Positions 1-64,000 of a stretch of DNA of 64,000 nt are shown here, one piece after another. Made by a program: the position numbers and the translations under genes. How positions within the stretch are numbered: the stretch's first letter is position 1; every line of letters starts with the position of its first letter. The notes beneath the pieces are model-generated. The model searched no databases and was not told the DNA's origin. It saw nothing but the letters and a program-made list of their open reading frames with translations. This stretch comes from Micromonospora terminaliae (GTDB lineage: Bacteria > Actinomycetota > Actinomycetes > Mycobacteriales > Micromonosporaceae), in assembly GCF_009671205.1 (NCBI RefSeq), contig NZ_CP045309.1:558001-622000 (forward strand), in the 5' to 3' direction.

Positions 1-251
1 GGCTGCCGGAGGTGACGCCGCTGCGCGCCCGGTCGATGACCACGCCCGACGGCCACCACTACGCGGTCGCGCCGTTCGGCCGGGCCGGCCTGGTGCTCGT
101 GGTGGCGCGCGACCACAGCGAGCCGCTCGCCGCGGCCGCGTTCCACTCGACCGAGGTGGACCGGCTCGCCCAGCTCGTCCGGGCCGGCGCGGTGATCCTC
201 GGCGACCGGCTCGACCTGGTCGGCGCCCCGCCCGTGACCACCATCACCTGA
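1..251 (+). CDS. C-terminal part of an unrecognised protein (truncated by window edge)
   Basis: The reading frame is open from the first bases of the window and ends at a TGA at 249-251, so the true start lies upstream. About 80 residues are visible, Ala/Val/Arg-rich, with one hydrophobic stretch (GRAGLVLVVA) and no cysteine or recognisable motif. A GTG at 12 could be an internal start, but no ribosome binding site precedes it. I do not recognise the family and propose no function. The codon pattern (strong G/C at third positions) supports real coding. The next gene, on the same strand, begins 80 bases on. Confidence 0.45.
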   Translation, partial: LPEVTPLRARSMTTPDGHHYAVAPFGRAGLVLVVARDHSEPLAAAAFHSTEVDRLAQLVRAGAVILGDRLDLVGAPPVTTIT

Positions 252-331
252 CCGGTCCCGCCGTTTCACCCGTGGGCAACGGGGGCGCAACAGGCACCCG
301 GCAGGGTCGGTGGTGAGGAAGGGAGCGAACC

Positions 332-1408
332 ATGGCGCTGTGGCGGATCCGTGCCACCGTGGACGACCGGCCGGGCTACCTGTCGGTGCTCACGGCGAGC
401 CTCGCGTTGCGTGGGGTCAACATCCTCACCGTGCAGGTCCACACCACCGAGCTGGGGGCGGTCGACGACTTCCTGGTCGACGCGCCCGACCGGCTCACCG
501 AGGCGGACCTGCGGGCGGCCGTCGAACGGGGGCGCGGGCGGAACTGCTGGGTCGCGCGCAGCGAGGCGCGCGGTCTGGCCGACCAGCCCACCCGGGTGCT
601 CGGCCTGGCCGGCCGGCTGGTCCGGGACCCGGACGCGGCCGGTGAGACACTGCGCGTCCTGCTCGGCGCGGACGCGGTGACCTGGCGGCCGACAGCGGCC
701 GCCCCGCCGGGCGGGGTCGACGACACCACGATGCTGCTGGCCGACCCGGCCGGCGGCTCGTACGAGCTGCGCCGGCGGGAGCCCACCTTCACCCCGGCCG
801 AGTACGCCCGCGCCCAGGCCCTGGTCGAGCTGGCCGCCACGGTGGCCCGCCGGGACGCCGACCGGGTCACCCTGGTGCTGCCGGACACGGCCGAGGTGCC
901 GGTGCGGCCGGCCACCGCCGACGACCTGCCGGGCGTGCTGGAGCTGCACGCGGGGTGCTCGGACCGGAGCCGACGGCGGCGCTACCTGAGCGGGGCGCAG
1001 CCGGCGTCGGCCCGGCTGCGGCGGCTCCTCGAACCGGCGCGGGGGCTGACCCTGGTCGCCACGGCCGGTGGGGCCGGGGCGCCCGTGGTCGCGATGGCCA
1101 ACCTTCTCGGCGAGGGGGACGAGGCGGAGGCGGCGCTGCTGGTGCGGGACGACTGGCAGCGCCGGGGCCTCGGCTCGGCCCTGCTGCGGCGCCTGCTCGG
1201 GCACGCCGACCGGGCCGGCTACGCGGCCGTGCTGCTGCACGTGCAGGCCGAGAACACCCCGATGCTGCGCACCGTACGCCGGTTGGACCGGCCCACGACG
1301 GTGCAGCGGGACGGCGGCGTGGTGACCGTGACGGTGCCGCTGGCGCCGGGCCCGGCCCGGGTGCCGGGGCAGGCGGACGTGACCGTGCGGGCGCGGCGGT
1401 CGTCCTGA
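332..1408 (+). CDS. ACT domain / GNAT acetyltransferase fusion protein
   Basis: 358 residues, with a GAAGGGAGCGAACC stretch in front of the ATG at 332 serving as ribosome binding site. Residues about 4-75 (RIRATVDDRPGYLSVLT, then GVNILTVQVHTTE) have the beta-alpha-beta pattern and early Gly of an ACT ligand-binding domain. Residues about 190-340 form a GNAT fold: VRPATADDLPGVLELH at the start, then the acetyl-CoA loop region DDWQRRGLGSALLRRLL. ACT domains usually bind amino acids, so an acetyltransferase gated by an amino acid is a reasonable inference, as in some bacterial protein-lysine acetyltransferases. The substrate is unknown. A perfect hairpin follows 14 bases after the stop codon. 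Confidence 0.75.
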   Translation: MALWRIRATVDDRPGYLSVLTASLALRGVNILTVQVHTTELGAVDDFLVDAPDRLTEADLRAAVERGRGRNCWVARSEARGLADQPTRVLGLAGRLVRDPDAAGETLRVLLGADAVTWRPTAAAPPGGVDDTTMLLADPAGGSYELRRREPTFTPAEYARAQALVELAATVARRDADRVTLVLPDTAEVPVRPATADDLPGVLELHAGCSDRSRRRRYLSGAQPASARLRRLLEPARGLTLVATAGGAGAPVVAMANLLGEGDEAEAALLVRDDWQRRGLGSALLRRLLGHADRAGYAAVLLHVQAENTPMLRTVRRLDRPTTVQRDGGVVTVTVPLAPGPARVPGQADVTVRARRSS

Positions 1409-1422
1409 CGTCACGGTGACCC

Positions 1423-1451
1423 GGCAGGGCCCCCGGTGCGGGGGCCCTGCC
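1423..1451. terminator. Bidirectional hairpin terminator
   Basis: A perfect 12-base-pair stem (GGCAGGGCCCCC at 1423-1434, complement at 1440-1451) has a 5-base loop. It lies between two convergent genes, so it can serve both. There is no T tract, which is usual in high-GC actinomycetes. Confidence 0.8.
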
Positions 1452-1459
1452 CGCCCCGG

Positions 1460-3025
1460 TCAGGTCGCCGGGTAGCTGCTGTAGTCCGGGAAGTTGCCGT
1501 AGAGCCGGCCGTCGCCGCCCACGGTGACCGCCTGCACCAGCAGGTCGCCGCCGACGAAGGCGCCCTTCCAGGACGCGCCCCGGCCGCCGAACGGCTCCTC
1601 CCGGTCGCCCCGGGAGCGGGGCTTGTTGATCCCCACCTTGAACGCCTGGAGGTCGACCGCGAGCTTGCCGGCCAGCTCCTCGTCGTCGCAGGCCAGGGAG
1701 GCGACGAGAGCGCCGTTGGAGGCGTTCATCTGGGCCAGCAACTCGTCGGTGGTGTCCACCACGACGATGGTGTCCACCGGGCCGAACGGCTCGGCGTGCA
1801 TGAGCCGGGACCGGCCGGGCGGGGCCAGCAGCACCGCCGGCGCCACGTACGCCGAGGTGTCCTGCCCGTCGAGGAAGGGCGCGCCGTCGAGCTTGCCCCG
1901 GTGCAGGGGCACCGCCCCGCCGCGGACCGCCTCGTCGACCTTGCGGCGCAGCTCCTCGGCCTTGGCCGCGCTGATCAGCGGGCCGAAGTCCAGCTCGGGC
2001 AGCGGGTCACCGGCCGACCAGTCGTCGGCCACGGCCAGCGGGTGTCCGAACCGGACGGAGCGCACCACCGGCAGGTACATGTCGAGGAACTCGTCGACCA
2101 GGTCGCGCTGCACCACGAACCGCGGGTACGCGGTGCAGCGCTGCTTGCCGTACTCGAAGCCCTTCTTCAGGTGCGCGGCGAGCAGGTCCCACTGGGAGAA
2201 GTTCCAGATGCCCCACGCGTTGAGCCCTTCCTGCTCGATGAAGTGCCGCTTGTCGGAGTCGAGCAGCGCCGCGGCCACCTTGCCGCCGTTGGAGCGCCCG
2301 CCCACGAACGCCACGGCGCCGATCTCCGGTGCGCGGACCAGCACCTCGGAGAGCTCCTCGCCGCTGCCGGAGAGCAGGGTCGCGGGCAGCCCGGCGCGGC
2401 GCATGAGCGCGTGCGCCACGGTGAGGCAGACCGCGCCGCCCTGCGACGGGGTCTTGGCGATCACGGCGTTGCCGGCGAGCAGCTGCACCAGCTCGGCGTG
2501 CACGAGCACGCTCATGGGGTAGTTCCACGAGGCGATGTTGCTGACCGGGCCCGGCAGCGGCTCGCGGCCGTCGGCGAGCATCCGGTCGATCTCCTGCACG
2601 TACCAGCGCACACCGTCCAGCGCGCGGTCGACGTCGGCGCAGGCCAGCCGCCACGGCTTGCCGATCTCCCAGACCAGCAGGAGGGCGAGCAGGTCCCGGT
2701 GGGCGGTCAGCGCGTCCAGGGCGTCGTCGACCCGGGCCTTGCGCTCGGCGAGCGGGGTCTGCGCCCACTCCCGGTGCGCGGCGGCGGCGTGCGCGACCGC
2801 GGCGCGTGCCGACTCGGCGTCGAGGCGGGCCAGGTTGACCAGCACGGTGTTGTCGACCGGGGTGCGTACCGGTGCCGGCGCGCCGACCGCCCGCCACCCG
2901 CCCTCGACCAGGTTGTGCAGGGTGGTGATGCCGTCGGCCGCGGTGCCGAAGGCCTCCGGGGTGGCGGCCACCGCGCGGGCGAGCGTGTCGGACCAGGAGG
3001 TGCCGTCGGCGAGTCTGAGAGCCAT
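1460..3025 (-). CDS. Aldehyde dehydrogenase family protein
   Basis: The ATG at 3025 is preceded by CTGAGGAGATCGCG, a strong ribosome binding site, and gives 521 residues; an upstream in-frame ATG at 3160 would add 45 low-complexity residues. The ALDH fold is clear. NIASWNYPMSVLVHAEL and AGNAVIAKTPSQGG match the NAD-binding region. FIEQEGLNAWG holds the general-base glutamate region, and KKGFEYGKQRCTAYPRFVV holds the catalytic cysteine. Members of the superfamily oxidise aldehydes to acids with NAD(P)+. The AKTPSQGG version and the long N-terminus differ from betaine or succinate-semialdehyde enzymes, and I cannot assign a substrate. An isochorismatase-fold hydrolase lies upstream on the same strand, 267 bases away, so co-transcription is possible but not evident. 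Confidence 0.85.
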   Translation of the reverse strand: MALRLADGTSWSDTLARAVAATPEAFGTAADGITTLHNLVEGGWRAVGAPAPVRTPVDNTVLVNLARLDAESARAAVAHAAAAHREWAQTPLAERKARVDDALDALTAHRDLLALLLVWEIGKPWRLACADVDRALDGVRWYVQEIDRMLADGREPLPGPVSNIASWNYPMSVLVHAELVQLLAGNAVIAKTPSQGGAVCLTVAHALMRRAGLPATLLSGSGEELSEVLVRAPEIGAVAFVGGRSNGGKVAAALLDSDKRHFIEQEGLNAWGIWNFSQWDLLAAHLKKGFEYGKQRCTAYPRFVVQRDLVDEFLDMYLPVVRSVRFGHPLAVADDWSAGDPLPELDFGPLISAAKAEELRRKVDEAVRGGAVPLHRGKLDGAPFLDGQDTSAYVAPAVLLAPPGRSRLMHAEPFGPVDTIVVVDTTDELLAQMNASNGALVASLACDDEELAGKLAVDLQAFKVGINKPRSRGDREEPFGGRGASWKGAFVGGDLLVQAVTVGGDGRLYGNFPDYSSYPAT

Positions 3026-3292
3026 CGCGATCTCCTCAGGGTTGTCCGGGGGAGCGGCGGCGTCGATGGCACCGCTGGTGTCGCGTACTGTCCCGCGCGG
3101 CCGAGCGGGCGGGCAACCGTACGCTCGTATGCCAGGACGCCCGTCCCGCCGCCGCGACACGTCGCGGCCCGACCGGCACCAGCTTGACCTGGGGGTACGC
3201 GGGAAGGGTGTAGAAGTCCGTCAATGATGTGATTCAGCTCCGGGCGGCGTCGACCGGGTTACCCGTCAGTACGGCGCACGCCGCCGGCCGGT

Positions 3293-3817
3293 TCAACCGC
3301 GCAGCGCGGCGATCGCCTCGGCGGTCGTGCAGACGGTGCCGAGCCGGCGGAAGACGTAGTCGACGGCGAACTCGTGGGCGTACGCGTCCAACCCGGACAT
3401 GGCGTCGTGCGGCAGCACCACCCGGTAGCCGATCTCGTCACCGATCCGGGCCGTCTGCTCCACGCCGAAGTTGGTGGCGATCCCGCCGATCACCAGGGTG
3501 TCCACCCCGCGTGCCCGCAGCGCGGCGTCGAGCCCGGTCTCGTGGAAGGCGCCCCAGGTGTGCTTGACCACCGCCACGTCGCCGTCGCGGGGCGCGACCT
3601 CGGGCAGCAGTTCGCTCCCCGGCGGCTGCGGATCGGGGCCGGGCCGGTCGACGCGCACCACCACGACGGTGGCGCCGGCGGCGCGCCCCGCCTCGGCGAG
3701 GGCGAGGCAGCGCGCGACCACCTCCGGGCCGCTGTGCGGGGCGGTCGGCAGGTCCACGATGCGCCGCTGGAGGTCGATCAGGACGACGGCGGTGCGGGTG
3801 GGGTCGAGAGCATCCAC
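3293..3817 (-). CDS. Isochorismatase-fold hydrolase lacking the usual catalytic Cys
   Basis: 174 residues, a complete isochorismatase-like (cysteine hydrolase) fold. D15 in VVLIDLQ and K85 in VVKHTWGAF fill two of the three family catalytic positions. The third, normally Cys in a TN-x-C-V motif, is Gly118 here (IGGIATNFGVEQTAR). In the family, Gly at this place occurs in true isochorismatases and in some uncharacterised homologues, which cannot use the thiol chemistry of nicotinamidases. It is therefore unlikely to be an amidase of the nicotinamidase type. No salicylate or siderophore genes are near, so the substrate stays open. Confidence 0.8.
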   Translation of the reverse strand: MDALDPTRTAVVLIDLQRRIVDLPTAPHSGPEVVARCLALAEAGRAAGATVVVVRVDRPGPDPQPPGSELLPEVAPRDGDVAVVKHTWGAFHETGLDAALRARGVDTLVIGGIATNFGVEQTARIGDEIGYRVVLPHDAMSGLDAYAHEFAVDYVFRRLGTVCTTAEAIAALRG

Positions 3818-3858
3818 CTCAAGATCATATCGAGCTGGGGTCGCCGCGGCTGCCCCGA

Positions 3859-3908
3859 ACGGCGGAGCCGGCCGCCGGACCGGGGTCCGACGGCCGGCTC
3901 CGCGCCGT
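3859..3908 (-). terminator. Hairpin terminator after the LPXTG gene
   Basis: Long GC-rich inverted repeat: ACGGCGGAGCCGGCCG at 3859-3874 pairs with 3891-3908, with the GAGCCGGCCG core fully complementary. It lies 9 bases past the stop of the surface-protein gene and just before the next start on the same strand, so it should insulate the hydrolase gene from read-through. Confidence 0.7.
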
Positions 3909-3916
3909 TGTCCGGG

Positions 3917-4699
3917 TCAGCTCGTGAAGGTGATCCGGTCCCGGCGGCGCCGCAGCGCCATCAGCAGGACACCGCCGCCGATCAGAGCGAGGCCGGTGAG
4001 CGAGATGCTGGTCGCGGCCACGCCGGTGAGCGGAAGGCCGCCCTCGGTGCCGCTGCCGCCACCCTGGCCGCCGCCGGCCGAGGTGCCGGGCGCCGGGGTG
4101 CCCGACGGGTTCTCGGACGGGTTCTCCGAGCCGCCCGGCGTCGGGGTCGGCGTCTCCTCGCCCGGGGTGGACGGGGTCGGCGTCGGGCTCTGCGACGACT
4201 CGCACGGCTTCAGCCAGAAGACCTTGTGCTTGTCGTCGAACGCCTTGCCGTCGGTGAGGTCCACGTCGAGCTTGAGGTGGTAGCCCTGCTTCGGGTGCAG
4301 GCTCAGCCCGGTCAGGTCGAGGTCCTTGGAGGAGAGCTTGATGACCTCGTCGTGGTCGTTCTCCGCGCCGGAGGCCGGGTCGGTGCTGATCACGACGTCC
4401 TTCTTCGACCAGACGACCTTGTCCTTCGGCGTGGCCGACGGCGCCTGCGCCCAGAGGGTGATGTTCGCCTTCTGGTCCTGGTCGAAGTTGAAGAACTCCA
4501 GCTCGAACTCGCAGGTGACGTGCGGCTGGTTGTCGACCTTGTCGGAGAAGGGCGTGCCGTCGATCTTGACGGTGCCGTTGTCGCCCTTGGGGTTGTGCGG
4601 GTTGCCGGTGGCCCAGGCGGGGGCGGCCACCAGCCCGAGCATGGCCGTGGCGGCGGCTGCGGTGAGGGCCGCGCGCGCCACGTGCCGACGCTGTGGCAT
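3917..4699 (-). CDS. Secreted LPXTG-anchored surface protein
   Basis: 260 residues from the ATG at 4699, preceded by GGAGGATTCCTC. Residues 1-30 are a signal peptide ending in APAWA. The mature domain (about 31-165) is acidic and lysine-rich, without repeats, and I do not recognise its fold. Residues about 170-220 are a Pro/Thr/Gly-rich wall-spanning linker. LPLTG at 222-226, a hydrophobic helix and a terminal RRRRDR form a standard sortase sorting signal, so the protein is probably linked to peptidoglycan by a class E/F-type actinobacterial sortase. No sortase gene is in the window. The 292 bases upstream are shared with the divergent cellulase gene and include an inverted repeat (TCGTCCG at 4753-4759, CGGACGA at 4767-4773) that could be an operator. 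A role in substrate attachment is only a guess from that position. Confidence 0.8.
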   Translation of the reverse strand: MPQRRHVARAALTAAAATAMLGLVAAPAWATGNPHNPKGDNGTVKIDGTPFSDKVDNQPHVTCEFELEFFNFDQDQKANITLWAQAPSATPKDKVVWSKKDVVISTDPASGAENDHDEVIKLSSKDLDLTGLSLHPKQGYHLKLDVDLTDGKAFDDKHKVFWLKPCESSQSPTPTPSTPGEETPTPTPGGSENPSENPSGTPAPGTSAGGGQGGGSGTEGGLPLTGVAATSISLTGLALIGGGVLLMALRRRRDRITFTS

Positions 4700-4844
4700 G
4701 AGGAATCCTCCGAGTTCGGGAGAGGGGACGGCACATGATCGCATACCGGCACTCGTCCGGCGACATCGGACGAACGGTCTGACCTGCACGGATGTGGCCT
4801 CAGGTGAACGAAATCGGGGCCACTTTCCAGGCGTGTCGACGTAA

Positions 4845-7856
<3,012 letters not shown>

Positions 7857-7863
7857 GCGGTTG

Positions 7864-7912
7864 AGATCTTGGACAGTTGCCGTCGCCGGCGAACGGCAAC
7901 TCTCCAAGATCT
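7864..7912. repeat. Palindromic element, family A, copy 1
   Basis: Arms of 20 bases (7864-7883 and 7893-7912) pair at 19 of 20 positions around a 9-base spacer. The outer core is AGATCTTGG...CCAAGATCT. Three more copies lie at 8924, 28918 and 29540. This one begins 7 bases after the cellulase stop and could fold as a terminator. Confidence 0.85.
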
Positions 7913-7969
7913 GCTTCCGGCCTGTGGACGGGGCGGAGCGACGGCGGGATCGGGGGCAGAGTCGGGCGA

Positions 7970-8923
7970 GTGAAGGTTCTTTCGGGCGACGGCGCCGCGG
8001 CGGTGGAGTGGGCGGCGTTCGCACAGGCGGGAGTGCTCACCACCGCGCAGGCGACCCGGCTGTTGAGCGAGGGCGTGGTGCGCGGCCTCGTCCGCTCCGG
8101 ATGCTGGCGGTCGCTGTGCCGGGGGATTCTCCTCACCGGTAACGGCCGGCTGACCCGGGACCAGCAGCTGTGGCTCGGCGTGCTGGCCGCCGGGCCGGGT
8201 GCGGTGCTGGCCGGCCCTACTGCCGCCGCCGAGGCCGGTGTGCGGGGGCTGCGAGCGGAGCCGCTGCACGTCCTCGTGCCGGCGGATCGGCAGGCCCCGA
8301 CACTGCTGCGCCGGCTGCCGATCGACATGCCCGCGGTCGTGCTGCACCGCACGTCGATCCTTCCCGGGGCGCACCTTCAGCTGGCCCGGCCGCCCCGGAC
8401 GACGACCGCCCGGGCCGTGGTGGACGCCGCGGGGTGGGCCCGTGGCGTCGAGGAGGCGCAACTCGTGCTGGCGTCGGCCTGCCAGCAGCGGCGGGTGCTG
8501 CCCGAGGAACTGGCCGAGGTGGTCGACGTGCTGCCCCGCGCGCCGCGTCGCCGCCTGATCCGGCGCACCCTTGCCGACCTCGCAGGCGGCGCGGAGGCCT
8601 TGTCCGAGCTGAACTTCCTCACCCTGTGCCGGCGGTACCGGCTCCCCGAGCCCGACCTCCAGCATCATCGGCGGGACGCGGCGGGCCGGCGCCGCTGGCT
8701 GGACGCCTACTGGCGGGAGTGGCGGTTGCACGTCGAGGTCGACGGCGCGCACCACATGGACGTCCGGCAGTGGGCCGACGACATGCGCCGGCAGAACGAC
8801 GTCTGGACCACCGGCGACCGCATCCTGCGCTTCCCCGCGTGGCTGGTCCGCGCCCACCCCGACGAGGTGGCCGCCACCCTCCGCCGCGCCCTCCGGGCCG
8901 CCGGCTGGCATCCCGAGAAGTGA
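7970..8923 (+). CDS. DUF559-type (PD-(D/E)XK/Vsr-like) protein of unknown role
   Basis: 317 residues from the GTG at 7970; an in-frame ATG at 7877 would start inside the palindrome. The N-terminal third (WAAFAQAGVLTTAQATRLLSEGVVRGLVRSGCWRSLCRGILL) resembles the winged-helix AbiEi-like domain often fused to DUF559. The C-terminal part contains LHVEVDGAHHMDVRQWADD followed by a short Arg-rich strand, the pattern of the Vsr/DUF559 nuclease-like core. Proteins of this type are numerous in actinomycetes, occur singly and have no established function. No partner toxin, methylase or transfer gene is beside it. The stop codon abuts a second family A palindrome. Confidence 0.75.
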   Translation: MKVLSGDGAAAVEWAAFAQAGVLTTAQATRLLSEGVVRGLVRSGCWRSLCRGILLTGNGRLTRDQQLWLGVLAAGPGAVLAGPTAAAEAGVRGLRAEPLHVLVPADRQAPTLLRRLPIDMPAVVLHRTSILPGAHLQLARPPRTTTARAVVDAAGWARGVEEAQLVLASACQQRRVLPEELAEVVDVLPRAPRRRLIRRTLADLAGGAEALSELNFLTLCRRYRLPEPDLQHHRRDAAGRRRWLDAYWREWRLHVEVDGAHHMDVRQWADDMRRQNDVWTTGDRILRFPAWLVRAHPDEVAATLRRALRAAGWHPEK

Positions 8924-8968
8924 ATCTTGGAGAGTTGGCGTTCGTTTCGAACGAAAAGTCACCAAGAT
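8924..8968. repeat. Palindromic element, family A, copy 2
   Basis: Imperfect palindrome starting directly after the TGA at 8921-8923. Outer arms ATCTTGG (8924-8930) and CCAAGAT (8962-8968) are exact, the inner CGTTCG and CGAACG pair, and the middle is diverged. It ends 18 bases before the next start codon. Confidence 0.75.
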
Positions 8969-8986
8969 CTGGGGCAACCTGGGGGC

Positions 8987-9508
8987 GTGTTGGTGACCGT
9001 CGGGCACGGGGCCGCGGATCGGGAGCGGCTGGGGGAGTTGCTGGCCGGTGCCGGGGTGGCGCTCGTCGTGGACGTGCGGCGGTACCCGGCCAGCCGCACC
9101 AACCCGGACGTCCGGCGGGAGGAACTCGAACGCTGGCTCCCCGAGCGCGGCATCGACTACCGCTGGGAGCCCCCCCTCGGCGGCCGACGGCACGTGCCGG
9201 CCGGAGAACCGGAGCCGGACACCTGGTGGACGGTCGCGGCCTTCCGGGCGTACGCCGCCCACACCCGCACACCCGAGTTCGACGCGGCGCTGGACGCGGT
9301 GCTCGCCGACGCCGCCCACCGGACCACCGCCGTGATGTGCAGCGAGAGCGTGTGGTGGCGCTGCCACCGGCGGCTCATCGCGGACGTGGCGGTGCTCGGT
9401 CGCGGGGTGCCGGTGGCGCACCTCATGCCCGACGGCCGGCTCGGCCCGCACCGCCCCGCCGAGGGCGCCCGCCGCCTCCCCGACGGCCACCTGCTCTGGA
9501 ACGGCTGA
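8987..9508 (+). CDS. DUF488 family protein
   Basis: 173 residues from the GTG at 8987, which opens VLVTVGHGAADRERLGELL. The family hallmarks are present: an N-terminal beta strand with TVGHG, LVVDVRRYPASRTNPDV, the central GRRHVP turn, and near the C-terminus CSESVWWRCHRRLIADV with the conserved C-x-E...CHR cluster. DUF488 proteins are widespread and uncharacterised; the Cys/His cluster suggests metal or nucleotide binding, but no activity is established. The gene follows the DUF559-like gene across a palindrome on the same strand. Confidence 0.85.
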   Translation: MLVTVGHGAADRERLGELLAGAGVALVVDVRRYPASRTNPDVRREELERWLPERGIDYRWEPPLGGRRHVPAGEPEPDTWWTVAAFRAYAAHTRTPEFDAALDAVLADAAHRTTAVMCSESVWWRCHRRLIADVAVLGRGVPVAHLMPDGRLGPHRPAEGARRLPDGHLLWNG

Positions 9509-9559
9509 CCGCCCGGAACTCGGTGGCCCAGCCACGGATCACGCCGCTACCCTGCCCGC

Positions 9560-10084
9560 ATGCCGGAGCTGATCACCCCCACCGCCCGTCTGCACCGGTC
9601 CTGGCTGGCCGCCCGGGACGACTGGGGGCGAGGCGTCCACCAGGACGGCAGCGGACTGAAGCCGAGCGACGACGTCGACTCGCCGGAGGGCTTCGCGACC
9701 TGGGTACGCCGGCTCCAGGAGGGTGCGGACGAGTCCCGGCTGCCGGCGGGGCTGGTCCCGGCGCTCTACTGGTGGATCGTCGAGGGTGACGAGGTGCTGG
9801 GCGCTGTCAGCCTGCGGCTACGCCTCAACGACTTCCTGCTCCGGGCCGGTGGCCACATCGGCTACGGGGTGCGGCCCGCGGCCCGCCGGCGCGGCCTGGC
9901 GACCTTCGCGCTCGGCGGGGCACTGGCCGAGGCGGCCCGGCAAAGCATCGACCCCGTCCTGGTCACCTGCGACGTCGACAACACTGCGTCGGCGCGGACC
10001 ATCGAGCGGCACGGCGGCGTGCTGGAAGACGTGCGGGACACCGAGCTGGGCCGCCTCCGCCGCTACTGGATCCGGACCCGCTGA
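9560..10084 (+). CDS. GNAT family N-acetyltransferase
   Basis: 174 residues. GGHIGYGVRPAARRRGLATFAL is the acetyl-CoA binding motif A, and TCDVDNTASARTIERHGGVLEDV is the motif B region of this GNAT subgroup, which often acetylates small molecules or protein N-termini. The N-terminal part (WLAARDDWGRGVHQDGSGL) is characteristic of an actinobacterial subfamily without known substrate. It is convergent with another GNAT gene 19 bases away; the two proteins are not close relatives. Confidence 0.85.
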   Translation: MPELITPTARLHRSWLAARDDWGRGVHQDGSGLKPSDDVDSPEGFATWVRRLQEGADESRLPAGLVPALYWWIVEGDEVLGAVSLRLRLNDFLLRAGGHIGYGVRPAARRRGLATFALGGALAEAARQSIDPVLVTCDVDNTASARTIERHGGVLEDVRDTELGRLRRYWIRTR

Positions 10085-10103
10085 CGACCGAGGCCCGGCC
10101 GAG

Positions 10104-10610
10104 TCAGTCGGGGAGTTCGTCGGCGAGGAGGTCCATGAGCAGGCCGTCGTGCCAGCGGCCGTCCGCGCCCCGCTCGTAGCGGCGCAGGATGCCGACCGGC
10201 CGGAACCCCACCTTCGCGTACGCCCGGATGGCCGCGGTGTTCGCCGCCGCCGGGTCGATGGTGAACCGGTGGTGGCCGTACTCGTCGATGAGGTGCCGGA
10301 CCAGGGTGCGGATGGCGTCCCCGCCGAGGCCGGCGCCGCGGGCCGCCGGGTCGAGGAAGATGTCCAGGCTGGCGTGGCGGTAGTCGGGGTCGGTCTCCGC
10401 GTACCACTGGATCGCCCCGACCAGCCGGCCGTCGTGCTCGATGACGTAGACGGTCAGGTCGCCGTCGGCCAGGTCGGCGCGGACCGCCTCGGCCAGGTCG
10501 TCCCCGCCCCGCCACCAGCGGCGTACCTCCGGGGTGGCCCGGATCGCGGCGAGGGCCGGCACGTCGGCGTCGGTCGCCGGTCGCAACGTCACGGCCCGTC
10601 CCCGCAGCAC
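10104..10610 (-). CDS. GNAT acetyltransferase, aminoglycoside 6'-acetyltransferase-like
   Basis: 168 residues. IQWYAETDPDYRHASLDIFLDPAARGAG, then GGDAIRTLVRHLIDEYGHHRFTIDP and NTAAIRAYAKVGFRPVGI, follow the layout of AAC(6')-type GNAT enzymes, including the Trp-Tyr pair and the DPDYRHASLDIFL strand. Actinomycetes carry many such homologues and most have not been shown to modify an aminoglycoside, so resistance should not be assumed. The start is 3 bases beyond the stop of the small cysteine-rich gene, which places this gene third in the bioB transcription unit. Confidence 0.8.
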   Translation of the reverse strand: MLRGRAVTLRPATDADVPALAAIRATPEVRRWWRGGDDLAEAVRADLADGDLTVYVIEHDGRLVGAIQWYAETDPDYRHASLDIFLDPAARGAGLGGDAIRTLVRHLIDEYGHHRFTIDPAAANTAAIRAYAKVGFRPVGILRRYERGADGRWHDGLLMDLLADELPD

Positions 10611-10613
10611 GTC

Positions 10614-10856
10614 TCAGCCCCGGATCTCGCCGTGCTCGACGCAGACCGCCGACCAGCCGGCCGGCACGACCTGCACCTTCATCCGCCGCCGGCAGTGCGC
10701 GCACCAGCGGGGCGGCTCCAGCGCCCGGGCCGCCGCGCACGCCTCGTGCGGGCCCGCCGCCACGGACTCGCCACAGCGGTCGCACCAGCCCGGGGCCGCG
10801 GCGGGACCGCCGGCCGGGCCCAGCGGGCCGGCGGCGGGCTCGACAAGCTCGGTCAC
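10614..10856 (-). CDS. bsaP: Biotin synthase auxiliary protein (BsaP-like), small Cys-rich protein
   Basis: 80 residues with six cysteines in two clusters: C25-x2-C28 and C40, then C52-x2-C55 and C72. It starts 7 bases downstream of the bioB stop on the same strand. In mycobacteria a protein of this size and position, BsaP, has been reported as an iron-sulfur protein needed for BioB to work. The match here rests on position, size and cysteine content rather than on alignment. A plain zinc-ribbon protein is the alternative, although the tight linkage to bioB favours the biotin role. Confidence 0.65.
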
Positions 10857-10863
10857 GTCGTCC

Positions 10864-11859
10864 TCACAGGGTCGCGGAGAGCGCCTTCACCGGCATCTTC
10901 AGGTCGTCCAGCAGCTGCAGGTCGGCGGTCGCCGGCCGGCCCAGCGTGGTCAGGTAGTTGCCGACGATGACCGCATTGATGCCCCCGAGCAGGCCGTCCC
11001 GGGTGCCCAGGTCACCGAGGGTCAGCTCGCGGCCGCCCGCGTACCGGAGGATGGTGCGCGGCATGGCCAGCCGGAACGCGGCGATGGCGCGCAGCGCGTC
11101 CTTGCCCTCCACCACCGGGCGGTCGGCGAGCGGGGTGCCCGGGCGGGGGTTGAGGAAGTTCAGCGGCACCTCGTGCGGGTCCAGCTCGGCGAGCTGCGCG
11201 GCGAACTCGGCGCGCTGCTCCACCGTCTCGCCCAAGCCGAGGATGCCGCCGCAGCAGACCTCCATGCCGGACTCGCGGACCATCTTCAACGTCTCCCACC
11301 GCTCCTCGAAGGAGTGCGTGGTGACCACGTTCGGGAAGTAGGAGCGGCAGGTCTCCAGGTTGTGGTTGTAGCGGTGCACACCCATCTCGACCAGCTCGTC
11401 GACCTGCTCCTGGGTGAGCATGCCGAGCGACGCGGCGACCTGGATGTCGACCTCCGCCCTGATGGCGGCCACGCCCTCGCGCATCTGCTTCATGAGCCGC
11501 GCGTCCGGGCCGCGCACGGCGGCCACGATGCAGAACTCGGTGGCCCCGGTCGCCGCGGTCTGCTTCGCGGCCTCGACCAGCGCCGGGATGTCCAGCCAGA
11601 CCGACCGGACCGGCGAGGTGAACAGGCCGGACTGCGAGCAGAAGTGGCAGTCCTCCGGGCAGCCGCCGGTCTTCAGCGACACGATGCCCTCGACCTCGAC
11701 CTCCGGGCCGCACCAGCGCATCCGCACCTCGTGGGCGAGCTGGAGGGCGGCGGGCAGGTGCTCGTCGGGCAGGTTCAGCACGGCGAGGACACCGGCCTCG
11801 TCGAGGCCGACGCCGTTCTCCAGCACCTGGGTCCGGGCCTGGTCGAGGATCTCTGGCAT
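10864..11859 (-). CDS. bioB: Biotin synthase
   Basis: 331 residues. This is the radical-SAM enzyme that inserts sulfur into dethiobiotin. The radical-SAM cluster motif is C67-x3-C71-x2-C74 ([13 protein letters not shown]). [21 protein letters not shown] and [13 protein letters not shown] are further BioB signatures. The ATG at 11859 has no clear ribosome binding site; TAGGGT ends 7 bases upstream, the spacing of a -10 box for a leaderless transcript, which is common in actinomycetes. An earlier in-frame ATG at 11946 adds 29 unconserved residues. bioF and bioD are divergent across 167 bases. No bioA is in the window, and I found no BioQ- or BirA-type operator in the spacer. Confidence 0.95.
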
Positions 11860-12026
11860 GGCTCGTACCCTACAAGGCCCCTCCGAGCCCGGGAAACGGC
11901 CGCGTCCGGCCCTCGCGAGCAGGGCCGGCGAGCCGGACCGCGCCACGCCGGGGCCCTCCGGCCGGGTGGTAACTTCGCCCCGCGGAAGCGCCCGGAGGGC
12001 GACGGGTCAGGGGAAGGAACGGAACG

Positions 12027-13223
12027 GTGGCGGACTGGCTGGCGGCCCTGGACCGCCGCGCCGAGCTGCGGGCCAAGGCGGGGCTCACCCGCACGCTGCG
12101 CCCGCGCGCCGCCGGCGACGCCGTGGTCGACCTGGCCGGCAACGACTACCTCGGCCTGGCCACCCACCCGGAGGTCACGGCCGCCGCCGCCCGGGCGCTG
12201 TCGGCGTACGGGCTGGGCGCCACCGGGTCGCGGCTGGTGCGGGGCTCCACCGAGGCGCACCACGCCCTCGAGGACGACCTGGCCGGCTGGCTCGGCGCCG
12301 ACCGGGCGCTGGTCTTCTCCTCCGGCTACCTGGCCAACCTCGCCGCGGTCCGGGGCCTGGTGCAGCCGCGTACCCTGCTCGTCTCCGACGCCCACAACCA
12401 CGCCTCGCTGATCGACGGCTGCCGGATCTCCGGCGCCGAGACGATCGTCACGCCGCACGCCGACGTCGACGCGGTAGCCGCGGCGCTGGCCGCCGCCCCG
12501 GGACGCCCGGCCGTCGTGGTGACCGAGTCGGTCTTCTCCGTCGACGGCGACCTCGCCCCCCTCGCGGCGCTGCACGCCGTGGCCCGCCGGCACGGCGCGC
12601 TGCTGCTGGTCGACGACGCGCACGCGCTGGGCGTCACCGGGCCGGCCGGCGCCGGCGGGGTGGTCGCGGCCGGGCTGGCCGGCGAGCCCGACGTGGTGGT
12701 GACGGCCACCCTGTCCAAGGCGCTCGGCGGAGCCGGCGGGGTGGTGGCCGGGCCCGCGGAGTTCGTCCGGCACCTGGTGGAGACCGGCCGTACCTTCATC
12801 TTCGACACCGCCCCGCCGCCCGCCGTGGTGGCCGGGGTACGCGCCGCGCTGCGGCTGGCCCGCGCCGGCGACGACCTGCGTGCCGAGCTGGCCGAGCGGG
12901 CCGCCCTCGTGGTGCGCCGGCTGGGCGGGGCGGGCCTGGAGGTCTCCGCGCCCGATGCGGCGGTGGTCTCGGTGACCGCCCCCGGCCCGGAGGCGGCGAC
13001 GGCCTGGGCGGCGGCCTGCCGGGACCGCGGTGTGGCGGTGGGCTGCTTCCGGCCGCCGTCCACCCCGGACAGCCGCTCCCGGCTCCGGCTGACCCTGAAC
13101 GCCGGGGTGGCGCGGGCCGACTTCGAGCGGGCCCTGGACGTGATCGTGGACTGTGCCGCGGTGAGCGCGAGGAGTGAGCCGGGTTTGCGAGCCCCGCAGT
13201 CGCGAACGAAGGAGGGCTCATGA
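12027..13223 (+). CDS. bioF: 8-amino-7-oxononanoate synthase
   Basis: 398 residues from the GTG at 12027, preceded by GGGGAAGGAACGGAAC. It joins pimeloyl thioester and alanine to give KAPA, the first dedicated step of biotin ring assembly. It is an alpha-oxoamine synthase type PLP enzyme: NDYLGLATHPEV, GLGATGSRLVRGSTEAHHALE, VDDAHALGV (D196/H199 region) and the Schiff-base lysine K231 in VTATLSKALGG. The last 20 residues are a poorly conserved tail whose codons run into the bioD start; ATGA is shared by the two genes, so translation is coupled. Confidence 0.93.
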   Translation: MADWLAALDRRAELRAKAGLTRTLRPRAAGDAVVDLAGNDYLGLATHPEVTAAAARALSAYGLGATGSRLVRGSTEAHHALEDDLAGWLGADRALVFSSGYLANLAAVRGLVQPRTLLVSDAHNHASLIDGCRISGAETIVTPHADVDAVAAALAAAPGRPAVVVTESVFSVDGDLAPLAALHAVARRHGALLLVDDAHALGVTGPAGAGGVVAAGLAGEPDVVVTATLSKALGGAGGVVAGPAEFVRHLVETGRTFIFDTAPPPAVVAGVRAALRLARAGDDLRAELAERAALVVRRLGGAGLEVSAPDAAVVSVTAPGPEAATAWAAACRDRGVAVGCFRPPSTPDSRSRLRLTLNAGVARADFERALDVIVDCAAVSARSEPGLRAPQSRTKEGS

Positions 13224-13948
13224 CGAACGGCTGGACCGGGCCGGTGCTGGTGACGGGCACGGACACCGAGGTGGGCAAGACCGTGGTGACCGCGGCGATC
13301 GCCGCCGCCGCGCAGGCCGCCGGGCTGCGGGTCGCGGTGGTCAAGCCCGGCCAGACGGGTACGGCCACCGGCGAGCCCGGTGACGTCGACTCGGTGACCC
13401 GGCTGGCCGCCCCGCTGACCGGGCGGACCCTGGCCAGCTACCCGGATCCGCTCGCCCCGCTCGCCGCGGCCCGGGTCGCCGAGCTGGAGCCGCTGGAGCT
13501 CTACACCGCGGTCGACGCCATCCGCGAGGAGACCGACAAGCACGACCTGGTGCTCGTCGAGGGGGCCGGCGGGCTGCTCGTACCCATGGGGTTGCGCCCG
13601 TCGGGCGAGCCCTGGACGGTGGCCGACCTGGCGGTGTCGCTGGGCGCCCCGGCGGTGGTGGTGGCCCGCGCCGGGCTGGGCACGCTCAACCACACGGCGC
13701 TGACCCTGGAGGCGCTGGAACGCCGGGCCATCCCGGCCGGCGTGGTGATCGGCGCCTGGCCGGGTGAGCCGGAGCTGGTGCACTGGCTCAACCTGTCCGA
13801 CCTGGTGCCCAACCTGCTGGGCGCGCTGCCCATGGGCGCCGGCGGCATGGACCCGGGGGTGTTCCGCCGGTCCGCGCCGGGCTGGCTCACCCCGGCCCTC
13901 TACGGCGTGCTCGACGACTGGCGCGCCTGGGCCGAGGAGATCAGCTGA
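13220..13948 (+). CDS. bioD: Dethiobiotin synthetase
   Basis: 242 residues. It is an ATP-dependent carboxylase that closes the ureido ring of dethiobiotin. The P-loop GTDTEVGKT (13-21), KPGQTG, LVEGAGGLLVPM and VVARAGLGTLNHTALTLEAL are all family signatures. It overlaps bioF by 4 bases. The gene ends 54 bases before the sensor kinase, with a short palindromic regulatory motif between them, so the biotin unit and the two-component system are probably separate transcripts. Confidence 0.93.
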   Translation: MTNGWTGPVLVTGTDTEVGKTVVTAAIAAAAQAAGLRVAVVKPGQTGTATGEPGDVDSVTRLAAPLTGRTLASYPDPLAPLAAARVAELEPLELYTAVDAIREETDKHDLVLVEGAGGLLVPMGLRPSGEPWTVADLAVSLGAPAVVVARAGLGTLNHTALTLEALERRAIPAGVVIGAWPGEPELVHWLNLSDLVPNLLGALPMGAGGMDPGVFRRSAPGWLTPALYGVLDDWRAWAEEIS

Positions 13949-13951
13949 GCA

Positions 13952-13964
13952 CCTGACTTTCGTC
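13952..13964. promoter_or_regulatory. Putative response-regulator operator upstream of the sensor kinase
   Basis: CCTGACTTTCGTC, 38 bases before the kinase start, recurs exactly at 18102-18114 in front of the ABC exporter. Here the arms GAC/GTC and CACC/GGTG pair around TTTC with one extra T. Confidence 0.55.
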
Positions 13965-14002
13965 GGTGCCCGGTCCGGCCGCCCGTCGGTAGCCTGGCCG
14001 CC

Positions 14003-15598
14003 GTGGAACCGCCGCGTATCCCGCCGTCCGTCCGGCGCCGGGCCGGTGACCTGCTGCTCTGGGCCGTGGTCGCCGCCCCGGTGGCGTACGCCGGGCTCAC
14101 CCCGCCCTGGCCGCGGCACGCCGTGGCGCTGCTGGCCGGCTCGCTGGCGTTGCTCGGCCTCGCGGTGGCGCTCGGCCGCCGGTGGCCCCTCGCCGCGCTG
14201 CTGGCGGTGGTGTTCGGCTCGCTGGTCGACGGCAACTTCGTCTTCGCCATCCCGGTGTTCAGCTACCTGGCCGGCCGGCGCAGCGCGGGCGCCGGCCGGG
14301 TCGCGGCGGTGTTCGCCGCCATCGCGGTCGCCGGCACCGCGGTGAACCTCGGGCTGCTCGGCACCAACCCGGAAACCTGGTTCCTGCTCGCCTCGGTGCT
14401 GCTGTTCGCCGGGGTGTTCCCCTGGCTGCTCGGCCGGATGCGGAGGCAGCAGCGGGCGCTCGCCGAGGCCGGGGAGCGGCACGCCGAGGCCGAGGAGCGG
14501 GAGCGGCGGGCCGCCGTGGAGCGGGTACGGCTGCGCGAGCGGGCCCGGATCGCCCAGGACATGCACGACTCGCTGGGGCACGACCTCAGCCTCATCGCGC
14601 TGCGCGCGGCCGCCCTGGAGCTGGCCGCCGACCTGCCACCCGCCCACCGGAGCGCGGCCGGGGAGCTGCGGGCCAGCGTGGCCGCCGCCACCGAGCGGCT
14701 GCACGACATCATCGGCGTGCTCCGTGAGGAGCGGTCCGGGTCGCTGCGGCCGGCCGGCGAGACGGTGGCGGAGCTGGTCGACGGCGCCCGCGACGCCGGG
14801 CTGGCGGTCGACCTGCGCGCCGACCCGGACGGCGGGGACCTGCCGCCGCTCGTCGCGCACGCCGTGCACCGGGTGGTCCGGGAGGCGCTGACGAACGCCG
14901 CCCGCTACGCACCCGGCGCCCCGGTCACCGTCACGGTCGACCGGGCGGGCGGGGAGGTGGCCGTGTCGGTCGTCAACGGCCCGGCCCCGGACGGGCCGCT
15001 GCCGGGGCCGGCGTCGCACGGCTCGGGGTTGCTGGCGTTGCGCGAGCGGGTCCGCCTGGCCGGGGGCGTGCTGGACGCGGGCCCGCGCGGCGGAGGCTTC
15101 GCGGTGACCGCGCACCTGCCGCTGACGGCCGCCCCCGCCGTGGTCGACGCCGACCGGCCCGACGCCCCGGGCGCCGGCCGGTCCGGCGGCCTCGCCGGGT
15201 CGGCGGGCGACGGTCTCCGGGAGGACGGCGGGTCGGGCCGGGGGCCGCGCGACCGCGCCGGTGACGCGGCACGGCGGCTGCGGGAGGCGCGCCGGCGGGC
15301 CCGGCGCAGCCTGCTCGTGGCCTTCGGCGCCCCGGCCGGCCTCGCCCTGGTGCTCGCGCTGGTCTACTACCCCCTCGCCACGGCGGGCGCGGTCCTCGAC
15401 CGGTCGGGCTACGAGCGGCTGCGCCTCGGTGCGGAGCGGGCCGACCTCGGGCTGCCCCGCCGGCAGGCCGACCCGCCGGCCGGGTCCGCACCGGGCTGCG
15501 AGTTCTACACCGACGGCAACTTCCCGTTCGCGGAGCCCACCTGGCGGCTCTGCTTCACCGACGGCCGGCTGGTCAGCAAGGAGCGGATCGCGCAGTGA
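14003..15598 (+). CDS. Sensor histidine kinase with C-terminal membrane module
   Basis: 531 residues from the GTG at 14003. Residues 15-145 hold about five or six membrane helices with no large sensory loop. A charged coiled segment (146-180) leads to the HisKA_3 dimerisation helix, with the phospho-acceptor H188 in RIAQDMHDSLGHDL. The ATPase domain follows (VREALTNAARYAPG; SGLLALRERVRLAGG). Residues 380-430 are a Gly/Asp/Arg-rich linker. Unusually, a further membrane helix (about 433-462) then leads to a 60-residue tail with two cysteines (PGCEFYTDGNFPF and WRLCFTDGRLV) that should lie outside the cell. That tail is a plausible sensor and is not standard for NarL-type kinases. It overlaps its response regulator by 4 bases. 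Confidence 0.9.
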   Translation: MEPPRIPPSVRRRAGDLLLWAVVAAPVAYAGLTPPWPRHAVALLAGSLALLGLAVALGRRWPLAALLAVVFGSLVDGNFVFAIPVFSYLAGRRSAGAGRVAAVFAAIAVAGTAVNLGLLGTNPETWFLLASVLLFAGVFPWLLGRMRRQQRALAEAGERHAEAEERERRAAVERVRLRERARIAQDMHDSLGHDLSLIALRAAALELAADLPPAHRSAAGELRASVAAATERLHDIIGVLREERSGSLRPAGETVAELVDGARDAGLAVDLRADPDGGDLPPLVAHAVHRVVREALTNAARYAPGAPVTVTVDRAGGEVAVSVVNGPAPDGPLPGPASHGSGLLALRERVRLAGGVLDAGPRGGGFAVTAHLPLTAAPAVVDADRPDAPGAGRSGGLAGSAGDGLREDGGSGRGPRDRAGDAARRLREARRRARRSLLVAFGAPAGLALVLALVYYPLATAGAVLDRSGYERLRLGAERADLGLPRRQADPPAGSAPGCEFYTDGNFPFAEPTWRLCFTDGRLVSKERIAQ

Positions 15599-16272
15599 CC
15601 GACGACAACGGGCGCCCCCTGCGGGTGGTGCTCGCCGACGACGAGGCGATGGTCCGCGCCGGGGTGCGCGCCATCCTGGCCGCCGACCCGGGCATCGAGG
15701 TGGTCGGGGAGGCGGGCGACGGCCATGCGGCCGTCGAGCTGGTCCGGGCGCACCGGCCCCGGGTGGCGCTGCTGGACATCCGGATGCCCCGGCAGGACGG
15801 GCTGGCCGCGGCGGCGGAGATCCGGCGGCTGGTGCCGGAGACCGCCAGCGTCATGCTCACCACGTTCGGCGACGACGACCTGATCGCGCGGGCGCTCGGT
15901 CACGGCGCGAGCGGCTTCCTGCTCAAGTCCGGCGATCCCCGGGAGCTGCTCGCCGGCCTGCGGGCCGTGGCCGACGGCGGGGCGTACCTGTCGCCGCGGG
16001 TGGCCCGCCGCGTCATCGAGCTCAGCGGCGGCCGGCTGGCCCAGGGCCCGTACGCGCGGGACCGGCTGGCCGGGCTGACCGACCGGGAGCGCGAGGTGCT
16101 GGCCCTGGTCGGGGCCGGGCTGTCCAACGCCGAGATCGCCCGCCGGCTGCACCTCGTCGAGGGCACCGTGAAGAGCTACCTGACCAGCATCTTCACCCGG
16201 CTGGACGTGCGCAACCGGGTGCAGGCGGCGATACTCGCGTACGAGGCGGGGCTGGTCCCGCCCACCGGCTGA
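15595..16272 (+). CDS. NarL/LuxR-family response regulator
   Basis: 225 residues from a GTG that overlaps the kinase stop. In the receiver domain D15/D16 form the acidic pocket, D61 is the phosphorylation site (VALLDIRMPRQDG) and K111 is the conserved lysine. The C-terminal LuxR-type HTH is at about 158-220 (LTDREREVLALVGAGLSNAEIARRL, then GTVKSYLTSIFTRL). It is convergent with an ABC exporter operon 20 bases away. The motif CCTGACTTTCGTC lies upstream of both its own operon and the exporter, so I infer that it controls both. Confidence 0.93.
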   Translation: MTDDNGRPLRVVLADDEAMVRAGVRAILAADPGIEVVGEAGDGHAAVELVRAHRPRVALLDIRMPRQDGLAAAAEIRRLVPETASVMLTTFGDDDLIARALGHGASGFLLKSGDPRELLAGLRAVADGGAYLSPRVARRVIELSGGRLAQGPYARDRLAGLTDREREVLALVGAGLSNAEIARRLHLVEGTVKSYLTSIFTRLDVRNRVQAAILAYEAGLVPPTG

Positions 16273-16292
16273 CCAGCCCCGCCCCGCCCCGC

Positions 16293-17114
16293 TCAGGCGT
16301 CCCGGCGGCGCAGCGCCCAGCGGCCCAGCGCCAGCGCGGCGACGGCCCAGCCCGCGAGCACCAGCAGCCCGACGGCCGCCGGGTAGGGCTCGGTGTCCCC
16401 GGCCAGGAAGTGGTTGCCGGCGACCCCGGGGAACGCGTCGGCGATCCGGGTGAGGACGGTGATCCCCGGTTCCTGCAGCGACAGCGGCACGATCATCAGC
16501 AGCGCGAAGAGCACGGTCAGGGTGAGCACCGCGCCGCGCAGCGCCGCCGCCAGCCCGAGGGCCAGCACGCCCACCAGCGCGAGGTACGCGGCCGAGGCCA
16601 CCACGTCACCCACGGTGCCGCCCAGCGGGGCCCGGCCCCACTCGCCGAGCACCGGCCGGGCGACCGCCGCGCCGACCGCGCCGACCAGCAGCCCGGTCAG
16701 GAATGTCACGGCGCCGACCACGACCGCCTTGGCCGCCAGCACCCGCCCCCGCGAGGGGGTGCAGCGCAGCGTCGTCCGGATCGTGCCGCTGGCGTACTCG
16801 CTGGTGATCGCGAAGAGGCCGATCGCGAGCACGACATACTGGGTGAGCTCCAGCGCGCCGGCGACCACCTCGCCGACCGGCAGGACGCCCGGGTTCACGG
16901 TCGGGTCGTCGTCGGTGTTGGCGTTCACCGCGTAGATGGCGAGCTGGCCGGCCGTGGCGGTCATGGTCAGCACGGCGGCCAGCAGCGTCCACCAGGTGGA
17001 CCGGACGGACCAGAGCTTGGTCCACTCAGCGGCCACGGCACCGGTGAACGGGCCGCGGGCCGGGGCGGGCCGGGACGCCGGCCGGGTCGGGACGGCGGTG
17101 GGCAGGGCGGTCAT
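16293..17114 (-). CDS. ABC-2 type transporter permease
   Basis: 273 residues with six probable membrane helices after a Pro/Ala-rich cytoplasmic start. EWTKLWSVRSTWWTL near the N-terminus and SEYASGTIRTTLRCTPSRGRVLAAKAVV are the hallmarks of ABC-2 exporter permeases paired with single ATP-binding subunits in actinomycetes. The start codon overlaps the stop of the ATPase gene by 4 bases. The exported compound is unknown; relatives often confer tolerance to lipids, peptides or antibiotics. Confidence 0.88.
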   Translation of the reverse strand: MTALPTAVPTRPASRPAPARGPFTGAVAAEWTKLWSVRSTWWTLLAAVLTMTATAGQLAIYAVNANTDDDPTVNPGVLPVGEVVAGALELTQYVVLAIGLFAITSEYASGTIRTTLRCTPSRGRVLAAKAVVVGAVTFLTGLLVGAVGAAVARPVLGEWGRAPLGGTVGDVVASAAYLALVGVLALGLAAALRGAVLTLTVLFALLMIVPLSLQEPGITVLTRIADAFPGVAGNHFLAGDTEPYPAAVGLLVLAGWAVAALALGRWALRRRDA

Positions 17115-18043
17115 CGGGTCTCGCCTCCGGTCGGGCCGGCCGCGTACTCCACGCTGCCGGCGGTCAGTTCCAGGAACGCCTCCTCCAGGGAGGCGGCCAC
17201 CGGGGTCAGCTCGTGCAGCCGCACCCCCAGCTCGTACGCGAGGTCACCGACCCGGCCGGCCGGGACGCCGGTGACGGCCAGCCCGCCCTCGTCCGGGCTG
17301 ACCGCCGCCCCCTCGGCGGCCAGCCGCGCGCCCAGGGCCGCCAGGCCGGCGGGCTCGGGCCCGCGTACCCGGACCGAGCTGGCCGGGCGGGCGGCGATGA
17401 GCTCGGCGAGCGGCGCGTCGGCGACCAGCCGGCCCCGGCCGAGCACCACCACCCGGTCGGCGGTCTGCTGCATCTCACTCATGAGGTGGCTGGAGATGAG
17501 CACGGTCCGTCCCTCGTCGGCGAGGCCGCGGGTGAACCGGCGGATCCACCGCACCCCGTCCGGGTCGAGCCCGTTGACCGGCTCGTCGAGCAGCAGCACC
17601 GGCGGGTCGCCGAGCAGCGCCCCGGCGATGCCGAGCCGCTGGCCCATGCCGAGCGACAGCGCGCGTCCCGGCTTGGCGGCGGCCCGCGCGTCCAGCCCCA
17701 CCAGGTCGAGCACCTCGTCCACCCGGCGGGCCGGGATGCCGTTGCTGCGGGCCATCGCGCGCAGGTGCGCGTGCCCGGAACGGGCCGGGTGCACGCCGGT
17801 GGCGTCGAGCAGCGCGCCGACCTCGTGGAGCGGGTACCGCAGCTCCCGGTAGGGCCGGCCGTTGACCAGGGCCCGGCCGGCGGTCGGCCGGTCCAGCCCG
17901 AGCACCATCCGCATGGTGGTGGACTTGCCCGCGCCGTTCGGGCCGAGGAAGCCGGTCACCTGCCCCGGTCCGATCTCGACGGTCAGGTCGTCGACCGCGG
18001 TGGCCGCCCCGAACCGTTTCGTCAACCCACGAAGTGTGATCAT
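17111..18043 (-). CDS. ABC transporter ATP-binding protein
   Basis: 310 residues. Walker A is GPNGAGKST (33-41). The signature region is LSLGMGQRLGIAGALLGDP, where SLGMG replaces the usual LSGGQ-like core, as in many DrrA/bacitracin-type exporters. Walker B is VLLLDEPVNGLDPDG, and the H-loop is VLISSHLMSEM. The C-terminal about 90 residues form the accessory domain of this subclass. It powers the permease encoded immediately downstream. A palindrome, CCTGACTTTCGTCAGG at 18102-18117, lies about 60 bases upstream of the start. Confidence 0.93.
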   Translation of the reverse strand: MITLRGLTKRFGAATAVDDLTVEIGPGQVTGFLGPNGAGKSTTMRMVLGLDRPTAGRALVNGRPYRELRYPLHEVGALLDATGVHPARSGHAHLRAMARSNGIPARRVDEVLDLVGLDARAAAKPGRALSLGMGQRLGIAGALLGDPPVLLLDEPVNGLDPDGVRWIRRFTRGLADEGRTVLISSHLMSEMQQTADRVVVLGRGRLVADAPLAELIAARPASSVRVRGPEPAGLAALGARLAAEGAAVSPDEGGLAVTGVPAGRVGDLAYELGVRLHELTPVAASLEEAFLELTAGSVEYAAGPTGGETR

Positions 18044-18101
18044 GCGCCGACGGTAGGCAGCGGAGGCGGTGGCGCACCGCCACCGATCGGCACCGCCGCA
18101 C

Positions 18102-18117
18102 CCTGACTTTCGTCAGG
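18102..18117. promoter_or_regulatory. Palindromic operator upstream of the ABC exporter
   Basis: CCTGACTTTCGTCAGG has perfect 6-base arms around TTTC and contains the same 13 bases found before the kinase gene. It overlaps the last codons of the upstream P450 gene, whose stop is at 18113-18115. Confidence 0.6.
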
Positions 18118-19276
18118 TCCGGCGGACCACGAACGCGTCGGGCATCCGGAAGGTGAGGTTGTCCGGGCACCACGGCGGCCGGACCACGGTCACGCCGTCG
18201 AGCAGCGGTGCCGCCTCGGCCACCACCACGGCCGCCTCCATCCGGGCCAGCTGCGCACCGACGCACCGGTGCGGGCCGGCACCGAACGCCAGGTGCCGGC
18301 GGGAGCCGCGCTGCCCGGGCCGGAACTCGCCGGGCGCGGCCACCACGGCCGGGTCCCGGCCGGCCCGGGCCAGCCAGGCGACGATGCTGGTGCCGGCCGG
18401 CACGGCGACCTCGCCCAGGGTGGTGTCCACGGCGGCCACCCGCCGCCAGGTGACGATCGGCGGCTCCAGCCGCAGCCCCTCCTCGACCACGTCGGCCACC
18501 GCGACCTCGCCCGCGCGCAGGCCGGCGCGTACCGCCGGCTCGCCGGCCAGCCGGTGCAGCAGCAGGGTGAGGAACTGCGACGTGGTCTCCTGGCCGGCGA
18601 CCAGCAGGAAGAACAGCGCGCCGACCACCACGTCGGGGGAGTGCCCGGCGGCGCGCAGCCGGGCGGCCAACCCGCCACCGGTGGCGGCGAACGCGCGCAG
18701 CACGGTGTGGAACCGGCCCACCTCGGCGGCGAGGGCGAGCTGCCGGGACTCGTCGAGCGGCGCCCAGAACAGCTCCAGCGCGGCGCGGGCGAAGTCCTTG
18801 ACCGCGCCCACCGGGGCGTCCGGCAGCTCGACCAGCCGGGCCAGCACCAGCAGCGGCAGGTCGGCGGCGAGGCCCGCGTACAGGTCGACCGGCTCGCCCG
18901 CGGCGAGGTCGGCGGCCAGCCGGGCCACCCGCTCGCGCACCAGGCCGGTGAGCCAGGGCTGCTGGGCGGCCACCCGGTCGGGGTGCAGCGCGTCGGCGAC
19001 GATTCCGCGGATCTCCGGGTGGCTCGCCGCCGCGTTGTTGGCCAGCGTCGGTGGCAGCCGGAACCGGTGCCCGGCGAGCACCCGCAGCGCGGCCACCGGG
19101 ATCGGGGTCACGGCGTCGAGGGCGTTGTCCGGGCGGAATGTCGCCGGGTCGGTGAGCAGCCGCCGGACCAGCGCGTGCCGGGTCACCACGAGGTGCGGCA
19201 CGCCCACGTGGTCGACCACGGTGGCCACGTCGGGCCACGGTCCGTCGACGGACTCCCCCCAGCCCCGGAACAGCAC
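18113..19276 (-). CDS. Cytochrome P450
   Basis: 387 residues, slightly short for a bacterial class I P450 (about 400). The I-helix oxygen-binding motif is AGQETT (227-232). The ExxR motif is EGLR (266-269). The heme-binding loop FGAGPHRCVGAQLAR places the thiolate ligand at C338. It needs a ferredoxin and reductase from elsewhere, as none is adjacent. The methyltransferase gene ends 10 bases upstream on the same strand, so the two probably form one transcript. No biosynthetic cluster surrounds it and the substrate is unknown. Confidence 0.92.
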   Translation of the reverse strand: MLFRGWGESVDGPWPDVATVVDHVGVPHLVVTRHALVRRLLTDPATFRPDNALDAVTPIPVAALRVLAGHRFRLPPTLANNAAASHPEIRGIVADALHPDRVAAQQPWLTGLVRERVARLAADLAAGEPVDLYAGLAADLPLLVLARLVELPDAPVGAVKDFARAALELFWAPLDESRQLALAAEVGRFHTVLRAFAATGGGLAARLRAAGHSPDVVVGALFFLLVAGQETTSQFLTLLLHRLAGEPAVRAGLRAGEVAVADVVEEGLRLEPPIVTWRRVAAVDTTLGEVAVPAGTSIVAWLARAGRDPAVVAAPGEFRPGQRGSRRHLAFGAGPHRCVGAQLARMEAAVVVAEAAPLLDGVTVVRPPWCPDNLTFRMPDAFVVRRT

Positions 19277-19285
19277 GGCGTCACG

Positions 19286-19954
19286 CTAGCGGGCGGCTCC
19301 CGGCGGAGCCGGGTCCAGCTCCCACACGGTGGTGTGCTTCACCCGTACGCTCTCCAGCGCCTCCGGCACCGGCACCTCGTACGCGGCCAGCTCGTGGAAG
19401 CGCTCGCGGGGCAGGAAGGCCCGGCCGGGGTCGCCGACCAGCACCCGGGCGCCGGACCGGGCGGCCCGGAGCAGGAAGCGCAGCATCCGGCGGGCCATGG
19501 CCTCGCTGTAGAAGACGTCGCCGGCCAGCACCACCTCGGCGTCCCCGGCGTCGCCGTCCAGGATGTCGCCGAGCTCGGCGTCAACGCGTACCCCGTTGGC
19601 CTCGGCGTTGAGCGCGACGGCCGCGACGGCCCGCTCGTCCACCTCGACGGCCCGGACGGTGGCCGCGCCGCCCCGGGCGGCGGCGATGGCGACCAGGCCG
19701 GAGCCGGAGGCGAGGTCGAGCACCCGGCGGCCGGCGACCAGCTCGGGGTGGTCGGTGACGTAGCGGGCGAGGGCCTGGCCACCGGCCCACGCGAACGCCC
19801 AGAACGGCGGCGGCTGGGCGCTGTGGAACTCGCCCTCGGTCAGCTCCCAGAGGCCGATCGGCTCGTCGGCCTGGTGCAGCCGCACCTCGGGGACGAAGGC
19901 GACCGGGGCGAGCCGGGCGTGCAGCCGGACGAAGGCCGCGGACAGGTCGGGCAC
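19286..19954 (-). CDS. Class I SAM-dependent methyltransferase
   Basis: 222 residues from the GTG at 19954. WELTEGEFHSAQPPPFWAFAWAGGQALARY precedes the SAM-binding loop VLDLASGSGLVAIAAARGGA, followed by VEVDERAVAAVALNAEANGV and the post-I acidic AGDVFYSE. This arrangement matches the NNMT-like / ETFB-lysine / PrmA-related group, which often modifies proteins or small amines. The actual target is unknown. It probably shares a transcript with the P450. Upstream lies 193 bases of divergent promoter region facing the membrane-anchored protein gene. Confidence 0.85.
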   Translation of the reverse strand: MPDLSAAFVRLHARLAPVAFVPEVRLHQADEPIGLWELTEGEFHSAQPPPFWAFAWAGGQALARYVTDHPELVAGRRVLDLASGSGLVAIAAARGGAATVRAVEVDERAVAAVALNAEANGVRVDAELGDILDGDAGDAEVVLAGDVFYSEAMARRMLRFLLRAARSGARVLVGDPGRAFLPRERFHELAAYEVPVPEALESVRVKHTTVWELDPAPPGAAR

Positions 19955-20147
19955 CGGGTGATTCTGTCGTACGCCCCGAGCCCGCCGGCGAGGGATCCCG
20001 GGCGTGTCGTGAAGCAGCCGTAACCGGTTCACCACCCTGCGTGAGAACGGCCCCCGGTGTTGGCGGTTCGTGCGAACACGCCCGTCTACCGGGGCGCCGC
20101 CGGCGCTCCTAGCGTTTCCGGGTGGACGCGGCCGACGGGAGGAGACG

Positions 20148-20966
20148 GTGGTGAGCGGGTGGCGGTACGCGCTGCGGATCGGGGTCGTGCTGACCTGCCT
20201 GGCGGGCGCCGGGCTCGGCGCGGCCGTGCCGGCCGGAGCGGCGGCCGCCTTCTCGACCGAGCTGAGCGGGCTGCCGGACGAGTTCACCGCCGGGGACCGG
20301 GCGGAGACGCTGTCCGCCGTGGTGTCCCGCACCGACGGGGGCGGCTGCGTCAAGGTGCGCTGGTCGATGCTGCTGCGGGTGCAGGGCCTGCGGCTGGACC
20401 AGGTCACGGTGGACCGGGTGGAGGACAGTGGCTCCTTCCCGCTGGAGATCCGGACCGAGGGGGACACCGCCCGGCTGACCGACCGTGACCTGGATCCGGG
20501 TGTGCTCTGCCCGGGCCGCACCGTCACGGCCCGCTACCGGGTGGCGTTCGCCGGGGACGTGGGCCGGGGGCGGGTGAGCTTCGCCGCCGAGGCGTACGAC
20601 CCGCAGTTGCGCCTGTTGGCCCGGCAGACCGCCGACCGCCAGGTGGTGGGGGAGGAGGCGTCGGCCGCCCCGACGGAGGCGACGCCCGAGCCCACCGAGC
20701 GCAGCGCCGAGCCGACCGAGCCGGCCACGGAGGAGCCGGTGGCCGACGAGCCGTCGAGCGAGGCGGCGGTGGTCGAGCCCCCGCCGCCCGGCGCGGCGGG
20801 CCGCCCGGCGTCCACCTCGGGTGGCTTCGGCGTGGTCCAGGTCGCCTTCCTCCTCGGCGGGCTGCTGGTCTTCCTCGGGGCGGGGTTGCTGCTGCGGATG
20901 CGGCGGCTGCTGCGCCCGGACCGCGAGGCGCCGGAGTTCGCCCGGCCCGCACGTGCGCGCTGGTGA
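20148..20966 (+). CDS. Secreted membrane-anchored protein with Pro/Glu-rich stalk
   Basis: 272 residues from the GTG at 20148, with GGAGGAGAC just upstream; a second GTG follows at 20151. A signal peptide ends around AAA in VPAGAAAAF. The extracellular domain (about 33-165) contains two cysteines (GGGCVKVRWSM, GVLCPGRTVTARY) and looks like a beta-sandwich, but I do not recognise a family. Residues about 170-225 are a Thr/Pro/Glu stalk with TEPxE-type repeats. A helix (VVQVAFLLGGLLVFLGAGLLL) and a basic tail anchor it. There is no LPXTG, so it is held by its own helix. It lies upstream of the alkane hydroxylase but is separated from it by an operator. Confidence 0.8.
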   Translation: MVSGWRYALRIGVVLTCLAGAGLGAAVPAGAAAAFSTELSGLPDEFTAGDRAETLSAVVSRTDGGGCVKVRWSMLLRVQGLRLDQVTVDRVEDSGSFPLEIRTEGDTARLTDRDLDPGVLCPGRTVTARYRVAFAGDVGRGRVSFAAEAYDPQLRLLARQTADRQVVGEEASAAPTEATPEPTERSAEPTEPATEEPVADEPSSEAAVVEPPPPGAAGRPASTSGGFGVVQVAFLLGGLLVFLGAGLLLRMRRLLRPDREAPEFARPARARW

Positions 20967-20972
20967 GTTCAC

Positions 20973-20997
20973 TTTACAAAACTCTGCCTCTTGTAAA
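20973..20997. promoter_or_regulatory. Inverted-repeat operator upstream of alkB
   Basis: TTTACAA (20973-20979) and TTGTAAA (20991-20997) form a perfect 7-base inverted repeat around 11 bases. This AT-rich island in GC-rich DNA lies 54 bases before the alkB start. The TetR protein encoded just beyond alkB is the obvious candidate ligand. Confidence 0.6.
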
Positions 20998-21051
20998 ACG
21001 CCGTGACCGCTGCCACAGTCTGGGCAGGAGTTCACGGATCGGAGGCTGACG

Positions 21052-22293
21052 ATGGGCACCGACACCGTCCCCTGGCGGGACACCCGCAAGCCGCTCTGGC
21101 CGCTCGCCCTGCTCGTCCCCGTGCTGCCCTTCGTGGCCTGGTCGCTCTGGCACGCGACCGGCGGCGGCTGGGCCTGGTGGCTCACCCCGGCGATCGTCTT
21201 CGGCGTCATCCCCGTGGTCGACCTGCTCATCGGCGACGACCGGGAGAACCCGCCGGAGGAGGCGGTGCCGGCGCTGCAGGCCGACGGCTACTACCGCTGG
21301 CTCACCTACCTCTACCTGCCGGCCCAGTACGCCGCCCTCGTGCTCTGCTGTGCCGTGTGGACGCACGGCGGGCTCTCCTGGGCGGCCGCCGCCGGCCTGG
21401 TCGCCACCGTCGGGGTGGTCGACGGCATCGCCATCAACACGGCCCACGAGCTGGGTCACAAGCGCGAGAAGGCGGAACGCTGGCTTTCCAAGATCGCGCT
21501 GGCGCCCACCGGCTACGGGCACTTCTACGTCGAGCACAACCGGGGTCACCACACCCGGGTCGCCACGCCGGAGGACCCGGCCAGCGCCCGCCTGGGGGAG
21601 AGCTTCTGGGCGTTCTGGCCGCGTACCGTCGTCGGCAGCCTTCGTTCGGCCTGGCGCCTGGAGACCAGCCGGTTCCGGCTGCGGGGCCGCAGCCCCTGGA
21701 CGCACCGCAACGACATCCTCAACGCCTGGGTGATGACGCTGGTCCTCTACGCCGTGCTGGCGATCGCCTTCGGCCCCGGCGTGCTGGTCTTCCTCGCGCT
21801 CCAGGCGGTGGTCGGCTTCTCCCTGCTCGAGGTGGTCAACTACCTGGAGCACTACGGGCTGGCCCGCCAGCGCACCGCCGCCGGCCGGTACGAGAAGGTC
21901 GATCCCCGGCACAGCTGGAACAGCGACCGCACGGTCACCAACGTCTTCCTCTTCCAGCTCCAGCGGCACAGCGACCACCACGCCAACCCGCTGCGCCGCT
22001 ACCAGACGCTGCGCAGCTTCGACGCCTCCCCGCAACTGCCCGCCGGCTACGCCACGATGGTGGTCGCCGCGCTGCTGCCGCCGGTCTGGCGCCGGGTCAT
22101 GGATCACCGGGTACTCGCCCACTACGGCGGTGAGCTGGAGCTGGCCAACGTCCACCCGCCGGCCCGGGAGCGGCTGCGCAGGCGCGGGCGGGGGTCCGTC
22201 GCGCCCGGCCCGCTCAGTCCAGCTGTGCCGGCTCCAGACCCAGCTCGCGCGCCGCGACGAGACGCACCCATTCGGCGATCTGCCGGCGGGTGA
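21052..22293 (+). CDS. alkB: Alkane 1-monooxygenase
   Basis: 413 residues from the ATG at 21052. It is a membrane di-iron enzyme that hydroxylates terminal carbons of alkanes or fatty chains. The three histidine boxes are NTAHELGHK (132-136 region), EHNRGHH (161-167) and LQRHSDHHA. NYLEHYGL, the AlkB signature, lies before the third box. Helices surround these motifs. There is no fused rubredoxin and none adjacent, so electrons must come from a rubredoxin or ferredoxin encoded elsewhere. The last about 40 residues, after NVHPPARERL, are low-complexity Pro/Arg/Ala and read antisense through the 3' end of the TetR gene. This suggests that an original stop was lost. Confidence 0.92.
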   Translation: MGTDTVPWRDTRKPLWPLALLVPVLPFVAWSLWHATGGGWAWWLTPAIVFGVIPVVDLLIGDDRENPPEEAVPALQADGYYRWLTYLYLPAQYAALVLCCAVWTHGGLSWAAAAGLVATVGVVDGIAINTAHELGHKREKAERWLSKIALAPTGYGHFYVEHNRGHHTRVATPEDPASARLGESFWAFWPRTVVGSLRSAWRLETSRFRLRGRSPWTHRNDILNAWVMTLVLYAVLAIAFGPGVLVFLALQAVVGFSLLEVVNYLEHYGLARQRTAAGRYEKVDPRHSWNSDRTVTNVFLFQLQRHSDHHANPLRRYQTLRSFDASPQLPAGYATMVVAALLPPVWRRVMDHRVLAHYGGELELANVHPPARERLRRRGRGSVAPGPLSPAVPAPDPARAPRRDAPIRRSAGG

Positions 22294-22846
22294 TGACCCG
22301 CTCGTGCACCGCGAGCTGCACGGCCAGGCCGTCCATCACGGCGCTGATCCGCCAGGCCGCACCGGCCGGGTCGGGGCAGTCGAAGGTGCCGTCGGCCACC
22401 CCGTCGGCGATGACCGCGGCCAGGTCCCGCCGCCACCGCAGGTCGAGCCGGCGGGACAGCTTCTCCAGCTCCGGGGTGCGCAGCGACTCGGCCCAGCCGT
22501 CGATCCACATGGACCAGGAGGTCGACCGGCCGGCCGGGGCGTAGAGGCGGAGCATCCGCCGCAGCTTGGCCAGCGGCGGGGCGGTGGAGCGCACCACCGT
22601 GTCGAGCCGGTTCAGATCCTGCTCGACGGCGTAGGCGAACGCCTGCGCGAGCAGCCGGTCCTTGGTGGCGAAGTGGTAGAAGACCAGGGCCTGGCTGACC
22701 CCGGCGGCCTCGGCCACGTCGGCCGTGCGGGTGTTGGCGAGTCCCCGTTCCGCGATCACCTCACAGGCCGTGCGCAGCAGCGCGTCCAGGCGGATCTCGG
22801 CGGCACGTCTCGTCACGCCGTTACCGTAGCCCATCCGAGTGACCAC
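22214..22846 (-). CDS. TetR-family transcriptional regulator
   Basis: 210 residues. The N-terminal HTH is TRTADVAEAAGVSQALVFYHFATKDRLLAQAF, preceded by the usual first helix (RLDALLRTACEVIAERG). The C-terminal part resembles the BetI-like ligand-binding fold (MWIDGWAESLRTPELEKL). It is convergent with alkB and shares 80 bases with it, end to end. Repression of alkB through the TTTACAA-N11-TTGTAAA site, relieved by an alkane or acyl ligand, is a reasonable model by analogy with actinobacterial alkB loci. An internal start (the Met of MGYGNG) is possible. Confidence 0.9.
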   Translation of the reverse strand: MVTRMGYGNGVTRRAAEIRLDALLRTACEVIAERGLANTRTADVAEAAGVSQALVFYHFATKDRLLAQAFAYAVEQDLNRLDTVVRSTAPPLAKLRRMLRLYAPAGRSTSWSMWIDGWAESLRTPELEKLSRRLDLRWRRDLAAVIADGVADGTFDCPDPAGAAWRISAVMDGLAVQLAVHERVITRRQIAEWVRLVAARELGLEPAQLD

Positions 22847-23027
22847 GAGGAGTTACCGAAGCGGCCGGTCGAGCGCACGACAGTCGGATGCCGGACAGTG
22901 CATCCGGGGCGACAATCCGCAGGTCTCCGGCCTGCGAGGGATCTTCATCAGCTCCCGCCCAGGCTCCTAGGAAGCTTCGGAGGCCCGAACCTCCATCACC
23001 CGGACGCGCCCGGAAACGGGACCCGAT

Positions 23028-23057
23028 TTGGCAACCGTTCCCGGGCTCGGCTAAAGT
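23028..23057 (+). promoter_or_regulatory. Promoter of the Gly-Cys-Val tRNA cluster
   Basis: TTGGCA (23028-23033) and TAAAGT (23052-23057) are 18 bases apart, a good sigma-A-type promoter. Transcription should start near 23064, about 27 bases before the first tRNA. No gene was seen in the rest of 22847-23090. Confidence 0.6.
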
Positions 23058-23090
23058 TCTCATCCGTCACCGGGTAACAACCGGGGGCAC

Positions 23091-23163
23091 GCGGACGTAG
23101 CGCAGCTGGTAGCGCATCACCTTGCCAAGGTGAGGGTCGCGGGTTCGAATCCCGTCGTCCGCT
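23091..23163 (+). tRNA. tRNA-Gly (GCC)
   Basis: The acceptor arms GCGGACG and CGTCCGC pair fully. The anticodon loop TTGCCAA sits between TCACC and GGTGA. The T arm is GCGGG-TTCGAAT-CCCGT. No CCA is encoded. An identical copy lies at 25802. Confidence 0.97.
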
Positions 23164-23197
23164 CGGAGATGCCGCCACGCATGTCGGGGGCAACCTC

Positions 23198-23268
23198 GGT
23201 GGAGTGGCCGAGAGGCGAGGCAACGGCCTGCAAAGCCGTGTACACGGGTTCAAATCCCGTCTCCACCT
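23198..23268 (+). tRNA. tRNA-Cys (GCA)
   Basis: GGTGGAG pairs with CTCCACC. The anticodon stem CGGCC/AGCCG region carries GCA in its loop. The T arm is ACGGG-TTCAAAT-CCCGT. CCA is not encoded. This is the only member of the cluster not repeated in the second cluster. Confidence 0.95.
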
Positions 23269-23281
23269 CGGCAGTTGACGA

Positions 23282-23356
23282 GGGCGATTGGCGCAGTGGG
23301 AGCGCGCTTCCTTGACACGGAAGAGGTCACTGGTTCAAACCCAGTATCGCCCACCA
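23282..23356 (+). tRNA. tRNA-Val (GAC)
   Basis: GGGCGAT pairs with ATCGCCC. The anticodon loop TTGACAC is flanked by CTTCC/GGAAG. The T arm is ACTGG-TTCAAAC-CCAGT, and CCA is encoded. An identical copy lies at 25928. Confidence 0.97.
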
Positions 23357-23430
23357 GCACAGAGGCCGTGTCGATCACTCGACACGGCCTCTCGCTTTGC
23401 GCGCCCGCACACGGGCTTCTCCCCGCCCGC

Positions 23431-24402
23431 TCACGCCGACGCGCCCAGCAGCGCCTCGGCCACGGCCGTCCGGCTGCTCAGCAACGACCGGCCCTGCCGG
23501 TGCGTCACCACCAGCCCGGCGGCCCGCAGCGCGGTGAGGTGCTGCGACACCCCGGCCGGCGACAGCCCGGTGCGCCGGGCCAGCTCGGTGGTCGACCGCG
23601 GCGCGTCCAGGGCGGCCAGCAGCCGCGCCCGTCCCCGCCCGAGCACCGCACCCAGCGCGTCCGGGGCGTCCGCCGGGCACTCCCACAGCCCGCCGATCCC
23701 CCGGGCCGGGTAGGCCAGCTGCGGAACGTCACCGGCCGCGATGCTGAGCACCGACGGCCAGACGAAGACCGAGGGCACCAGCACCAGCCCCCGGCCGTCC
23801 GGCACGTCCGGAGCGGCGCAGTGGCGCTGGCTGATCAGCAGGGCGTCGCCCTCCCAGCGGACCCGCTCGTGCAGATCGTTGAGGAGCCCCGCCGCGCCGC
23901 CCTCGGCCAGCCGGCGCGCCCGGTGGAACACCTCGGCGTCGAGCACCGCCCGGATCCGCGGCCAGTCGCGGGCCACGGCCAGCCGCCAGTACGCCGCGAT
24001 CTCGTCGGCGAGCCGGCGCAGCCCGGCCTCCGGATCGTCGTACAGGGCGGCCACCGCCGCCGGCCGCGGGCCGGGGCAGAGGTCGAGCTGCGCGCGGACC
24101 GTCTCGGGCGGGGTGTCGCGGAGCACCGTCAGCTCCTGGTCGAGGTCGGGACTCAGACCGGCCGGCGGCGGGGTGAGGAAGTCGGGCAGGTAGCCCGGCG
24201 CGGGCGGGACGAGGTGCCCGAGCAGGCCGTCGAGCAGCCCCGCCTCGGCCAGCCGCGGCCGGACCCGGTTGGCCCACGGCAGGTGCAGAGCGTGGCGGCC
24301 CGGGTCGCGTAGCACCCGGACCCCGGCCATCACCTCCCAGAGGCAGGAGAGCGCGAAGCGGACCCGCGCCACACCACCCGCCGACAGCCCGATCGCGACC
24401 AC
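23431..24402 (-). CDS. ArsR-like winged-helix regulator (DUF5937-type)
   Basis: 323 residues from the GTG at 24402, behind a G-rich ribosome binding site. Most of the protein (1-235) is an effector-type domain beginning VARVRFALSCLWEVMAGVRVLRDPGRH, the usual opening of DUF5937 regulators. The C-terminal 75 residues are an ArsR-type winged helix: ARLLAALDAPRSTTELARRTGLSPAGVSQHLTALRAAGLVVTHRQGRSLL. Metal-binding cysteine motifs of classical ArsR are absent. It is divergent from a PEP-mutase-like gene with a perfect palindrome, GTTTCAGCCAGGACTGAAAC, in the 70-base spacer. It therefore probably represses both genes. Confidence 0.85.
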   Translation of the reverse strand: MVAIGLSAGGVARVRFALSCLWEVMAGVRVLRDPGRHALHLPWANRVRPRLAEAGLLDGLLGHLVPPAPGYLPDFLTPPPAGLSPDLDQELTVLRDTPPETVRAQLDLCPGPRPAAVAALYDDPEAGLRRLADEIAAYWRLAVARDWPRIRAVLDAEVFHRARRLAEGGAAGLLNDLHERVRWEGDALLISQRHCAAPDVPDGRGLVLVPSVFVWPSVLSIAAGDVPQLAYPARGIGGLWECPADAPDALGAVLGRGRARLLAALDAPRSTTELARRTGLSPAGVSQHLTALRAAGLVVTHRQGRSLLSSRTAVAEALLGASA

Positions 24403-24415
24403 GCCGCCCCCCGTC

Positions 24416-24435
24416 GTTTCAGCCAGGACTGAAAC
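24416..24435. promoter_or_regulatory. Palindromic operator between divergent genes
   Basis: GTTTCAG (24416-24422) and CTGAAAC (24429-24435) are perfectly complementary around CCAGGA. The site is 13 bases from the regulator start and 37 bases from the enzyme start. Confidence 0.65.
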
Positions 24436-24472
24436 ATTACGGCGGCCCGCGCCGCCGCCACAGACTGGCGGG

Positions 24473-25291
24473 GTGAACGAACACCACACCCGAGCCCTGC
24501 ACTTCCGTTCCCTGCACGTCCCCGGCGAGCCGCTGGTCCTGGTCAACGCCTGGGACGCGGCCAGCGCCCGGATCGTCGCCGCGGCCGGCGCCCGCGCGAT
24601 CGCCACCACGAGCGCGGGCGTCGCCTGGAGCCGCGGCGCCCCGGACGGCGACGCCCTCGGGCGCGACACCGCCGTCGACGTCGTCCGCCGCGTCGCCGCC
24701 GCGGTGCCGCTGCCGGTCACCGCCGACATCGAGTCCGGGTACGGCGACACCGCCGACGAGGTCGCCGAGACCGTGGCCGCGGTGCTGGCCGCCGGTGCCG
24801 TCGGGGTGAACGTCGAGGACGCGCGGCACGGCGGCGGTGCGCCGCTGCGCCCGGTCGAGGAGCAGTCCGCCCGGCTGGCCGCCGTCCGGTCCGCCGCCGA
24901 CCGGGCCGGCATCCCGCTCTACGTCAACGCGCGAATCGACACCTTCCTGCGCGGCGTCGGCGGGATCGAGGAGACGGTGGCGCGGGCCGGGGCCTACCTG
25001 GCCGCCGGGGCGGACGGCATCTTCGTGCCCGGGGTGGTCGACCCCGAGACCGTGGCCGCCCTGGCCGACGCCATTCCGGCGCCGCTGAACGTGCTGGCCG
25101 GGCCCGGCGCGCCGCCCGTGCCGGCGCTGGCGAAGCTCGGGGTGGCCCGGGTCAGCCTGGGTTCCGCCGTCGCCGAGGCCGCGTACGCGGTGGCCCGGCG
25201 GGCCGCCGAGGAGGCGCTCACCGCCGGGACGTACGGCGCACTGGCCGACGCGCTCGACTACGGCACGCTGAACGAGCTGATGCGCGGCTGA
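24473..25291 (+). CDS. Isocitrate lyase / PEP mutase superfamily protein
   Basis: 272 residues from the GTG at 24473. The fold is the (alpha/beta)8 barrel of the ICL/PEP-mutase superfamily. Visible are LVNAWDAASARIVAAAGARAIATTSAG, the metal-binding region TADIESGYGD, VGVNVEDARHGGG and the YVNARIDTFLRG strand. The catalytic loop Cys of isocitrate lyase and methylisocitrate lyase (KKCGH or equivalent) is absent, so it is not a true lyase of those types. Relatives include oxaloacetate and carboxyphosphonoenolpyruvate enzymes, and most are uncharacterised. An 11-base-pair terminator follows. Confidence 0.85.
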   Translation: MNEHHTRALHFRSLHVPGEPLVLVNAWDAASARIVAAAGARAIATTSAGVAWSRGAPDGDALGRDTAVDVVRRVAAAVPLPVTADIESGYGDTADEVAETVAAVLAAGAVGVNVEDARHGGGAPLRPVEEQSARLAAVRSAADRAGIPLYVNARIDTFLRGVGGIEETVARAGAYLAAGADGIFVPGVVDPETVAALADAIPAPLNVLAGPGAPPVPALAKLGVARVSLGSAVAEAAYAVARRAAEEALTAGTYGALADALDYGTLNELMRG

Positions 25292-25303
25292 CCGGGTACG
25301 CGA

Positions 25304-25329
25304 ACGGGGGCGCCGGGCGGCGCCCCCGT
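25304..25329. terminator. Hairpin terminator
   Basis: ACGGGGGCGCC (25304-25314) pairs perfectly with 25319-25329 around a 4-base loop. It lies 12 bases after the stop of the PEP-mutase-like gene and before the convergent DUF6458 gene. Confidence 0.8.
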
Positions 25330-25378
25330 CATACCCGACCGGGACCGATCAGCTCCGTCGACCGCGGCCGCGTCCGGG

Positions 25379-25618
25379 TCACAGCGGCGGGGCGATGTCC
25401 CGGCGCTCCTCGACCCGGCGGTACTCGACCGGCTCGGCCGGGGTGACCACCTCGCGGCGGCGGCCCCAGACCAGGGTCGTCATGATCAGGCCGAGAACGC
25501 CGGCCGCCATGAGGATCCAGCCGACGACGTCCAGGTCGACCCCGCCGACACTGGCGTCCAGCGCGAAGGTGAGGATCGCGCCGACCGCGATCAGGAAAAT
25601 GCTCGTTCCGATACCCAC
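25379..25618 (-). CDS. DUF6458 family small membrane protein
   Basis: 79 residues with two membrane helices (MGIGTSIFLIAVGAILTFAL and VVGWILMAAGVLGLIMTTLVWG), a short outside loop with ASVGGVDLDV, and a basic/acidic cytoplasmic tail (RRREVVTPAEPVEYRRVEERRD). The start has GAAGGAGGCT ahead of it. This is the standard layout of DUF6458 proteins, ubiquitous in actinomycetes and of unknown function. It stands alone between the terminator and the second tRNA cluster. Confidence 0.85.
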   Translation of the reverse strand: MGIGTSIFLIAVGAILTFALDASVGGVDLDVVGWILMAAGVLGLIMTTLVWGRRREVVTPAEPVEYRRVEERRDIAPPL

Positions 25619-25801
25619 GACAGCCTCCTTCGGGGGGACGGTTGTGCTGTCGCCGCAGTCAGTACCCCGGCGGCCACCAGCGCAATCACCGGTCTGTGAC
25701 AGCGGTCACCCGAGCGTTGCCGGGAAGCGGCGGGGCCTGCCGCGGGGCGATCTTGTCATCGGGTACAGTTGCACCCGTCGCCGACGCGAGCCGGCGACGA
25801 C

Positions 25802-25874
25802 GCGGACGTAGCGCAGCTGGTAGCGCATCACCTTGCCAAGGTGAGGGTCGCGGGTTCGAATCCCGTCGTCCGCT
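25802..25874 (+). tRNA. tRNA-Gly (GCC), second copy
   Basis: All 73 bases are identical to the copy at 23091. TACAGT at 25764-25769 could be its -10 box; I see no convincing -35. Confidence 0.97.
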
Positions 25875-25927
25875 CGCGATCCGCCCCCTCGCGGGCCGAC
25901 CGTCGCCGGTTGATCCGGCGGGTTCCC

Positions 25928-26002
25928 GGGCGATTGGCGCAGTGGGAGCGCGCTTCCTTGACACGGAAGAGGTCACTGGTTCAAACCCAGTATCGCCCAC
26001 CA
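25928..26002 (+). tRNA. tRNA-Val (GAC), second copy
   Basis: All 75 bases, including the encoded CCA, are identical to the copy at 23282. It ends 223 bases before a secreted-protein gene. No partial tRNA repeat marking an integration site was seen downstream. Confidence 0.97.
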
Positions 26003-26225
26003 GATCCTCCGAAGGCTCGTCACCGCACGTGGTGACGGGCCTTCTCCCGTACGGATGGCCGTGGCGGACGGATCGGACGGTCCGGCCGCCGCCTCGCCGC
26101 CGGCCACTGGCCACATCGGTCGCCCGGTCGCACGGAGGACCTGGTACGAATCCGCCCAACGGGTTATGGAACCGCTGACCCGCAGCGTGACAGGGTGATG
26201 GCCCATGGAGCTGGGAGGCGATCGT

Positions 26226-27872
26226 ATGCGGTCAGTCAGGCAGGGACGGTGGGGGCGCACAGCCGCCCGGCTGGGCGTGGCCGCCCTCCTCGTGGCCACG
26301 GGGGTGACGCTCGGCGCCGCACCCGCGGAGGCGACCGCCACCCGTACCGTCGCGTTCTGGAGCATGGACGAACCTGCCGGCGCGACCGTGCTCAAGGACA
26401 GCAGCGGCAACGGCCGCAACGGCACCATCGGGGACGAGGTCGTCACGGGCGCCCTCTACGCGGGCGCCACCGGGCACCGGTTCGCCGTCCACGTGCCCAC
26501 CGATCAGGAGTACGTCCCGGGCCACGTCAACGTGGTGCCGCACAGCACCGACCTCAACCCCGACGCCGGGGACTTCTCGTTCACCATCCGCTACCGGACG
26601 ACGCGCTCCTTCGGCAACATCCTCCAGAAGGGACAGGGCTCGACCGCCGGCGGCTACTGGAAGTTCGAGGCCCCGGGCGGCACGCCGAAGTGCCTGTTCC
26701 GCGGCGGCGACGGCGCCTCGCGGACCGGCTACACCAACGTGTCCATCGCCGACGGCCAGTGGCACACCGTCACCTGCAACCGCACCTCCACCTACGTCGA
26801 GATGTACGTCGACGGGGTGCGGACCAGCCGGCTGACCGGGCCGACCGGCACCATCGCGAACAACTGGCAGCTCTCCATCGGCGGCAAGAGCGTGTGCGAC
26901 GGTGTGAAGGTCACCTGCGACTACTTCGGCGGCGACATCGACTACGTGAAGATCCTCAAGGGATCGGGCGGTCCCGCCAACCAGCCGCCGGTGGCGCAGC
27001 TCGTCCCGAACTGCTCCGGGCTGGTCTGCACCTTCTCCGGCGCCGGCTCCACCGACGCCGACGGCGCGATCCAGGATTACCGCTGGACCTTCGGCGACGG
27101 CGCCACCGCCGACACCGTCTCCGTGCCGACCACCTCCCACACGTACGCGGCAGCCGGCACCTACCCGGTGACCCTCACGGTCACCGACGACCGGGGCGCC
27201 ACCGGCACGGCCACCGTCGACGTCACGGTCGCCCCGGTGCCCGAGCGGATCTCCTTCGTCGGCCAGGCCACCGGGAACACCAACTGGACCAGCCACACGG
27301 TGACCGTGCCGCCGACCGTCCAGCCGGGTGACACGCTGCTGCTCCTGCTCAGCCAGAACACCCACACCGGCACCGGCGAGCCCACCGGGGTCACCGGCTG
27401 GACCCGCCTCGACCGGCTCGGCGGCGGCTTCGCCACCACCACCGCCTGGTGGAAGGTCGCCGCCGCCGGGGACGCCGGAACCGCGGTGCGCGTCGCCCTC
27501 GACAGCCAGGCCAAGGGCAACCTCGTGGTGGCCGCGTACCGGGGGGTCGCGGCGAGCGCGCCGGTCTTCGCCCGGACCACCGACCCGGCCAGCTCCGCCA
27601 CCCGCATCACCCCGTACGCCCCGGTGACCGCCGACCAGAGCTGGGCGGTGTCGTACTGGCTGCACGGGGACGGGGTGTCCACCTCGCTGACTCCGCCGGC
27701 CGGTGTCGAGGTGCGCAGCAACAGCTCCCAGAGCGGCGGCGGGCGGGTCACCACCCTCCTCGCCGACTCCGGCAGCAGCGTGCCGGTCGGGAACTACGGC
27801 GGCCTGGCCGCGGTGGGCGCGGCGGCCAGCACGACCACGACCACCTGGACGTTCGTCCTGCGTCCGGCCTGA
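26226..27872 (+). CDS. Secreted LamG-PKD protein with a conserved-looking C-terminal domain
   Basis: 548 residues from the ATG at 26226, which has GGGAGG 8 bases upstream; an ATG at 26205 lacks such a site. Signal peptide 1-38 ends in AEATA. Residues about 40-250 are a concanavalin-like LamG domain (VAFWSMDEPAGATVLKDSSG, then GQWHTVTCNRTSTYVEMYVDG and a GGDIDYVKIL end). Residues about 258-340 are a PKD domain (GDGATA, YAAAGTYPVTLTVTD). The remaining about 200 residues (RISFVGQATGNTNWTS to TWTFVLRP) recur in other secreted actinobacterial proteins and look like a beta-sandwich, function unknown. No catalytic motif was seen. A carbohydrate- or surface-binding role is the most one can say. Confidence 0.85.
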   Translation: MRSVRQGRWGRTAARLGVAALLVATGVTLGAAPAEATATRTVAFWSMDEPAGATVLKDSSGNGRNGTIGDEVVTGALYAGATGHRFAVHVPTDQEYVPGHVNVVPHSTDLNPDAGDFSFTIRYRTTRSFGNILQKGQGSTAGGYWKFEAPGGTPKCLFRGGDGASRTGYTNVSIADGQWHTVTCNRTSTYVEMYVDGVRTSRLTGPTGTIANNWQLSIGGKSVCDGVKVTCDYFGGDIDYVKILKGSGGPANQPPVAQLVPNCSGLVCTFSGAGSTDADGAIQDYRWTFGDGATADTVSVPTTSHTYAAAGTYPVTLTVTDDRGATGTATVDVTVAPVPERISFVGQATGNTNWTSHTVTVPPTVQPGDTLLLLLSQNTHTGTGEPTGVTGWTRLDRLGGGFATTTAWWKVAAAGDAGTAVRVALDSQAKGNLVVAAYRGVAASAPVFARTTDPASSATRITPYAPVTADQSWAVSYWLHGDGVSTSLTPPAGVEVRSNSSQSGGGRVTTLLADSGSSVPVGNYGGLAAVGAAASTTTTTWTFVLRPA

Positions 27873-27924
27873 GCCGGATACGCCGCCGGCCGGCGCCGTT
27901 GTTCCGCGGTGCCGGGCCTGCTGA

Positions 27925-27969
27925 CGCCGCTGGCCGGCACCCCGTGTGTTGGGGTGCCGGCCAGCGGTG
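27925..27969. terminator. Strong bidirectional terminator
   Basis: CTGGCCGGCACCCC (27930-27943) pairs perfectly with 27951-27964 around GTGTGTT, and the stem continues outward to about 19 pairs. It lies between two convergent secreted-protein genes. Confidence 0.9.
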
Positions 27970-27980
27970 CGTTGTGTGTG

Positions 27981-28559
27981 TCAGCTGTTCCAGTTGTGGG
28001 CGACGATGTCGGCGGCCTGCTGCTCCCACTGCGCGTACGCGTCGGGGTAGGCCGAGACCTGCACGGTCTGGGCGGCCTCGGTCAGCGGCATGTCCTGCCA
28101 GCCGTCGACCTGCTTCAGGCCCTTCTCGAACGCCAGGGTGGCGTACTCGGGGTCGGTGATCTGCTCCGGCGAACCCCAACCACTGGACGGGCGCTGCTGG
28201 AACAGGCCCAGCGAGTCATGGTCGTTGGCGTCGCCGAGGTGGCCCAGGTTCTCCAGCTTCGACTCCTGCAGGCTGGTCGCGATCGAGATGACCGCCGCCC
28301 GCTCCGGCAGACCGGCCTTCTTCGTCGCGGCGATGATCGCCTTGGCGTTGGCCAGCTGCTCGTCATTCAGGTCGATCTTCGACTGCGCGCCCTGCACGCC
28401 GTGCGGGATCAGCTTGTCACCCTGCACCGCGACCGCAGCCGGCTTGGTGCCCTGCACCGGGGCAGCGTCGGCGTGGGCGGCGACCGGACCGGCGAAGATC
28501 CCACCGGTGAAGGCCAGACCAGCAATACCCAGCACGCTCTTCCGCAGCATCGTGTTCAT
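27981..28559 (-). CDS. Secreted lysozyme-like (transglycosylase-type) protein
   Basis: 192 residues from the ATG at 28559, preceded by CGAGGAGCTTTCTC. The signal peptide ends in AAHADA. The mature domain has LNDEQLANAKAIIAATKKAGLPERAAVISIATSLQESKLENL. This holds a glutamate (E99) placed as in lytic transglycosylases, followed by HDSLGLFQQRPSSGWGSPEQITDP, like the SYGLFQ motif of soluble transglycosylases. Homologous domains are common in actinomycetes, often in front of NlpC/P60 or alone. Peptidoglycan cleavage is likely but unproven. Upstream, the strand enters the 1.2-kb gene-free region. Confidence 0.8.
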   Translation of the reverse strand: MNTMLRKSVLGIAGLAFTGGIFAGPVAAHADAAPVQGTKPAAVAVQGDKLIPHGVQGAQSKIDLNDEQLANAKAIIAATKKAGLPERAAVISIATSLQESKLENLGHLGDANDHDSLGLFQQRPSSGWGSPEQITDPEYATLAFEKGLKQVDGWQDMPLTEAAQTVQVSAYPDAYAQWEQQAADIVAHNWNS

Positions 28560-28917
28560 GAGAAAGCTCCTCGGGGGTTGGCGCACACACCGATGGGGGT
28601 CGGCCGTGCGCAAGCACCACGTCAGGCGCTCAAAGAAAGTCTTGGGGGGATCCACCAGCGCGCGGGGCTGAGCCTCTTCGTCGCGCCGGGACCATGTACA
28701 ACGACCGGCGGGCCACCATCATTCCGCGATCGCCGCGCCCATCTCGGGGGCGGTCCGGGGGCCCGGCCCACCCCGGCTCGCGGGGCGCCCTCCTCGGTCG
28801 TTCACCCGGATACAACGACCCCCGCCCGCCGGCCATTCCGGCGCCGGGATGCCGCCGATCACAACCCCGATCCGGACATTCACCCCAAGCCGCGCAACGA
28901 TCGTCGCGCCGGCCGCA

Positions 28918-28964
28918 GATCTTGGACAGTTACCGTTCGCTGCGAACAGCAACTGTCCAAGATC
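28918..28964. repeat. Palindromic element, family A, copy 3
   Basis: Arms 28918-28939 and 28943-28964 pair at 20 of 22 positions around CTG. GATCTTGGACAGTT is matched by AACTGTCCAAGATC at the other end. This is the best-preserved copy in the window. Confidence 0.9.
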
Positions 28965-29000
28965 GCGCCAGAACCGCATGCACATGACGCCCGGCCCCGG

Positions 29001-29061
29001 GGTGAGTGGAACCCCATGGGTGCATCCAGGCCGCGGAGACACCCATGCTGTTCCACTCACC
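29001..29061. repeat. Palindromic element, family B, copy 1
   Basis: The outer arms GGTGAGTGGAAC (29001-29012) and 29050-29061 are perfect over 12 bases. An inner pair, CATGGGTG and CACCCATG, also matches. Confidence 0.85.
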
Positions 29062-29103
29062 CGCCGAGACAGCGCGAAACACACCCTCCCCGCCCGGAAC
29101 CCG

Positions 29104-29161
29104 TCAGTGGAACACCACGGCGGTATCCCGGCCCGGGGAGACACCCATGACGTCCCACTCA
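29104..29161. repeat. Palindromic element, family B, copy 2
   Basis: CAGTGGAAC on the left faces GTCCCACTC on the right, and GGAGACACCCATG is shared with copy 1. It is centred about 101 bases from copy 1 and is more diverged. Confidence 0.75.
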
Positions 29162-29211
29162 ACCCCAGGCGGGGCGCGCCGGTAGCCGACAGGCACCCGT
29201 TCACGGCGATC

Positions 29212-29265
29212 GGTGGAACGGCATGGATGTATCCGGACTCGGGAAACCTCCATACCGTTCCAACC
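29212..29265. repeat. Palindromic element, family B, copy 3
   Basis: GGTGGAACGG...ATGGA (from 29212) pairs with TCCATACCGTTCCAACC (29249-29265). It is centred about 106 bases from copy 2. Confidence 0.75.
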
Positions 29266-29539
29266 CAGCGCCGTCATCGGGCGCGAAGCGGACACGCGCC
29301 AGATTGCCCGAACCGCTCAGGCGCCACCCACCCACACATCCCCGCGACGTCGACCCGGCCGCCGAGATCGCCACGCTCACCGCCTTGCTCGGCAGCCATG
29401 GAAGCAACACCCCGGAACCTCCGGTGCTGCGTATGAGGCTGCAGAGCGAAGGGCGACGACGGCACACCCCGGCGACGGCGCCGCGGCGGGACGGGACGCG
29501 ACGGGACAGGGCATGCGCTCCTCGCGCCCAGCCACCTGC

Positions 29540-29586
29540 GATCTTGGTGAGTTGTCGTTCGCAGCGAACGGTAGGTCGCCAAGATC
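29540..29586. repeat. Palindromic element, family A, copy 4
   Basis: The ends GATCTTGG and CCAAGATC are exact, as is the centre GTTCGC/GCGAAC. The middle is diverged, but several changes are G-T pairs that would still pair as G-U in RNA. Confidence 0.8.
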
Positions 29587-29773
29587 CGCGCGAGTTGCGG
29601 CGGCAGGGCAGGCGGCGCCCGGGCACGGCAAGGCCAATGGCGCGAGGGCAGCAGGTCGCCGGGACGGGCGGCGAGGTGGAGCGGAGCAACGGGCGGCGGC
29701 TTCTGCCCTCGGCAGATCCGCTCACCGTGAACACCACTCACGGAAGCGGCAACGGCGGGGCAGGGTGGGACAT

Positions 29774-30775
29774 ATGAGAGTGCTGATGCTGGGCGGTACG
29801 GGATTCGTCGGTGGGGCCGTGGTGACCGAGGCGGTACGCCGCGGCTGGTCCGTGACCGTGTTCAACCGGGGGCTGCACGGCAGCGTGCCCCAGGGCGTAC
29901 ACCGGTTGCGGGGTGACCGCACCGCGCCGGACGGGCTGGCGGCCCTCGCGGGCGGCGAGTGGGACCTCGTGGTGGACACCTGGGACGGCGCGCCCCGGGC
30001 GGTCCGGGACGCGGCGCGTGCCCTGGCCGGCGCCGTCCCGCACTACGTCTACGTCTCCAGCGGCTCGGTCTACGCGCCGCCCGTCGGGCTGGGCACGGGC
30101 GAGGACGCGCCGGTCGTCGAGGCCGGGGCGGACGCGGGCGACGGGGACTACCCGCAGAACAAGGCGGGCGGGGAGCGGGCCGCCGTGGAGGTGTTCGGCG
30201 AGCGGGCGCTGCTGGTGCGGGCCGGGCTGATCCTCGGGCCGGGTGAGGACATCGGGCGGCTGCCCTGGTGGCTGCACCGCATCGCCCGGGGCGGCGAGGT
30301 GCTGGCGCCCGGCCCGCGTGACCTGCCGGTGCAGTACGTCGACGCGCGGGACCTGGCGATCTGGTTGCTGGACCGGGGGAGCGAGGGCGCCGGCGGGGCG
30401 TACAACGTGGTCAGTCGGACCGGGCACACGACGATGGGTGAGCTGCTCGACGCGGCCGTGGCGGTGACCGGCGCGGACGCGACGCTGCGGTGGACGGACC
30501 CGGACGCGCTCCTGGCGGCGGGCGTCGAGCCGTGGAACGACCTGCCGATCTGGATCCCGCTCGGGCACGAGTACCGCTGGTTGCAGGAGCGGGACGTCGA
30601 GCGGGCCTACGCGGCGGGCCTGGCCTGCCGGCCGGCCGCCGAGACGGTCGCGGACACCTGGCGCTGGCTGGGCGAGGTGGGCCAGGTGCCGGCCCGGGCG
30701 GGACGCCCGGCACGGGCGCCGGTCGGCCTGGCCCCGGAACGCGAGGCCGCCCTCCTGACCGCCCTGCCGGCCTGA
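29774..30775 (+). CDS. NAD-dependent epimerase/dehydratase (atypical extended SDR)
   Basis: 333 residues from the ATG at 29774, preceded by GGGGCAGGGTGGGA. The Rossmann motif is MLGGTGFVGGAVV (5-17). YVYVSSGSVYAPP carries the catalytic-region serine. The usual YxxxK is replaced by YPQNKAGGE, so Tyr and Lys are present with the spacing of atypical SDRs. DLPVQYVDARDLAIWLLDRG and GGAYNVVSRTGHTTMGELL are typical of the NAD-dependent epimerase group that includes chloroplast mRNA-binding-like and isoflavone-reductase-like proteins. The substrate is unknown. It is convergent with the Acg-like gene across a tandem-repeat tract. Confidence 0.85.
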   Translation: MRVLMLGGTGFVGGAVVTEAVRRGWSVTVFNRGLHGSVPQGVHRLRGDRTAPDGLAALAGGEWDLVVDTWDGAPRAVRDAARALAGAVPHYVYVSSGSVYAPPVGLGTGEDAPVVEAGADAGDGDYPQNKAGGERAAVEVFGERALLVRAGLILGPGEDIGRLPWWLHRIARGGEVLAPGPRDLPVQYVDARDLAIWLLDRGSEGAGGAYNVVSRTGHTTMGELLDAAVAVTGADATLRWTDPDALLAAGVEPWNDLPIWIPLGHEYRWLQERDVERAYAAGLACRPAAETVADTWRWLGEVGQVPARAGRPARAPVGLAPEREAALLTALPA

Positions 30776-30783
30776 CCGCCGGC

Positions 30784-31010
30784 GACAACGCCCGGCGGCA
30801 ACGACCTGCGACGACGCCCGGCGGCAACGACTGGCGACGACCGGCGGGGACGACGTGCGGCGACGACCTGCGACGCCCGGCGGCAACGACTGGCGACGAC
30901 CGGCGGGGACGACGTGCGGCGACGACCGGCGGCGACGACCTGCGACGCCCGGCGGCAACGACTGGTGACGACCGGCGGGGACGACGTGCCACGACGACCG
31001 GCGCGACCGC
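30784..31010. repeat. Degenerate tandem repeat tract
   Basis: Units of about 59-72 bases are built from shorter blocks: CCCGGCGGCAACGACTGG (starting at 30817, 30876 and 30948), GACGACCGGCGGGGACGACG and TGCGGCGACGACC. It fills the space between two convergent genes. The blocks are similar to each other (GACGACsGGCGG), so the tract probably grew by slippage. Confidence 0.85.
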
Positions 31011-31016
31011 CGGCTG

Positions 31017-31988
31017 TCAGTGCACCACCGGCAGGTCGAGCACGTCGTCGACCGGGCGGCGCGGGGTGGTGCGGCCGGGCTGGCCGTACCCGATCCGCAT
31101 CACCATCTGCGGCGTGCCGAACCGGCCCAGCGACAGCCGCAGCGCCTCCCGGGCCCCGGGCACCTCGATCGGCTGGGAGAGCATCGACACGGCCAGGCCG
31201 GCGTCGGTGGCGGTGAGCAGCACCCGTTGCAGGGCCTGCCCGGCGACGATCTGGTCGGTGGCGGTGTTGCCGGTCGAGCCGAGGACGGCGACCAGCGGTT
31301 CGGGTTCGAAGTCGCGGCCGGGGGCGCGGTTGCGGCCGCCGAAGCCGCGCTGTGGCAGCAGGTCCTGCGGTTCGCTCTGCGGGCCGCCCGCGGCGGTCGG
31401 CACGCCGTCGGGGGAGGGCTCGGAGCGGATCCACCGCTTCCGTTCGGTGACGTAGGCGGGGTCGCGCTCCAGTACCCGGTGTGCGCTGCGGGCGATCTCG
31501 GCGAAGGCGTTGACCGCCGTGGTGCCGATGACGAGTTCCAGCCAGCACTGCTCGGCCCGGGCGGCCTCGCCGAGGCGCCAGCGCGCGTCGGCGGGGACCG
31601 GGTCGGGCCAGAACGGCGCCCGGTTGCTGAACCGGCGGGAGATTGCGCCGTGCAGGCTCTGCTCGGCGGGGGTGGGCCGGCGCGGCACGTCGGGGACGAG
31701 CCGGGCCACCACGTCCGGGTCGCCGGGGTACGGGCGGAGCCGGACCGTGGCCGGCGTGCCCGCCACGGCGAGGGCCAGCCGCAGGTTGCACAGGGCCGCC
31801 CCGCAGGCGATCCGGGCGCCCCAGCCGCTCGGGTCGGTGGCCGGCAGCCGGCGCCGCGGGTCGACGGCGATTTCGATCCCGCCGTCGACGAGGCGGAACC
31901 GCCAGGGCTGGGTGTTGTGCAGCGACGGCGCGCGCACCGCGTCCGCGGCGGCTTCCCGCAGCTGGTCGGCCGTGTAGCCCGTGGTCAT
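31017..31988 (-). CDS. Acg-family nitroreductase-like protein
   Basis: 323 residues from the ATG at 31988, with GGAGGGAGCAACGCC ahead. The opening DAVRAPSLHNTQPWRFRL and the later QIVAGQALQRVLLTATDAGLAVSMLSQPIEV are signatures of the Acg family. Its mycobacterial member Rv2032 belongs to the DosR regulon and binds flavin without clear nitroreductase activity. A DosR-type box, GGGACCTCCGGCCC, lies about 80 bases upstream and is read toward this gene. A role under hypoxia or nitric oxide stress is inferred from family and context. It is divergent from dosR. Confidence 0.87.
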   Translation of the reverse strand: MTTGYTADQLREAAADAVRAPSLHNTQPWRFRLVDGGIEIAVDPRRRLPATDPSGWGARIACGAALCNLRLALAVAGTPATVRLRPYPGDPDVVARLVPDVPRRPTPAEQSLHGAISRRFSNRAPFWPDPVPADARWRLGEAARAEQCWLELVIGTTAVNAFAEIARSAHRVLERDPAYVTERKRWIRSEPSPDGVPTAAGGPQSEPQDLLPQRGFGGRNRAPGRDFEPEPLVAVLGSTGNTATDQIVAGQALQRVLLTATDAGLAVSMLSQPIEVPGAREALRLSLGRFGTPQMVMRIGYGQPGRTTPRRPVDDVLDLPVVH

Positions 31989-32064
31989 GGCGTTGCTCCC
32001 TCCGTGCGGGCCGACCTGCCGGCCGGCCCGTTTCCACCGTCCGTCACGGGGTGGGGCGGCGAGC

Positions 32065-32080
32065 AGGGCCGGAGGTCCCC
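32065..32080 (-). promoter_or_regulatory. DosR-type box upstream of the Acg-like gene
   Basis: On the minus strand the site reads GGGGACCTCCGGCCCT. It shares the core GGGACCTnCGGCCC with the sites at 32122 and 41525. Confidence 0.7.
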
Positions 32081-32121
32081 ACCTGGGCGGGTCCGTCTGC
32101 CCGCCGCGGCCGCGTGCCGGT

Positions 32122-32137
32122 CGGGACCTTCGGCCCG
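32122..32137 (+). promoter_or_regulatory. DosR-type box upstream of dosR
   Basis: CGGGACCTTCGGCCCG lies 35 bases before the dosR start, consistent with autoregulation. It resembles the mycobacterial DosR consensus, a 20-base palindrome with GGGAC and GTCCC-like halves. Confidence 0.75.
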
Positions 32138-32172
32138 TGCGGGACCCGCGGGCGGGAGGGTAGAAAGGACGG

Positions 32173-32811
32173 ATGATCCGCGTGTTCCTGCTCGACGACC
32201 ACGAGGTCGTCCGTCGTGGCCTTGCCGACCTGCTCCAGAGCAGCGGCGACATCGAGGTGGTCGGCGAGTCCGGCTCCGCGCAGGAGGCGGCCCGCCGTAT
32301 CCCGGCCCTCCGCCCCGACGTGGCGATCCTCGACGCCCGGCTGCCCGACGGCAACGGCATCGACGTGTGCCGGGACGTCCGCGCCGTGGACTCGTCGATC
32401 AAGGGACTGATCCTCACCTCGTACGAGGACGACGAGGCGCTCTTCGCGGCGATCATGGCGGGCGCCGCCGGTTACGTGCTCAAGCAGATCCGCGGCACCG
32501 ACCTCGTGGACGCGGTCCGGCGGGTGGCGGCCGGGCAGTCCCTGCTCGACCCGGCGATCACCACCCGGGTGCTGGAGCGGATCCGCAGCGGCGTCGAGCA
32601 GCCGCGCGAGCTGAAGTCGCTCACCGAGCAGGAGCGGCGGATCCTGGAATACGTGGCCGAGGGGCTCACCAACCGGGAGATCGCGGGCAGGATGTTCCTC
32701 GCCGAGAAGACGGTGAAGAACTACGTGTCCAGCGTGCTGGCCAAGCTCGGCCTCGAGCGTCGTACGCAGGCCGCCGTGCTGGCCACCCGGCTGCTCGGCA
32801 AGAGCCACTGA
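32173..32811 (+). CDS. dosR: DosR/DevR-type response regulator
   Basis: 212 residues, NarL family, and very close in pattern to Mycobacterium DosR. It opens IRVFLLDDHEVVRRGLADLL, with D54 as phosphorylation site (DVAILDARLPDGNGID), T82, and K104 (YVLKQIRG), all at the DosR numbering. The effector HTH reads LTEQERRILEYVAEGLTNREIAGRMFLAEKTVKNYVSSVLAKLGLERRTQAAV, nearly the DosR recognition region. It should switch on the dormancy genes around it under low oxygen or nitric oxide. It is convergent with the DevS-like kinase, with 19 bases between stops. Confidence 0.93.
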   Translation: MIRVFLLDDHEVVRRGLADLLQSSGDIEVVGESGSAQEAARRIPALRPDVAILDARLPDGNGIDVCRDVRAVDSSIKGLILTSYEDDEALFAAIMAGAAGYVLKQIRGTDLVDAVRRVAAGQSLLDPAITTRVLERIRSGVEQPRELKSLTEQERRILEYVAEGLTNREIAGRMFLAEKTVKNYVSSVLAKLGLERRTQAAVLATRLLGKSH

Positions 32812-32830
32812 GCCGGGGCGCCCCGCCCGC

Positions 32831-34564
<1,734 letters not shown>

Positions 34565-34596
34565 CTATCGCCTGGTGGCCGCCGGCCGGAGATCCG

Positions 34597-35604
34597 TCAG
34601 GAGAGCTGGCCGCGTACCGCCGACGTGTCGACGGTCTGCGCGACGTCCAGCCGCGGGGTGTGCGGGGGGCCGGCGTGCGTCGGGTCGGCCAGGCCGAGGC
34701 GCATCGAGATGTACGGGAAGCCGAGGCCGGACAGCATCTGCCGGAGCGTCTGTCGGGTGCTGTCGACCTCCACCACGCCGGAGAGCGGCACCAGGGACAC
34801 GCCGTGCCGGGTGGCGGTGAGCCAGGCGGCGGAGAGCGCCTCGCCGGCGCGCAGCCAGCTGTCCGGCTCGTCCTCGGTGCCCCAGAGGATCCCGTAGACG
34901 GCGGCCCGGTCGTGCCCCTCACCGACAGGCAGTGTGCCGGGGCCGAAGTCGCGGGCCGGGACGGTGGTCTCGGGGGCCCGCTCCGGCACCACCTCCGGGG
35001 GCAGCCCGGTGCCGGCCCGGGCCCGGGTGGTCCAGTACGCCAGCTCCTCCTGCAGGTCCGGGCTGCCCTTCTCGACGGCCGCCGCCTGCTGGGCCGCGGC
35101 GGCCAGCTCGATCTTCTGGTCGTCGTTCAGCACCTGCAGGTTGACGCCCTCCCGGGTGGCCGCCCGGTCGATCTCGCCCAGCACGGCGGTCGGGATCGGC
35201 TCCTCGCTGACCGGCCGGCGGTCGGTGTGTCGGACCTGCATGCACTGGACCGTGCGCATGGCGTCCGGGTCTGCCCCGGTGGGCTTGAATCCGGTCAGCC
35301 GGGCGAGGAGGTCGGGCTGGCCGGGGTCGGGCACCCGCTCCACCACCGGCGTCCAGCCCTCGGCGGCCAGCGCCATCCGGGCGTGGTGCAGCGCGACGCC
35401 GCAGCTCAGCACCAGCAGCCGGCCCTCCGGGTCCAGGACGCTGAGGTGCCGCTCCCGGACCACGCGCAGCTCCAGCGCGTCGGGCAGCACGGTCCAGTGC
35501 CACGGCTGGGTGTTGTGCACCGAGGGGGCGTGGCCGGCCATTCCGGCGGCCTCCGCGAGCGCGGTGGTCAGCGGGCGGTCCGTAGCCGGCGTCTCGTGGC
35601 TCAT
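34597..35604 (-). CDS. Second Acg-family nitroreductase-like protein
   Basis: 335 residues from the ATG at 35604. MAGHAPSVHNTQPWHWTVL and the C-terminal SWLRAGEALSAAWLTATRHGVSLVPLSGVVEV show the Acg family. It is clearly diverged from the copy at 31017, which it shares mainly at the N-terminal and flavin-contact regions. It heads a likely unit with the devS gene. It is divergent from the P-type ATPase across 191 bases that contain a weaker DosR-type box at 35725. DosR regulons in mycobacteria also contain several Acg paralogues, so the duplication fits the context. Confidence 0.87.
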   Translation of the reverse strand: MSHETPATDRPLTTALAEAAGMAGHAPSVHNTQPWHWTVLPDALELRVVRERHLSVLDPEGRLLVLSCGVALHHARMALAAEGWTPVVERVPDPGQPDLLARLTGFKPTGADPDAMRTVQCMQVRHTDRRPVSEEPIPTAVLGEIDRAATREGVNLQVLNDDQKIELAAAAQQAAAVEKGSPDLQEELAYWTTRARAGTGLPPEVVPERAPETTVPARDFGPGTLPVGEGHDRAAVYGILWGTEDEPDSWLRAGEALSAAWLTATRHGVSLVPLSGVVEVDSTRQTLRQMLSGLGFPYISMRLGLADPTHAGPPHTPRLDVAQTVDTSAVRGQLS

Positions 35605-35723
35605 CGTCACGACCTTCCTGTCTCTCCCCATCGTGCCCCACGCCCGGGGCGTCCGGGTGGGCTTGCCCGCTCCATCCTCGGCCATGTCCGCGATGGCCGC
35701 ACGCGTCCGACGTCCCGCACGCA

Positions 35724-35739
35724 CGGGCCCTTCGACCCG
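35724..35739. promoter_or_regulatory. Weaker DosR-type box between divergent genes
   Basis: The core GGGCCCTTCGACCC (35725-35738) matches GGGACCTnCGGCCC at 11 of 13 defined positions. It is 57 bases from the ATPase start and about 120 bases from the second Acg-like start. Confidence 0.5.
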
Positions 35740-35795
35740 TCGGATTACCCACGTTTGCCCTACCCGGGCCGCCGGGGCGCTGAGACGATCCGCAT

Positions 35796-38141
35796 GTGGG
35801 GGCGGAACCGCGGGAGTGCGTACCGGAGCGGCCGGTGCGGCGACGCCCGCTGGAGCGGCGGGAGTGGGCGCCGCTGATCCTGCTCACCCTGGCCGTGCTG
35901 GCCGGCGCCGGGCTGTGGATCGCCGGGCGGCGTGGCACCGCCGACCTGGTCTGGGCGGCGGTGACCGTGGTGGCGCTCGGGCCGGCGGTCTGGACGACCC
36001 TGCGGCAGCTCTGGCGGCGGCAGTTCGGGGTGGACGTGATCGCGGTGCTGGCCCTGGCCGGCGCGCTGCTGGTCGGCGAGTACCTGGCCGGCGCGGTGAT
36101 CGCCGTGATGGTCGCCACGGGCCGGGCCCTGGAGGAGTACGCCCAGCGCCGGGCCAGCCGCGACCTGCGCGCGCTGCTGGAACGGGCGCCCCGGCAGGCC
36201 CGGCGGCGCGCCCCGGGCGGCCGGATCGAGGTGGTGCCGCTGGACCGCGTGGCGGCCGGCGACCGGCTCGTGGTCGGCCCCGGCGACGTCGTGCCGGTGG
36301 ACGGGACCGTCGAGGAGCCCGCCACGCTGGACGAGTCGGTGGTCACCGGCGAGTCGCAGCTGGTCACCCGCGCCGCCGGCGAGCAGGTGGCCAGCGGCGT
36401 GGTCAACGCCGGCGCCGGCTTCGGGCTGCGGGCCGGGAAGAGCGCCGCGGAGAGCACGTACGCGGGGATCGTCCGGCTGGCCGAGGAGGCCACCGCGCGC
36501 AAGGCCCCGATGGTCCGGCTCGCCGACCGGTACGCGGCGGCGTTCGTGCCGTTCACCCTCGTGCTGGCCGGGCTGGCCTGGCTGCTCTCCGGCGAGTTCC
36601 TGCGGGCCGTGGCGGTGCTCGTGGTGGCCACCCCGTGCCCGCTGCTGCTGGCCACCCCGATCGCCATCGTGTCCGGGCTGTCCCGGGTGGCCCGCCGGGG
36701 CGTGCTGGTCCGCGACGGCGGGTCCCTGGAGCTGCTCGGCCGGGCACGTACCCTCCTGCTGGACAAGACCGGCACGCTCACGGCGGGCCGCCCGCGCGCC
36801 GCCGAGACGGTGGTCGCCCCCGGCGGCGACCGGGACGAGCTGCTGCGGCTGGCCGCTTCCGTCGAACAGCTCTCCCCGCACGTGCTGGCGGCCGCCCTGG
36901 TCCGGCAGGCCCGCGAGCAGGGGCTGCCGCTGACCGAGCCGACCGGGGTCACCGAGGAGCCGGGACGCGGGGTGACCGGCCGGGTCGACGGCCGCTTGGT
37001 CCGGGTGGGCCAGCTCGCCGGCGAACCGCCCGAGTGGGCGCACCGGGTCCGCGAGCGGGCCGAGCTGGCCGGACGCTCCACCGTCTGGGTCAGCGACGAG
37101 CACGGCCCGCTCGGCGCGATCCTCCTCGAGGACCCGGTCCGGCCCGACGCCCGGCGTACCGTCCGGCGGCTGCGGGAGGCCGGGCTGGACCGGCTCGTCA
37201 TGGTGACCGGCGACCGGCCGCGCACCGCCCAGCAGGTCGCGCGGACCGTCGAGGTGGACGACGTGATCGCGCAGTGCTCGCCCGCGGAGAAGGTCGCCCG
37301 GGTGAAGGCGGAGTCCGGCCGGGCGGTGACCGTCATGGTCGGCGACGGGGTGAACGACGCCCCGGCGCTGGCCGCGGCGCACGTCGGGGTGGCCATGGGC
37401 GCCACCGGGGCGACCGCCTCCGCCGACGTGGCCGACGCGGTGCTCACCGTGGACCGGCTGGACCGGCTCGCCGACGCCGTCGAGATCGCCCGGTACGCCC
37501 GCCGCATCGCGGTGCAGAGCGCCTCCGTCGGGATGGGACTGGCCGTGGTGGCCATGGTGGTGGCCGCCGCCGGTGGGCTGCCCCCGGTCGCCGGCGCCTT
37601 CCTCCAGGAGGGCATCGACGTGCTGGTGATCGTCAACGCGCTGCGCGCCCTCCGCGGCGGCCTGCGCCGCCGGGACGTCCCCCCGCACACGCGTGAACTC
37701 CTCGACCGGTACGCGGGCGAGCACGGCGGTGTCCGCGACGTCCTGGCCCGGCTACGGGACACCGCCGACCTGGTGGCCACCCGCCCCGACGCGCCGGAGT
37801 GCGTGCCGGCGCTGCGGGCGGTGCACCGCCGGCTGGTCGACGACGTGCTGCCGCACGAGGCGGCCGAGGAACGGCAGCTCTACCCGGCCCTGGCCGCCCC
37901 GCTGGGCGGCGAGGAGGCCACCTCCACGATGAGCCGTGCGCACGTGGAGATCAGCCGGCTGGTGGACCGGATCGGCGGTCACCTGGCGGCCCAGCCCGAC
38001 GGCCGGCTGCGCCCCGACGAGGTGCCGGACCTGCTGGCCGCGCTCTACGGCCTGGACGCCGTCCTCCGGCTGCACCTGGCGCAGGAGGAGGAGGACTACT
38101 TCTCGCTCAGCCCCGCCGACGACCACCCCGACACCCGCTGA
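35796..38141 (+). CDS. P1B-5 metal-transport ATPase with C-terminal hemerythrin domain
   Basis: 781 residues from the GTG at 35796. P-type ATPase landmarks are the actuator TGES (184-187), the metal-site helix motif TPCP (279-282), the phosphorylated D323 in DKTGT, MVTGDRPRTA and GDGVNDAPAL. There is no N-terminal CxxC metal domain. After the last helices, residues about 665-775 form a hemerythrin-like HHE domain (VPALRAVHRRLVDDVLPHEAAEERQLYPAL, MSRAHVEISRLVDRI, LRLHLAQEEEDYFSL). TPCP together with a hemerythrin tail defines the P1B-5 subgroup (Acidothermus Hr-ATPase, Sinorhizobium Nia), linked to Ni/Fe export. The di-iron tail may sense oxygen or iron, which fits a place beside DosR. Confidence 0.92.
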   Translation: MGAEPRECVPERPVRRRPLERREWAPLILLTLAVLAGAGLWIAGRRGTADLVWAAVTVVALGPAVWTTLRQLWRRQFGVDVIAVLALAGALLVGEYLAGAVIAVMVATGRALEEYAQRRASRDLRALLERAPRQARRRAPGGRIEVVPLDRVAAGDRLVVGPGDVVPVDGTVEEPATLDESVVTGESQLVTRAAGEQVASGVVNAGAGFGLRAGKSAAESTYAGIVRLAEEATARKAPMVRLADRYAAAFVPFTLVLAGLAWLLSGEFLRAVAVLVVATPCPLLLATPIAIVSGLSRVARRGVLVRDGGSLELLGRARTLLLDKTGTLTAGRPRAAETVVAPGGDRDELLRLAASVEQLSPHVLAAALVRQAREQGLPLTEPTGVTEEPGRGVTGRVDGRLVRVGQLAGEPPEWAHRVRERAELAGRSTVWVSDEHGPLGAILLEDPVRPDARRTVRRLREAGLDRLVMVTGDRPRTAQQVARTVEVDDVIAQCSPAEKVARVKAESGRAVTVMVGDGVNDAPALAAAHVGVAMGATGATASADVADAVLTVDRLDRLADAVEIARYARRIAVQSASVGMGLAVVAMVVAAAGGLPPVAGAFLQEGIDVLVIVNALRALRGGLRRRDVPPHTRELLDRYAGEHGGVRDVLARLRDTADLVATRPDAPECVPALRAVHRRLVDDVLPHEAAEERQLYPALAAPLGGEEATSTMSRAHVEISRLVDRIGGHLAAQPDGRLRPDEVPDLLAALYGLDAVLRLHLAQEEEDYFSLSPADDHPDTR

Positions 38142-38159
38142 CCCGTCGCCACCTGGGGG

Positions 38160-39026
38160 TCAGCGTTCGCGGACCACGGCGACCGGGCACTGGGCGTGCT
38201 GGATGAGCTGCTGGCTGACCGAGCCGAGCAGCATCCCGCGCAGTCCGCCCCGGCCCCGGCTGCCCACGACCACGAGCTGGGCCGACCGGCTCTCCTCGAC
38301 CAGCAGCGCGGAGGGGCTGCCCGGGTTCGCCACCACCTCGACCGGCACGTCCGGGAAGGTCTCCCGCCAGGGGGCCAGGTCCGCCTCGGCCGCGGCCCGC
38401 TCGGTGGCGCCGGCCTCCTCCGGGTCGAAGCCCGGCGGCACCCGCCCCTCGCGAGGCGGCTCCCAGACCCGCAGCGCCCGTACCGGCACGTCCCGCTGCG
38501 CCGCCCGCTCGATGGCGAAGCCCAGCGCCTCCACCGAGGACGGGGAGCCGTCCGCGCCGACGACCACCGGCCCGGACGTGGCGGGCCGGCCGTCCCGGAC
38601 CACGATCACCGGGCAGTGCGCGTGGGCCGTGACGCTGACGGCGGTGGAGCCGGTGAGCAGCCCGGCGAAGCCGCCGTGGCCGCGGCTGCCCAGCACCAGC
38701 ATGCCCGCGTCGGCGGAGCGCTCCTGGAGGACCAGCGCGGGCGGGCCGTCGAAGACCTCGCCGTGCACGGTCAGCCCCGGCCGGTCCGCGGCGGCGTCCG
38801 CGGCCGTGCGGCGGACCAGCTCCTCGACCTGCCGCCGGGCGGTCTCGTCGGGCCAGACGCCGGGGGCCACGCCGGGACCGATCCAGCCGGCCACCGTCAG
38901 CCACTCGAAGACGTACGCCAGGCGGACCGGCCGGCCCGAGCGGCCCGCCTCGTCCAGCGCCCAGTTCAGGGCCACCGTCGCGTCGGCGGAGCCGTCGTAG
39001 CCGACCAGGATCTCCTCGCCGTTCAT
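38160..39026 (-). CDS. Tandem-domain universal stress protein
   Basis: 288 residues with two complete UspA domains. Each has the ATP-binding pattern G-2x-G-9x-G-S/T ([21 protein letters not shown] at about 110-130 and [21 protein letters not shown] near the end). ATP-binding tandem USPs such as mycobacterial Rv1996 and Rv2623 are DosR targets that slow growth in dormancy. The start overlaps the phosphoketolase stop by 4 bases (ATGA), so translation is coupled. It is convergent with the ATPase gene, with 18 bases between. Confidence 0.9.
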
Positions 39027-41425
39027 GCCCCGCTCCGCACGCTCGGGTCGGTCTCGCGGATCCAGCGCCACTCGGCGACCCGGGGGTCGTCCTCGCCGTG
39101 CTGCCGGGTGTAGTCGCGGCAGGCCTGCCGGAGGTCCACCATCTCCTGGCGCAGGTGGGCGGCGCGTGAGCGCAGCCCGGGCAGCCGGTCGATGACGTCG
39201 ATGACCAGGTGGAAGCGGTCGAGGTCGTTGAGCATCACCATGTCGAACGGCGTGGTGGTGGTGCCCTCCTCCTTGTAGCCGCGCACGTGGAGGTTGTCGT
39301 GGTTGGTCCGGCGGTAGGTGAGCCGGTGGATCAGCCACGGGTAGCCGTGGTAGGCGAAGATGACCGGCTTGTCGCGGGTGAAGATGGTGTCGAACTCGCT
39401 GTCCGGCAGGCCGTGCGGGTGCTCCGACGGCGGTTGCAGGCGCATGAGGTCGACCACGTTGACCAGCCGTACCTTCAGGTCGGGCAGGTGCTGGCGGAGC
39501 AGGCCGGCCGCCGCGAGTGTCTCCAGGGTCGGCACGTCGCCGGCGCAGGCGAGCACGACGTCCGGCTCGCTGCCGTCGTCGGTGCTGGCCCAGTCCCAGA
39601 TGCCCAGGCCGCGGCGGGTGTGCTGGATGGCCTCCTCCATGGTCAGCCAGTTGGGCGCCGGCTGCTTCCCGGCCACCACCACGTTGATGTAGTGCCGGCT
39701 GCGCAGGCAGTGGTCCATGGTGGAGAGCAGGGTGTTGCCGTCCGGCGGCAGGTAGACCCGCACGACCTCGGCCTTCTTGTTCACCACGTGGTCGATGAAG
39801 CCCGGGTCCTGATGCGAGAAGCCGTTGTGGTCCTGCCGCCAGACGTGGCTGGAGAGCAGGTAGTTCAGCGACGCCACCGGCGCCCGCCACGGGATCTGCC
39901 GGGTCACCTTGAGCCACTTGGCGTGCTGGTTGACCATCGAGTCGACGATGTGGATGAACGCCTCGTAGCTGGTGAAGAGGCCGTGCCGGCCGGTCAGCAG
40001 GTAGCCCTCCAGCCAGCCCTGACACAGGTGCTCGGAGAGCACCTCCATGACCCGGCCGTCGGGGGAGAGGTGGTCGTCGCCCGGCAACCGGCTGCCGACG
40101 AACGCCCGGTCGGTGACCTCGAAGACGGCGCCGAGCCGGTTCGAGGCGACCTCGTCCGGGCCGAACAGGCGGAAGGTCTCCGGGTTACGGGTGATCACGT
40201 CCCGGACCCACGGGCCCAGCGCGCCGGTGGCGCCGGCCATCGGGGTGCCCGGCTCCTTGACGTCGACCGCGTAGTCGCGGAAGTCCGGCAGCTCCAGGTC
40301 GCGCAGCAGCCGCCCGCCGTTGGCCACCGGGTTGGCGCTCATCCGCCGGTCGCCCGTGGGGGGCAGGTCGGCCAGGTCGGGGACCGGCGCGCCGGTGGCG
40401 TCGAACAGCTCCTCCGGCCGGTAGCTGCGCAGCCAGCGCTCCAGCTCGGCCAGGTGCGCGGGGTTGTCGCGGACCTCGTCGATGGGCACCTGGTGGGCGC
40501 GGAACGTGCCCTCGACCTGCTTGCCGTCGACGTCCGCCGGCCCGGTCCAGCCCTTCGGCGTACGGAGGACGATCATCGGCCAGCGGGGGCGCTCGACCTC
40601 GCCACCGGTGCGGGCCCGGCGCTGGATCTCGGCGATCTCGTCGACCACCCGGTCCAGGGTGGCGGCGAGGAGCTGGTGCACCCGGGCCGGGTCGTCGCCC
40701 TCGACGACGTACGGCTGGTAGCCGAAGCCGCGCATCTGGTCGAGCAGGTCCTCGGCGGGGATCCGGTCGAGCACCGTCGGATTGGCGATCTTGTAACCGT
40801 TGAGGTGCAGGATCGGCAGCACCGCACCGTCCCGGGCCGGGTTGAGGAAGACGTTGGACAGCCAGCTCCCGGCCAGCGGCCCGGTCTCCGCCTCACCGTC
40901 ACCGATCACACAGGCGACCAGGAGGTCCGGGTTGTCGAACGCGGCGCCGTACGCGTGGCTCAGCGCGTACCCCAGCTCGCCGCCCTCGTGGATCGAGCCC
41001 GGCACCTCCGGCGCCACGTGGCTGGGGATGCCGCCGGGGAAGGAGAACTGGCGGAACAGCCGCTGCATGCCGGTCTCGTCGCGGGCGATGTGGTGGTAGA
41101 GCTCGCTGTACGTGCCCTCCAGCCACGTGTTGGCCACCAGGGCGGGGCCGCCGTGGCCCGGGCCGGTGACGAAGATGGCGGACAGGTCCCGGTCGACGAT
41201 GACCCGGTTGAGGTGCGTGTAGAGGAGGTTGAGGCCGGGGCTGGTGCCCCAGTGCCCGAGCAGCCGGGGCTTGATGTGCTCGGGCTTCAGCGGCTCACGC
41301 AGCAGCGGGTTGTCGAGCAGGTAGATCTGCCCGACGGTGAGGTAGTTCGCCGCCCGCCAGTAGGCGTCGAGCCGGCGCAGCTCGTCCTCGGTCAGTGGGC
41401 TGTGCAGGTCCAGCGCGGTGTCCAT
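39023..41425 (-). CDS. xfp: Xylulose-5-phosphate/fructose-6-phosphate phosphoketolase
   Basis: 800 residues, the full length of the family. This thiamine-diphosphate enzyme splits xylulose-5-P or fructose-6-P to acetyl phosphate plus a sugar phosphate. Signatures are [29 protein letters not shown], the ThDP-binding [20 protein letters not shown], and [12 protein letters not shown] with the following SYEAF. Acetyl phosphate gives ATP without oxygen, which suits an anaerobic survival programme. A DosR-type box, CGGGACCTACGGCCCT on the minus strand, lies 100 bases upstream. It shares its transcript with the USP gene downstream. No acetate kinase gene is in the window. Confidence 0.95.
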
Positions 41426-41524
41426 GCTGCGTTAGCCTCTCGCGGCTCGGGGTCTTCTGCCACCCGGGAGCGGATCGGCCGCCCCCGGCACGGTAAGCCT
41501 CGTCCCTCGGCCGGCGGGTCGATC

Positions 41525-41540
41525 AGGGCCGTAGGTCCCG
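41525..41540 (-). promoter_or_regulatory. DosR-type box upstream of phosphoketolase
   Basis: On the minus strand it reads CGGGACCTACGGCCCT, equal to the dosR box except at the central base and the last base. It lies in the 128-base spacer after the second USP gene. Confidence 0.7.
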
Positions 41541-41553
41541 GGCTGGGCGGGCG

Positions 41554-42390
41554 TCATGACCCGTCCTCGTCGTCGGGGTCGAGTCCACGGACGACGATCA
41601 CCGGGGCCGGCGAGTGGTAGAGCAGCGTCTGGCTGACCGCGCCCAGCATGCCCCGCAGCGGCTCGTCACCGCGCGCCCCGACCAGCGTCACCTGTGCCGA
41701 GCGGGACTGTTCCAGCAGGACGGCGCCGGGGTCGCCGCGGATCGTGTGGCACTCGACGGCCACCGCGGGATGCCGGGCGCCGTACCGGGAGACGGCCTCG
41801 TCGAGCAGTCCGTCGTCGCCGCCGTCGGAGTGGTGGCTGGGCTCCGTCACCCGGACGGCGAGCAGCCGGGTGCCGCGGCTCTCGGCGCAGTCGAAGGCGT
41901 ACGCCAGGGTGGCGCGCGAACTCTCCGACCCGTCGAAGCCGACCAGCAGTGGTCCCTGCGGCGGCGGCTCGATCCGGGCGACCAGCACCGGGCAGCCGGC
42001 CCGGGCGGCGAGCTGCACGGCCGGAACGTCGGCCGGTACGCAGGACGCGCAGCCGGCCATGCCGCCGTCACCCACCGCCAGCAGGAACGCCGAGTCGGAG
42101 GCCCGGATCAGCCCCTCGATCGGGTCGCCCTCGACGATCTCGTCGGTGACCGGCAGTCCCGGCGCGGCCTCGGCGGCCACCCGCCCGGCCTTCTCCAGCA
42201 GCTCCTCGGCGGTCGCGCGCGGGCCGCTCACCGAGAACGACTCCAGCGCCGCCGCCCAGTTGAAGGCGTGCAGCAGGTGCAGCGGCCGGTCGTGCGCGGC
42301 GGCCTCCCCGGCGGCCGTCCGGACCACCTCGAGGTCCTCCGCCGAGCCGCCCACGCCGACCACCACCGCGCCGTGGGTGGGTGCGGGCAT
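41554..42390 (-). CDS. Tandem-domain universal stress protein (degenerate N-terminal half)
   Basis: 278 residues. The C-terminal UspA domain keeps VGARGDEPLRGMLGAVSQTLLYHSPAPVIVV, close to the ATP-binding loop. The N-terminal domain (about 1-140) has LLAVGDGGMAGCASCVPADVPAVQLAARAGCPVLV, with the glycine motif replaced by a Cys-containing stretch (CASC), so it probably does not bind ATP in the usual way. It lies upstream of phosphoketolase on the same strand, but the DosR-type box between them suggests separate promoters. No clear box was found before this gene. Confidence 0.85.
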   Translation of the reverse strand: MPAPTHGAVVVGVGGSAEDLEVVRTAAGEAAAHDRPLHLLHAFNWAAALESFSVSGPRATAEELLEKAGRVAAEAAPGLPVTDEIVEGDPIEGLIRASDSAFLLAVGDGGMAGCASCVPADVPAVQLAARAGCPVLVARIEPPPQGPLLVGFDGSESSRATLAYAFDCAESRGTRLLAVRVTEPSHHSDGGDDGLLDEAVSRYGARHPAVAVECHTIRGDPGAVLLEQSRSAQVTLVGARGDEPLRGMLGAVSQTLLYHSPAPVIVVRGLDPDDEDGS

Positions 42391-42485
42391 CCCGGCTCAC
42401 CTCCCGACCGCGCTGTCCTCACCCACGGTAGTCGTGCGGGTGCCCGCCGGGACCCGGTCGGCGGAACTGGCGCCGACGGGAGGGA

Positions 42486-43286
42486 TCAGCGGGGGTTGGG
42501 CAGGGCCGGGTGGACGCGGACGACCACGGCGGTGGCGTTGTCCTCGCCGCCCTCGGCCAGGCTCGCGGCGAGCAGGGCCTGCGCGGTCCGGGCCGGGTCG
42601 CGGCGCGCCGCCAGCAGGTCGCGCAGCCGGTGGTAGCCGAGCTGGTCGCTCACCCCGTCGGTGCAGAGCAGCCAGGTGTCCCCGCTGCGCAGCGGCACGG
42701 CCAGCAGGTCCGGCTCGGGCTTGTCCGGGTGGCCGACGTAGCGCAGCAGCTGGTAGCGGGCCCGGGCGGCCTCCGGCGAGTCGGGCGGCCACCAGCCGTG
42801 CAGCAGGCCGAGCCAGGCCATCGTGTGGTCGACGGTCACCAGTTCGAGCAGCCCCTCGCGCAGCCGGTACGCCCGGGAGTCGCCGAGCTGGACGAGCCAG
42901 CCCTGCCCGCCGTCGGGCTCGGCGACCAGGGCGGTGAGGGTGCAGCCGGTCAGCCCGGCCAGTCCCGCACCGGCCCGGCGTACCCGCAGCTGGGTCTCGG
43001 CCGTGGCGGCGCGCAGCCGGGCGGCGTCGACGGCCGGCCAGCCGGCGCGGACCTGCGCCACGAAGGTGGTCAGGGCGGCGGTGCCGGCGACCCGGCTGCC
43101 CTCGCCGTCGCCCATGCCGTCGGCGACCGCGGCCAGCGGCAGGTCCGGGTCGACGTGCAGGACGTCGAAGTTCTCCGCGTACCGGTGCCCGACCACGCTG
43201 CCCCCGGCGATCTCCAGGGTGAGCCGGCCGACGGTCAGCCGGCGGGTGGCCTGGACCGGCTGGTCCAGCGGGCGGCGGCGGAACAC
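42486..43286 (-). CDS. PP2C-type Ser/Thr protein phosphatase
   Basis: 266 residues, the size of a free-standing catalytic domain. Metal-binding motifs are VADGMGDGEGS near 55-65, VQLGDSRAYRLREG, LLCTDGVSDQL and GEDNATAVVVRV. The usual N-terminal RxxNED element is altered to VGHRYAENFDVL, where Arg and Asn-Phe-Asp partly keep the pattern. It presumably reverses Ser/Thr kinase action. Partner kinases (PknB type) are not in the window. Its link to the stress block is by position only; I see no DosR-type box before it, and its promoter region is shared with the twin operator of the next gene. Confidence 0.88.
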   Translation of the reverse strand: MFRRRPLDQPVQATRRLTVGRLTLEIAGGSVVGHRYAENFDVLHVDPDLPLAAVADGMGDGEGSRVAGTAALTTFVAQVRAGWPAVDAARLRAATAETQLRVRRAGAGLAGLTGCTLTALVAEPDGGQGWLVQLGDSRAYRLREGLLELVTVDHTMAWLGLLHGWWPPDSPEAARARYQLLRYVGHPDKPEPDLLAVPLRSGDTWLLCTDGVSDQLGYHRLRDLLAARRDPARTAQALLAASLAEGGEDNATAVVVRVHPALPNPR

Positions 43287-43344
43287 CAGCGGACCGTAAC
43301 ACCGCTCGGGGTCGCGGATCGGCAGGTCGCGGCGAGTGTCGGCC

Positions 43345-43389
43345 TGTCAACTGGGGTTGACAAACGCGGCTCCGTCAACCAAAGTTGAC
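43345..43389 (+). promoter_or_regulatory. Leaderless promoter covered by two operators
   Basis: TGTCAACTGGGGTTGACA (43345-43362) and GTCAACCAAAGTTGAC (43374-43389) are perfect inverted repeats centred 28 bases apart. TTGACA (43357-43362) and CAAAGT (43380-43385), 17 apart, make a promoter. Its -10 ends 7 bases before the ATG at 43393, so the message is probably leaderless and repressible. Confidence 0.7.
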
Positions 43390-43392
43390 AGC

Positions 43393-43629
43393 ATGAGTCA
43401 GGCGACGGAACTCGCGGCGGCGGCCGGCAGCACCGACCCGAAGGTCGGGCTGCGGGCCGTGCTCGCCCTGCGCCGGCTGCTCGAACGGCTGGAGGTGGTC
43501 CAGGTGGACAACGCCCGACGGCAGGGCTGGTCCTGGCAGGAGATCGCCGACGCCCTCGAGGTCAGCCGGCAGGCGGTCCACAAGAAGCACGCCGGGCGAC
43601 CGGCGGTCCGCGGAAGCTGGGAGGCGTGA
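43393..43629 (+). CDS. Small helix-turn-helix protein
   Basis: 78 residues. The C-terminal part, NARRQGWSWQEIADALEVSRQAVHKKHAGR, is a helix-turn-helix. The N-terminal part (LRAVLALRRLLERLEVVQV) is an amphipathic helix suited to dimer formation. Proteins of this type sit in front of a Clp N-domain gene in many actinomycetes. There is no ribosome binding site, in line with a leaderless start. The twin GTCAAC-N4-GTTGAC operators lie over its own promoter, so autorepression is the simplest reading. Its stop shares bases with the next start. Confidence 0.85.
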   Translation: MSQATELAAAAGSTDPKVGLRAVLALRRLLERLEVVQVDNARRQGWSWQEIADALEVSRQAVHKKHAGRPAVRGSWEA

Positions 43630-44204
43630 TGTTCGAACGGTTCACCGACCGGGCCCGCGCGGTGGTGCACCACGCGCTCGACGAGGCGCGCACCGAGGGC
43701 CGGCGCCCGGTCGGCACCGAGCACCTGCTGCTCGGCGTGCTCGCCGACGGCGACAATCTGGCCGTCCGGGTGCTGTCGGCCGGCGGCATCCGGGCCGAGG
43801 ACCTGCGCGCCGCCGTGGCCCGGCACACCGCGCACGGTGTCGACGGCCTCGGCGCGGCCGACGCGGCGGCGCTGCGCGAGATCGGCATCGACCTCGCCGC
43901 GATCGTCGCGCGGATCGAGGAGTCCTTCGGCCCGGACGCGCTGCGCGAGGCGGCGCCGGCGCCCCGCAGGTGGTGGGGCCGCCGCCCCGGCGACGGCCGG
44001 TTCTCACCCCGCGCCAAGAAGGTGCTGGAGCTGTCCCTGCGGGAGGCGCTGCGGCTGCGCCACCGCCACATCGGCACCGAGCACATCCTGCTCGGGCTGC
44101 TGCGGGAGGGCAACGGGCTGGCCGCGCTGGTGCTCACCGAGGCCGGTGCGGACCTCGACGACCTGCGCCACCGGGTCGAGGCGGCGCTGCGCACGGCGGC
44201 GTGA
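43629..44204 (+). CDS. Double Clp N-domain protein
   Basis: 191 residues from the ATG at 43629, sharing TGATG with the upstream stop; a GTG at 43626 is in the same frame. Two Clp-N repeats are seen: FERFTDRARAVVHHALDEARTEGRRPVGTEHLLLGVL (1-40) and FSPRAKKVLELSLREALRLRHRHIGTEHILLGLLREGNGLAALVL (about 115-165). They are joined by a linker with RRWWGRRPG. There are no AAA+ domains, so it is a free-standing substrate- or adaptor-type module like ClpC N-domains. It may bind misfolded or phospho-arginine proteins, or compete for ClpC partners. It is co-expressed with the HTH protein. Confidence 0.88.
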   Translation: MFERFTDRARAVVHHALDEARTEGRRPVGTEHLLLGVLADGDNLAVRVLSAGGIRAEDLRAAVARHTAHGVDGLGAADAAALREIGIDLAAIVARIEESFGPDALREAAPAPRRWWGRRPGDGRFSPRAKKVLELSLREALRLRHRHIGTEHILLGLLREGNGLAALVLTEAGADLDDLRHRVEAALRTAA

Positions 44205-44298
44205 GCGGCCCCGGCCGGGGTTGAAACCTGTTTGCGGTTCTCGCAACGTCGGCCGGTGTCGGCTCGCTGAGCCGCCCCGCTTGCTGCACACTTGCGCC

Positions 44299-45303
44299 GT
44301 GGACGGAGACGAGAAGAGCCCGTTGACCGCGGACAACCCCGCACCACGCTCGGCCGTGGTGGTCAACCCGACCAAGGTGACCGATCTCGACGGGTTCCGC
44401 CGCACGGTGGACGGAGCCCTCACGGCCGCCGGCTGGCCCGCGCCGGCCTGGTACGAGACCACGGCGGAGGACCCGGGCCGGGGCCAGACCGAGGCGGCCG
44501 TCGAGGCCGGCGCCGAGGTGGTCTTCGCCTGCGGCGGGGACGGCACCGTGATGGCCTGCGTGACCGCGCTGGCCGGCACCGACGTGGCGCTCGCCGTGCT
44601 GCCCCAGGGCACCGGCAACCTGCTCGCCGCCAACCTCGGCCTCTCCGGCGACCTCGCCGCCGGGCTGGAGGTCGCCGTCGAGCGGGGCGTGCGCCGGCTC
44701 GACGTGGGCGCGGTCGGCGACCAGTGCTTCGCCGTGATGGCCGGGATGGGCTTCGACGCGCAGATGCTCGACTCCACCTCCGAGACGACCAAGAAGCGGT
44801 TCGGCTGGCCGGCCTACGTGGTGGGGGCGGCCAAGCACCTGCGGGACCGGCCCATGCGGGTCTCCATCCGGATCGACGGCGGGCCGCCGCTGCGCCGGCG
44901 GGCCCGCTCGGTCCTGGTCGGCAACGTCGGCCGGCTCCAGGGCGGGGTACGCCTGCTCACCGACGCCGAGCCGGACGACGGCTGGCTCGACGTGGCGGTG
45001 CTGACCCCGCGGACACTCGGCCACTGGCTCGCCCTCGGCTGGGCGGTGCTGCGGCGCCGGGGCAGCGTGCCCCGGATGGAGGTGTTCCGGGCCCGCAAGG
45101 TCGAGATCACCAGCAACCGCGCCCAACCGCGGCAGCTCGACGGCGACCTCATCGAGCCGGGCCGGTCCCTGAAGATCGAGATCCGGCCCGAGTCGCTCTG
45201 GCTCTGCGTGCCGCGGCCGGCGCGCCACCCCGACCTGTCCGTGGACGCCGACGCGGCCGCCGAGCGCGGCGAGCGGCTGGTCGAGGAGGCCCGGCATGAG
45301 TAG
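44299..45303 (+). CDS. Diacylglycerol kinase family lipid kinase
   Basis: 334 residues from the GTG at 44299. It has the DAGK catalytic fold: SAVVVNPTKVTD at the start, FACGGDGTVMACVTALAG (nucleotide-binding GGDGT), LPQGTGNLLAANLGL, and the C-terminal half with VGNVGRLQGGVRLLTDAEPDDGWLDVAVL and QLDGDLIEPG. It may phosphorylate diacylglycerol or another lipid; sphingosine-kinase-like and DgkB-like members cannot be told apart by eye. It overlaps the following YihY gene by 8 bases. With that gene, the tandem PAP2 gene and the EEP gene, it forms a lipid/envelope block. Confidence 0.9.
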   Translation: MDGDEKSPLTADNPAPRSAVVVNPTKVTDLDGFRRTVDGALTAAGWPAPAWYETTAEDPGRGQTEAAVEAGAEVVFACGGDGTVMACVTALAGTDVALAVLPQGTGNLLAANLGLSGDLAAGLEVAVERGVRRLDVGAVGDQCFAVMAGMGFDAQMLDSTSETTKKRFGWPAYVVGAAKHLRDRPMRVSIRIDGGPPLRRRARSVLVGNVGRLQGGVRLLTDAEPDDGWLDVAVLTPRTLGHWLALGWAVLRRRGSVPRMEVFRARKVEITSNRAQPRQLDGDLIEPGRSLKIEIRPESLWLCVPRPARHPDLSVDADAAAERGERLVEEARHE

Positions 45304-46297
45304 CACCAAACTCGTCCCCGAGACCCGGCTCATGGCGAAGGAGGAGCTGTCCGCCGACGACGCCTGGCACACCCTGCGCCGCCACGGCGGCTGGTGCCTG
45401 CTCCGGGACGCCTTCATCCGGTTTCGCTACGGCGACGGCTTCAGCCACTCCCGGGCCTTCGCGTTGCAGCTCTGCCTCGCCGTGGTGCCGTTCCTCATCG
45501 CGCTCACCGGCCTCATCACCGACCTCGGCGCCGACGAGGGCGGCAAGGTGGTCGCCGACACCGTGCTGGCGATCACCCCGGGCCAGAGCGAGTCGATGGT
45601 GCAGGAGCTGCTGGCCGACACCGAGCGCACCGAGCACGCCGGTGAACTGGCGCTGACCCTCGGCCTGCTGACCGGCCTTCTGGCGCTCACCACCACCATG
45701 GCGCAGATCGAGCGGGGCGCGAACCGCATCTACGGCGTGGAGCGGGACCGCCCGGCCCTGTTCAAGTACCTGCGCGCCGCAGTCCTCGCGCTGGTCGCCG
45801 GCGTTCCCGCGCTGGCCGGGTTCCTGATCCTCGTCGGCGGCCGGGCCATGGGCGACTCGGTCCGGCGGCACTACGAGTGGGGCGACGTCGCCCACGGCGC
45901 CTGGGACGTGGTCCGCTGGCCGCTCAGCCTCGGCCTGACCGTGCTCGCCGTGGCGGTGCTGTTCCGGCACGCCCCGCGGCGCAACCAGCCCGGCCTGTCC
46001 TGGCTCCTCTTCGGCGCCGGCATCGCCACCGCGCTCTGGTGGCTGGCCAGCCTGCTGCTCGCCGCCTACGTGAAGTACAGCGGCGGGTTCGGGCAGACGT
46101 ACGGCGCGCTGACCGGCATGATGGCCCTGCTGCTCTGGGCCAACCTGACCGGGATGGCGCTCTTCGGCGGGCTGGCGTTCGCCGCCCAGTTGGAGGCGAT
46201 GCGCATCGGGGTGGAGGAGCCCGCCCAGCCGGACCTCTGGGAGCCGGAGGCCGAGCGCGAGGAGCTCCTCGACACCGGCGACATGACCGCTCTCTGA
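45296..46297 (+). CDS. YihY/BrkB family membrane protein
   Basis: 333 residues with six membrane helices. FRYGDGFSHSRAFALQLCLAVVPFLIALTGL is the family opening, and YVKYSGGFGQTYGALTGMMALLLWANLTGMALFGGLAFAAQLEAMR is the strongly conserved last helix pair. The family was once called ribonuclease BN or virulence factor BrkB and may act in lipid transport; the function is not settled. Its start lies 8 bases inside the kinase gene, which favours a shared process in membrane lipid turnover. Confidence 0.88.
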   Translation: MSSTKLVPETRLMAKEELSADDAWHTLRRHGGWCLLRDAFIRFRYGDGFSHSRAFALQLCLAVVPFLIALTGLITDLGADEGGKVVADTVLAITPGQSESMVQELLADTERTEHAGELALTLGLLTGLLALTTTMAQIERGANRIYGVERDRPALFKYLRAAVLALVAGVPALAGFLILVGGRAMGDSVRRHYEWGDVAHGAWDVVRWPLSLGLTVLAVAVLFRHAPRRNQPGLSWLLFGAGIATALWWLASLLLAAYVKYSGGFGQTYGALTGMMALLLWANLTGMALFGGLAFAAQLEAMRIGVEEPAQPDLWEPEAEREELLDTGDMTAL

Positions 46298-46375
46298 GGC
46301 CGCGGCGGCTTCCGGCGTGTACGCGGAGTCCGAATCGGGTACTGCGCGCCTCGCAGCAGACGAGGGAGGTGCGGG

Positions 46376-47866
46376 GTGACCGCGGTCAAGGAGGCGACGC
46401 GCCGTCCGCTCGGCCATTTCGCCGAGCGGAGCCTGGCGGGGCTGCTCGTGGTGGCCGGCGCGGGAGTCGGGTTCGGCGTGCTGCTCATGCTCGTCCGGTT
46501 CCACTGGGGGCCGCTCTACCACGCCGACCACGAGGCGGCCGAATGGTTCAACCACCTCGTGGCGCCGCACCATCCGGTGGTCACCGTGCTCCAGGCGGTC
46601 ACCGACCTGGGCGGCCGGCCGGTGCTCATCTGGCTGATCACCATCGCGGTGGTCGGCCTGCTGATCCGCCGCCAGTCCCGGCTCGCCGTCTACCTGATCA
46701 TCACGGGCGTGGGCGGGCTGATCCTCGACCCGTCGCTCAAGGCCCTGGTGGGCCGGCTGCGCCCGGTCGTGGACGTGCCGGTGGCCCACGCACCCGGCAA
46801 CAGCTTCCCCAGCGGCCACGCGCTCGGCTCGTTCGTCGCGTACGGGGCGCTGCTGCTGGTGTTCCTGCCGGCCGTGGCGCCGCGCTGGCGCAAGCCGGCC
46901 ATCGCCGTCGCCGGCCTGCTGGTCGTGCTCATCGGGCTGACCCGGATCGCGCTGGGCGTGCACTTCGTCTCGGACGTGCTGGGCGGCTGGCTGCTCGGCG
47001 CGGCCTGGCTGGGCGTCACCGCGTACGCCTTCCGGCTGTGGCGGCGCGAGCGCGGCCGGCCGGTGCCCCCGATCAGCGAGGGCCTGGAGCCCGAGGCGGG
47101 GCAGGAGATCAAGCCGGCGCCGGCCGAGGAGCACGTGCTGGAGCACCCCCGCTCGTCGGTGGCCGAGCTGCTGGTGGGCTGGGTGCTCGTGTTCGGCGTC
47201 CTCTACGCCTTCGGCATGTACGTCAGCTACCACGCCAAGGGCACGGTCTTCGACACCCTGGACACGGAGGTGCCGCGCTGGTTCGCCGCCCGGCACACCG
47301 ACGGGCTCACCGACCTGAGCTGGTGGTGGAGCAAGTTCGGCGACACCCACGCCATCCTGCTGGTCTCGCTGGTGTTCTGCCCGATCGTGCTGGCGATCTG
47401 GAAGCGCTGGCGGCCGGTGCTGTTCGTGGTCCTGGCCATGTTCGGCGAGCTGAGCCTCTTCCTGGCCAGCGCCCGGGTGGTGGAGCGGCCCCGCCCGTCG
47501 GTGGAGAACCTGGACGGGCAGATGCCCACCTCGTCCTTCCCGTCCGGGCACATCGCGGCGACCATCTGCCTGTGGACCGCCATGGCGATCATCGTGCTGC
47601 CGCGCACCGACCGCTGGTGGCGCTGGCTCTTCGTGGCGATGGCCGTGATCATGCCGGTCGGGGTGGCCACCTCCCGGATGTACCGGGGCATGCACCACCC
47701 GACGGACTTCATGGGAGCGATCCTGCTCGGCGCGCTCTGGCTCACCCTGCTCTGGTGGGTGGTCCGGCCGAACGCCGACGTGCGCCGGGGCAACCGGCCG
47801 GCCATCGAGTCGGAGCAGGTGCACGAGCTCGACGACGAGCTGGCCAAGGCCGGCCGGGAGGACTGA
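46376..47866 (+). CDS. Double PAP2-domain membrane phosphatase
   Basis: 496 residues from the GTG at 46376, with GAGGGAGGT ahead. Two complete PAP2 units sit in one chain. The first has KALVGRLRP, SFPSGHALGS and RIALGVHFVSDVLGG (about 120-205). The second has ARVVERPRP, SSFPSGHIAAT and RMYRGMHHPTDFMGA (about 365-445). Both keep all three phosphatase motifs with their catalytic histidines. About twelve membrane helices are present, joined by a Glu/Pro-rich loop. Lipid phosphate hydrolysis (phosphatidate or undecaprenyl pyrophosphate type) is expected. Internal duplication of the domain is unusual. Confidence 0.9.
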   Translation: MTAVKEATRRPLGHFAERSLAGLLVVAGAGVGFGVLLMLVRFHWGPLYHADHEAAEWFNHLVAPHHPVVTVLQAVTDLGGRPVLIWLITIAVVGLLIRRQSRLAVYLIITGVGGLILDPSLKALVGRLRPVVDVPVAHAPGNSFPSGHALGSFVAYGALLLVFLPAVAPRWRKPAIAVAGLLVVLIGLTRIALGVHFVSDVLGGWLLGAAWLGVTAYAFRLWRRERGRPVPPISEGLEPEAGQEIKPAPAEEHVLEHPRSSVAELLVGWVLVFGVLYAFGMYVSYHAKGTVFDTLDTEVPRWFAARHTDGLTDLSWWWSKFGDTHAILLVSLVFCPIVLAIWKRWRPVLFVVLAMFGELSLFLASARVVERPRPSVENLDGQMPTSSFPSGHIAATICLWTAMAIIVLPRTDRWWRWLFVAMAVIMPVGVATSRMYRGMHHPTDFMGAILLGALWLTLLWWVVRPNADVRRGNRPAIESEQVHELDDELAKAGRED

Positions 47867-47876
47867 TCGGGCGCCG

Positions 47877-48680
47877 ATGCTGCGGGTGATGACCTGGAAC
47901 ATCCGGACCGGCGGGCGGGACCGCGACGGCACCGACCGCCGGGACCGGATCGCCGCCGTGGTCGCCGACCAGCGTCCCGACCTGCTGGCCCTCCAGGAAC
48001 TGCGCGGCCTGGACTCCGGCGGCGGGCTCGCCGGGCTGGCGGAGCGGGTGGGCATGGCGCCGCACCTGGCCCGGTCCTGTTTCGGGCAGCCGGTGGCGGT
48101 GCTGGTCCGCCCGCCGCTGCGGGTGCTGCGGGCGAGCCGGGTGCGCCGCCCGTTCCACCACGCCGCCGCGCGCGTCCAGGTGGGCACCGCGGCCGGCCCG
48201 CTGACCGTGATCAGCACCCATCTGAACCCGTACTCGGGCGGGCGGCGGCGGATGGAGGCCGACTGGCTGGCGGCGGCCGTGCGGCGGACCGGGGGCGACC
48301 TCACCCTCCTCGCCGGTGACCTGAACACCCTGGAGCCGGCCGTCGACCACACCGCCCGGCTGGCCGGCCTGGCCCCCCTCTACCGACGGCGGCACCTGCG
48401 CCGCGACGGCCGTACCGTCGACACCCGCGCAGTGGCCCGGCTGCTCGACGCGGGCCTGGTCGACCTCTGGCCGCGCACCGGCGGCGGCGAGCCGGCCGGG
48501 CTGACCGTGCCGACCCGGCACGGCGGGGCGGAGTTCGCCGGGATGCGGCTGGACTACCTGCTCGCCACCCCGGCGCTGGCCGCGACGGCCCGTGCGGTCC
48601 GCGTGGTCCGCGGCGGCGACGCGGACAGCGCCTCCGACCACTATCCGGTCGTCGCCGACCTGGCGCTGGCGCCCGCCTGA
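47877..48680 (+). CDS. Endonuclease/exonuclease/phosphatase family protein
   Basis: 267 residues. Metal and catalytic motifs of the EEP (DNase I-like) fold are RVMTWNIRTG at the start, LLALQELRG (Glu), VISTHLNPYSGG, LAGDLNTLEP and the C-terminal SDHYPVVADL (Asp-His). Bacterial members cleave phosphodiesters or inositol/lipid phosphates. Being 10 bases downstream of the PAP2 gene, on the same strand and after a lipid kinase, suggests a lipid-linked substrate rather than DNA. No signal peptide is seen. A short perfect hairpin follows at once. Confidence 0.88.
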   Translation: MLRVMTWNIRTGGRDRDGTDRRDRIAAVVADQRPDLLALQELRGLDSGGGLAGLAERVGMAPHLARSCFGQPVAVLVRPPLRVLRASRVRRPFHHAAARVQVGTAAGPLTVISTHLNPYSGGRRRMEADWLAAAVRRTGGDLTLLAGDLNTLEPAVDHTARLAGLAPLYRRRHLRRDGRTVDTRAVARLLDAGLVDLWPRTGGGEPAGLTVPTRHGGAEFAGMRLDYLLATPALAATARAVRVVRGGDADSASDHYPVVADLALAPA

Positions 48681-48697
48681 GGGACCCGCCGGGTCCC
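48681..48697. terminator. Short hairpin terminator
   Basis: GGGACCC, GCC loop, GGGTCCC directly after the EEP stop. Seven perfect pairs lie between convergent transcription units. Confidence 0.6.
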
Positions 48698-48705
48698 GGG
48701 ACGGT

Positions 48706-48825
48706 TCAGACGAGCAGGTTCAGCAGCACGGTCAGGACGACCGAGGCGACGATCGAGAAGAGGATCATCAGCAGGCAGCCGAGGCCGCCGCCGACGGGCC
48801 GGATCTCCGTGTTTCCGATGCGCAT
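48706..48825 (-). CDS. 39-residue membrane peptide
   Basis: The ATG at 48825 is preceded by AAAGGTGAGTCC, and its ribosome binding site overlaps the end of the hydrolase gene 4 bases upstream. The product starts MRIGNTEIRPVGGGLGC, with a short polar head, then one hydrophobic helix (residues about 18-39, rich in Leu/Ile/Val) and stops at once. It should be a single-pass membrane peptide with the N-terminus in the cytoplasm. Coupling to the hydrolase and LLM genes is indicated by spacing. The polar head with Gly-Gly-Gly-Leu-Gly-Cys suggests a conserved short protein, not a chance frame. The role is unknown. Confidence 0.7.
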   Translation of the reverse strand: MRIGNTEIRPVGGGLGCLLMILFSIVASVVLTVLLNLLV

Positions 48826-48829
48826 GGAC

Positions 48830-49675
48830 TCACCTTTGCAGGACGGGCGCCAGCAGGTCGCGGATCGCGTCGGCGACCTGGCCGGGCGCGGTGGTGGCGA
48901 CGTTGTGCGCGGCGCCCGGCACGGCGGCCGTCCGGGCGTCCGGCACCAGGCGGGCCGCCTCCGCGCGCCAGCCGGCCGGGACGACGGTGTCGCGGGCGCC
49001 GGTCAGCACCAGCGTCGGCGCGGTGACCCGCACCAGGTCCGCCTCGATCGTGTTGCGCACCGAGTGGGACAGGGTGGCGAACACCCGCCACGGGCGGGCG
49101 TCGAGGACGTCGCGCAGCAGGATGGGCGCCTGCCACTTCGCCTCCCACAGGGTGTCCAGCAGCCACCGGCCGATCTGGCCGCGCCGGGAGCGGGCGGCCG
49201 GGTCGCTGGTCGGGCCGGCCAGCACCAGCGCGCGGACCAGGTCCGGGCGGCGGGCGGCGAGCGCCGCGGCCACCTCCGCACCGAACGAGTGGCCGAGCAG
49301 GCAGACCGGCCCCGACGTGTACGCGGCCAGCCACTCCGCCAGGAACGCGGCGTGCCGGGTCACGTCGTACGCCGTGCCGGGCCGCTCGGTCAGCCCGAAG
49401 CCGGGCAGGTCCGGCACGTACACCGGATGGGTGGCGGACAGGGCCACGGCCAGCGGGGTGAGGTAGCGGTGCGAGACGGCGAGGCCGTGCACCAGCACCA
49501 CGGGCGGCACGTCGCCGCCCGGGTCCGCCGAGCGGCGGGTGTGCGTGCGCAGGCCGTCGATCAGCCGGAACTCGCTGGTCAGGCCGGCGGCCGGGCGGGG
49601 CGCGGCCAGGGCCAGCCGCAGCTCGGCCGGCCCGAAGCGCCCCGGTGGGGAGGGCCGGACTACCCGGCCGGTCAC
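48830..49675 (-). CDS. Alpha/beta hydrolase
   Basis: 281 residues from the GTG at 49675, which overlaps the upstream stop by 4 bases. The oxyanion-hole region is VVLVHGLAVSHRYL, the nucleophile elbow is LLGHSFGAEVA (Ser), the acid is in LTGARDTVVPAG (Asp) and the catalytic His is in VPGAAHNVA. The lid region (RSRRGQIGRWLLDTLWEAKWQAP) is helical. The substrate is unknown. Translational coupling to an F420-type LLM oxidoreductase suggests a shared catabolic or modifying route. Confidence 0.9.
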   Translation of the reverse strand: MTGRVVRPSPPGRFGPAELRLALAAPRPAAGLTSEFRLIDGLRTHTRRSADPGGDVPPVVLVHGLAVSHRYLTPLAVALSATHPVYVPDLPGFGLTERPGTAYDVTRHAAFLAEWLAAYTSGPVCLLGHSFGAEVAAALAARRPDLVRALVLAGPTSDPAARSRRGQIGRWLLDTLWEAKWQAPILLRDVLDARPWRVFATLSHSVRNTIEADLVRVTAPTLVLTGARDTVVPAGWRAEAARLVPDARTAAVPGAAHNVATTAPGQVADAIRDLLAPVLQR

Positions 49676-50634
49676 AGCTCGCGGAGCCGGGGCAGCAGTT
49701 CCTCCTGCGCCCAGTCCAGGAACATCGGCTGGCTGTCCCCGCCGACCTGGACCAGCGCCACGTGGGTGAACCCGGCGTCGACGAACTTCTTGAACGCCTC
49801 GACGTGCCGGTCGGTGTCCGGTCCGCAGGAGATGCCCTCGGCCACGTCCTCCTCGCGGACGAACTGGGTGGCCGCGGCGAACGCGTCCGGGCCGGGCAGG
49901 TCGGCATTGACCTTCCACCCCAGGCCGAACCAGCGGAACTGGTCGTGCACGATCTTGCGGCACTCGGCCTCGTCCGGGCCGTAGCAGATGGCCACCTGCC
50001 CGTACCGCGGCCGGCCCGCGCCGCCGGCCTCCTCGTACATCTCGACCAGCTGCGGCAGCGGGTCGGTGGCGATCATGGCGTCGGCGTAGTCGGCGGCGAG
50101 GGTGGCGGACTGCCGGCCCGAGGCGGCCACGGCCATGGGCACCGGGCGTTCCGGGCGGTCCCAGACGTAGGCGTCGGGCACCTCGAAGTGGTTTCCGGAG
50201 AAGGTCAGCGTCTCGCCGTTGAGCAGCGGCCGGATGATCTGGAGCGCCTCCTCGAACATCTCGTGCCGCTGCTGCACGTGCGGCCACCCGCCCACGACGT
50301 GCTCGTTGAGGTTCTCCCCGGCGCCCAGGCCGAGGGTGAACCGCCCGTCCGAGAGCACACCGATGGTGCTGGCCTTCTGGGCGACCACCGCCGGGTGGTA
50401 GCGCCGGATCGGGCAGGTCACGAAGGACATCAGCTCGGCCCGGCTGGTGGCGTGCGCGACCGCGCCGAGCACCGACCACGCGTACGGGGAGTGGCCCTGT
50501 TCGTCCAGCCAGGGGTAGTAGTGGTCGGACATCACGAGGTGGTCGAAGCCGGCGGCCTCGGCGCGGACGGCGTGGTCGACCAGCTGCTTGGGTCCGGCCT
50601 GTTCGCACATGAGGGTGTAGCCGACGTTGACCAT
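49672..50634 (-). CDS. LLM class F420-dependent oxidoreductase
   Basis: 320 residues from the ATG at 50634, preceded by AGGAGCTGTGCC. It has a luciferase-like barrel. AEAAGFDHLVMSDHYYPWLDEQGHSPYAW matches the F420-binding opening of the glucose-6-phosphate-dehydrogenase-like TIGR03557 type group. PIRRYHPAVVAQKASTIGVLSDGRFTLGLGAGENLNEHVVGGWP and PVPMAVAASGRQSATLAADYADAMI are also characteristic. F420 use is inferred from these family features. It is first in a three-gene unit with the hydrolase and the 39-residue peptide. Confidence 0.9.
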   Translation of the reverse strand: MVNVGYTLMCEQAGPKQLVDHAVRAEAAGFDHLVMSDHYYPWLDEQGHSPYAWSVLGAVAHATSRAELMSFVTCPIRRYHPAVVAQKASTIGVLSDGRFTLGLGAGENLNEHVVGGWPHVQQRHEMFEEALQIIRPLLNGETLTFSGNHFEVPDAYVWDRPERPVPMAVAASGRQSATLAADYADAMIATDPLPQLVEMYEEAGGAGRPRYGQVAICYGPDEAECRKIVHDQFRWFGLGWKVNADLPGPDAFAAATQFVREEDVAEGISCGPDTDRHVEAFKKFVDAGFTHVALVQVGGDSQPMFLDWAQEELLPRLREL

Positions 50635-50739
50635 GGCACAGCTCCTTCCCGGGCGGATCGTCCTCGGATACCCCGCGCAGCGGCGGTCAACCCTGGTGTC
50701 CGCTTCGGTGGCCGGCCTTCTCGACGGCGGCGGGGACGC

Positions 50740-50874
50740 TGGCGACAGTCGTACACGGCACGCAACGTGGACTGGAACGGCCGGCTCGGCGCCGGCGCCA
50801 GCACCTCGTTCGGCTTCCTCGGCAGCTGGACCGGCAGCACCGCGATCCCCGCGGTGACCTGCACCGCGAGCTGA
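50740..50874 (+). pseudogene. Remnant of a CBM2 cellulose-binding domain
   Basis: The frame reads [19 protein letters not shown] followed by LGSWTGSTAIPAVTCTAS and a stop. This is the last strand region of a CBM2, compared with [18 protein letters not shown] in the cellulase of this window. Only about 44 residues remain. No start codon, signal peptide or catalytic domain precedes them; the sequence upstream is the promoter side of the LLM gene. A 9-base-pair hairpin 11 bases after the stop looks like the old gene terminator. It is the 3' end of a lost secreted glycoside hydrolase or a similar enzyme. Confidence 0.75.
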
Positions 50875-50885
50875 GCAACCGGTGA

Positions 50886-50907
50886 CCGGGTCCCCCACGG
50901 GACCCGG
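50886..50907 (+). terminator. Hairpin after the CBM2 remnant
   Basis: CCGGGTCCC (50886-50894) pairs perfectly with 50899-50907 around CCAC. Its place suggests the original terminator of the decayed gene. Confidence 0.7.
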
Positions 50908-50961
50908 CCACCACCCCTTGCGGGTACGCGCCGGTGTGATCGTTTCCTCTACCCTGGCCCG

Positions 50962-51567
50962 GTGCTGGCCGAGGAAGCGCCGAAGGTCACCGACTGGATG
51001 CAGGCGTGGGGGAGTCTCGCCGGCCTGCTGATGTCCACGGTCGCCGTGCTTTTCACCGGGCTGCTGTTCCGCCACGAGGTGCGGGTACGCCGCGAGGAGC
51101 GCCGCGACGCGGAGGCCGCCCAGGCCCGGCTGGTCCTCGCCGTCCGCACCGGACCGGAGCCGGCCGGGAGCCGCGCGACCGTGCCGCCGTCCCGGGTGGG
51201 CTACCGGGTGTTGAACTTCAGCGGCGCACCCGTGCTCGACGTGCTGATCCGCTACGTCTGGGCCGGCGGCTCGGTGGGCCCGACCCATCACCTCCCCGTC
51301 CTGGTCGGCGAGGAGCAGGGCGAGCTGCGGGTCCCGGCCGACCTCGATCCGCACGTGACCGAGGCGCTGGCCGACTTCTCCGCCATCGAGATCATCTTCA
51401 CCGACGCGAGCGGGCAGAAGTGGCAGCGGGTCGACCGCAGTGCGCCGGTGCGGCTCGTTGAACGCCAGTACCGGAACCCGGGAGCGCTCAGCGTGGTCGC
51501 CGTCGCGGCCGGCATCATGTTGGCGGCACTCCTCGCCGGCGTCGGCCTCAGCCGGGTCGTGCACTGA
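50962..51567 (+). CDS. Two-helix membrane protein of unknown function
   Basis: 201 residues from the GTG at 50962. An N-terminal helix (WGSLAGLLMSTVAVLFTGLLF) is followed by a basic amphipathic stretch (RHEVRVRREERRDAEAAQARL). A beta-rich soluble domain of about 110 residues then includes VGYRVLNFSGAPVLDVLIRYVW and IEIIFTDASGQKWQRVDRS. A C-terminal helix (VVAVAAGIMLAALLAGVGL) ends the protein. Both ends in the membrane and the Arg-rich stretch place the soluble domain in the cytoplasm. I do not recognise a family. It stands alone on its strand. Confidence 0.7.
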   Translation: MLAEEAPKVTDWMQAWGSLAGLLMSTVAVLFTGLLFRHEVRVRREERRDAEAAQARLVLAVRTGPEPAGSRATVPPSRVGYRVLNFSGAPVLDVLIRYVWAGGSVGPTHHLPVLVGEEQGELRVPADLDPHVTEALADFSAIEIIFTDASGQKWQRVDRSAPVRLVERQYRNPGALSVVAVAAGIMLAALLAGVGLSRVVH

Positions 51568-51693
51568 GCGCTCACCGCAGGGTGTATCGGCGGTCCACCC
51601 TCGATCCACTCCGGCTCGCCGACCTGGCGGTGTCGGCGCGGGCCGGACCCCGCCACCCCGCCGATCTGGAGTGGATCATGCTGGTGCCGCGGG

Positions 51694-52884
51694 TCAGTGC
51701 GGGTTCGCCAGCCGGGCCGCGCGCATCAGCAGGTATTCGTGCTCGGGGCGGCTGGTGGTGCGCCCGGCCGCGGCCCGGTAGTGCCGCGCCGCCGCGTCCC
51801 GGTCGCCGGCCATCTCGTGCAGGTGCGCCCGGGCCGCGTCGAGCCGGTGGTGGCCGGTCAGCCGGGGGTCGGCGGCCAGCGCCTCCAGGGTGGCCAGTCC
51901 GGCGGCGGGACCGTGCACCATGGCGGTCGCGACCGCGCGGTTGAGCGACACCACCGGGCTCTCCGTGAGCCGTTCCAGCACCTCGTAGAGGGCGAGGATC
52001 TGCGGCCAGTCGGTGCGCTCGGCGGTGGGCGCCTCGTCGTGCAGGGCGGCGATGGCGGCCTGGAGCTGGTAGGGCCCGACCGGCCCCCGGGCCATGGCAC
52101 GCGTCACCAGTGCGGTGCCCTCGGCGATCGCGGCGGTATCCCACCGGGAACGGTCCTGCTCGGCGAGGGAGATCAGCTCGCCGGACGGGCCGGTGCGGGC
52201 GGCGGCCCGGGCCTCGGTGAGCAGCATGAGGGCGAGCAGGCCCGCCACCTCGCTGTCGTCGGGCAGCAGCCCGTGCATGGCGCGGGTCAGCCGGATCGCC
52301 TCCTCGGAGAGGTCGACCCGGCGCAGGTCGTCGCCGAGGCTCGCGGTGTGCCCCTCGGTGAAGATCAGGTAGAGCACGTGGAGGACGGCGGCCAGCCGCG
52401 CCTGCCGGTCCTCCTCGGCGGGCATCCGGAACGGCAGGCCGGAGGATCTGATGCGCTGCTTGGCCCGGCTGATCCGCTGCGCCATGGTGGCCTCGGGGAC
52501 GAGGAAGGCGCGGGCGATCTCGGCGGTGCTGAGCCCGCCGACCGCGCGCAGGGTCAGCGCGATCGCCGACGGTGTGGACAGCGTCGGGTGGCAGCAGAGG
52601 AAGAGCAGCACGAGGGTGTCGTCCCGGTCCGCGGTCAGCGGCTCGTCGGCGGCCGGCGCGGTCCGCCGGTCGTCCCCATCGCGCCGGGCGGCCCGGTCCT
52701 CCCGGTCCCGGCGGGCCGCCTCGCCGCGGACCAGCTCGATCATCCGGCGGTACGCGACCTGGATCAGCCAGCCCCGCGGATGGTCCGGCAGCCCCTCGGC
52801 GGGCCACTGGGTGGCCGCCGCCAGCAACGCCTCCTGCACCGCGTCCTCGGCCGTGGCGAAGTCACCGAACCGGCGGGCGAGCAC
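51694..52884 (-). CDS. ECF sigma factor of the YCII/DGPF-linked group (ECF42-like)
   Basis: 396 residues from the GTG at 52884. Region 2 (RRFGDFATAEDAVQEALLAAATQWP to LIQVAYRRMIELVR) and region 4 (LSTAEIARAFLVPEATMAQRISRAKQRIR) are clear. A long C-terminal extension with TPR-like helices (about 170-396) marks the ECF42-type group, whose genes pair with YCII/DGPF proteins as here. Conserved-looking coding continues upstream of 52884 to 52947 (PDHTVEDLLRELAPQVLGV, the usual N-terminus), but the only possible initiator there is a CTG at 52945-52947, 3 bases after the YCII stop. Initiation may use that CTG or depend on termination-reinitiation. No anti-sigma gene is present, as expected for this group. 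Confidence 0.85.
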   Translation of the reverse strand: MLARRFGDFATAEDAVQEALLAAATQWPAEGLPDHPRGWLIQVAYRRMIELVRGEAARRDREDRAARRDGDDRRTAPAADEPLTADRDDTLVLLFLCCHPTLSTPSAIALTLRAVGGLSTAEIARAFLVPEATMAQRISRAKQRIRSSGLPFRMPAEEDRQARLAAVLHVLYLIFTEGHTASLGDDLRRVDLSEEAIRLTRAMHGLLPDDSEVAGLLALMLLTEARAAARTGPSGELISLAEQDRSRWDTAAIAEGTALVTRAMARGPVGPYQLQAAIAALHDEAPTAERTDWPQILALYEVLERLTESPVVSLNRAVATAMVHGPAAGLATLEALAADPRLTGHHRLDAARAHLHEMAGDRDAAARHYRAAAGRTTSRPEHEYLLMRAARLANPH

Positions 52885-52950
52885 GCCGAGGACCTGCGGC
52901 GCGAGTTCGCGCAGCAGGTCCTCGACGGTGTGGTCCGGTACGCCCAGGGG

Positions 52951-53352
52951 TCACAGCTCCTGCGACGGCGCCGACATGACGGGGTGCACCTCGATCGGCA
53001 TGTTCAGCGGACGCCCACCCGGGCCGGGCGCGGTGGAGATGTGCGCCGCGATCTCCACGGCCCGCTGCGGGGTCTCACAGTCCACGATCCACCAGCCGGC
53101 CAGGAACTCCTTGGTCTCCGCGAACGGCCCCTCGGTGACCACCGGCGCGCCGTTCTCGCCGGCCCGGACGATCCGCGCCTGCTGCGGACCGCCCAGTCCC
53201 TCGCCCTGCACGAACTCCCCGTCGGCGACGAGCTTCGCGTTGACGTCCCCCATGAAACCGATGTGCGCCCGGATCTCCTCCGGCGTCCAGGTGTCGATCG
53301 AAGGGAAGTCGGTCCCGGCGGCGCTGAACTGCATCAGCAGCATGTACTTCAC
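52951..53352 (-). CDS. YCII/DGPF-domain protein
   Basis: 133 residues from the GTG at 53352, with GAGGAGCGAATC ahead. KYMLLMQFSAAG at the start, VVTEGPFAETKEFLAGWWIVDCET in the middle and VEIAAHISTAPGPGGRPLNMPIEVHPV at the end are the usual YCII-related (DGPF) features, with EGPF here in place of DGPF. Such proteins lie beside ECF42-type sigma genes and are thought to be part of the signalling or target set; their biochemical role is unknown. It precedes the sigma gene on the same strand with no gap. Confidence 0.88.
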   Translation of the reverse strand: MKYMLLMQFSAAGTDFPSIDTWTPEEIRAHIGFMGDVNAKLVADGEFVQGEGLGGPQQARIVRAGENGAPVVTEGPFAETKEFLAGWWIVDCETPQRAVEIAAHISTAPGPGGRPLNMPIEVHPVMSAPSQEL

Positions 53353-53483
53353 GATTCGCTCCTCACGCCCGAGCACCGATTCTCGGTGCTTCCACCCTCC
53401 GGTAGAAGCTGCCACCCCGCTTCTCGACATCCGTTGGGAAGAATCTCAGAAAATCCGCCGGCGGGAATGATCGGTTGCCGGGC

Positions 53484-53996
53484 TCAGTACGGCAGGTCGA
53501 TGCCCCGGCGGCGGGCGAACTCGCGGTGGGCGGTGATGATCGCGTCGAGCCAGCGGGCGAGCATCTCGTCGGCCCGGTGCACCCGGGCCATGCGAACCTC
53601 GAAGTACTCGCGGTCGTAGTGATAGGCGAGGTCGACGTCGGGCTGCGCGGCGAGCGCTGCCTCGAGCGGGTCGCCGGGGTCGGACTCGGGGCTGGGCGGG
53701 ACGTAGTTGGGCTGGACGAGCAACCCGACTTCGTCGTCGAAGCTCAACCCCCAGTTCAGGCCGTCGGAGGTGCCGACCGACAGTTGCGCGCAGAGGTCGG
53801 CGCGGGTGACGGTGAGGGGCCCCTGCCCACCGCAGTCCTCAATCATCGTCAGGACCGCCGGGAGACGGTCGAGGACCGCAGTGACGGCTGCACAGGTGGC
53901 GAGCTGGTCGCCGAAGTACGAGACCCTGGGCAGGCCAGCGGCGCCGCCCACGGGCTCGACATCGGGCACCGCGTAGGCGGGCAGGGAAGGGGCCAC
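53484..53996 (-). CDS. Hypothetical protein, acidic, unrecognised
   Basis: 170 residues if the GTG at 53996 (VAPSLPAYAVPDVEP) is the start; the frame stays open to 54143, but codon use there looks different. The protein has an acidic middle (DEVGLLVQPNYVPPSPESDPGDPLEAAL) and a basic C-terminus (DAIITAHREFARRRGIDLPY). No signal peptide, cysteine motif or known domain is visible. It lies at the edge of the lower-GC islet that follows and may belong to it. I do not propose a function. Confidence 0.6.
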   Translation of the reverse strand: MAPSLPAYAVPDVEPVGGAAGLPRVSYFGDQLATCAAVTAVLDRLPAVLTMIEDCGGQGPLTVTRADLCAQLSVGTSDGLNWGLSFDDEVGLLVQPNYVPPSPESDPGDPLEAALAAQPDVDLAYHYDREYFEVRMARVHRADEMLARWLDAIITAHREFARRRGIDLPY

Positions 53997-54435
53997 GTGT
54001 CCACTATTCCCTACAACCCGAGGGATGCGCCGGTGCCCGGTGTGGACGGTGAGGACCGATTGCCCTGGTTGGTGCGCGACGCTCAGGACGACGGTCGGCC
54101 TCAAAAGGCACGTGACGCGATTCGGGTCGGGTATCCTTTCCAAGTCCCGCCGCCGGTTGCAACCGGCCGTGGGGCACAGGGCCTGGCTTCCCTAAATGCG
54201 AGTGCAAGTTTTAGAAGCTGGAAACCCTGGGGTAGGAGTCGCCGACGGACGCCTGCCTATATAACCCTATACGGTTCTCAAGGTGGTCAAAGCGATACCC
54301 GGGGTGCTCTGAAGGCGCCCAGCAACACCTGAGATCTTGCTCAGTCGGTGCAGGAACTCAGCTTCACCAGTCGTTGCGTACTGGTTGAGCTGAGCCCTGC
54401 GCGCCTCGCTCGACCAGAGTGAGGGTTAGGGAATC
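53997..54435. other. Lower-GC intergenic region with paired hairpins
   Basis: No convincing coding. The stretch around 54190-54300 is much richer in A/T than the rest of the window (TATATAACCCTATACGG at about 54256) and may hold a promoter. Two inverted repeats follow: CTGAG...CTCAG (54329-54344), and CTCAGCTTCACCAGT (54357-54371) facing ACTGGTTGAGCTGAG (54380-54394), paired at 13 of 15 positions. They could be a structured leader or a terminator for the small gene that begins at 54436. Confidence 0.5.
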
Positions 54436-54633
54436 GTGGGGCTCTCGATCCTTGAGCCTGTTCTAGCTGCGGGGCCTTGGGCGCTGATCGTGATCGCGCT
54501 GGTCTACGCCCTGCCGAGGCTGATCGTCGCCCTGGTGGCGTTGTTCAAGATCCCGCCGGACCGGCTGCCCGCTGTGCTGAAGGCGCTCGGGGAACTCTTC
54601 CGCATCGGGTCATGGTTCCGCCGTGCGCCCTGA
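54436..54633 (+). CDS. Small membrane protein of the accessory islet
   Basis: 65 residues from the GTG at 54436, behind GAGGGTTAGGGAATC. One or two closely spaced helices (ILEPVLAAGPWALIVIALVYALPRLIVALVALF) are followed by a short amphipathic tail ending FRIGSWFRRAP. I do not recognise the family. Small hydrophobic proteins of this kind are common in actinomycete integrative elements, for example among spread genes. The codon bias is somewhat weaker than in the neighbouring chromosomal genes. Confidence 0.55.
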   Translation: MGLSILEPVLAAGPWALIVIALVYALPRLIVALVALFKIPPDRLPAVLKALGELFRIGSWFRRAP

Positions 54634-54689
54634 CCAGTGGACGGAGGTTTGCGGCAGCCGGGTGTGGTGACTCTGGTTGCTGCGCCCGG

Positions 54690-54881
54690 TCAGTCCTCGT
54701 CGGCTGGGCCGGGACGGTTCTTGGTGATCCAGGCGCGCACGGCTTTGCCGTCCCAGACGCGGCCCATCTTCAGGTTGGCGAGGGGATCAGGGAATCCCTT
54801 GCGGCCAACGATGATCGTGGCGCGCTGTTTGCTGATCCCGCCAAGCAGATCACGGATCTCATCCAGCCCAAGCAACTCCAC
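54690..54881 (-). CDS. AlpA/excisionase-like DNA-binding protein
   Basis: 63 residues. ELLGLDEIRDLLGGISKQRATIIVGRKGFPDPLANLKMGRVWDGKAVRAWITKN has the winged-HTH layout of AlpA/Xis-type proteins: a MerR-like first helix pair, the GFPDP turn and a closing VWDGKAVRAWI strand-helix. In integrative elements such proteins direct excision or regulate transfer genes. No integrase is in the window, so it is either an orphan or part of a decayed element. The start is a GTG at 54881. Confidence 0.65.
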   Translation of the reverse strand: MELLGLDEIRDLLGGISKQRATIIVGRKGFPDPLANLKMGRVWDGKAVRAWITKNRPGPADED

Positions 54882-54982
54882 AAGCCGAAGGTATGGCCCA
54901 AGGGTATTGCTTGATGCACTACAGGGTCAGGCAACCCCCTTAGGGGTTCCCCTCGTACAACCCTACGTGATCCGATGGGCTG

Positions 54983-55201
54983 ATGACGGACCATGGACCT
55001 GTGCTGCCTGTCTGGACGTGTGCGGGGTGTGGGTCGCCTTGGCCCTGTCCCACGCGCCGCCGTGAGCTGCTCGCCGAGTACGACCGCGCTCCGGTGTCCC
55101 TGTCCATCTACATGGCTTCACACCTGGTGTCCGCGGCGCAGGACATGGGCTGGGCTCCCGCTGGCGCTCTGCATCGCAGGTTCCTCGGGTGGCTGCCATG
55201 A
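54983..55201 (+). CDS. Small Cys-containing accessory protein
   Basis: 72 residues. LPVWTCAGCGSPWPCPTRRRELLAEYDRAPVSL has a C-x2-C...C arrangement, and the rest is a helix pair (YMASHLVSAAQDMG). Proteins beginning with this WTCxGCGxPWPCPTRRxELLAEY pattern are frequent in Micromonosporaceae and Streptomyces near integrated elements; their function is not known. It overlaps the next gene by 4 bases (ATGA), so the pair is translated together. Confidence 0.7.
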   Translation: MTDHGPVLPVWTCAGCGSPWPCPTRRRELLAEYDRAPVSLSIYMASHLVSAAQDMGWAPAGALHRRFLGWLP

Positions 55202-55371
55202 GCCGGATCAACCCCGGTGACGAGAAGTTCCACTACTCCGACAACTCGCACAGGTGGATACCGCCGGACCACGACTTCCCTCAGGAGGTGTGGGACGAGA
55301 TGGTCCGGCAGCACAAGGACCAGCACCTCCGGCCACCGAAGCGACGCCGGGTCGCGCGCCGTTCGATCTGA
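55198..55371 (+). CDS. Small basic accessory protein
   Basis: 57 residues: NPGDEKFHYSDNSHRWIPPDHDFPQEVWDEMV, then a Lys/Arg-rich tail (KRRRVARRS). The start ATG overlaps the upstream stop. It is aromatic and charged, with no known domain. Its tight linkage to the Cys-containing protein suggests joint function. It is the last gene before the galactoside locus on the other strand. Confidence 0.65.
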   Translation: MSRINPGDEKFHYSDNSHRWIPPDHDFPQEVWDEMVRQHKDQHLRPPKRRRVARRSI

Positions 55372-55406
55372 CCACGCGCCCGGCTCCCACCACGAGCACC
55401 AGACCG

Positions 55407-57617
55407 TCAGCCGACGGCCGTGACCTCCAGCAGCAACGCCTGCTCGGGGTGCAGGGCGGGCAGTTGCACGCCGACCGAGCCGAGCACCGACCCGCTCAGC
55501 GTCAACCCGCCGTCCGAGGCCAGCCAGGGCGGTGGCAGCAGCTCCAGCACGGCGGGCTCCGGCACCCCGGCCGGCGGCCGCACCCGGTAGCGCCGCGCCG
55601 GGTCCAACCCGGGCAGCCGCACCACGCCCGGCACCTGTGTCGCCGAGGTGGCCAGCCGGGAGACCGCGTACACGGCGTGGGAGCCGTCGTGGGCGACCAC
55701 GCCGTGGGCCTGGACCGCCGGGTCCGGGTGGTCGACCCGGACCACCCGGCCGCTGTGCAGCAGCGGGCGGAGCCGCTTGTGCAGCGCCACCCAGGCGGCG
55801 AGTTCGGCCCGCTCGGCCGCGCCGATCCCGCTGATGTCCCACTCGATGCCGTGGTGGCCGAAGAGCGCCGTGACCGCCCGGAAGCCCAGGTCGTGGACCC
55901 GGTGGGTGGTGTGCGAGCGCTCCGGGCCGATGTGGGTGCCGATCAGCTCGGGCGGGAGCAGCAGGCCGGTCCAGCGCTGGATCGACAGCCGCTCCAGGGC
56001 GTCGTTGCAGTCGCTGGCCCAGACCCGGTCGGTGCGGCGCAGGATCTCCAGGTCGACGCGGGCGCCGCCCGAGGAGCAGCTCTCGATCTCGACCTGCGGA
56101 TGGCGGGCGCGCAGGTCGTCGAGCAACCGGTAGACGGCGAGAGTCTGCGCGTGCACGCCCGGCCGGCCGCCGTGCCCGGCCTCGGTGAGGTCCCGGTTGT
56201 GGTCCCACTTCAGGTACGCGATGCCGTCGTGCTCGCTCAGCACCGCGTCCAGGCGGCCGAGCAGGTGGGCGTACGCGTCCGGGTGCGCCAGGTCGAGCAC
56301 CTGCTGGTGCCGCCACTCCGGGGGCAGCCGGCCGGGCGCCTGGAGCACCCACTCCGGGTGGGCCCGGAACAGGTCCGAGTCCGGGTTGACCATCTCCGGC
56401 TCGACCCACAGCCCGAACTGCATGCCGTGCTTGCGCACGTGGTCGATGAGCGGTTGCAGCCCGCCCGGCCAGACCTCCTCGTCCACCCACCAGTCGCCGA
56501 GACCGGCGCGGTCGTGCCGCCGGCCGCGGAACCAGCCGTCGTCGAGCACGAAGCGTTCCACGCCCACCTCGGCGGCGCGGTCGGCGAGGCCCTTCAGCCG
56601 GTCGAGCTCGTGGTCGAAGTAGACCGCCTCCCACACGTTCAACGTCACCGGGCGCGGGCCGCGCGGGTGCTCCGGGCGGGCCCGCAGGTGGGTGTGCAGC
56701 ACGTCGCTGAGCCCGTCCAGCCCGTCGGCCGAGTGCACCGCGTAAAGCAGGGGAGTGGCGTACTCCTCGCCGGGGCCGAGCAGCAGCTCGCCGGGGGCGA
56801 GCAGTTCACCGCCGCCCAGCGTGGCCTCGCCGGTCGGCCGGCGCTCGGCGACCGTCACGTGGTCGCCGCTCCACGCCGTGTGCACGGCCCACACCTCGCC
56901 GTGCCCGAAGCCGAACCCGGGTGTGCCGGCGACCAGCAGCAGGGTGGCGTCGTGGCCGGTCCGGCCGTGCCGTCCCTCGCGCACCCAGGCGCCCATCGGC
57001 CACGGGTGCCGCTGCGGCGCGCGTTCCCGGCACCAGCGGCCGGTCAGGTCGAGCAGTTCGGTGGCGACCGCCGGCACCGGCAGCACCGGCGTCAGCTCGC
57101 GTACCTCGTAGGGCCGGTCGCCGTCGTTGCGCAGCCGGTGCCGCACGGTGAGCAGCCCCGCGGCGGTCAGGGTGGTCTCGATGGTCAGCGACAGCCCGGC
57201 GCCGGGGTCCGCGGCCCGCACGGTCACCCGCGCGGCACCGGCCCCGTCGCGGTCCCGCTCCTCCCCGGGTACGCGGACAGCCTCCCCGCCCCCGGCCACG
57301 CGGCCCGGTGCCGGGGCGTCGTCGGCCACGTCCACCCCCGCGAGGCGGAACGCGGTCGACCAGTCCCGGCCGTCCCGGTGCCCGGCCAGGCCGGGGCGGC
57401 CGCTCCACCCGGCGCTCGGCTCGGGCAGCAGCGACAGCACGGTCGGGGCGTCGAAGCTGCTCGGCACCACCGGCGGGACGGTGGCGTCGACCAGCGCGGG
57501 CAGGTCGTCGGCGGGCAGCGGACCGAGGTCGGCGCCCCAGTGCACGATCCGGGGCAGGCCGGGACCGCGCGCGTCGAGCACCAGGCTGGTCCGCGCGCGG
57601 CGCAGGTGAACGATCAT
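55407..57617 (-). CDS. Alpha-galactosidase, GH36
   Basis: 736 residues from the ATG at 57617, overlapping the permease stop by 4 bases. An N-terminal beta-supersandwich (1-330) precedes the barrel. GH36 signatures are WEAVYFDHELDRLKGLADRAAEVGVERFVLDDGWF, FGLWVEPEMVNPDSDLFRAHPEW, the nucleophile Asp in YLKWDHNRDL and the acid/base Asp in WASDCNDALER. The SCSSGGARVDLEIL motif is also present. It removes terminal alpha-galactose from raffinose, melibiose or galactomannan oligosaccharides. There is no signal peptide, so it acts in the cytoplasm on sugars brought in by the ABC system upstream. Confidence 0.95.
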   Translation of the reverse strand: MIVHLRRARTSLVLDARGPGLPRIVHWGADLGPLPADDLPALVDATVPPVVPSSFDAPTVLSLLPEPSAGWSGRPGLAGHRDGRDWSTAFRLAGVDVADDAPAPGRVAGGGEAVRVPGEERDRDGAGAARVTVRAADPGAGLSLTIETTLTAAGLLTVRHRLRNDGDRPYEVRELTPVLPVPAVATELLDLTGRWCRERAPQRHPWPMGAWVREGRHGRTGHDATLLLVAGTPGFGFGHGEVWAVHTAWSGDHVTVAERRPTGEATLGGGELLAPGELLLGPGEEYATPLLYAVHSADGLDGLSDVLHTHLRARPEHPRGPRPVTLNVWEAVYFDHELDRLKGLADRAAEVGVERFVLDDGWFRGRRHDRAGLGDWWVDEEVWPGGLQPLIDHVRKHGMQFGLWVEPEMVNPDSDLFRAHPEWVLQAPGRLPPEWRHQQVLDLAHPDAYAHLLGRLDAVLSEHDGIAYLKWDHNRDLTEAGHGGRPGVHAQTLAVYRLLDDLRARHPQVEIESCSSGGARVDLEILRRTDRVWASDCNDALERLSIQRWTGLLLPPELIGTHIGPERSHTTHRVHDLGFRAVTALFGHHGIEWDISGIGAAERAELAAWVALHKRLRPLLHSGRVVRVDHPDPAVQAHGVVAHDGSHAVYAVSRLATSATQVPGVVRLPGLDPARRYRVRPPAGVPEPAVLELLPPPWLASDGGLTLSGSVLGSVGVQLPALHPEQALLLEVTAVG

Positions 57618-58525
57618 CCCTTGGAAGCTCCCAGGGTGAGGCCCCGGACGAACTGCTTCTGCAGGAGGAAGAAGATCACCAGGGTGGGGATGGCGACCAG
57701 CACGGAGCCGGCCGAGACCAGGTTGTTGTCGGTGAAGAACTCGCCGCGCAGGTTGTTCAGCGAGCTGGTCACCGGGAACTTGTCGCCGGTGCGCATGAGC
57801 ACGGTGGCCCAGAAGAACTCGTTGTAGATCCAGGTCACCTCCAGCGTCGCCAGCGCCGCCAGGGCCGGCCGGCACAGCGGCATGGTCACCTGCCAGTACT
57901 GCCGCCAGACGCTGGCGCCGTCCACCATGGCCGCCTCGTACAGCTCGTGGGGCAGGGCCTTCATGTAGTTGCTCAGCACGAAGACGCAGAAGCCGCACTG
58001 GAAGGCGACGTTGACCAGGATCAGCCCCCAGTAGCTGTCGTAGAGCAGCTCCGAGTCGCTCAGGAAGGCCGGCAGCGGGATCTCGGTGAACATCCGGAAC
58101 AGCGGGATGAGCAGGGCCTGCTGCGGCAGCAGGTTCGCCGCGGTGAAGAGGCCGAGCAGGGCGATGTTGAACTTCCAGCTGAACCGGGCGATCACGAACG
58201 CCACGCAGGAGGCGAGGAAGAGCGTCAGCAGCACGGCCGGGACCGTGATGTAGACCGAGTTGAGGAAGTGCTTGCCGAACTCGGCGGTCCGCCAGGCGGT
58301 GACGTAGTTGTCGAGGGTCCAGCCGCCGAGCGAGACGTAGCCGTGGGTGGCCGTGTACTCGTACGAGCGCAGCGAGGTCAGCAGCGCCCAGAGGATCGGG
58401 AAGAGCCAGCCGACCGCCACCGCGGCGAGGAAGACGTGCAGGACCACCCGGGCGGGCCGCAGCGGCCGGCGACGGGCGTGCGGCACCGCGGTGTCGGGGT
58501 CACGGGTCAGGGTCGCGCTGCTCAT
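57614..58525 (-). CDS. Sugar ABC transporter permease (MalG type)
   Basis: 303 residues with six helices. The EAA loop is ELYEAAMVDGASVWRQYWQVTMPLCRPAL (near 205-230), which contacts the ATPase. The N-terminal basic leader, then NSVYITVPAVLLTLFLASCVAFVIARF, is typical of MalG-like carbohydrate uptake permeases. It overlaps both neighbours by 4 bases. The locus encodes no ATP-binding subunit, so a shared MsiK-type ATPase encoded elsewhere must serve it, as in other actinomycetes. Confidence 0.93.
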   Translation of the reverse strand: MSSATLTRDPDTAVPHARRRPLRPARVVLHVFLAAVAVGWLFPILWALLTSLRSYEYTATHGYVSLGGWTLDNYVTAWRTAEFGKHFLNSVYITVPAVLLTLFLASCVAFVIARFSWKFNIALLGLFTAANLLPQQALLIPLFRMFTEIPLPAFLSDSELLYDSYWGLILVNVAFQCGFCVFVLSNYMKALPHELYEAAMVDGASVWRQYWQVTMPLCRPALAALATLEVTWIYNEFFWATVLMRTGDKFPVTSSLNNLRGEFFTDNNLVSAGSVLVAIPTLVIFFLLQKQFVRGLTLGASKG

Positions 58526-59478
58526 CGCCGGTCCTCCCGCATCACGGTGAACAGGTAGAGGGTGATGAAGACCAGGGAGACGACCAGCATGATCGTCGCC
58601 AGGGCCGAGCCGAAGCCGATCCGGCTGGCCTCGCCCACGACGTTGGCGGTGACCAGGGCCGAGATCAGTTCCAGCCCGTTGCGCCCCTTGTTGATGACCC
58701 AGACCAGGTCGAACGCGCGCAGCGACTCGATCACCGTCACCACCAGCACGATGATGTTGATGGGGCGCAGCACCGGAAAGACGACCCGGAAGAAGGTGCT
58801 GACCTCCGACGAGCCGTCGACGGCCGCGGCCTCGCGCAGGGACGGGTCGACGCCCTTCAGGCCGGCCAGGTAGAGCAGCATGATGTAGCCGACGTGCCGC
58901 CAGCCGGCCGCGAACAGCACGGCCCAGATGTTGACGTTCGGGTCGCCGTACCAGTCGGTCTGCGTGCCGAGCAGCGCGTTGAGCAGGCCCTGGTCGCGGC
59001 TGTAGATGAGCTGCCAGACAAAGCCGATCAGCGCCAGCGAGAGCACGACCGGCAGGTAGAGCGCGGTCTGGTAGAACCGGCCGCCGCGCAGTTCCTTGTC
59101 GAGCAGCACGGCGAGGAACATCCCGAACGGGGTGGCCACCACGAAGAGGGCGGCCAGCCAGAGCAGATTGTTCTGGATCGCCGGCCCGAACGGCGGGTAG
59201 ATGTTCACCACGTCGTCGTAGTTCTTGAGGCCGACCCAGTCGATGTCGGCGAGCGGACCGATGCCGTCCCAGTTGGTGCCGGAGAGCGCCACGGTGGCCA
59301 GCGCCGGTAGCCAGACCAGGGCCACCACGAGCAGCAGCGGCACGAGCACCATCAGCGTGATCACCACGCGGTCGGTGCCGGACAGGAGCCGTAGCCGGCG
59401 GCCGCGACCACGCGTGGCGGTGGTCGCGGCCGGTGGCGGCACGGCGCGGTCCGCTTGGACCAGGGGCAGGTCGGACAC
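58522..59478 (-). CDS. Sugar ABC transporter permease (MalF type)
   Basis: 318 residues from a GTG at 59478, with AAAGGGGGAGGACATC just upstream. Six helices follow a Pro/Arg-rich leader. The EAA loop is SLREAAAVDGSSEVSTFFRVVFPVLRPI. A conserved soluble loop near the start (ALSGTNWDGIGPLADIDWVGLKNYDDVV) marks it as the partner of the MalG-type permease. It follows the binding-protein gene by 22 bases and overlaps the next gene by 4. Confidence 0.93.
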   Translation of the reverse strand: MSDLPLVQADRAVPPPAATTATRGRGRRLRLLSGTDRVVITLMVLVPLLLVVALVWLPALATVALSGTNWDGIGPLADIDWVGLKNYDDVVNIYPPFGPAIQNNLLWLAALFVVATPFGMFLAVLLDKELRGGRFYQTALYLPVVLSLALIGFVWQLIYSRDQGLLNALLGTQTDWYGDPNVNIWAVLFAAGWRHVGYIMLLYLAGLKGVDPSLREAAAVDGSSEVSTFFRVVFPVLRPINIIVLVVTVIESLRAFDLVWVINKGRNGLELISALVTANVVGEASRIGFGSALATIMLVVSLVFITLYLFTVMREDRR

Positions 59479-59500
59479 GATGTCCTCCCCCTTTCCGCCG

Positions 59501-60829
59501 TCAGCTGGTGAAGATGGACTTCTTCTGGTTCTCGATGCTGGTGAGCAGGCCGCTGATGTCCTTCGGGTCCTTGATGAACTGCTGCAGCGCCGGGATCATC
59601 ACGGTCGAGGCGAAGTCCGGCCGGGTGTCCCGGTCGAGGAACTGGGCGATCTCGGTGGCGGACCCGACCAGCTCGGCGGCCTTCTTCTTCAGCGCGGTGT
59701 AGCCACTGGTGTCGCCGCCGCTGTTGGCCACCAGGGTGCCGGGGTCGCCCTTCACCATGACGTTCGCGGCGTCGACGCCGCCGATGTACTCCAGCAGCTT
59801 CTTGGCGTTGGCCTCGGACTTCGGCTTCCGGGCCATCATGTAGCCGTCGATCGGCGCGTCCAGGGCCTTGGCCCCGATGGTCGAGTCGATCTCCGGGAAG
59901 GTGAAGAAGTCGATGTCGTCCTGCTCGTTCTCGTTGAACTGCTGGGCGACGAAGAGGCCGAGCAGGTACATGCCGCTCTTCTTCTGCTGCAGCGACTGGG
60001 CCGCCTCCTGCCAGGTCCGGCCCAGGGCGTCCGGCTGGTGCAGCGGCAGCAGCCCGGCCCAGGTGTCGAAGACCTTCTTCACCTTGTCGGAGGTCCACGC
60101 CTCCTTGCCGGCCATCAGGTCGACGTGGAACTGGTAGCCGTTGATCCGCAGGTTGAGGATGTCGAAGGTGCCCATCGCCGGCCAGCCGTCCTTGTCGGCG
60201 AAGGCGATCGGGTTGAGGCCGTCCTTCTTCATCTGCGCGCCGAGCCGGTTGAACTCGTCGAGCGTCTTCGGCACCTGGTAGCCACGCTGCTGCCACACCG
60301 ACTTGCGGTAGAAGACGGCCCACGGGTAGTAGGAGGCCGGCACGAAGTACTGCTTGCCGTCGTCGCCGGTCGACGCCTTCTTGAACGCGTCGGAGAACCC
60401 GGAGAGCTTGCCCCAGACGTCGCTGACGTCGCCGGCCAGGCCCTTCGCGGCGAAGAACCGCATCCGGTAGCCGGCGAACCACGTGAAGACGTCGTCCGGC
60501 TTGCCCTGCAGGTAGTTGTTGATGTTCTCCTGGAACGTGTTGTGGTCGACCGTGTTGATGTTGACGGTGACCCCCGACTTGCTCTGGAAGCCGGACGCCA
60601 GCTTGGCGAGGACGTCCTTCGGCGTCGGGTCCGAGGCGTTCGAGCCGACGGACACGGTCTTCGAGCCGGCGCCCGAGTCGGAGTCGGATCCGCAGCCGGC
60701 GAGCAGTCCCGTGCCGAGCAGCGCGCCCGCGCCGGCCGCGCCGGCCAGCAGCGAGCGGCGGTTCAGGCCGGCGACGGACGGGGGTACGAGTCGGGCGAGG
60801 TACTCGGCTTGCGAGCGGGGACGGGACAT
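59501..60829 (-). CDS. Sugar ABC transporter substrate-binding lipoprotein
   Basis: 442 residues from the ATG at 60829, preceded by CAGGAGGCACA. The leader contains twin arginines (LNRRSLLAGAAGAGALLG) and the lipobox LLAGC, so it is probably exported by the Tat route and lipid-anchored. The mature part is a family 1-type solute-binding protein: VSDVWGKLSGFSDAFKKASTGDDGKQYFVPASYYPWAVFYRKSVW and DIDFFTFPEIDSTIGAKALDAPIDGYMM. It should bind alpha- and/or beta-galactosides given its operon with GH36 and the divergent GH42. The 279 bases upstream are shared with the GH42 gene. Confidence 0.93.
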   Translation of the reverse strand: MSRPRSQAEYLARLVPPSVAGLNRRSLLAGAAGAGALLGTGLLAGCGSDSDSGAGSKTVSVGSNASDPTPKDVLAKLASGFQSKSGVTVNINTVDHNTFQENINNYLQGKPDDVFTWFAGYRMRFFAAKGLAGDVSDVWGKLSGFSDAFKKASTGDDGKQYFVPASYYPWAVFYRKSVWQQRGYQVPKTLDEFNRLGAQMKKDGLNPIAFADKDGWPAMGTFDILNLRINGYQFHVDLMAGKEAWTSDKVKKVFDTWAGLLPLHQPDALGRTWQEAAQSLQQKKSGMYLLGLFVAQQFNENEQDDIDFFTFPEIDSTIGAKALDAPIDGYMMARKPKSEANAKKLLEYIGGVDAANVMVKGDPGTLVANSGGDTSGYTALKKKAAELVGSATEIAQFLDRDTRPDFASTVMIPALQQFIKDPKDISGLLTSIENQKKSIFTS

Positions 60830-61042
60830 TGTGCCTCCTGCGTTGAAGAGGTGCGCTGCGCCCAAGGGCCGTGATGACTGGCGGGGATAGGTGTTCGTGC
60901 CGGCCGGCGTAGATCCATCGCGAACCCACATGTCCGAACACAAACAGCCGGTGGCGGTTGAAGCTACCCCTTGGTTCGGTGCTGTCAAGAGGCCAGAAGG
61001 ACAGCGATAACCCAGTTGTGACACGGGGAAGCGATGGTAAAC

Positions 61043-61077
61043 GTTGGAATTTCTGTCGATGTTGGAAAGTGTTGACT
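61043..61077 (+). promoter_or_regulatory. Promoter/operator region of the GH42 gene
   Basis: Direct repeats of GTTGGAA start at 61043 and 61061, 18 bases apart, just before TTGACT (61072-61077), a -35 box. A weak -10 (CACCCT, 61095-61100) lies 17 bases on, and the ATG is 8 bases after it, so the message may be leaderless. The adjacent DeoR protein may bind the repeats. GTGTTCG (60891) and CGAACAC (60935) form a second wide inverted repeat near the binding-protein gene. Confidence 0.4.
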
Positions 61078-61108
61078 TGGGTGCCGTTCGGGGGCACCCT
61101 CTGCTCTC

Positions 61109-63178
61109 ATGCGGAACTGGCACGGCGAGCGGATCTGGTACGGCGCGGACTACAACCCGGAGCAGTGGCCCGAGGAGACCTGGGCCGAGGACGTCGAGCT
61201 GATGCGCCGCGCCGGGGTCAATCTGGTCTCGGTCGGGATCTTCTCCTGGGCCCTGCTGGAACCCGCTCCCGGCCGCTTCGAGTTCGGCTGGCTGGACCGG
61301 GCGCTGGAGCTGCTGCACGACGGCGGGATCAGCGTCGACCTGGCCACCGCCACCGCCAGCCCGCCGCCGTGGCTGGCCCACCGGCACCCGGAGACGCTGC
61401 CGCGCCGCGCCGACGGCACGATCCTCTGGCCGGGCGGGCGGCAGGCCTACTGCCCCAGCTCGCCGGTGTTCCGGGAGCGCTCGCTCGCCCTCGTCGAGGC
61501 CGTCGCCGGCCGGTACGCCGACCACCCGGCCGTCGTCATGTGGCACGTCTCCAACGAGCTGGGCTGCCACAACGTGCACTGCTACTGCGACGTCAGCGCC
61601 GAGGCGTTCCGCGGCTGGCTGCGCGAACGCTACGGCGACCTGGACGCGCTCAACGCCGCCTGGGGCACCGCGTTCTGGAGCCAGCGCTACCACGACTGGG
61701 CCGAGGTCAACCCGCCGCGCAGCGCACCCACCTTCGCCAACCCCACCCAGCAGCTGGACTTCCTGCGCTTCTCCTCCGACGAGCAGCGCGCCCAGCTGCG
61801 CGCCGAGCGCGAGGTGCTGACCCGGCTCACCACCCAGCCGGTCACCACGAACTTCATGATCGGCACCGGCATCAAGTACCTCGACTACCACTCCTGGGCC
61901 GCCGACGTGGACCTGGTCGCCAACGACCACTACCTCACGGCCGCCGACCCGCAACCGCACCTCGGCCTGGCGCTGGCCGCCGACCACACCCGCGGTGTCG
62001 CGGGCGGTGGCCCGTGGCTGCTCATGGAGCACTCCACCAGCGCGGTGAACTGGCAGCCGCGCAACGTCGCCAAGACCCCCGGCCAGTTGCGCCGCAACAG
62101 CCTCGCCCACGTGGCGCGCGGCGCCGACGGGGTGCTGTTCTTCCAGTGGCGGGCCTCGCGGGCGGGTGCGGAGAAGTTCCACTCCGCGCTGGTCCCGCAC
62201 GCCGGCCCGGAGACCAAGGTGTTCCGCGAGGTCTGCCGGCTCGGCGCCGACCTTGAGGCCCTCGCCGAGGTGGGCGGCAGCCGGGTCGACGCCGACGTGG
62301 CGATCCTCTTCGACTACGAGGCCTGGTGGGGCGCCGAGCTCGACTCCCACCCCAGCGTCGACGTCACCTACACCGACCGGCTCACCGCGCTGCACGGCGC
62401 GCTCTGGCGTGCCGGCGTCACCGCCGACGTGGTGCACCCGTCCACCGACCTGTCCCGCTACCGGCTGGTCCTGGTGCCCACCCTCTACCTGGTCCGCGAG
62501 GCCGACGCCGACGCGCTGCGCCGCTACGTCGAGGCCGGCGGGACCGCACTGGTCACCTACTTCAGCGGCATCGTCGACGAGCACGACCACATCCGGCTCG
62601 GCGGCTACCCGGGCGCCTTCCGCGACCTGCTCGGCGTACGCACCGAGGAGTTCTTCCCGCTCCGGGCGGGCGAGTCGGTCCGCCTCGACGACGGCGCCAC
62701 CGCCGCCGTGTGGACCGAGTGGCTGCACGCCGAGGACGCCGAGGTGCTCGCCGCGTACGCCGACGGGCCGCTGCCCGGGGTGCCGGCGCTGACCCGGCGG
62801 GCGGTGGGCGCGGGAGCGGCCTGGTACCTGGGCACGCGGCTCGACGAGGCCGCCACCGACGGGCTTGTCGCGCGGCTGCTCGCCGAGGCGGGCGTCCACC
62901 CGCCGGCGACCGCGCCCGCGGGGGTGGAGGTGGTCCGCCGGCGCACGGCCGACCGGAGCTGGCTTTTCGTCATCAACCACACCGACGCCGAGGTCCGGCT
63001 GGCGGTCACCGGCGCCGAACTGCTCGCCGGCGGCTGGTGCGACGGCGAGCTGGTCGTCCCGGCGGGGGAGGTGGCAGTCGTCCGCGAGACGTCCGGCGGC
63101 GCCGGCGACCGGGCCCTGCCGTCCGGGCCGCCGGACGCCGGTGCGCCCGCGGTGCACCGGACGACCGACGCGGTCTGA
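61109..63178 (+). CDS. Beta-galactosidase, GH42
   Basis: 689 residues from the ATG at 61109. ERIWYGADYNPEQWPEETWAEDVELMRRAGVNLVSVGIFSWALLEP is the GH42 opening. The acid/base Glu is in WHVSNELGCHNVHCYCD, which also carries cysteines of the trimer-type zinc site, and the nucleophile Glu is in WLLMEHSTSAVNWQPRN. A trimerisation domain (about 395-600) and a small C-terminal beta domain follow. There is no signal peptide. GH42 enzymes of soil actinomycetes usually act on galactan-derived or other beta-galactosides rather than lactose. The DeoR gene follows after 27 bases. Confidence 0.95.
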   Translation: MRNWHGERIWYGADYNPEQWPEETWAEDVELMRRAGVNLVSVGIFSWALLEPAPGRFEFGWLDRALELLHDGGISVDLATATASPPPWLAHRHPETLPRRADGTILWPGGRQAYCPSSPVFRERSLALVEAVAGRYADHPAVVMWHVSNELGCHNVHCYCDVSAEAFRGWLRERYGDLDALNAAWGTAFWSQRYHDWAEVNPPRSAPTFANPTQQLDFLRFSSDEQRAQLRAEREVLTRLTTQPVTTNFMIGTGIKYLDYHSWAADVDLVANDHYLTAADPQPHLGLALAADHTRGVAGGGPWLLMEHSTSAVNWQPRNVAKTPGQLRRNSLAHVARGADGVLFFQWRASRAGAEKFHSALVPHAGPETKVFREVCRLGADLEALAEVGGSRVDADVAILFDYEAWWGAELDSHPSVDVTYTDRLTALHGALWRAGVTADVVHPSTDLSRYRLVLVPTLYLVREADADALRRYVEAGGTALVTYFSGIVDEHDHIRLGGYPGAFRDLLGVRTEEFFPLRAGESVRLDDGATAAVWTEWLHAEDAEVLAAYADGPLPGVPALTRRAVGAGAAWYLGTRLDEAATDGLVARLLAEAGVHPPATAPAGVEVVRRRTADRSWLFVINHTDAEVRLAVTGAELLAGGWCDGELVVPAGEVAVVRETSGGAGDRALPSGPPDAGAPAVHRTTDAV

Positions 63179-63205
63179 CGTTTCCTGCCGCACGAAGGGA
63201 GTTCG

Positions 63206-63982
63206 ATGCTCGCCCAGCAACGGCAGAGCGCCATCCTGGAGCTGATCCGCCAGAGCGGCGGCGTCCGGGTCAGCCACCTGGTCAGCCGCTTCGGGGTGTC
63301 GGACATGACCATCCGGCGGGACCTGGAGGTGCTCGCCGAGCGGGGCCTGGTCGACAAGGTCCACGGGGGAGCGACGCTGGCCGGTCCCGGCTCGGCCGAG
63401 GAGCCGGGCTTCGCGGCCAAGTCCATCCGGCAGCAGGCCGAGAAGCGGGCGATCGTCGAACGGGCCGCCGGCCTGGTCGAGCCCGGCATGGCCATCGCAC
63501 TGTCCGCCGGCACCACCACCGCCGCCCTGGCCGCGCGGCTGGCCGACGTGCGGGGGCTGACCGTGGTCACCAACTCGATCCCGGTCGCCGACGCCCTCTA
63601 CCAGAATCCGCGCGCCGACCAGACGGTCGTGCTCACCGGCGGCATCCGCACGCCCTCGGACGCGCTGACCGGGCCGGTGGCCGAGGCGGCCATCGCCGCG
63701 CTCAACGTCGACCTGCTCTTCCTGGGCGTGCACGGGATGAGCCCGCGCACCGGGTTCACCACCCCGAACCTGCTGGAGGCGGCCGTCAACCGGCGGCTGA
63801 TCGGCGCGGCCCGGCGGCTCGTGGTGCTCGCCGACCACACCAAGTGGGAGACCATCGGCATCGCCACCATCGCCCCGCTGGAGGACGCCGACCTGCTCAT
63901 CACCGACGGCGGGCTGCCGCCGGAGGGGCGCCGGCAGATCGGCGAGCAGGTCGGTGAGCTGATCGTGGTCGACGTCGACTGA
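63206..63982 (+). CDS. DeoR-family transcriptional regulator
   Basis: 258 residues, complete. N-terminal HTH: RQSAILELIRQSGGVRVSHLVSRFGVSDMTIRRDLEVLAERGLVDKVHGGATL. The C-terminal sugar-phosphate sensor domain has ALSAGTTTAALAARL, TVVTNSIPVADAL, LTGG, DLLFLGVHGMSPRTGFTTPN and VLADHTKWE. It should respond to a phosphorylated sugar, for example from the galactose or tagatose route, and control the divergent GH42 and ABC-GH36 units. It has AAGGGAGTTCG ahead of the ATG. Confidence 0.93.
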   Translation: MLAQQRQSAILELIRQSGGVRVSHLVSRFGVSDMTIRRDLEVLAERGLVDKVHGGATLAGPGSAEEPGFAAKSIRQQAEKRAIVERAAGLVEPGMAIALSAGTTTAALAARLADVRGLTVVTNSIPVADALYQNPRADQTVVLTGGIRTPSDALTGPVAEAAIAALNVDLLFLGVHGMSPRTGFTTPNLLEAAVNRRLIGAARRLVVLADHTKWETIGIATIAPLEDADLLITDGGLPPEGRRQIGEQVGELIVVDVD

Positions 63983-64000
63983 CACCCGGCCGGCTTTCAG

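Follow-up and report, generated by a model that had tools for sequence, protein, structure and literature searches.

Does the stretch of Micromonospora terminaliae DNA analyzed here (64,000 nucleotides of NZ_CP045309.1, hereafter the window) carry a functional dormancy regulon of the DosR/DevS type, and which genes would belong to it? A preliminary description had recognized a DosR-type island with shared boxes, and this observation was confirmed by exact box copies and their conserved placement in relatives. Judging from gene identities, key residues, boxes, and box conservation, it is highly probable that Micromonospora possesses a functional two-component regulon of the DosR/DevS type that responds to low oxygen and/or nitric oxide (NO). 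Of the earlier interpretation, the DosR/DevS system and the shared boxes before dosR, acg1, acg2-devS, and xfp-usp2 stand, while the novelty outside mycobacteria, the membership of a metal pump, and the confinement to the island do not. A search of the open-licence literature, judged from titles and the beginnings of abstracts, returned no paper describing such a system in Micromonospora.

Gene content of the island

The gene identities proposed earlier proved correct by Pfam, solved-structure, and curated-family profile matches (Table 1). The top solved-structure match of DosR is M. tuberculosis DevR (3c3w; 248 bits, E 4.4e-73), followed by VraR (154.5), and the segment LAEKTVKNYVS of the DNA-binding helix is identical to that of DevR. 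The previously noted D54, T82, and K104 are present and were kept in 74/74 aligned relatives; D8 and D9 are also present.

Table 1. Features of the island, with positions in the window.
Feature	Position	Strand	Evidence or remark
acg1, Acg/Rv3131-family FMN-binding oxidoreductase (nitroreductase-like), 323 aa	31017..31988	-	NCBIfam NF047509, 315.8 bits (cut-off 199)
DosR-type box GGGACCTCCGGCCC	32066..32079	-	exact match; 77 bp upstream of acg1
DosR-type box GGGACCTTCGGCCC	32123..32136	+	exact match; 36 bp upstream of dosR ATG
TAGAAA, candidate -10 element	32161..32166	+	upstream of dosR; box centre about -43.5
dosR, NarL/FixJ-type response regulator, 212 aa	32173..32811	+	Response_reg + GerE; D8, D9, D54, T82, K104
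devS/dosT-like kinase, 574 aa	32831..34555	-	GAF-GAF-HisKA_3-HATPase; H148, G86, Y170, H392; convergent with dosR
acg2, second Acg-family oxidoreductase	34597..35604	-	NF047509, 273 bits (cut-off 199)
Degenerate box GGGCCCTTCGACCC	35725..35738	+	2 mismatches; in the gap separating acg2-devS from the ATPase gene
P1B-type heavy-metal ATPase with C-terminal hemerythrin domain	35796..38141	+	TIGR01525, 515 bits (cut-off 346); Pfam Hemerythrin 637-770
usp2, tandem universal stress protein (USP)	38160..39026	-	Pfam Usp x2; 4 bp overlap with xfp
xfp, phosphoketolase, 800 aa	39023..41425	-	NF003619, 1476 bits (cut-off 962); single match in own genome
DosR-type box GGGACCTACGGCCC	41526..41539	-	exact match; 100 bp upstream of xfp
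usp1, tandem USP, neighbour upstream of xfp	41554..42390	-	Pfam Usp x2
PP2C gene, candidate member	42486-43286		

The GAF region of the kinase is nearest to DosT (2vzw, 182 bits), with DevS entries at 169-173 bits; regulator and sensor both resemble M. tuberculosis DosR/DevS/DosT by sequence search (structures 3c3w, 2vzw, and 2w3d). H148, described earlier as a His at the heme-ligand place, is present in 80/80 relatives, and its equivalent is the heme ligand in DevS/DosT. G86 is taken here as a DosT-like residue, and a DosT-like Gly at position 86 is associated with a stable oxy form. The kinase is predicted to be a DosT-like heme sensor. No other GAF-A kinase match occurs in the genome, since the remaining 18 matches start at residue 315 or later; M. 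tuberculosis, by contrast, has two such kinases.

On the minus strand, acg2 precedes devS by 41 bp, an adjacency also shown by relatives, and the two genes probably form an operon. A box of its own was present for devS in 4/79 relatives. The phosphoketolase domains XFP_N, XFP, and XFP_C span the full length of the xfp product, and xfp and usp2 are probably a single operon.

Distribution and conservation of the box

The 6.74 Mb genome contains just three exact copies of GGGACCTNCGGCCC, all of them within the island, at the sites listed in Table 1, whose previously given coordinates were one base wider per side. The probability of three random sites falling inside 9.5 kb is about 6e-6. Only this exact form is informative, because the window shows no excess of the motif with up to three mismatches (112 matches vs 128 expected), and such forms are no commoner than in shuffled sequence. 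Genome-wide, a scan with the 14-mer returned 3 exact and 61 one-mismatch sites, compared with 135 in all for the reversed control. The broader pattern GGGACNWNYGRCCC has 19 matches in this genome, fewer than the 47 of its reversed control, and genome-wide matches therefore call for individual assessment; of the 16 distal ones, 8 fall inside called genes. The general pattern GGGACNNNNGNCCC was discarded as genome-wide evidence, as its 128 matches compare with 199 for the reversed control. The argument is carried by the exact copies and by conservation alone, and not by mismatch counts.

Conservation was assessed using a matrix derived from the boxes that precede dosR and acg1 in relatives, with a box called at >=10 bits (weaker cut-off, >=8) and 100 permuted matrices over the same upstream DNA as control. 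Because the matrix was trained on these boxes, the dosR and acg1 counts are not independent: a box was found upstream of dosR in 71/72 sequences (permuted mean 0.73, max 9) and of acg1 in 63/65 orthologues (permuted mean 0.69, max 6), the acg1 boxes being part of the training set. The spacing between box and dosR ATG is 35-36 bp in 63/63 sequences (62 usable relatives and the window, at 36 bp), and across these 63 upstream regions every column of GGTAGAAA is >=85% conserved, whichever of the two spacings applies. TAGAAA likely serves as the -10 element for a dosR transcript that lacks a leader, and dosR is probably autoregulated through its own box.

For xfp, 48/59 island relatives have a box, of which GGGACCAACGGCCC is the usual form (permuted mean 0.83, max 10), as do 10 of 30 family loci, own included. 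It is degenerate in Salinispora, where 6/6 loci score below 8. Upstream of usp1, a box at >=8 was found in 0/49 relatives, which leaves the far edge of the island less clear than described earlier.

The degenerate fourth site was put forward earlier together with the three exact ones. Consensus counting gives it no support, because it is one of 13 two-mismatch matches in the window, whereas its matrix score (12.0) ranks fourth among all window sites, the next (10.1) lying within a coding gene. In relatives, its conservation is partial: a box at >=10 lies within 300 bp of acg2 in 43/67, comprising 17 at the place and orientation seen in the window (112-122 bp from acg2), 22 in the opposite orientation at 78-99 bp, and 4 elsewhere in the 300 bp. 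At stricter identity, the count is 42/66 (100 permuted matrices: mean 1.12, max 9).

It might be argued that, with so much G+C in the genome, the motif agreement is random or compositional and that the neighbourhood is an ordinary stress cluster, as mismatched forms are no commoner than in shuffled sequence and rarer in the genome than reversed ones. This is extremely unlikely given that the exact copies, three in number, are confined to the island, that box positions are kept in dozens of species, and that permuted matrices yield about one match on average (max 10) against 30 to 71 observed for dosR, acg1, acg2, xfp, and hmp. The putative DosR operator has the form GGGAC-N-T-N-Y-G-R-CCC, and phosphorylated DosR (DosR~P) is predicted to bind GGGAC...GNCCC boxes.

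The hemerythrin ATPase

Both a P1B ATPase core and a C-terminal hemerythrin domain were found in this protein (Pfam, TIGR01525). It carries TPCP at residue 279 and QEGID at residue 604, and TPCP with QEXXD we take to be signatures of the P1B-5 subgroup. The P1B-5 ATPases of A. cellulolyticus and S. meliloti Nia, as described in the accessible part of PMC9388753, combine the same heavy-metal core and C-terminal hemerythrin domain; unlike them, the Micromonospora ATPase lies beside a DosR box and is dispensable there. Metal export had been counted as part of the regulon, but the gene is an optional neighbour: it is missing from 12/58 contiguous islands, including that of the closest named relative, which rules it out as an essential member. 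The acg2 box (>=10) persists in 11/12 islands without the ATPase versus 26/46 with it (Fisher p 0.04 in one uncorrected test).

Boxes beyond the island

The island had been called compact. A search, run in part, for further boxes before USP-type genes found them at a distal USP/Crp-like pair, a CBS-BON gene, hmp (flavohemoglobin), and cydA, so that the DosR interpretation is not refuted and the regulon extends beyond the island. All four lie outside both the island and the matrix training set. The box is present at hmp in 30/30 Micromonospora loci examined (permuted mean 0.51, max 3), at the CBS-BON gene in 14/30 family-sample loci (0.51, max 3), at the distal USP gene in 12/27 (0.46, max 4), including 2/3 Micromonospora, and at cydA in 8/30 family loci (0.56, max 5), including 3/3 Micromonospora of the family sample; M. 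terminaliae is among the positives throughout. In one relative (L125), hmp carries GGGACTTTAGTCCC, which we take to be the M. tuberculosis core consensus. Two further distal sites, C1:55332 (GGGTCCTTCGGCCC, ECF sigma / CopCD) and C1:5557446 (about 480 bp upstream of gyrB), were weighed as possible regulon members but not counted; C1:3993789 and C1:6612971 are candidate sites.

The distal USP box also adjoins the Crp-like gene. The boxes could thus be real operators mainly for another regulator, such as this Crp-like protein or another NarL-type response regulator, with dosR merely one target, and the S. coelicolor study notes some bound genes without the consensus (PMC5069765, available portion). 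This explanation is very unlikely: the dosR box is the most conserved, with fixed spacing in 63/63; the LAEKTVKNYVS segment matches DevR; and the same portion of PMC5069765 reports, with EMSA support, that OsdR and DevR bind the same kind of element.

An NsrR-like palindrome adjoins the hmp box, with a weak repeat in M. terminaliae itself (6/9 arm positions). The Rrf2 gene by hmp has a Pfam Rrf2 match, Cys 90, 95, and 101, and an NsrR equivalog score of 84.7 bits, below the cut-off of 182. Two features resemble S. coelicolor in the available part of PMC4432287, namely a 21-23 bp inverted repeat with AA/TT-like ends by hmp, as in the NsrR operators at hmpA1, hmpA2, and nsrR, and a divergent Rrf2 gene with three Cys beside hmp. 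Unlike the S. coelicolor operator, the Micromonospora repeat directly follows a DosR-type box, and a single promoter would therefore receive both inputs.

It is possible, though on the unlikely side, that NO or redox state is the input of the DosR regulon and hypoxia is not its main signal, a view that overlaps the "and/or" of the preferred interpretation. The hmp box, seen in all 30 Micromonospora loci examined beside the NsrR-like palindrome, points this way, as does the description of S. coelicolor DevSR as NO-dependent in the accessible text of PMC4766573. On the other hand, the cydA box in all three Micromonospora of the family sample points to oxygen as well. The DosT-like G86, tied to a stable oxy form, also fits oxygen sensing, and the two signals are not exclusive.

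Comparison with known systems

The M. tuberculosis dormancy regulon includes Acg/Rv3131-family genes, USPs, a CBS-domain gene, and the P-type ATPase CtpF. In Micromonospora, Acg/Rv3131-family genes, USPs, a CBS-domain gene, and a P-type ATPase are likewise found; unlike in M. tuberculosis, the boxed genes include phosphoketolase, hmp, and cydA, and neither HspX nor narK2X is among the ten annotated island genes.

Occurrence outside mycobacteria, which had been singled out as worth characterizing, is already published for OsdR/DevR of S. coelicolor, whose predicted sites hold the identical 14-mer GGGACCTTCGGCCC, clearly for SCO0216 and SCO5979 and, on one table reading, for SCO0167c (PMC5069765, available portion). 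OsdK/OsdR (DevS/DevR, SCO0203/SCO0204) is the same type of kinase and regulator (accessible parts of PMC5069765 and PMC4766573). Target types common to both organisms are a nitroreductase-family gene, USPs, a USP/Crp-like pair (SCO0167/SCO0168 among the OsdR targets in the same part of PMC5069765), and the regulator itself. In contrast to S. coelicolor, no nitrate reductase, nitrate transporter, or pyruvate phosphate dikinase is among the ten annotated Micromonospora genes, and the regulator and kinase genes are convergent. Micromonospora has a phosphoketolase-usp pair, and the word phosphoketolase is absent from the accessible text of PMC5069765; hmp is boxed in Micromonospora, whereas the available sources assign S. 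coelicolor Fhb to NsrR and Nar to DevSR. The distinctive features are that the sole phosphoketolase of the genome is boxed, that dosR and devS are convergent, and that hmp has both a DosR-type box and an NsrR-like palindrome.

Proposed mechanism and implications

We infer heme binding, phosphotransfer, DNA binding, the direction of regulation, and the hypoxia/NO signal as follows. As a putative DosT-like heme sensor, the GAF-domain kinase would phosphorylate DosR at D54, and DosR~P would bind boxes of the GGGAC-N-T-N-Y-G-R-CCC form. It would activate its own probably leaderless promoter through the box whose centre is at about -43.5; acg1, acg2-devS, and xfp-usp2 would be activated as well, and DosR~P would act distally on hmp/nsrR-like, cydA, CBS-BON, and the USP/Crp-like pair. 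The cell would be expected to turn to phosphoketolase/acetyl-phosphate metabolism and high-affinity respiration, with NO removed and stress proteins synthesized. A more speculative and rather doubtful extension is that acetyl phosphate from the DosR-driven sole phosphoketolase directly phosphorylates DosR, in a positive-feedback loop that would hold dormancy after the heme kinase is off, with acetate kinase drawing ATP from the same pool and the hmp promoter shared with an iron-sulfur NO repressor.

Micromonospora are soil and marine actinomycetes that include antibiotic producers, and the present analysis would bring this genus under the DosR dormancy scheme and offers promoters that can be tested. 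One DosR regulon is predicted to link phosphoketolase-based metabolism with bd oxidase and NO detoxification, and the hmp promoter is a putative two-sensor promoter for a heme kinase and an Fe-S repressor. Since acetyl phosphate is a phosphodonor for S. coelicolor OsdR in vitro (PMC5069765, available portion) and the sole phosphoketolase would be under DosR, the role of acetyl phosphate for such regulators in cells may be directly testable here in a non-pathogen.

Conserved Boxes of the dosR Island

The DosR-type 14-bp element (box) GGGACCTNCGGCCC occurs exactly at three places in the window, as the preliminary description had claimed, and a whole-genome pattern search found no exact copy beyond these three in the island. 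One-mismatch sites number 61 more genome-wide (a reversed control pattern gave 135 matches in all), and sites with up to three mismatches are at chance level in the window (112 found, 128 expected; C1:558001-622000 in genome coordinates, of 6.74 Mb). Because the latter counts equal chance, the strength of the box evidence lies in the exact trio, for which the chance of three random sites within 9.5 kb is about 6e-6, and in conservation. The fourth box that had been proposed, at 35725, has two mismatches, as do 12 other places in the window, and by mismatch count alone does not qualify. A 14-column weight matrix trained on the dosR and acg1 boxes (47 unique sequences) ranks it fourth in the window (12.0 bits), after 32123 (21.8), 32066 (19.8), and 41526 (18.3). 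The fifth site, at 38583 (10.1), lies within usp2.

Relatives were obtained by scanning named genomes with the kinase gene, and the best 80 of 153 loci were used; among the matches listed, the nearest were M. chaiyaphumensis (98%) and M. fulviviridis (95%), the own genome possibly being omitted, which points most probably to a Micromonospora as the source. In this set, the order usp1-xfp-usp2-(ATPase)-acg2-devS-dosR-acg1 recurs in Micromonospora and Salinispora. Plantactinospora and Actinoplanes-like loci depart from it, and several loci end at a contig edge. The dosR-acg1 spacer was usable in 62 of the 80 relatives; loci L036, L048, and L057 were left out because their spacing was odd, and the remaining ones because of their identity or orientation. 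With the window included, the dosR box lies 35-36 bp upstream of the ATG in 63/63, unlike the spacer itself, whose length ranges from about 180 to 470 bp. A conserved GGTAGAAA is found downstream of the box in these 63 upstream regions; in the window, TAGAAA ends six bases before the dosR ATG and may serve as the -10 element for leaderless transcription of dosR, in which case the box would be centred near -43.5.

Boxes of at least 10 bits within 300 bp upstream were compared with 100 column-permuted matrices. They were detected for the training genes dosR (71/72; permuted mean 0.73, maximum 9) and acg1 (63/65; 0.69, 6) and, outside the training set, for acg2 (42/66; 1.12, 9) and xfp (48/59; 0.83, 10). 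Among 67 relatives, the acg2 box occupies the window's place in 17, lies at 78-99 bp with its orientation reversed in 22, and sits elsewhere in four; no box of at least 10 bits was found in the other 24. In all six Salinispora loci, the xfp box scores below 8. At 8 bits or more, no box was found upstream of usp1 (0/49 relatives) or usp2 (0/59), and devS had one in 4/79; for devS and usp2, this would be expected if transcription of devS starts at acg2 and that of usp2 at xfp. The usp2/xfp overlap is 4 bp.

Features of the island and genes with distal boxes
Feature	Coordinates	Strand	Description
acg1	31017-31988	-	NCBIfam Acg-family model, 315.8 bits (cut-off 199)
Exact box	32066-32079	-	GGGACCTNCGGCCC
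Exact box	32123-32136	+	GGGACCTNCGGCCC
dosR	32173-32811	+	Response_reg-GerE protein
devS	32831-34555	-	GAF-GAF-HisKA_3-HATPase
acg2	34597-35604	-	NCBIfam Acg-family model, 273 bits (cut-off 199)
Fourth site	35725-35738		Two mismatches to GGGACCTNCGGCCC
P1B ATPase gene	35796-38141	+	P1B pump, C-terminal hemerythrin domain
xfp	39023-41425	-	Full phosphoketolase by family models
Exact box	41526-41539	-	GGGACCTNCGGCCC
Distal box, hmp	C1:841371		Flavohemoglobin gene, divergent from Rrf2-family regulator gene
Distal box, USP			Tandem USP gene, divergent from Crp-like gene
Distal box, CBS-BON			CBS-BON gene
Distal box, cydA			Divergent from glyoxalase gene

Island Genes and Key Residues

The top solved relative of DosR is M. 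tuberculosis DevR (3c3w, 248 bits), followed by VraR (154.5), and the GAF-A domain of the devS product matches DosT best (182 bits), ahead of DevS (169-173 bits). The residues first noted are all present: D54, T82, and K104 of DosR in 74/74 aligned relatives and H148 of the kinase, along with Y170 and H392, in 80/80. Kinase position 86 is Gly in 79/79 aligned relatives; since this residue is Gly in DosT and Glu in DevS, the kinase would be a DosT-like gas sensor. The own genome has 19 matches to the kinase, and the other 18 provide no second GAF-A coverage because all start at residue 315 or later. The phosphoketolase match is the only one in the genome, and a single acetate kinase gene lies elsewhere.

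Two further features flank the island. A G+C-rich tandem-repeat array (30779-31014; periods 13 to 72, e.g., 72 bp x 2.4 copies, 91%) sits between the acg1 3′ end and a gene whose match to an NAD-dependent reductase model is weak (39.6 bits, cut-off 580). Just past the island, 43626-44204 encodes a 192-aa protein with two Clp_N stretches, in which domain annotation found no ATPase domain.

The P1B pump-hemerythrin arrangement is already described as P1B-5 in the available text of PMC9388753. The ATPase gene is an optional cassette: among 58 islands with an unbroken usp2-acg2 interval, 12 lack it, including that of the closest named relative (L013); in locus L032, a 965-bp gap in its place may hold another gene. 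An acg2 box of at least 10 bits is found in 11/12 islands without the ATPase versus 26/46 with it. Because the box persists without the ATPase, the 35725 box most likely belongs to acg2-devS, and control of the ATPase is a possible secondary role.

Distal Boxes

The broader pattern GGGACNWNYGRCCC has 19 matches in the genome, three of them in the island (reversed control, 47). Eight of the 16 distal matches fall outside genes called by a simple gene caller versus 18% expected (p 0.004, or p 0.017 if the match at the unclear locus L094 is not counted as intergenic), and four distal boxes precede genes expected of such a regulon. SCO0167/SCO0168, the USP/Crp-like genes of S. coelicolor, are among the OsdR targets predicted in the available text of PMC5069765.

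Across 61 family genomes per gene, own included (30 loci fetched per gene, at least 10 bits), hmp is boxed in 6/6 loci at 65% identity or more and in 2/17 others (23 usable of 30; permuted maximum 2), cydA in 8/30 (5), CBS-BON in 14/30 (3), USP in 12/27 (4), and xfp in 10/30 (3). In the Micromonospora of this sample, the distal USP is boxed in 2/3, and the box GGGACCAATGACCC between the glyoxalase gene and cydA (L098, C1:2508581-2511594) is identical in 3/3, own included. Strong boxes also occur near an uncharacterised 150-aa protein/STAS protein (GGGACTTTCGACCC; L102, C1:3993789) and ahead of the gene for a 210-aa protein with no family assignment (GGGACCTTCGACCC; L108, C1:6612971).

The hmp Promoter

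At the hmp locus (L093, C1:839871-842884), the box, with a second copy GGGACGGCCGGCCC at C1:841418, adjoins an NsrR-like palindrome. In the genus, hmp (E <= 1e-60) was detected in 37/61 genomes (38 matches; 24 without), and the box in 30/30 loci (best 30 of 38, own included; permuted mean 0.51, maximum 3; coding control 0). The box is immediately followed by a 21-23 bp inverted repeat, approximately AANAGGAATCNNNGATTCCTGTT, with mean pairing at 6.97/9 arm positions versus 5.48 in shuffles (largest shuffle mean 6.07); selection required a CTGTT-like element, which 30/30 loci had. The repeat is weak in the own genome (6/9), and the lowest scores (5/9) belong to L281 and L299, two loci where no Rrf2 gene was found. 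The Rrf2 protein beside hmp has Cys 90, 95, and 101 and scores 84.7 bits with the NsrR model, under the cut-off of 182. The S. coelicolor NsrR site is described as two 11-bp inverted repeats with a one-base gap and conserved AA and TT ends (PMC4432287, available text). Thus, a single hmp promoter seems to combine a DosR box with an NsrR-like operator, whereas in S. coelicolor NO is reported, in the accessible part of PMC4766573, to act on Nar via DevSR and on Fhb via NsrR.

Proposed Regulon and Its Relation to Known Systems

A DosR-type system outside mycobacteria had been put forward as worth characterising as such, but S. coelicolor OsdR is already published: its consensus is AGGGCCGATCGGCCCT, its sites include AGGGACCTTCGGCCCC and CGGGACCTTCGGCCCT, and OsdR and DevR recognise the same element (PMC5069765, available text). 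For the Micromonospora form of the system, with its boxed phosphoketolase, convergent dosR/devS layout, and boxed hmp, no description was found among open-licence papers, as judged by title and opening of the abstract.

From these sequence elements, we infer all regulatory steps of the following scheme. Low O2 or NO at the predicted kinase heme would yield DosR~P, which would activate dosR itself, acg1, acg2-devS, and xfp-usp2 and act distally on hmp, CBS-BON, USP, and, in part of the family, cydA. Phosphoketolase would supply acetyl phosphate for ATP formation via acetate kinase, Hmp would clear NO, and cytochrome bd would sustain respiration at low O2, while the USP, CBS, and Acg proteins may go along with the slow state.
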